Shown here one piece after another: positions 1 to 5,649 of a DNA stretch of 5,649 nt. Each line of letters starts with the position of its first letter. Positions within the stretch are counted from its first letter, which is position 1. Where the stretch lies: the NCBI GenBank assembly GCA_021817185.1, contig JAKAVU010000163.1, positions 1 to 5,649 of the forward strand, written 5' to 3'. This DNA is from a bacterium. GTDB taxonomy: Bacteria > Chloroflexota > Dormibacteria > UBA8260 > Bog-877. The notes under the pieces were generated by a model. The model saw only the letters and a list, made by a program, of their open reading frames with translations. It ran no database searches and was not told where the DNA came from. The position numbers were made by a program, and so were the translations under genes.

Positions 1-118
1 CTTGGCCCAACGGTGTACTATCTCGGCCATGATCAGCCTTAGGGCCGACGATATAGGGAATCGCCATCACCGTCTCGTCGACGGCGGAACAGTCCACCTA
101 GGGCCATGGTCCCGACTG
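1..118 (+). pseudogene. Rhs/YD-repeat core remnant 1 (5' truncated by the window, frameshifted)
   Basis: Frame 1 reads TVYYLGHDQP at codons 4-13, which matches the Rhs-core consensus of the type YYLHHDQLGSTR. A stop follows at once. The match resumes in frame 2 with LVDGGTVHLGPW, in the place where Rhs proteins have a D-x-G-x-VVGTY segment, so one base has been gained or lost near 36-41. In intact Rhs proteins this stretch lies shortly before the junction with the variable toxic C-terminus. No toxin-like reading frame follows between 118 and 295. The remnant cannot be translated as one protein. It is the same part of the core seen at 771-1082 and 3959-4162, which is the best argument that it is not a chance match. 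Confidence 0.6.
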
Positions 119-295
119 GCTAGCGCGAGTAACCATTCAGACTTCCGATACCCAACAAGTCACACGCACTGCTTTGGCTTGCTGCGAACCCGGCGCTGCG
201 CTCCCACGACCGCCCAGCCGGTGTCTGGTGGGGTTTCCGCGCCATCACTGGGGGATCCGTGACGTCCAATAGCCGCAGGTCAGGTGGGCGCTGAC

Positions 296-781
296 ATGGT
301 GGATCGCGAGTCTGGTTACTCGGTGGCCATCCGGGCATTCGCCTACTCGGCACTGGTTGGGGCGGTTATCGTCGTCGCGGCGCTGATTGCTGGGCTAATC
401 AGGGCGATTCCCGTCGGCGCGGCGTTGGGATTGGGGGCAGCGGGCCTTCTGCTGGCTACGGTGTGCCTGCGAGAGGTGCGCCGCGCAGTTCTGCTGCGGC
501 GGAACGAGCGCCAGCGGGTGAGCAGTCCCACGGGGGGATCTGGAGGGCTGCCTGTGACCGGTCAGAGTACCGGCACTTCGCACATTGGACGGTCCCTGAA
601 TGTCACCGCCATTGGGGGGGCGCTCCTCTGTGCTGCGTTAGTCACAGGTTTGGCAAGGTTCCTTCCCACCGGCGTGGCCGCGGTGCTTGGGGGAGGGGGA
701 TTCGTACTGTGGCTCGTGGGAGCGCGGGGGCTCATTCAAGCAAGGCGCCGGAGAGAGAGGCAGGGGACGGATGACGCGTGA
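296..781 (+). CDS. Four-helix membrane protein made of two hairpin repeats
   Basis: This gene encodes 161 residues. The ATG at 296 is preferred over the in-frame GTG at 284 because AGGTGG at 282-287 lies 8 bases before it. Hydrophobic segments fall at about residues 13-36, 40-58, 103-121 and 124-143. They are joined by an Arg-rich loop and a Gly/Ser/Thr linker (about 77-100). The two halves are repeats: AALIAGLIRAIPVGAALG (from residue 28) aligns with AALVTGLARFLPTGVAAV (from residue 113), and each half ends in an Arg-rich tail finishing ERQ. Positive loops suggest both tails are cytoplasmic. I do not recognise the family. It lies between two Rhs-core remnants, in the position expected for an immunity gene of an Rhs cassette, but that role is inference. 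Its stop is overlapped by the next ORF. Confidence 0.75.
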   Translation: MVDRESGYSVAIRAFAYSALVGAVIVVAALIAGLIRAIPVGAALGLGAAGLLLATVCLREVRRAVLLRRNERQRVSSPTGGSGGLPVTGQSTGTSHIGRSLNVTAIGGALLCAALVTGLARFLPTGVAAVLGGGGFVLWLVGARGLIQARRRRERQGTDDA

Positions 782-1082
782 CCAAGTGTGGGGAAGGGCG
801 CGGCTGTGCCGCCACGTGGTCAAGATCGCGCGATCATCAGCGGAAACATGGACGGCGGGTAGGGATGCTTGGCCATCGGACGATCATAATCCACTTTCAG
901 ACTATATGCGAGCTACTTCGCGTGCGAGGCACTACGTGTCCGGCCCTGAGAGGGTGCCGATAGAGCAGGTGCCATGGCCCGGCAGCCCGGGCTACCTCGC
1001 CCTGGACGAGTCGCCCTGGGCACGCCCTTGTTTGCCTCGGCTTGTCATGTGTGTGCCTGTGCCAGGATCAGGCTCGGCGTGA
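771..1082 (+). pseudogene. Rhs/YD-repeat core remnant 2 in a 103-codon open frame
   Basis: The frame stays open from ATG 771, which overlaps the upstream gene by 11 bases and has AGGGG just before it, to TGA at 1080-1082. Its second half reads HYVSGPERVPIEQVP from base 930, then GYLALDE and SPWAR. This follows the Rhs-core order YVYGP-x-G-x-P-x-EQV, then YLHHDQLGSTR, with small losses. At DNA level 931-1000 resembles 4005-4070, with blocks such as actacgtgt and agagcaggtgcc in common. The preceding codons TWTAGRDAWP (about 846-875) may be the decayed W-D segment of the core. The end is not Rhs-like, and no toxin domain is visible. Whether the open frame is translated is unclear; I regard it as a decayed fragment rather than a working protein. 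Confidence 0.55.
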
Positions 1083-1189
1083 AGTGGGGCTGTGTACAGA
1101 AGACCGGTAGCAGCGTGTACAAGCACGATCCGAGAGCGCCCAGAGTCGGGGCCAGCAGAATTGGCCAGAGGTTCGAATCCGAGCTTTGC

Positions 1190-1210
1190 AACAACCCCAC
1201 CAGGGTTGTT
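1190..1210 (-). terminator. Perfect 8-bp hairpin after the minus-strand operon
   Basis: AACAACCC at 1190-1197 pairs fully with GGGTTGTT at 1203-1210 around a 5-base loop. It lies about 40 bases beyond the stop of the minus-strand gene ending at 1251, where a terminator is expected. Neither strand has a run of T after the stem, so it is not a classical intrinsic terminator. It could be a transcript-end hairpin or a two-way stop between convergent transcripts. Apart from this hairpin and a tRNA T-arm-like string at 1170-1180, I see nothing in 1083-1250. Confidence 0.35.
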
Positions 1211-1250
1211 ACAAGGAGAGTCATTCAGCACCGGTGCTGGACGCGGGCTA

Positions 1251-1859
1251 TCACGGCCAGACGGACGCGGCGAGCGCTCCTATCAGCAAGACCGCGCAGA
1301 AGGCGCCGCCGAACTTCAGAAAGCGTAGCAGCCACCGTCTTGCGGCTTGTCGTGCCGCTTCGACCAAAGGATCAGGGTCTGGCTTGCGGGAAAAGAGGCG
1401 CACAAAGATCTCGACTTGAGCAGTCGGGTCGAAGGTGAAAGTCCAGACGCCTGGCAGCCCATCTCGAGTCTTGATTAGGGCGCGCCAGCGAAGATACGGC
1501 GAGAAGCTGGCGAACATACTTACAACCCCGCCAATCCAACACATCAGGCCGATCGTCGCGACCGAATAGAGGAAGGCGGCCGGAGCATGCGAAGGGCGCG
1601 ATGTCGTAGCGCCACCTACCAGCCCAGGGCCAGCCAGAAGCGTCGATGAAACGGACCAGAGTCCAATCCCGACGCCGGCCAGGCCAAAGCTCACCTGCGC
1701 CCATCTGGGTATCTGCGGTGGCATACGCCACGACTTGGGAAGGTAGTTGAAGATGTGCATTACACCACCAATCGCCATCCAAGCACCCATTGCGATGACA
1801 AACCACCCACTTCCCGTCAAGGACCCATCAGGATTCTTCAGGATCAGGCCAGCGATCAT
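1251..1859 (-). CDS. Four-TM membrane protein, function unknown
   Basis: The product is 202 residues with hydrophobic segments at about 17-38, 55-76, 95-118 and 180-200. A soluble segment of about 60 residues (119-179) separates the third and fourth helices. It contains a short hydrophilic part (TRDGLPGVWTFTFDPTAQVE) and an Arg/Pro-rich part before the last helix. ATG 1859 has AGGA four bases upstream and overlaps the stop of the upstream gene by four bases (ATGA), so the two are cotranscribed and probably translationally coupled. I do not recognise a family or catalytic residues. The strand is opposite to the surrounding array, which suggests a separate insertion into it. A membrane-complex partner of the 91-residue neighbour, or an immunity-type protein, are both possible; neither can be shown from sequence. 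Confidence 0.75.
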   Translation of the reverse strand: MIAGLILKNPDGSLTGSGWFVIAMGAWMAIGGVMHIFNYLPKSWRMPPQIPRWAQVSFGLAGVGIGLWSVSSTLLAGPGLVGGATTSRPSHAPAAFLYSVATIGLMCWIGGVVSMFASFSPYLRWRALIKTRDGLPGVWTFTFDPTAQVEIFVRLFSRKPDPDPLVEAARQAARRWLLRFLKFGGAFCAVLLIGALAASVWP

Positions 1860-2131
1860 GGTTTCCTGCTACGAGACCCTCCATGGCTCCGGTACTCCAG
1901 GGGATCACTGCCTCCTAGCCGCTTTTGTTCTCCGCGCCTCATCATGCCGGGCAGAGACCACGCAAAGAGAAGATTCACTGCTGAGTACGCCACCACGATG
2001 CCCGCCAGGAGCGGCAGCGGCAGATGGATCATCAGGAGCGCGACAACTCCGACTACGTCTTCTGCCACCATACATGATAAGACCAAGATCTGAGCTCGCC
2101 GGACCCGAGAGTCAAGACTTGACCTAATCAT
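1856..2131 (-). CDS. Small two-TM membrane protein, first gene of the minus-strand pair
   Basis: The product is 91 residues. A basic N-terminus (SRVRR) is followed by two hydrophobic segments at about 14-36 and 40-60, then a hydrophilic Arg/Gly/Ser-rich tail of 30 residues (MMRRGEQKR onwards). The charges suggest both ends are cytoplasmic. No convincing Shine-Dalgarno lies before ATG 2131. Instead a TATTAT box ends 8 bases before it, so the message may be leaderless. Its stop overlaps the start of the 202-residue gene. The product resembles no family I can name. The tight pairing with a second membrane protein suggests that the two work together. Confidence 0.65.
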   Translation of the reverse strand: MIRSSLDSRVRRAQILVLSCMVAEDVVGVVALLMIHLPLPLLAGIVVAYSAVNLLFAWSLPGMMRRGEQKRLGGSDPLEYRSHGGSRSRKP

Positions 2132-2145
2132 GGCCCGCCATAATA
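2132..2145 (-). promoter_or_regulatory. Candidate -10 box for a leaderless minus-strand transcript
   Basis: On the minus strand TATTAT (plus-strand 2140-2145) fits TANNNT and is followed by 8 bases and then ATG 2131. That is the spacing of actinobacterial leaderless promoters. No good -35 hexamer is visible. The box sits in the loop between GCCCGCC at 2133-2139 and GGCGGGC at 2154-2160, an inverted repeat that could be a repressor site. Confidence 0.4.
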
Positions 2146-2187
2146 CAGCGGCAGGCGGGCGGCCTATCTCCAGATGCGCCGTGTCGT

Positions 2188-2231
2188 GTCGGGCTTCGAC
2201 CGCGGAGCCCGACGCGATCCCTGGCGTCGGG
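2188..2231. repeat. Overlapping, mutually exclusive stem-loops
   Basis: GTCGGGCT at 2188-2195 pairs perfectly with AGCCCGAC at 2206-2213 (10-base loop). CCCGACGC at 2208-2215 pairs perfectly with GCGTCGGG at 2224-2231 (8-base loop). The two stems share 2208-2213, so only one can form at a time. The site lies between divergent genes, about 57 bases upstream of the minus-strand start and about 205 bases upstream of the first plus-strand ORF. It could be a switching leader or a set of protein-binding half-sites (GTCGGG repeated). Confidence 0.45.
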
Positions 2232-2389
2232 AGAGGTCAGCGGGCTCAGGTCCCCGATCAATGCCTCCTAAGTGTCCCCCTCTCAGTAATTCACGTATCT
2301 GGGAAACGGAATCCCCTCAGGAGCATCGAGGCGCCGTCAGGATCTCTCACCGGTTCGGCCCCGGACTCCACGCCCCTCGCCCCTCTCAT

Positions 2390-2418
2390 TTGACAAGCCT
2401 CCCCTGATGGGGCACGAT
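2390..2418 (+). promoter_or_regulatory. Candidate promoter for the plus-strand array
   Basis: A perfect TTGACA at 2390-2395 is followed after 17 bases by CACGAT at 2413-2418, which matches TATAAT at only three positions. The spacer holds a small CCCC-TGAT-GGGG palindrome. The position just before the first ORF of the array (2436) is right, but the weak -10 and very short leader keep this tentative. I see no gene in 2132-2435. Confidence 0.3.
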
Positions 2419-2435
2419 TGCGAGCGAGGCTAAAC

Positions 2436-2549
2436 ATGGAAGCTCACAGTGTAGGCGGAGACCAGAAGTCTACAGTTCGGGGACACAGCATGTCGGAGGG
2501 GTGTTGCGCTGGGTACGGGCAGAGCCATGGTGAGGACAAGCAGGCATGA
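2436..2549 (+). CDS. 37-residue small ORF overlapping the first paralogue
   Basis: ATG 2436 has GAGG at 2426-2429, six bases upstream, which is ideal spacing. The frame runs to TGA 2547-2549 and overlaps the next gene's ATG by four bases (ATGA). The product is hydrophilic and rich in Gly, Ser and His, with an adjacent Cys pair (SEGCCAGYG) and no membrane segment. It matches nothing I know. The overlap suggests a leader that couples translation to the next gene, or the tail end of a lost cassette. The SD spacing and the overlap are its only support; 37 codons can stay open by chance. Confidence 0.35.
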   Translation: MEAHSVGGDQKSTVRGHSMSEGCCAGYGQSHGEDKQA

Positions 2550-2803
2550 CCAAACGCGACCAGATCGCCGCCTTGGTCGGCGAAGAGGCCACCGGGTTGG
2601 CCTACCGAGGCAACGCTCGGCTGTTGCGTGGTGCATTGGCAGTTTTCCCGACGGCGCCCCACCGACGCTTGGCAGCCGAGAGTGAGAAGACAGAGAAGAA
2701 GGCCACTGCGGACCTCCGCAATAAGCAGGGGCTCGACCGAAAGCAGGAGAGTTGGGGGGAGTATCGGCGACAGCACCCCCAAGATCCGGGGCAAGGGGGT
2801 TAG
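2546..2803 (+). CDS. Paralogue lacking its membrane hairpin (LVGEEA family)
   Basis: The product is 85 residues. QIAALVGEEATGLA (residues 6-19) matches the N-terminal motif of the genes at 2806, 3543 and 4159. HRRLAAE and KKATADL match the region just after the second helix of those proteins. The end, YRRQHPQDPGQGG, resembles the YWQEHPEAKAGDG stretch at the end of the next gene. What is missing is the pair of helices: the sequence goes from LLRGALAVFP straight to TAPHRRLA. This is an internal deletion, giving a soluble, highly charged form. Trp70 remains but the AIERAK motif is gone. GAGGA at 2532-2536 precedes ATG 2546. The gene is two bases from the next start. It may be a decayed copy or a soluble relative that interferes with the full-length ones. 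Confidence 0.55.
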   Translation: MTKRDQIAALVGEEATGLAYRGNARLLRGALAVFPTAPHRRLAAESEKTEKKATADLRNKQGLDRKQESWGEYRRQHPQDPGQGG

Positions 2804-2805
2804 CC

Positions 2806-3282
2806 ATGCCCGCTAGTGCCTACAAGACCAGCGCGTGGAACAGCATCAATCGAGAGAAGGTGCGACTGGCCAGAGCTGAACTCGTTCCCCTCATTGGCGA
2901 GGAAGCCTTCAAGTACGCACAACGGCCGGCATGGGTGCTCAAGTTTTCGGTGATTCCGTTTGTTGTTGGGATCTTGTTAGCAATCTGCGTTGGCCTTACG
3001 CACGGTACACTCTCCGTGGCTCTGGGTGCGGTAGACTGGACTCTTGGAGGCATGATGGTTGCTGGAGTAGTGCTCTTCTTCCATTGGGCATTCAAGGCCA
3101 GCCGCCTAGCCAACGCCAAGCTAAGTGCGGACCTTGGGTTCCCAATCAAGGTCCGCGGAGGAGGTGGGGGCATCAACCCGCAGGACTGGGCACGAGCCAT
3201 CGAACGAGCCAAGCAGCGCTACTGGCAGGAGCATCCCGAGGCTAAGGCCGGAGATGGGCGGACGGATGGGTCGGATGGGTAG
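2806..3282 (+). CDS. Two-TM membrane protein of the LIGEEA / W-x-RAIERAK family (copy A)
   Basis: The product is 158 residues. ATG 2806 is chosen because GGGGG lies just upstream and the previous stop ends at 2803; a longer in-frame start at 2752 would run inside the previous gene. ELVPLIGEEA ends at residue 34. Hydrophobic helices lie at about 46-64 and 70-96. LANAKLSADLGFPI (101-114) follows, then a five-Gly run (118-122), then DWARAIERAK (127-136) and a charged tail. Basic residues on both sides place the N- and C-terminal parts in the cytoplasm. The same layout occurs in the genes at 3543 and 4159. I do not recognise the family. Given the Rhs slivers in this array, a membrane immunity protein against an Rhs tip is a reasonable inference, not shown. 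Confidence 0.8.
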   Translation: MPASAYKTSAWNSINREKVRLARAELVPLIGEEAFKYAQRPAWVLKFSVIPFVVGILLAICVGLTHGTLSVALGAVDWTLGGMMVAGVVLFFHWAFKASRLANAKLSADLGFPIKVRGGGGGINPQDWARAIERAKQRYWQEHPEAKAGDGRTDGSDG

Positions 3283-3550
3283 TTGGGCCAGGGCCCACGG
3301 CCCGACGCAGACCGAGCTTGGCACAGAAAGCGGGGCAGCCCGGAGGGTAACGGTCGCGATGGCAGCGAGTGGAGGGCCTTTGCGACCGACTTTGGTCGGC
3401 CCGGCTTCGCCAGTCGTTGAACTCATGGGTTCCTTCGCAGCTCTTGCCAAGAGTCTGTTCTTGCTCCATCGATGGTGGCCACTTGGTTTTGGGAGAAGCC
3501 AGAGGATCAAGGAAAAGCGGGCACCAATGAGGCGGAGGTGCCATGTGTGA
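3254..3550 (+). CDS. Doubtful ORF bridging copies A and B
   Basis: The frame is open from three in-frame ATG codons (3254, 3266, 3275), set in a repeated ATGGG-CGGA string, to TGA 3548-3550. It overlaps the genes on both sides. PTLVGPASPVVELMG in the middle resembles the ADLVGPEAARLAAI motif of the next gene, and a short hydrophobic run (FAALAKSLFLL) follows, but the second helix and the AIERAK end are absent. No good SD precedes any of the starts. It could be a truncated family copy, a coupling ORF, or chance. No other gene is visible in 3283-3542. Confidence 0.28.
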   Translation: MGGRMGRMGSWARAHGPTQTELGTESGAARRVTVAMAASGGPLRPTLVGPASPVVELMGSFAALAKSLFLLHRWWPLGFGRSQRIKEKRAPMRRRCHV

Positions 3551-3962
3551 AGCGTACCGCCGACACCACACTGCTCGGCTCCAGGAGGTGGCAGATCTTG
3601 TGGGGCCAGAAGCGGCTAGATTGGCCGCCATAGCCTACCGCGACCTTCAAGGCGCTGTGGTCGCTGGTGTCGTCTTCGTCGTGTGCGGAATCTGGTTGGA
3701 GAGACGTGGCCCCACGATCCTATCGGTCCCATTGGCTGTAGCGGCCTTGGCGTGGCTCGGCTTCTTTGCTGGGACGGTCGTGATGGGCAGGCGGATGAAC
3801 CGTGCCGCGTCACAGCATGTGAGCGAGGCCTTGGGTCACCCGGTGACTCTGGTGCCAAATCAGTTCGTGCTCCGGCGCTCCTCGTGGGAGAGCGCGATCG
3901 AACGGGCAAAGCGCGCGCATGAACGGCAAGTCGCGGAGAAGCAACAGCGGTGGCACCTATGA
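3543..3962 (+). CDS. Two-TM membrane protein of the LIGEEA / W-x-RAIERAK family (copy B)
   Basis: The product is 139 residues. ATG 3543 follows a strong GGAGGTG at 3534-3540. EVADLVGPEAARLA covers residues 15-28. Helices lie at about 36-52 and 58-82, followed by a basic stretch (GRRMNR). ALGHPVTL (96-103) corresponds to DLGFPIKV in copy A. WESAIERAKRAH (115-126) carries the C-terminal motif, followed by a charged coil-like tail. Overall identity with copies A and C looks low outside the motifs, so the copies are old or fast-diverging. The stop overlaps the ATG of the Rhs sliver by four bases (ATGA), so this membrane gene and a piece of Rhs core lie in one transcript. Function unknown; a candidate immunity protein. 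Confidence 0.8.
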   Translation: MCEAYRRHHTARLQEVADLVGPEAARLAAIAYRDLQGAVVAGVVFVVCGIWLERRGPTILSVPLAVAALAWLGFFAGTVVMGRRMNRAASQHVSEALGHPVTLVPNQFVLRRSSWESAIERAKRAHERQVAEKQQRWHL

Positions 3963-4162
3963 GGGGAGTCATTGGTTGTTGGGTTCCCCTCAGCGGGACC
4001 GTTGACTACGTGTGCGGCCCCGGGGGTCGGCCGACAGAGCAGGTGCCGGGCTCGGGCAGTGCCATCTACCTGTCCCAGGAGCGGTTGGGCTCGCCCCGGC
4101 TGATGACTAACTCCTCGGGAGCGGTGGTGGGCCTACCAAACAGAGGAGCTCTCCTGCCGTGA
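3959..4162 (+). pseudogene. Rhs/YD-repeat core remnant 3, open and coupled at both ends
   Basis: The 67-codon frame contains an unbroken Rhs-core segment: DYVCGPGGRPTEQVPG, then YLSQERLGSPRLMTNSSG, then AVVG. These are the hallmarks YVYGP-x-G-x-P-x-EQV, YLHHDQLGSTRLLTD and G-x-VVG of Rhs proteins. The match stops exactly where TYSYDPYGN would be expected, before the toxin junction. The ORF overlaps the upstream stop (ATGA at 3959-3962) and the downstream start (GTGA at 4159-4162). A real Rhs protein is many hundreds of residues, so this cannot be a functional Rhs. It has no good SD, and translation would depend on coupling. It is the best preserved of the three slivers here. Confidence 0.75.
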
Positions 4163-4551
4163 CCCAGGTATTCAGTTCCCGTTTTCGCTTCCCCGGCCAT
4201 ACGCGAAGAGTCACACGCGAGTTGGAGCCGATCATCGGGCCGAGCGCTGCTCAGCTAAAAGGTATCGCAAGCAGCACGAGGCTTTTGGGTGGTTGCCTAG
4301 TGTTTGCCTGCGTCGGGTTTTCGGGATGGGCCGAGGCAACCGGCGGCGGCATCCCAGGGCTATTTGCGATTCTGTGCGGAGTTATGTTTGCTTGGGTCGC
4401 GGTCGTCGGCACTCGAATTGGACGCAGAGCTGACAAGCTGGCTCACGAGTATGTCAGGGAGCATCTCGGATACGACCTCGAAGGCTACGGGAGTGGCCCA
4501 TCGCCCTCTGGGTGGAACCGTGCCATCGAGCGGGCAAAGCGGAAACACTGA
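4159..4551 (+). CDS. Two-TM membrane protein of the LIGEEA / W-x-RAIERAK family (copy C)
   Basis: The product is 130 residues. GTG 4159 is the start, with GGAG at 4145-4148 ten bases upstream. A short inverted repeat (AGGA at 4144-4147, TCCT at 4152-4155) could mask this site until ribosomes finishing the overlapping Rhs ORF open it. A basic N-terminus precedes ELEPIIGPSAAQLKG (21-35). Helices lie at about 42-58 and 65-87. A basic region and HLGYDLEG (102-109) follow, and WNRAIERAKRKH (119-130) ends the protein at the motif with no tail. It follows the Rhs sliver directly, the order expected for an Rhs cassette whose toxin tip was lost and whose immunity gene was kept. That role is inferred. 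Confidence 0.8.
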   Translation: MTQVFSSRFRFPGHTRRVTRELEPIIGPSAAQLKGIASSTRLLGGCLVFACVGFSGWAEATGGGIPGLFAILCGVMFAWVAVVGTRIGRRADKLAHEYVREHLGYDLEGYGSGPSPSGWNRAIERAKRKH

Positions 4552-4613
4552 CCGGGATTCTAGCCGCTCGTTGGTTTCTGGACTATTTGGGATGGTGGCA
4601 GGATAATTGGGGG

Positions 4614-4855
4614 GTGCCAAGACTGGACCGCCGGGCAGCCTACGCCGAGCAGCCGAGGGCGGTTCAGGCGATTGGGCGCGGTCAACGCGTAGAGGTCGTC
4701 GCCGATGTTCTGGGCGTCGCCCGGCCCTCAGTGTTTGGGTGAGCGCAGGCATCCCGAGGGGGCAGCAACGCCTACTTCTTCACCCAGTCACGGGACCCCG
4801 TTTGACGGTCCAGGTCACGCGGACTACTTGGAAGGGGTCGCCCCACAAGAGCTAG
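4614..4855 (+). pseudogene. IS630-type transposase N-terminal remnant, frameshifted
   Basis: From GTG 4614 the frame reads RAVQAIGRGQR followed by VEVVADVLGVARPSVFG, a helix-turn-helix of the kind that opens IS630/Tc1-mariner transposases. A stop follows at 4740-4742, where such proteins continue with W. Shifting by one base, the text goes on as WVSAG and RGQQRLLLHPVTGPR, which fits the usual W-V-x-x-Y-x-x-x-G-x-x-x-L-x-x-x-P-x-x-G-R-P continuation. The catalytic DDE part is absent. This is the dead 5' end of an insertion sequence. No clear terminal inverted repeats are visible, though GGACTATTTGGGA (4580-4592) and GGACTACTTGGAA (4821-4833) are similar direct copies on either side. Confidence 0.55.
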
Positions 4856-4865
4856 GAGACTTCCC

Positions 4866-5108
4866 ATGATCTGGGGTGGCCACGTAACCACAACTATTCT
4901 CGGGATCGTCGTTGGCCTCGCGGTGGGCGCGTCGTGCACAATCGGCGGTCGGTTGGGGCGACGCGCTGGATTCACATTGGTATCTGGGCCGCGGGATCCA
5001 GAAGCTCGAGATCGATGGATTCGGAGGACAAACCGTGGAGTGGCAGTCCTGATTGGACTTGGCTGGCTAGGAGGCCTGGCCTGTGCGATTCTGATTGCGA
5101 GGGCGTAG
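4866..5108 (+). CDS. 80-residue two-TM membrane protein
   Basis: ATG 4866 has AGGAG at 4854-4858 with a 7-base spacer, the best ribosome site in this part of the window. Hydrophobic segments lie at about residues 8-28 and 56-78. Between them is a basic and acidic loop (GGRLGRRAG, then PRDPEARDRWIRRTNRG). The positive charge sits in the loop, so the loop is probably cytoplasmic and both ends outside, opposite to the other small proteins here. It lacks the LIGEEA and AIERAK motifs. It stands alone between the transposase remnant and the non-coding end. I do not recognise it. Confidence 0.65.
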   Translation: MIWGGHVTTTILGIVVGLAVGASCTIGGRLGRRAGFTLVSGPRDPEARDRWIRRTNRGVAVLIGLGWLGGLACAILIARA

Positions 5109-5524
5109 CCTCCAGCTTTCCCGGGGTGGTTCAGCTGATCACCTGGGTTAGGGTCTTCACCAGCTCCGGGAAGCTTGGGCGCCGCAAGTACAAGACCAAG
5201 TTGACCAGCGGCCGTGGGATGGCGAGCCGGATCGCCGGGGCTCGGCTGCGCCGCCGGACGCCAGCGCCGGTTTCCGGAGCGCCACCTCCGATGGCGCTCT
5301 CACCGCCTCCAGCGGTCTGACAACAGCCGGCTGATTCGAGGCCTCCCCCAGCGGTAGGCTTCACTGTGCCCGAATTCAGGCTGAACTCGATCCGAGAGCT
5401 CCGTCGGGCCCGCTTCCGAGCGTGCAAGCTGCCCCGGGACGAGCGTTAGGCTGACTTCAGCCCTCGGTTTTGGCCCTCAGAATTGAGTTCAGGAGCAACT
5501 TTGCAACTCTAGCTGCAACTGTCG
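5109..5524. other. Stretch without a convincing gene
   Basis: Open frames exist on both strands, including 98 codons on minus from 5427, but they are rich in Gly, Arg, Pro and Ser, lack SD sites and show no recognisable domain. Visible structures are the tandem hairpins at 5277-5316 and a short stem GGCTG/CAGCC at 5449-5462 with TTTT eight bases later, too weak to call a terminator. CTGAACTC at 5381-5388 has inverted copies of its core at 5485-5492. Confidence 0.4.
5277..5316. repeat. Two tandem hairpins
   Basis: GAGCGCCA at 5277-5284 pairs perfectly with TGGCGCTC at 5292-5299 around CCTCCGA. Two bases later ACCGC at 5302-5306 pairs with GCGGT at 5312-5316 around CTCCA. On the minus strand the loops read TGGAG and TCGGAGG, so both expose GGAG. 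They lie about 210 bases beyond the 3' end of the tRNA on its own strand. Confidence 0.45.
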
Positions 5525-5601
5525 TGGTGCCCGCACCAGGACTCGAACCTGGAACCTTGGGATTAAGAGTCCCCTGCTCTAACCAATTGAGCCATGCGGG
5601 C
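5525..5601 (-). tRNA. tRNA-Lys (anticodon CTT), CCA encoded
   Basis: On the minus strand the acceptor stem GCCCGCA pairs with TGCGGGC. The D-arm is GCTC/GAGC, the anticodon loop is CTCTTAA (anticodon at plus-strand 5565-5567), and the T-arm is CCAGG-TTCGAGT-CCTGG. The discriminator is A, followed by an encoded CCA (5525-5527). The anticodon decodes AAG, lysine. The outermost pair of the anticodon stem (27-43) is G-A, so that stem has four good pairs. tRNA 3' ends are common integration sites, and all the accessory material lies on the 3' side of this gene. Confidence 0.95.
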
Positions 5602-5609
5602 CGCCTCCC

Positions 5610-5615
5610 AGTTTA
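5610..5615 (-). promoter_or_regulatory. Candidate -10 box of the tRNA gene
   Basis: TAAACT on the minus strand fits TANNNT and ends 8 bases before the mature 5' end of the tRNA. That would leave almost no leader. No clear -35 hexamer is seen before the window ends. Confidence 0.28.
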
Positions 5616-5649
5616 GCCGCCAGGCGGAAGGTGGGATGCGTTGCCCGCC

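Follow-up and report, generated by a model that had tools for sequence, protein, structure and literature searches.

Do membrane-protein genes with pieces of Rhs core sequence between them represent the remains of a toxin-immunity locus, a store of cassettes able to move onto a full rhs gene, or an accident of rearrangement? The question is raised by a contig of 5,649 nucleotides from an uncultured Dormibacteria bacterium (hereafter the window, meaning the whole stretch of DNA analysed). An earlier note, based on the letters of the window, described three slivers of the same short part of an Rhs core punctuating an array of membrane-protein genes, and proposed a toxin-poor graveyard or storehouse of Rhs immunity genes in which the core piece acts as repeat unit. 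We consider it likely, with a probability of roughly 0.7, that the window carries the remains of an Rhs toxin-immunity array, its toxins gone, in a Candidatus Dormiibacterota lineage. The features discussed below are as follows.

1..118, plus strand: claimed sliver 1, unsupported as Rhs
284..781, plus strand: membrane ORF with four hydrophobic segments, outside the A-D family
929..1006, plus strand: sliver 2, a decayed Rhs core fragment recognized by a DNA profile and as a repeat shared with sliver 3
1084..1220, no strand assigned: interspersed element on the 3' side of sliver 2, containing a palindrome that surrounds CACCA
1251..1859, minus strand: membrane ORF with weak similarity to DUF308 (E 9e-4, below the cut-off)
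1856..2131, minus strand: small ORF with one hydrophobic segment
2546..2803, plus strand: paralogue A, truncated, matching profile positions 11-56 (E 3.5e-8; profile built without A)
2806..3282, plus strand: paralogue B, intact; candidate immunity gene against Rhs toxins, encoding two hydrophobic segments
3543..3962, plus strand: paralogue C, intact; candidate immunity gene against Rhs toxins, encoding two hydrophobic segments
3994..4131, plus strand: sliver 3, an Rhs core fragment of about 46 codons between the immunity-like genes C and D
4159..4551, plus strand: paralogue D, intact; candidate immunity gene against Rhs toxins, encoding two hydrophobic segments

Positions 1-4907 are 97.3% identical to contig L001 of genome G001, a metagenome-assembled genome (MAG) of Candidatus Dormiibacterota (the sister genome). 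This identity is uneven, at 89-90% over 1-781, 98-100% over 1061-4551 and 95% over 4552-4907, and there are zero mismatches over 2806-4158. A tRNA-Lys lies at 5525-5601. In each of the five records of a plasmid comparison the best-matching place is the tRNA, and none of the viral contigs searched contains the sliver 3 ORF.

Rhs core scraps in the window

Sliver 3 is confirmed as Rhs core by its sequence similarity to cores of related genomes. A codon-aligned DNA profile, built from 10 Rhs cores of the sister genome's class and run unfiltered, matches it at 3994-4131 (E 2.9e-14, 44.1 bits), as does a protein profile (E 2.7e-7). A tblastn comparison with an rhs gene of the same class (L066) gives 59% over 46 residues (E 2e-9), and positions 3995-4131 share 71% DNA identity with an rhs gene. 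As a control, we ran the DNA profile on 200 versions of the window produced by Markov shuffling; 135 of them yielded a match, the highest scoring 6.1 bits, compared with 44.1, 12.8, and 1.3 bits for slivers 3, 2, and 1, respectively. The sliver previously placed at 3985-4131 is thus Rhs core from 3994 onwards, and its homology stops at 4131, 27 nucleotides short of gene D.

Sliver 2 is, judging from two DNA comparisons, a decayed copy of the core stretch of sliver 3. The DNA profile matches it at 929-970 (12.8 bits, E 1e-4), a score reached by none of the 200 shuffles, and positions 931-1006 repeat 4005-4080 with 72% identity over 76 nucleotides. Its translation has zero Rhs match in Pfam, NCBIfam, or the protein profile. 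The Rhs origin claimed for 846-1060 therefore holds for a shorter, decayed stretch.

The third sliver, at 1-118, behaves differently. Its best DNA-profile match, at 5-37, scores 1.3 bits (E 0.32), which 30 of the 200 shuffles reach, and of its homologues, the one in L001 scores 3.2 bits and the one in L137 has zero match. We reject it as Rhs, which leaves two real scraps rather than three. At the same place in L001, a possible promoter (TTGAAC-16-TACTAT) is a mere idea and is absent from the list of the promoter scan.

When 24 Rhs proteins were compared with the window by tblastn, the best 14 matches listed all fell at sliver 3, in agreement with the statement that no other part of an Rhs protein is present; most of these queries are truncated by their 1.5 kb flanks, the longest is L080, and L062 represents that same gene. 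Pfam and NCBIfam yield zero Rhs match for any of the three slivers. Among the strings that the earlier note had quoted, YVCGPGGRPTEQV, YVSGPERVPIEQV, and GAVVG are present, while YLHHDQLGSTR is absent from the window, where the nearest strings are YYLGHDQP followed by a stop and YLSQERLGSPR.

A family of membrane-protein paralogues

The description of an array of membrane-protein genes is upheld by paralogy and by hydrophobic segments. B, C, and D are mutually 21-32% identical and match the family profile at E 1e-37 or better, values that are not independent, as the profile was built with all three included. Paralogue A lacks about 227 internal nucleotides relative to the G141 counterpart (L081; measured as the gap between blastn pieces) and has zero hydrophobic segments left.

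The family is a nameless one. The plus-strand membrane paralogues have no credible known family or fold match in Pfam, NCBIfam, PADLOC, and PDB searches: with the exception of the DUF308 similarity, none of the window ORFs scores over a curated cut-off or better than E 0.002 against Pfam, NCBIfam, and PADLOC, and a PDB sequence search with A3 returned zero matches. The AlphaFold model of paralogue C has four helices (pLDDT 81) and finds zero matches at E <= 0.001 in the PDB fold library. A protein profile search for the A-D family, in which 7994 candidates were scored, listed 31 relatives, five of them from Dormibacteria; none carries a Pfam domain, and those with a name are hypothetical proteins.

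The dN/dS ratios of B and C are low. We obtained 0.27 for B versus L081, 0.16 for C versus L087, and 0.20 for B versus L084, the latter two being rough because dS exceeds 2.5 and is near saturation. For the A pair (L081 versus L087) the calculation yielded no value; for ORF 299 versus L001 it gave 0.59. Protection against toxins would be a plausible reason for the retention of the genes.

The GTG start of paralogue D shares 4 nucleotides with the stop of the sliver 3 frame, which is open from 3950 to 4162. This overlap at 4159 is what one would expect if sliver 3 had been kept as a leader frame coupling translation of D to that of C, an idea compatible with a decayed toxin-immunity array. As read from the sequence, however, D has its own plausible ribosome site (AGGAG, 4144-4148), and about 1.5 kb separates sliver 2 from the first family gene that follows it on the plus strand; L001 is identical at this place and so gives no test of constraint. 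We regard such a leader as very improbable. A broader version, in which a lineage that has abandoned its Rhs weapons keeps stand-alone, purely defensive arrays of two-segment immunity proteins and reuses a toxin scrap as a translation-coupling leader, is unlikely.

The ORF at 284-781 and the two minus-strand ORFs encode membrane proteins of different types. The ORFs at 284 and 1251 were considered as extra Rhs immunity genes and rejected, based on homologues without adjoining Rhs (L130, L131, L135). Homologues of the former occur in three places in the sister genome and once each in two further genomes, and no Rhs adjoins the two outside the sister genome; likewise, none adjoins the G018 homologue of the latter. 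The 21-base core of the interspersed element has 13 matches in 9 of the 110 genomes of the class, compared with 3 for a reversed control, and the element may be a serine-recombinase attachment site. As an Rhs-linked repeat it was rejected, since only one of the 13 copies (L116-L128) has Rhs protein matches nearby, namely L122, the G141 locus.

Family loci and rhs genes in related genomes

Nine of 110 genomes in the class carry the A-D family, at 11 loci by manual count, and a partial match occurs in G429 (E 7e-4). Three of the 11 loci adjoin Rhs sequence: those of G123 and G141 and the present locus, which was the starting point of the study. The other eight have no convincing Rhs in the stretches examined, which included L111 and L113 with flanks of up to 1.5 kb; tblastn matches at L083 (best E 1e-5) and L084 (best E 1e-4), with 22-26% identity, were obtained without composition correction or filtering and were judged spurious.

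The most informative locus is that of G123, where a family member begins 16 nucleotides past the point at which the C-terminal frame of an rhs gene stops, in the position of an immunity gene. This is the one locus among the 11 with a member directly 3' of an rhs tip, a position that none of the window genes occupies. The rhs gene comprises a Vgb_lyase region, DUF6531, 13 RHS_repeat stretches, and a core (E 8.6e-22); an assembly gap of two N cuts the tip frame off from the core frame, and the pair is not seen intact. Read only past the gap, the tip is hydrophobic and has a relative in an orphan tip of G129, with E 4e-9 when the two sequences are compared directly and 8e-6 in a tblastn search of the retrieved loci. 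These are the only two such tips found in the 110 genomes; no family member lies behind that of G129, and neither tip type matches the window. Classification of the tips as glycine-zipper toxins was rejected, as their motif counts were reached by 818 and 403 of 1000 shuffles. The G141 locus has, in order, paralogues A and B, a small membrane ORF, and an RHS_repeat scrap (E 1.9e-5, above the Pfam cut-off).

These loci also bear on whether the genes are membrane paralogues of unrelated function, among which Rhs scraps came to lie by an accident of rearrangement. The eight loci without convincing Rhs are in keeping with that explanation, as is the lack of a credible match to known families or folds, but an adjacency like that of G123 would be expected by chance among 10 loci with a probability of about 2e-4 (a rough estimate based on an assumed mean genome size of 2.85 Mb, a 200-nucleotide slot, and 58 core matches), and the Rhs scrap at G141 repeats the association. 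We judge unrelated function to be unlikely, while giving it appreciable weight.

Another possibility is that the core piece is a recombination handle by which cassettes are moved onto a full rhs gene. There is a precedent in Salmonella, where an orphan rhs module recombines onto the main rhs gene according to passages of PMC5361080 and PMC9484751, and Rhs cores occur in 32 of the 110 genomes of the class (in 29 of them above the cut-off) and in 45 of 101 genomes sampled across the phylum, several of which carry ten or more. Slivers 2 and 3, however, share an identical run of at most 12 nucleotides, which points to leftovers rather than a working handle. Neither scrap was found attached to a toxin tip when the window was searched with the two hydrophobic tips. 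The sister genome has zero Rhs_assc_core matches and a single RHS_repeat match below the cut-off, although gaps in this MAG are possible and the contig stops a short way past the array. Among the best tblastn matches listed, none indicates a full-length rhs gene in the window or in the 5.8 kb upstream of the matching L001 stretch. A module at L088, an orphan with a tip, shares 85% DNA identity with the upstream rhs gene over 628 columns and appears closer to a recombining repeat than the window slivers do. Its shared DNA begins about 350 nucleotides before the sliver-equivalent point, so a module edge fixed at the start of the sliver is not demonstrated; a fixed 5' edge at DYVYGP was rejected, the start in L088 being a frame break within longer homology. 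Overall, a movable storehouse is very unlikely. Of the original proposal, the graveyard fits the two scraps, the toxin that was not found, the paralogous genes, and the G123 locus, while the storehouse and the core piece as repeat unit do not fit.

A probable decayed toxin-immunity array and its known counterparts

The reading that we prefer, a toxin-immunity array that has lost its toxins, would have arisen in two steps. New toxin tips presumably displaced older ones, as in enterobacterial rhs loci, giving rows of core-tip-immunity modules; later deletions would have taken the tips and most of the core, sparing immunity genes. The survivors would be the row of paralogues, with A truncated and B, C, and D intact, and the two worn Rhs scraps. 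Proteins of the B/C/D type most likely reside in the cytoplasmic membrane, where they would block hydrophobic, membrane-acting tips like that of G123; membrane action of the toxin is suggested by the hydrophobicity of the tip and the membrane nature of its partner.

If so, the window is a useful pointer to the A-D family, a candidate for Rhs immunity that Pfam and NCBIfam do not name. The window would be a case in which immunity genes seem to outlast toxins, core scraps alone marking their origin, and such scraps could flag orphan immunity genes in toxin-free genomes. The kind of locus is already known and is ordinary in principle. Novelty seems to lie in the protein family, the host group, and how far decay has gone, as judged from family libraries and literature searches; a literature search using the one spelling Dormibacterota found no paper on Rhs in this group.

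Orphan CDI and Rhs modules are on record (PMC3150448, in part). Passages of Jackson et al. 2009 (PMC2935791) describe rhs loci in which C-terminal tips were displaced and core fragments left beside variable genes, and the window too keeps core fragments beside variable genes. The cores within a locus are identical in that account, whereas those of the window are short and 72% alike, and a tip was not found. CDI ionophore immunity proteins, as described in part of PMC11630599, are predicted two-helix membrane hairpins of 72-100 residues, about 30% identical within a group. By this description B, C, and D would resemble them as small two-helix membrane hairpins, although the CDI proteins serve another delivery system and are shorter than the window proteins.

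For the proposed history, the Vibrio cholerae T6SS provides a parallel: in the portion of Kirchberger et al. 2017 (PMC5361080) that concerns orphan immunity arrays, these arise by effector displacement, and immunity genes outlast displaced effectors as we suggest for the window. The V. cholerae arrays are situated in the 3' region of T6SS clusters that have a current effector; no current effector is seen in the window. The closest layout is that of the tsaI clusters of Staphylococcus aureus, treated in sections of PMC9484751. That system involves a T7SS toxin, DUF443 proteins with five predicted segments, and a full tspA at the locus, whereas the window has Rhs, two segments, and no full toxin gene. 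In both, paralogous membrane immunity genes (putatively so in the window) are arranged with a toxin-gene fragment in one gap, which in S. aureus is a tspA fragment between tsaI10 and tsaI11.

Interspersed element and adjoining recombinase sequence

An element found in the window recurs at a series of other loci:

Window 1084-1220: interspersed element, ~120 bp, with further copies in L116-L128

The element closes with a palindrome, which in the window version reads TTTGCAACAACCC-CACCA-GGGTTGTTACAAGG. A search with its 21-base core, tolerating up to 2 mismatches, returned 13 matches in 9 of the 110 genomes in the class of the sister genome, while the reversed core, used as a control, returned 3. 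In four copies the element is adjoined by the C-terminal sequence of a serine recombinase (last 20-32 residues matched), and a complete recombinase gene is present only in the L122 locus. Judged from these adjoining recombinase ends, the element might be an attachment site.

Related loci in the sister genome

A second copy of window 1-797, fused to 1737-2090, is found in the sister genome at L137 (G001:C250) 1854-2997. This copy is 92-93% identical to the window, is nearer to it over 1-781 than is the syntenic L001 copy, and lacks both the decayed Rhs core fragment termed sliver 2 and the interspersed element. Another repeated stretch, window 5285-5529, has copies in L001 (1065-1169 and 2867-3107) and L137 (30-134).

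An additional small cluster of family genes (relatives of window paralogues A-D) occurs at L087 (G001:C29), where two family members flank DNA that is related to window ORF 284-781; a search of this cluster for Rhs scraps found none.

Rhs cores in the class and phylum

Two Rhs genes, L089 4418-5959 and L099 5083-5979, have a core profile match interrupted at the same point, about position 56/67, with ~1.3 kb and ~0.6 kb of intervening DNA, respectively; these inserts are perhaps extra domains. In the phylum, the number of Rhs core matches ranges from 10 to 27 in G065, G012, G077, G081, and other genomes; many of these matches lie close together and in short frames, possibly representing long orphan arrays.
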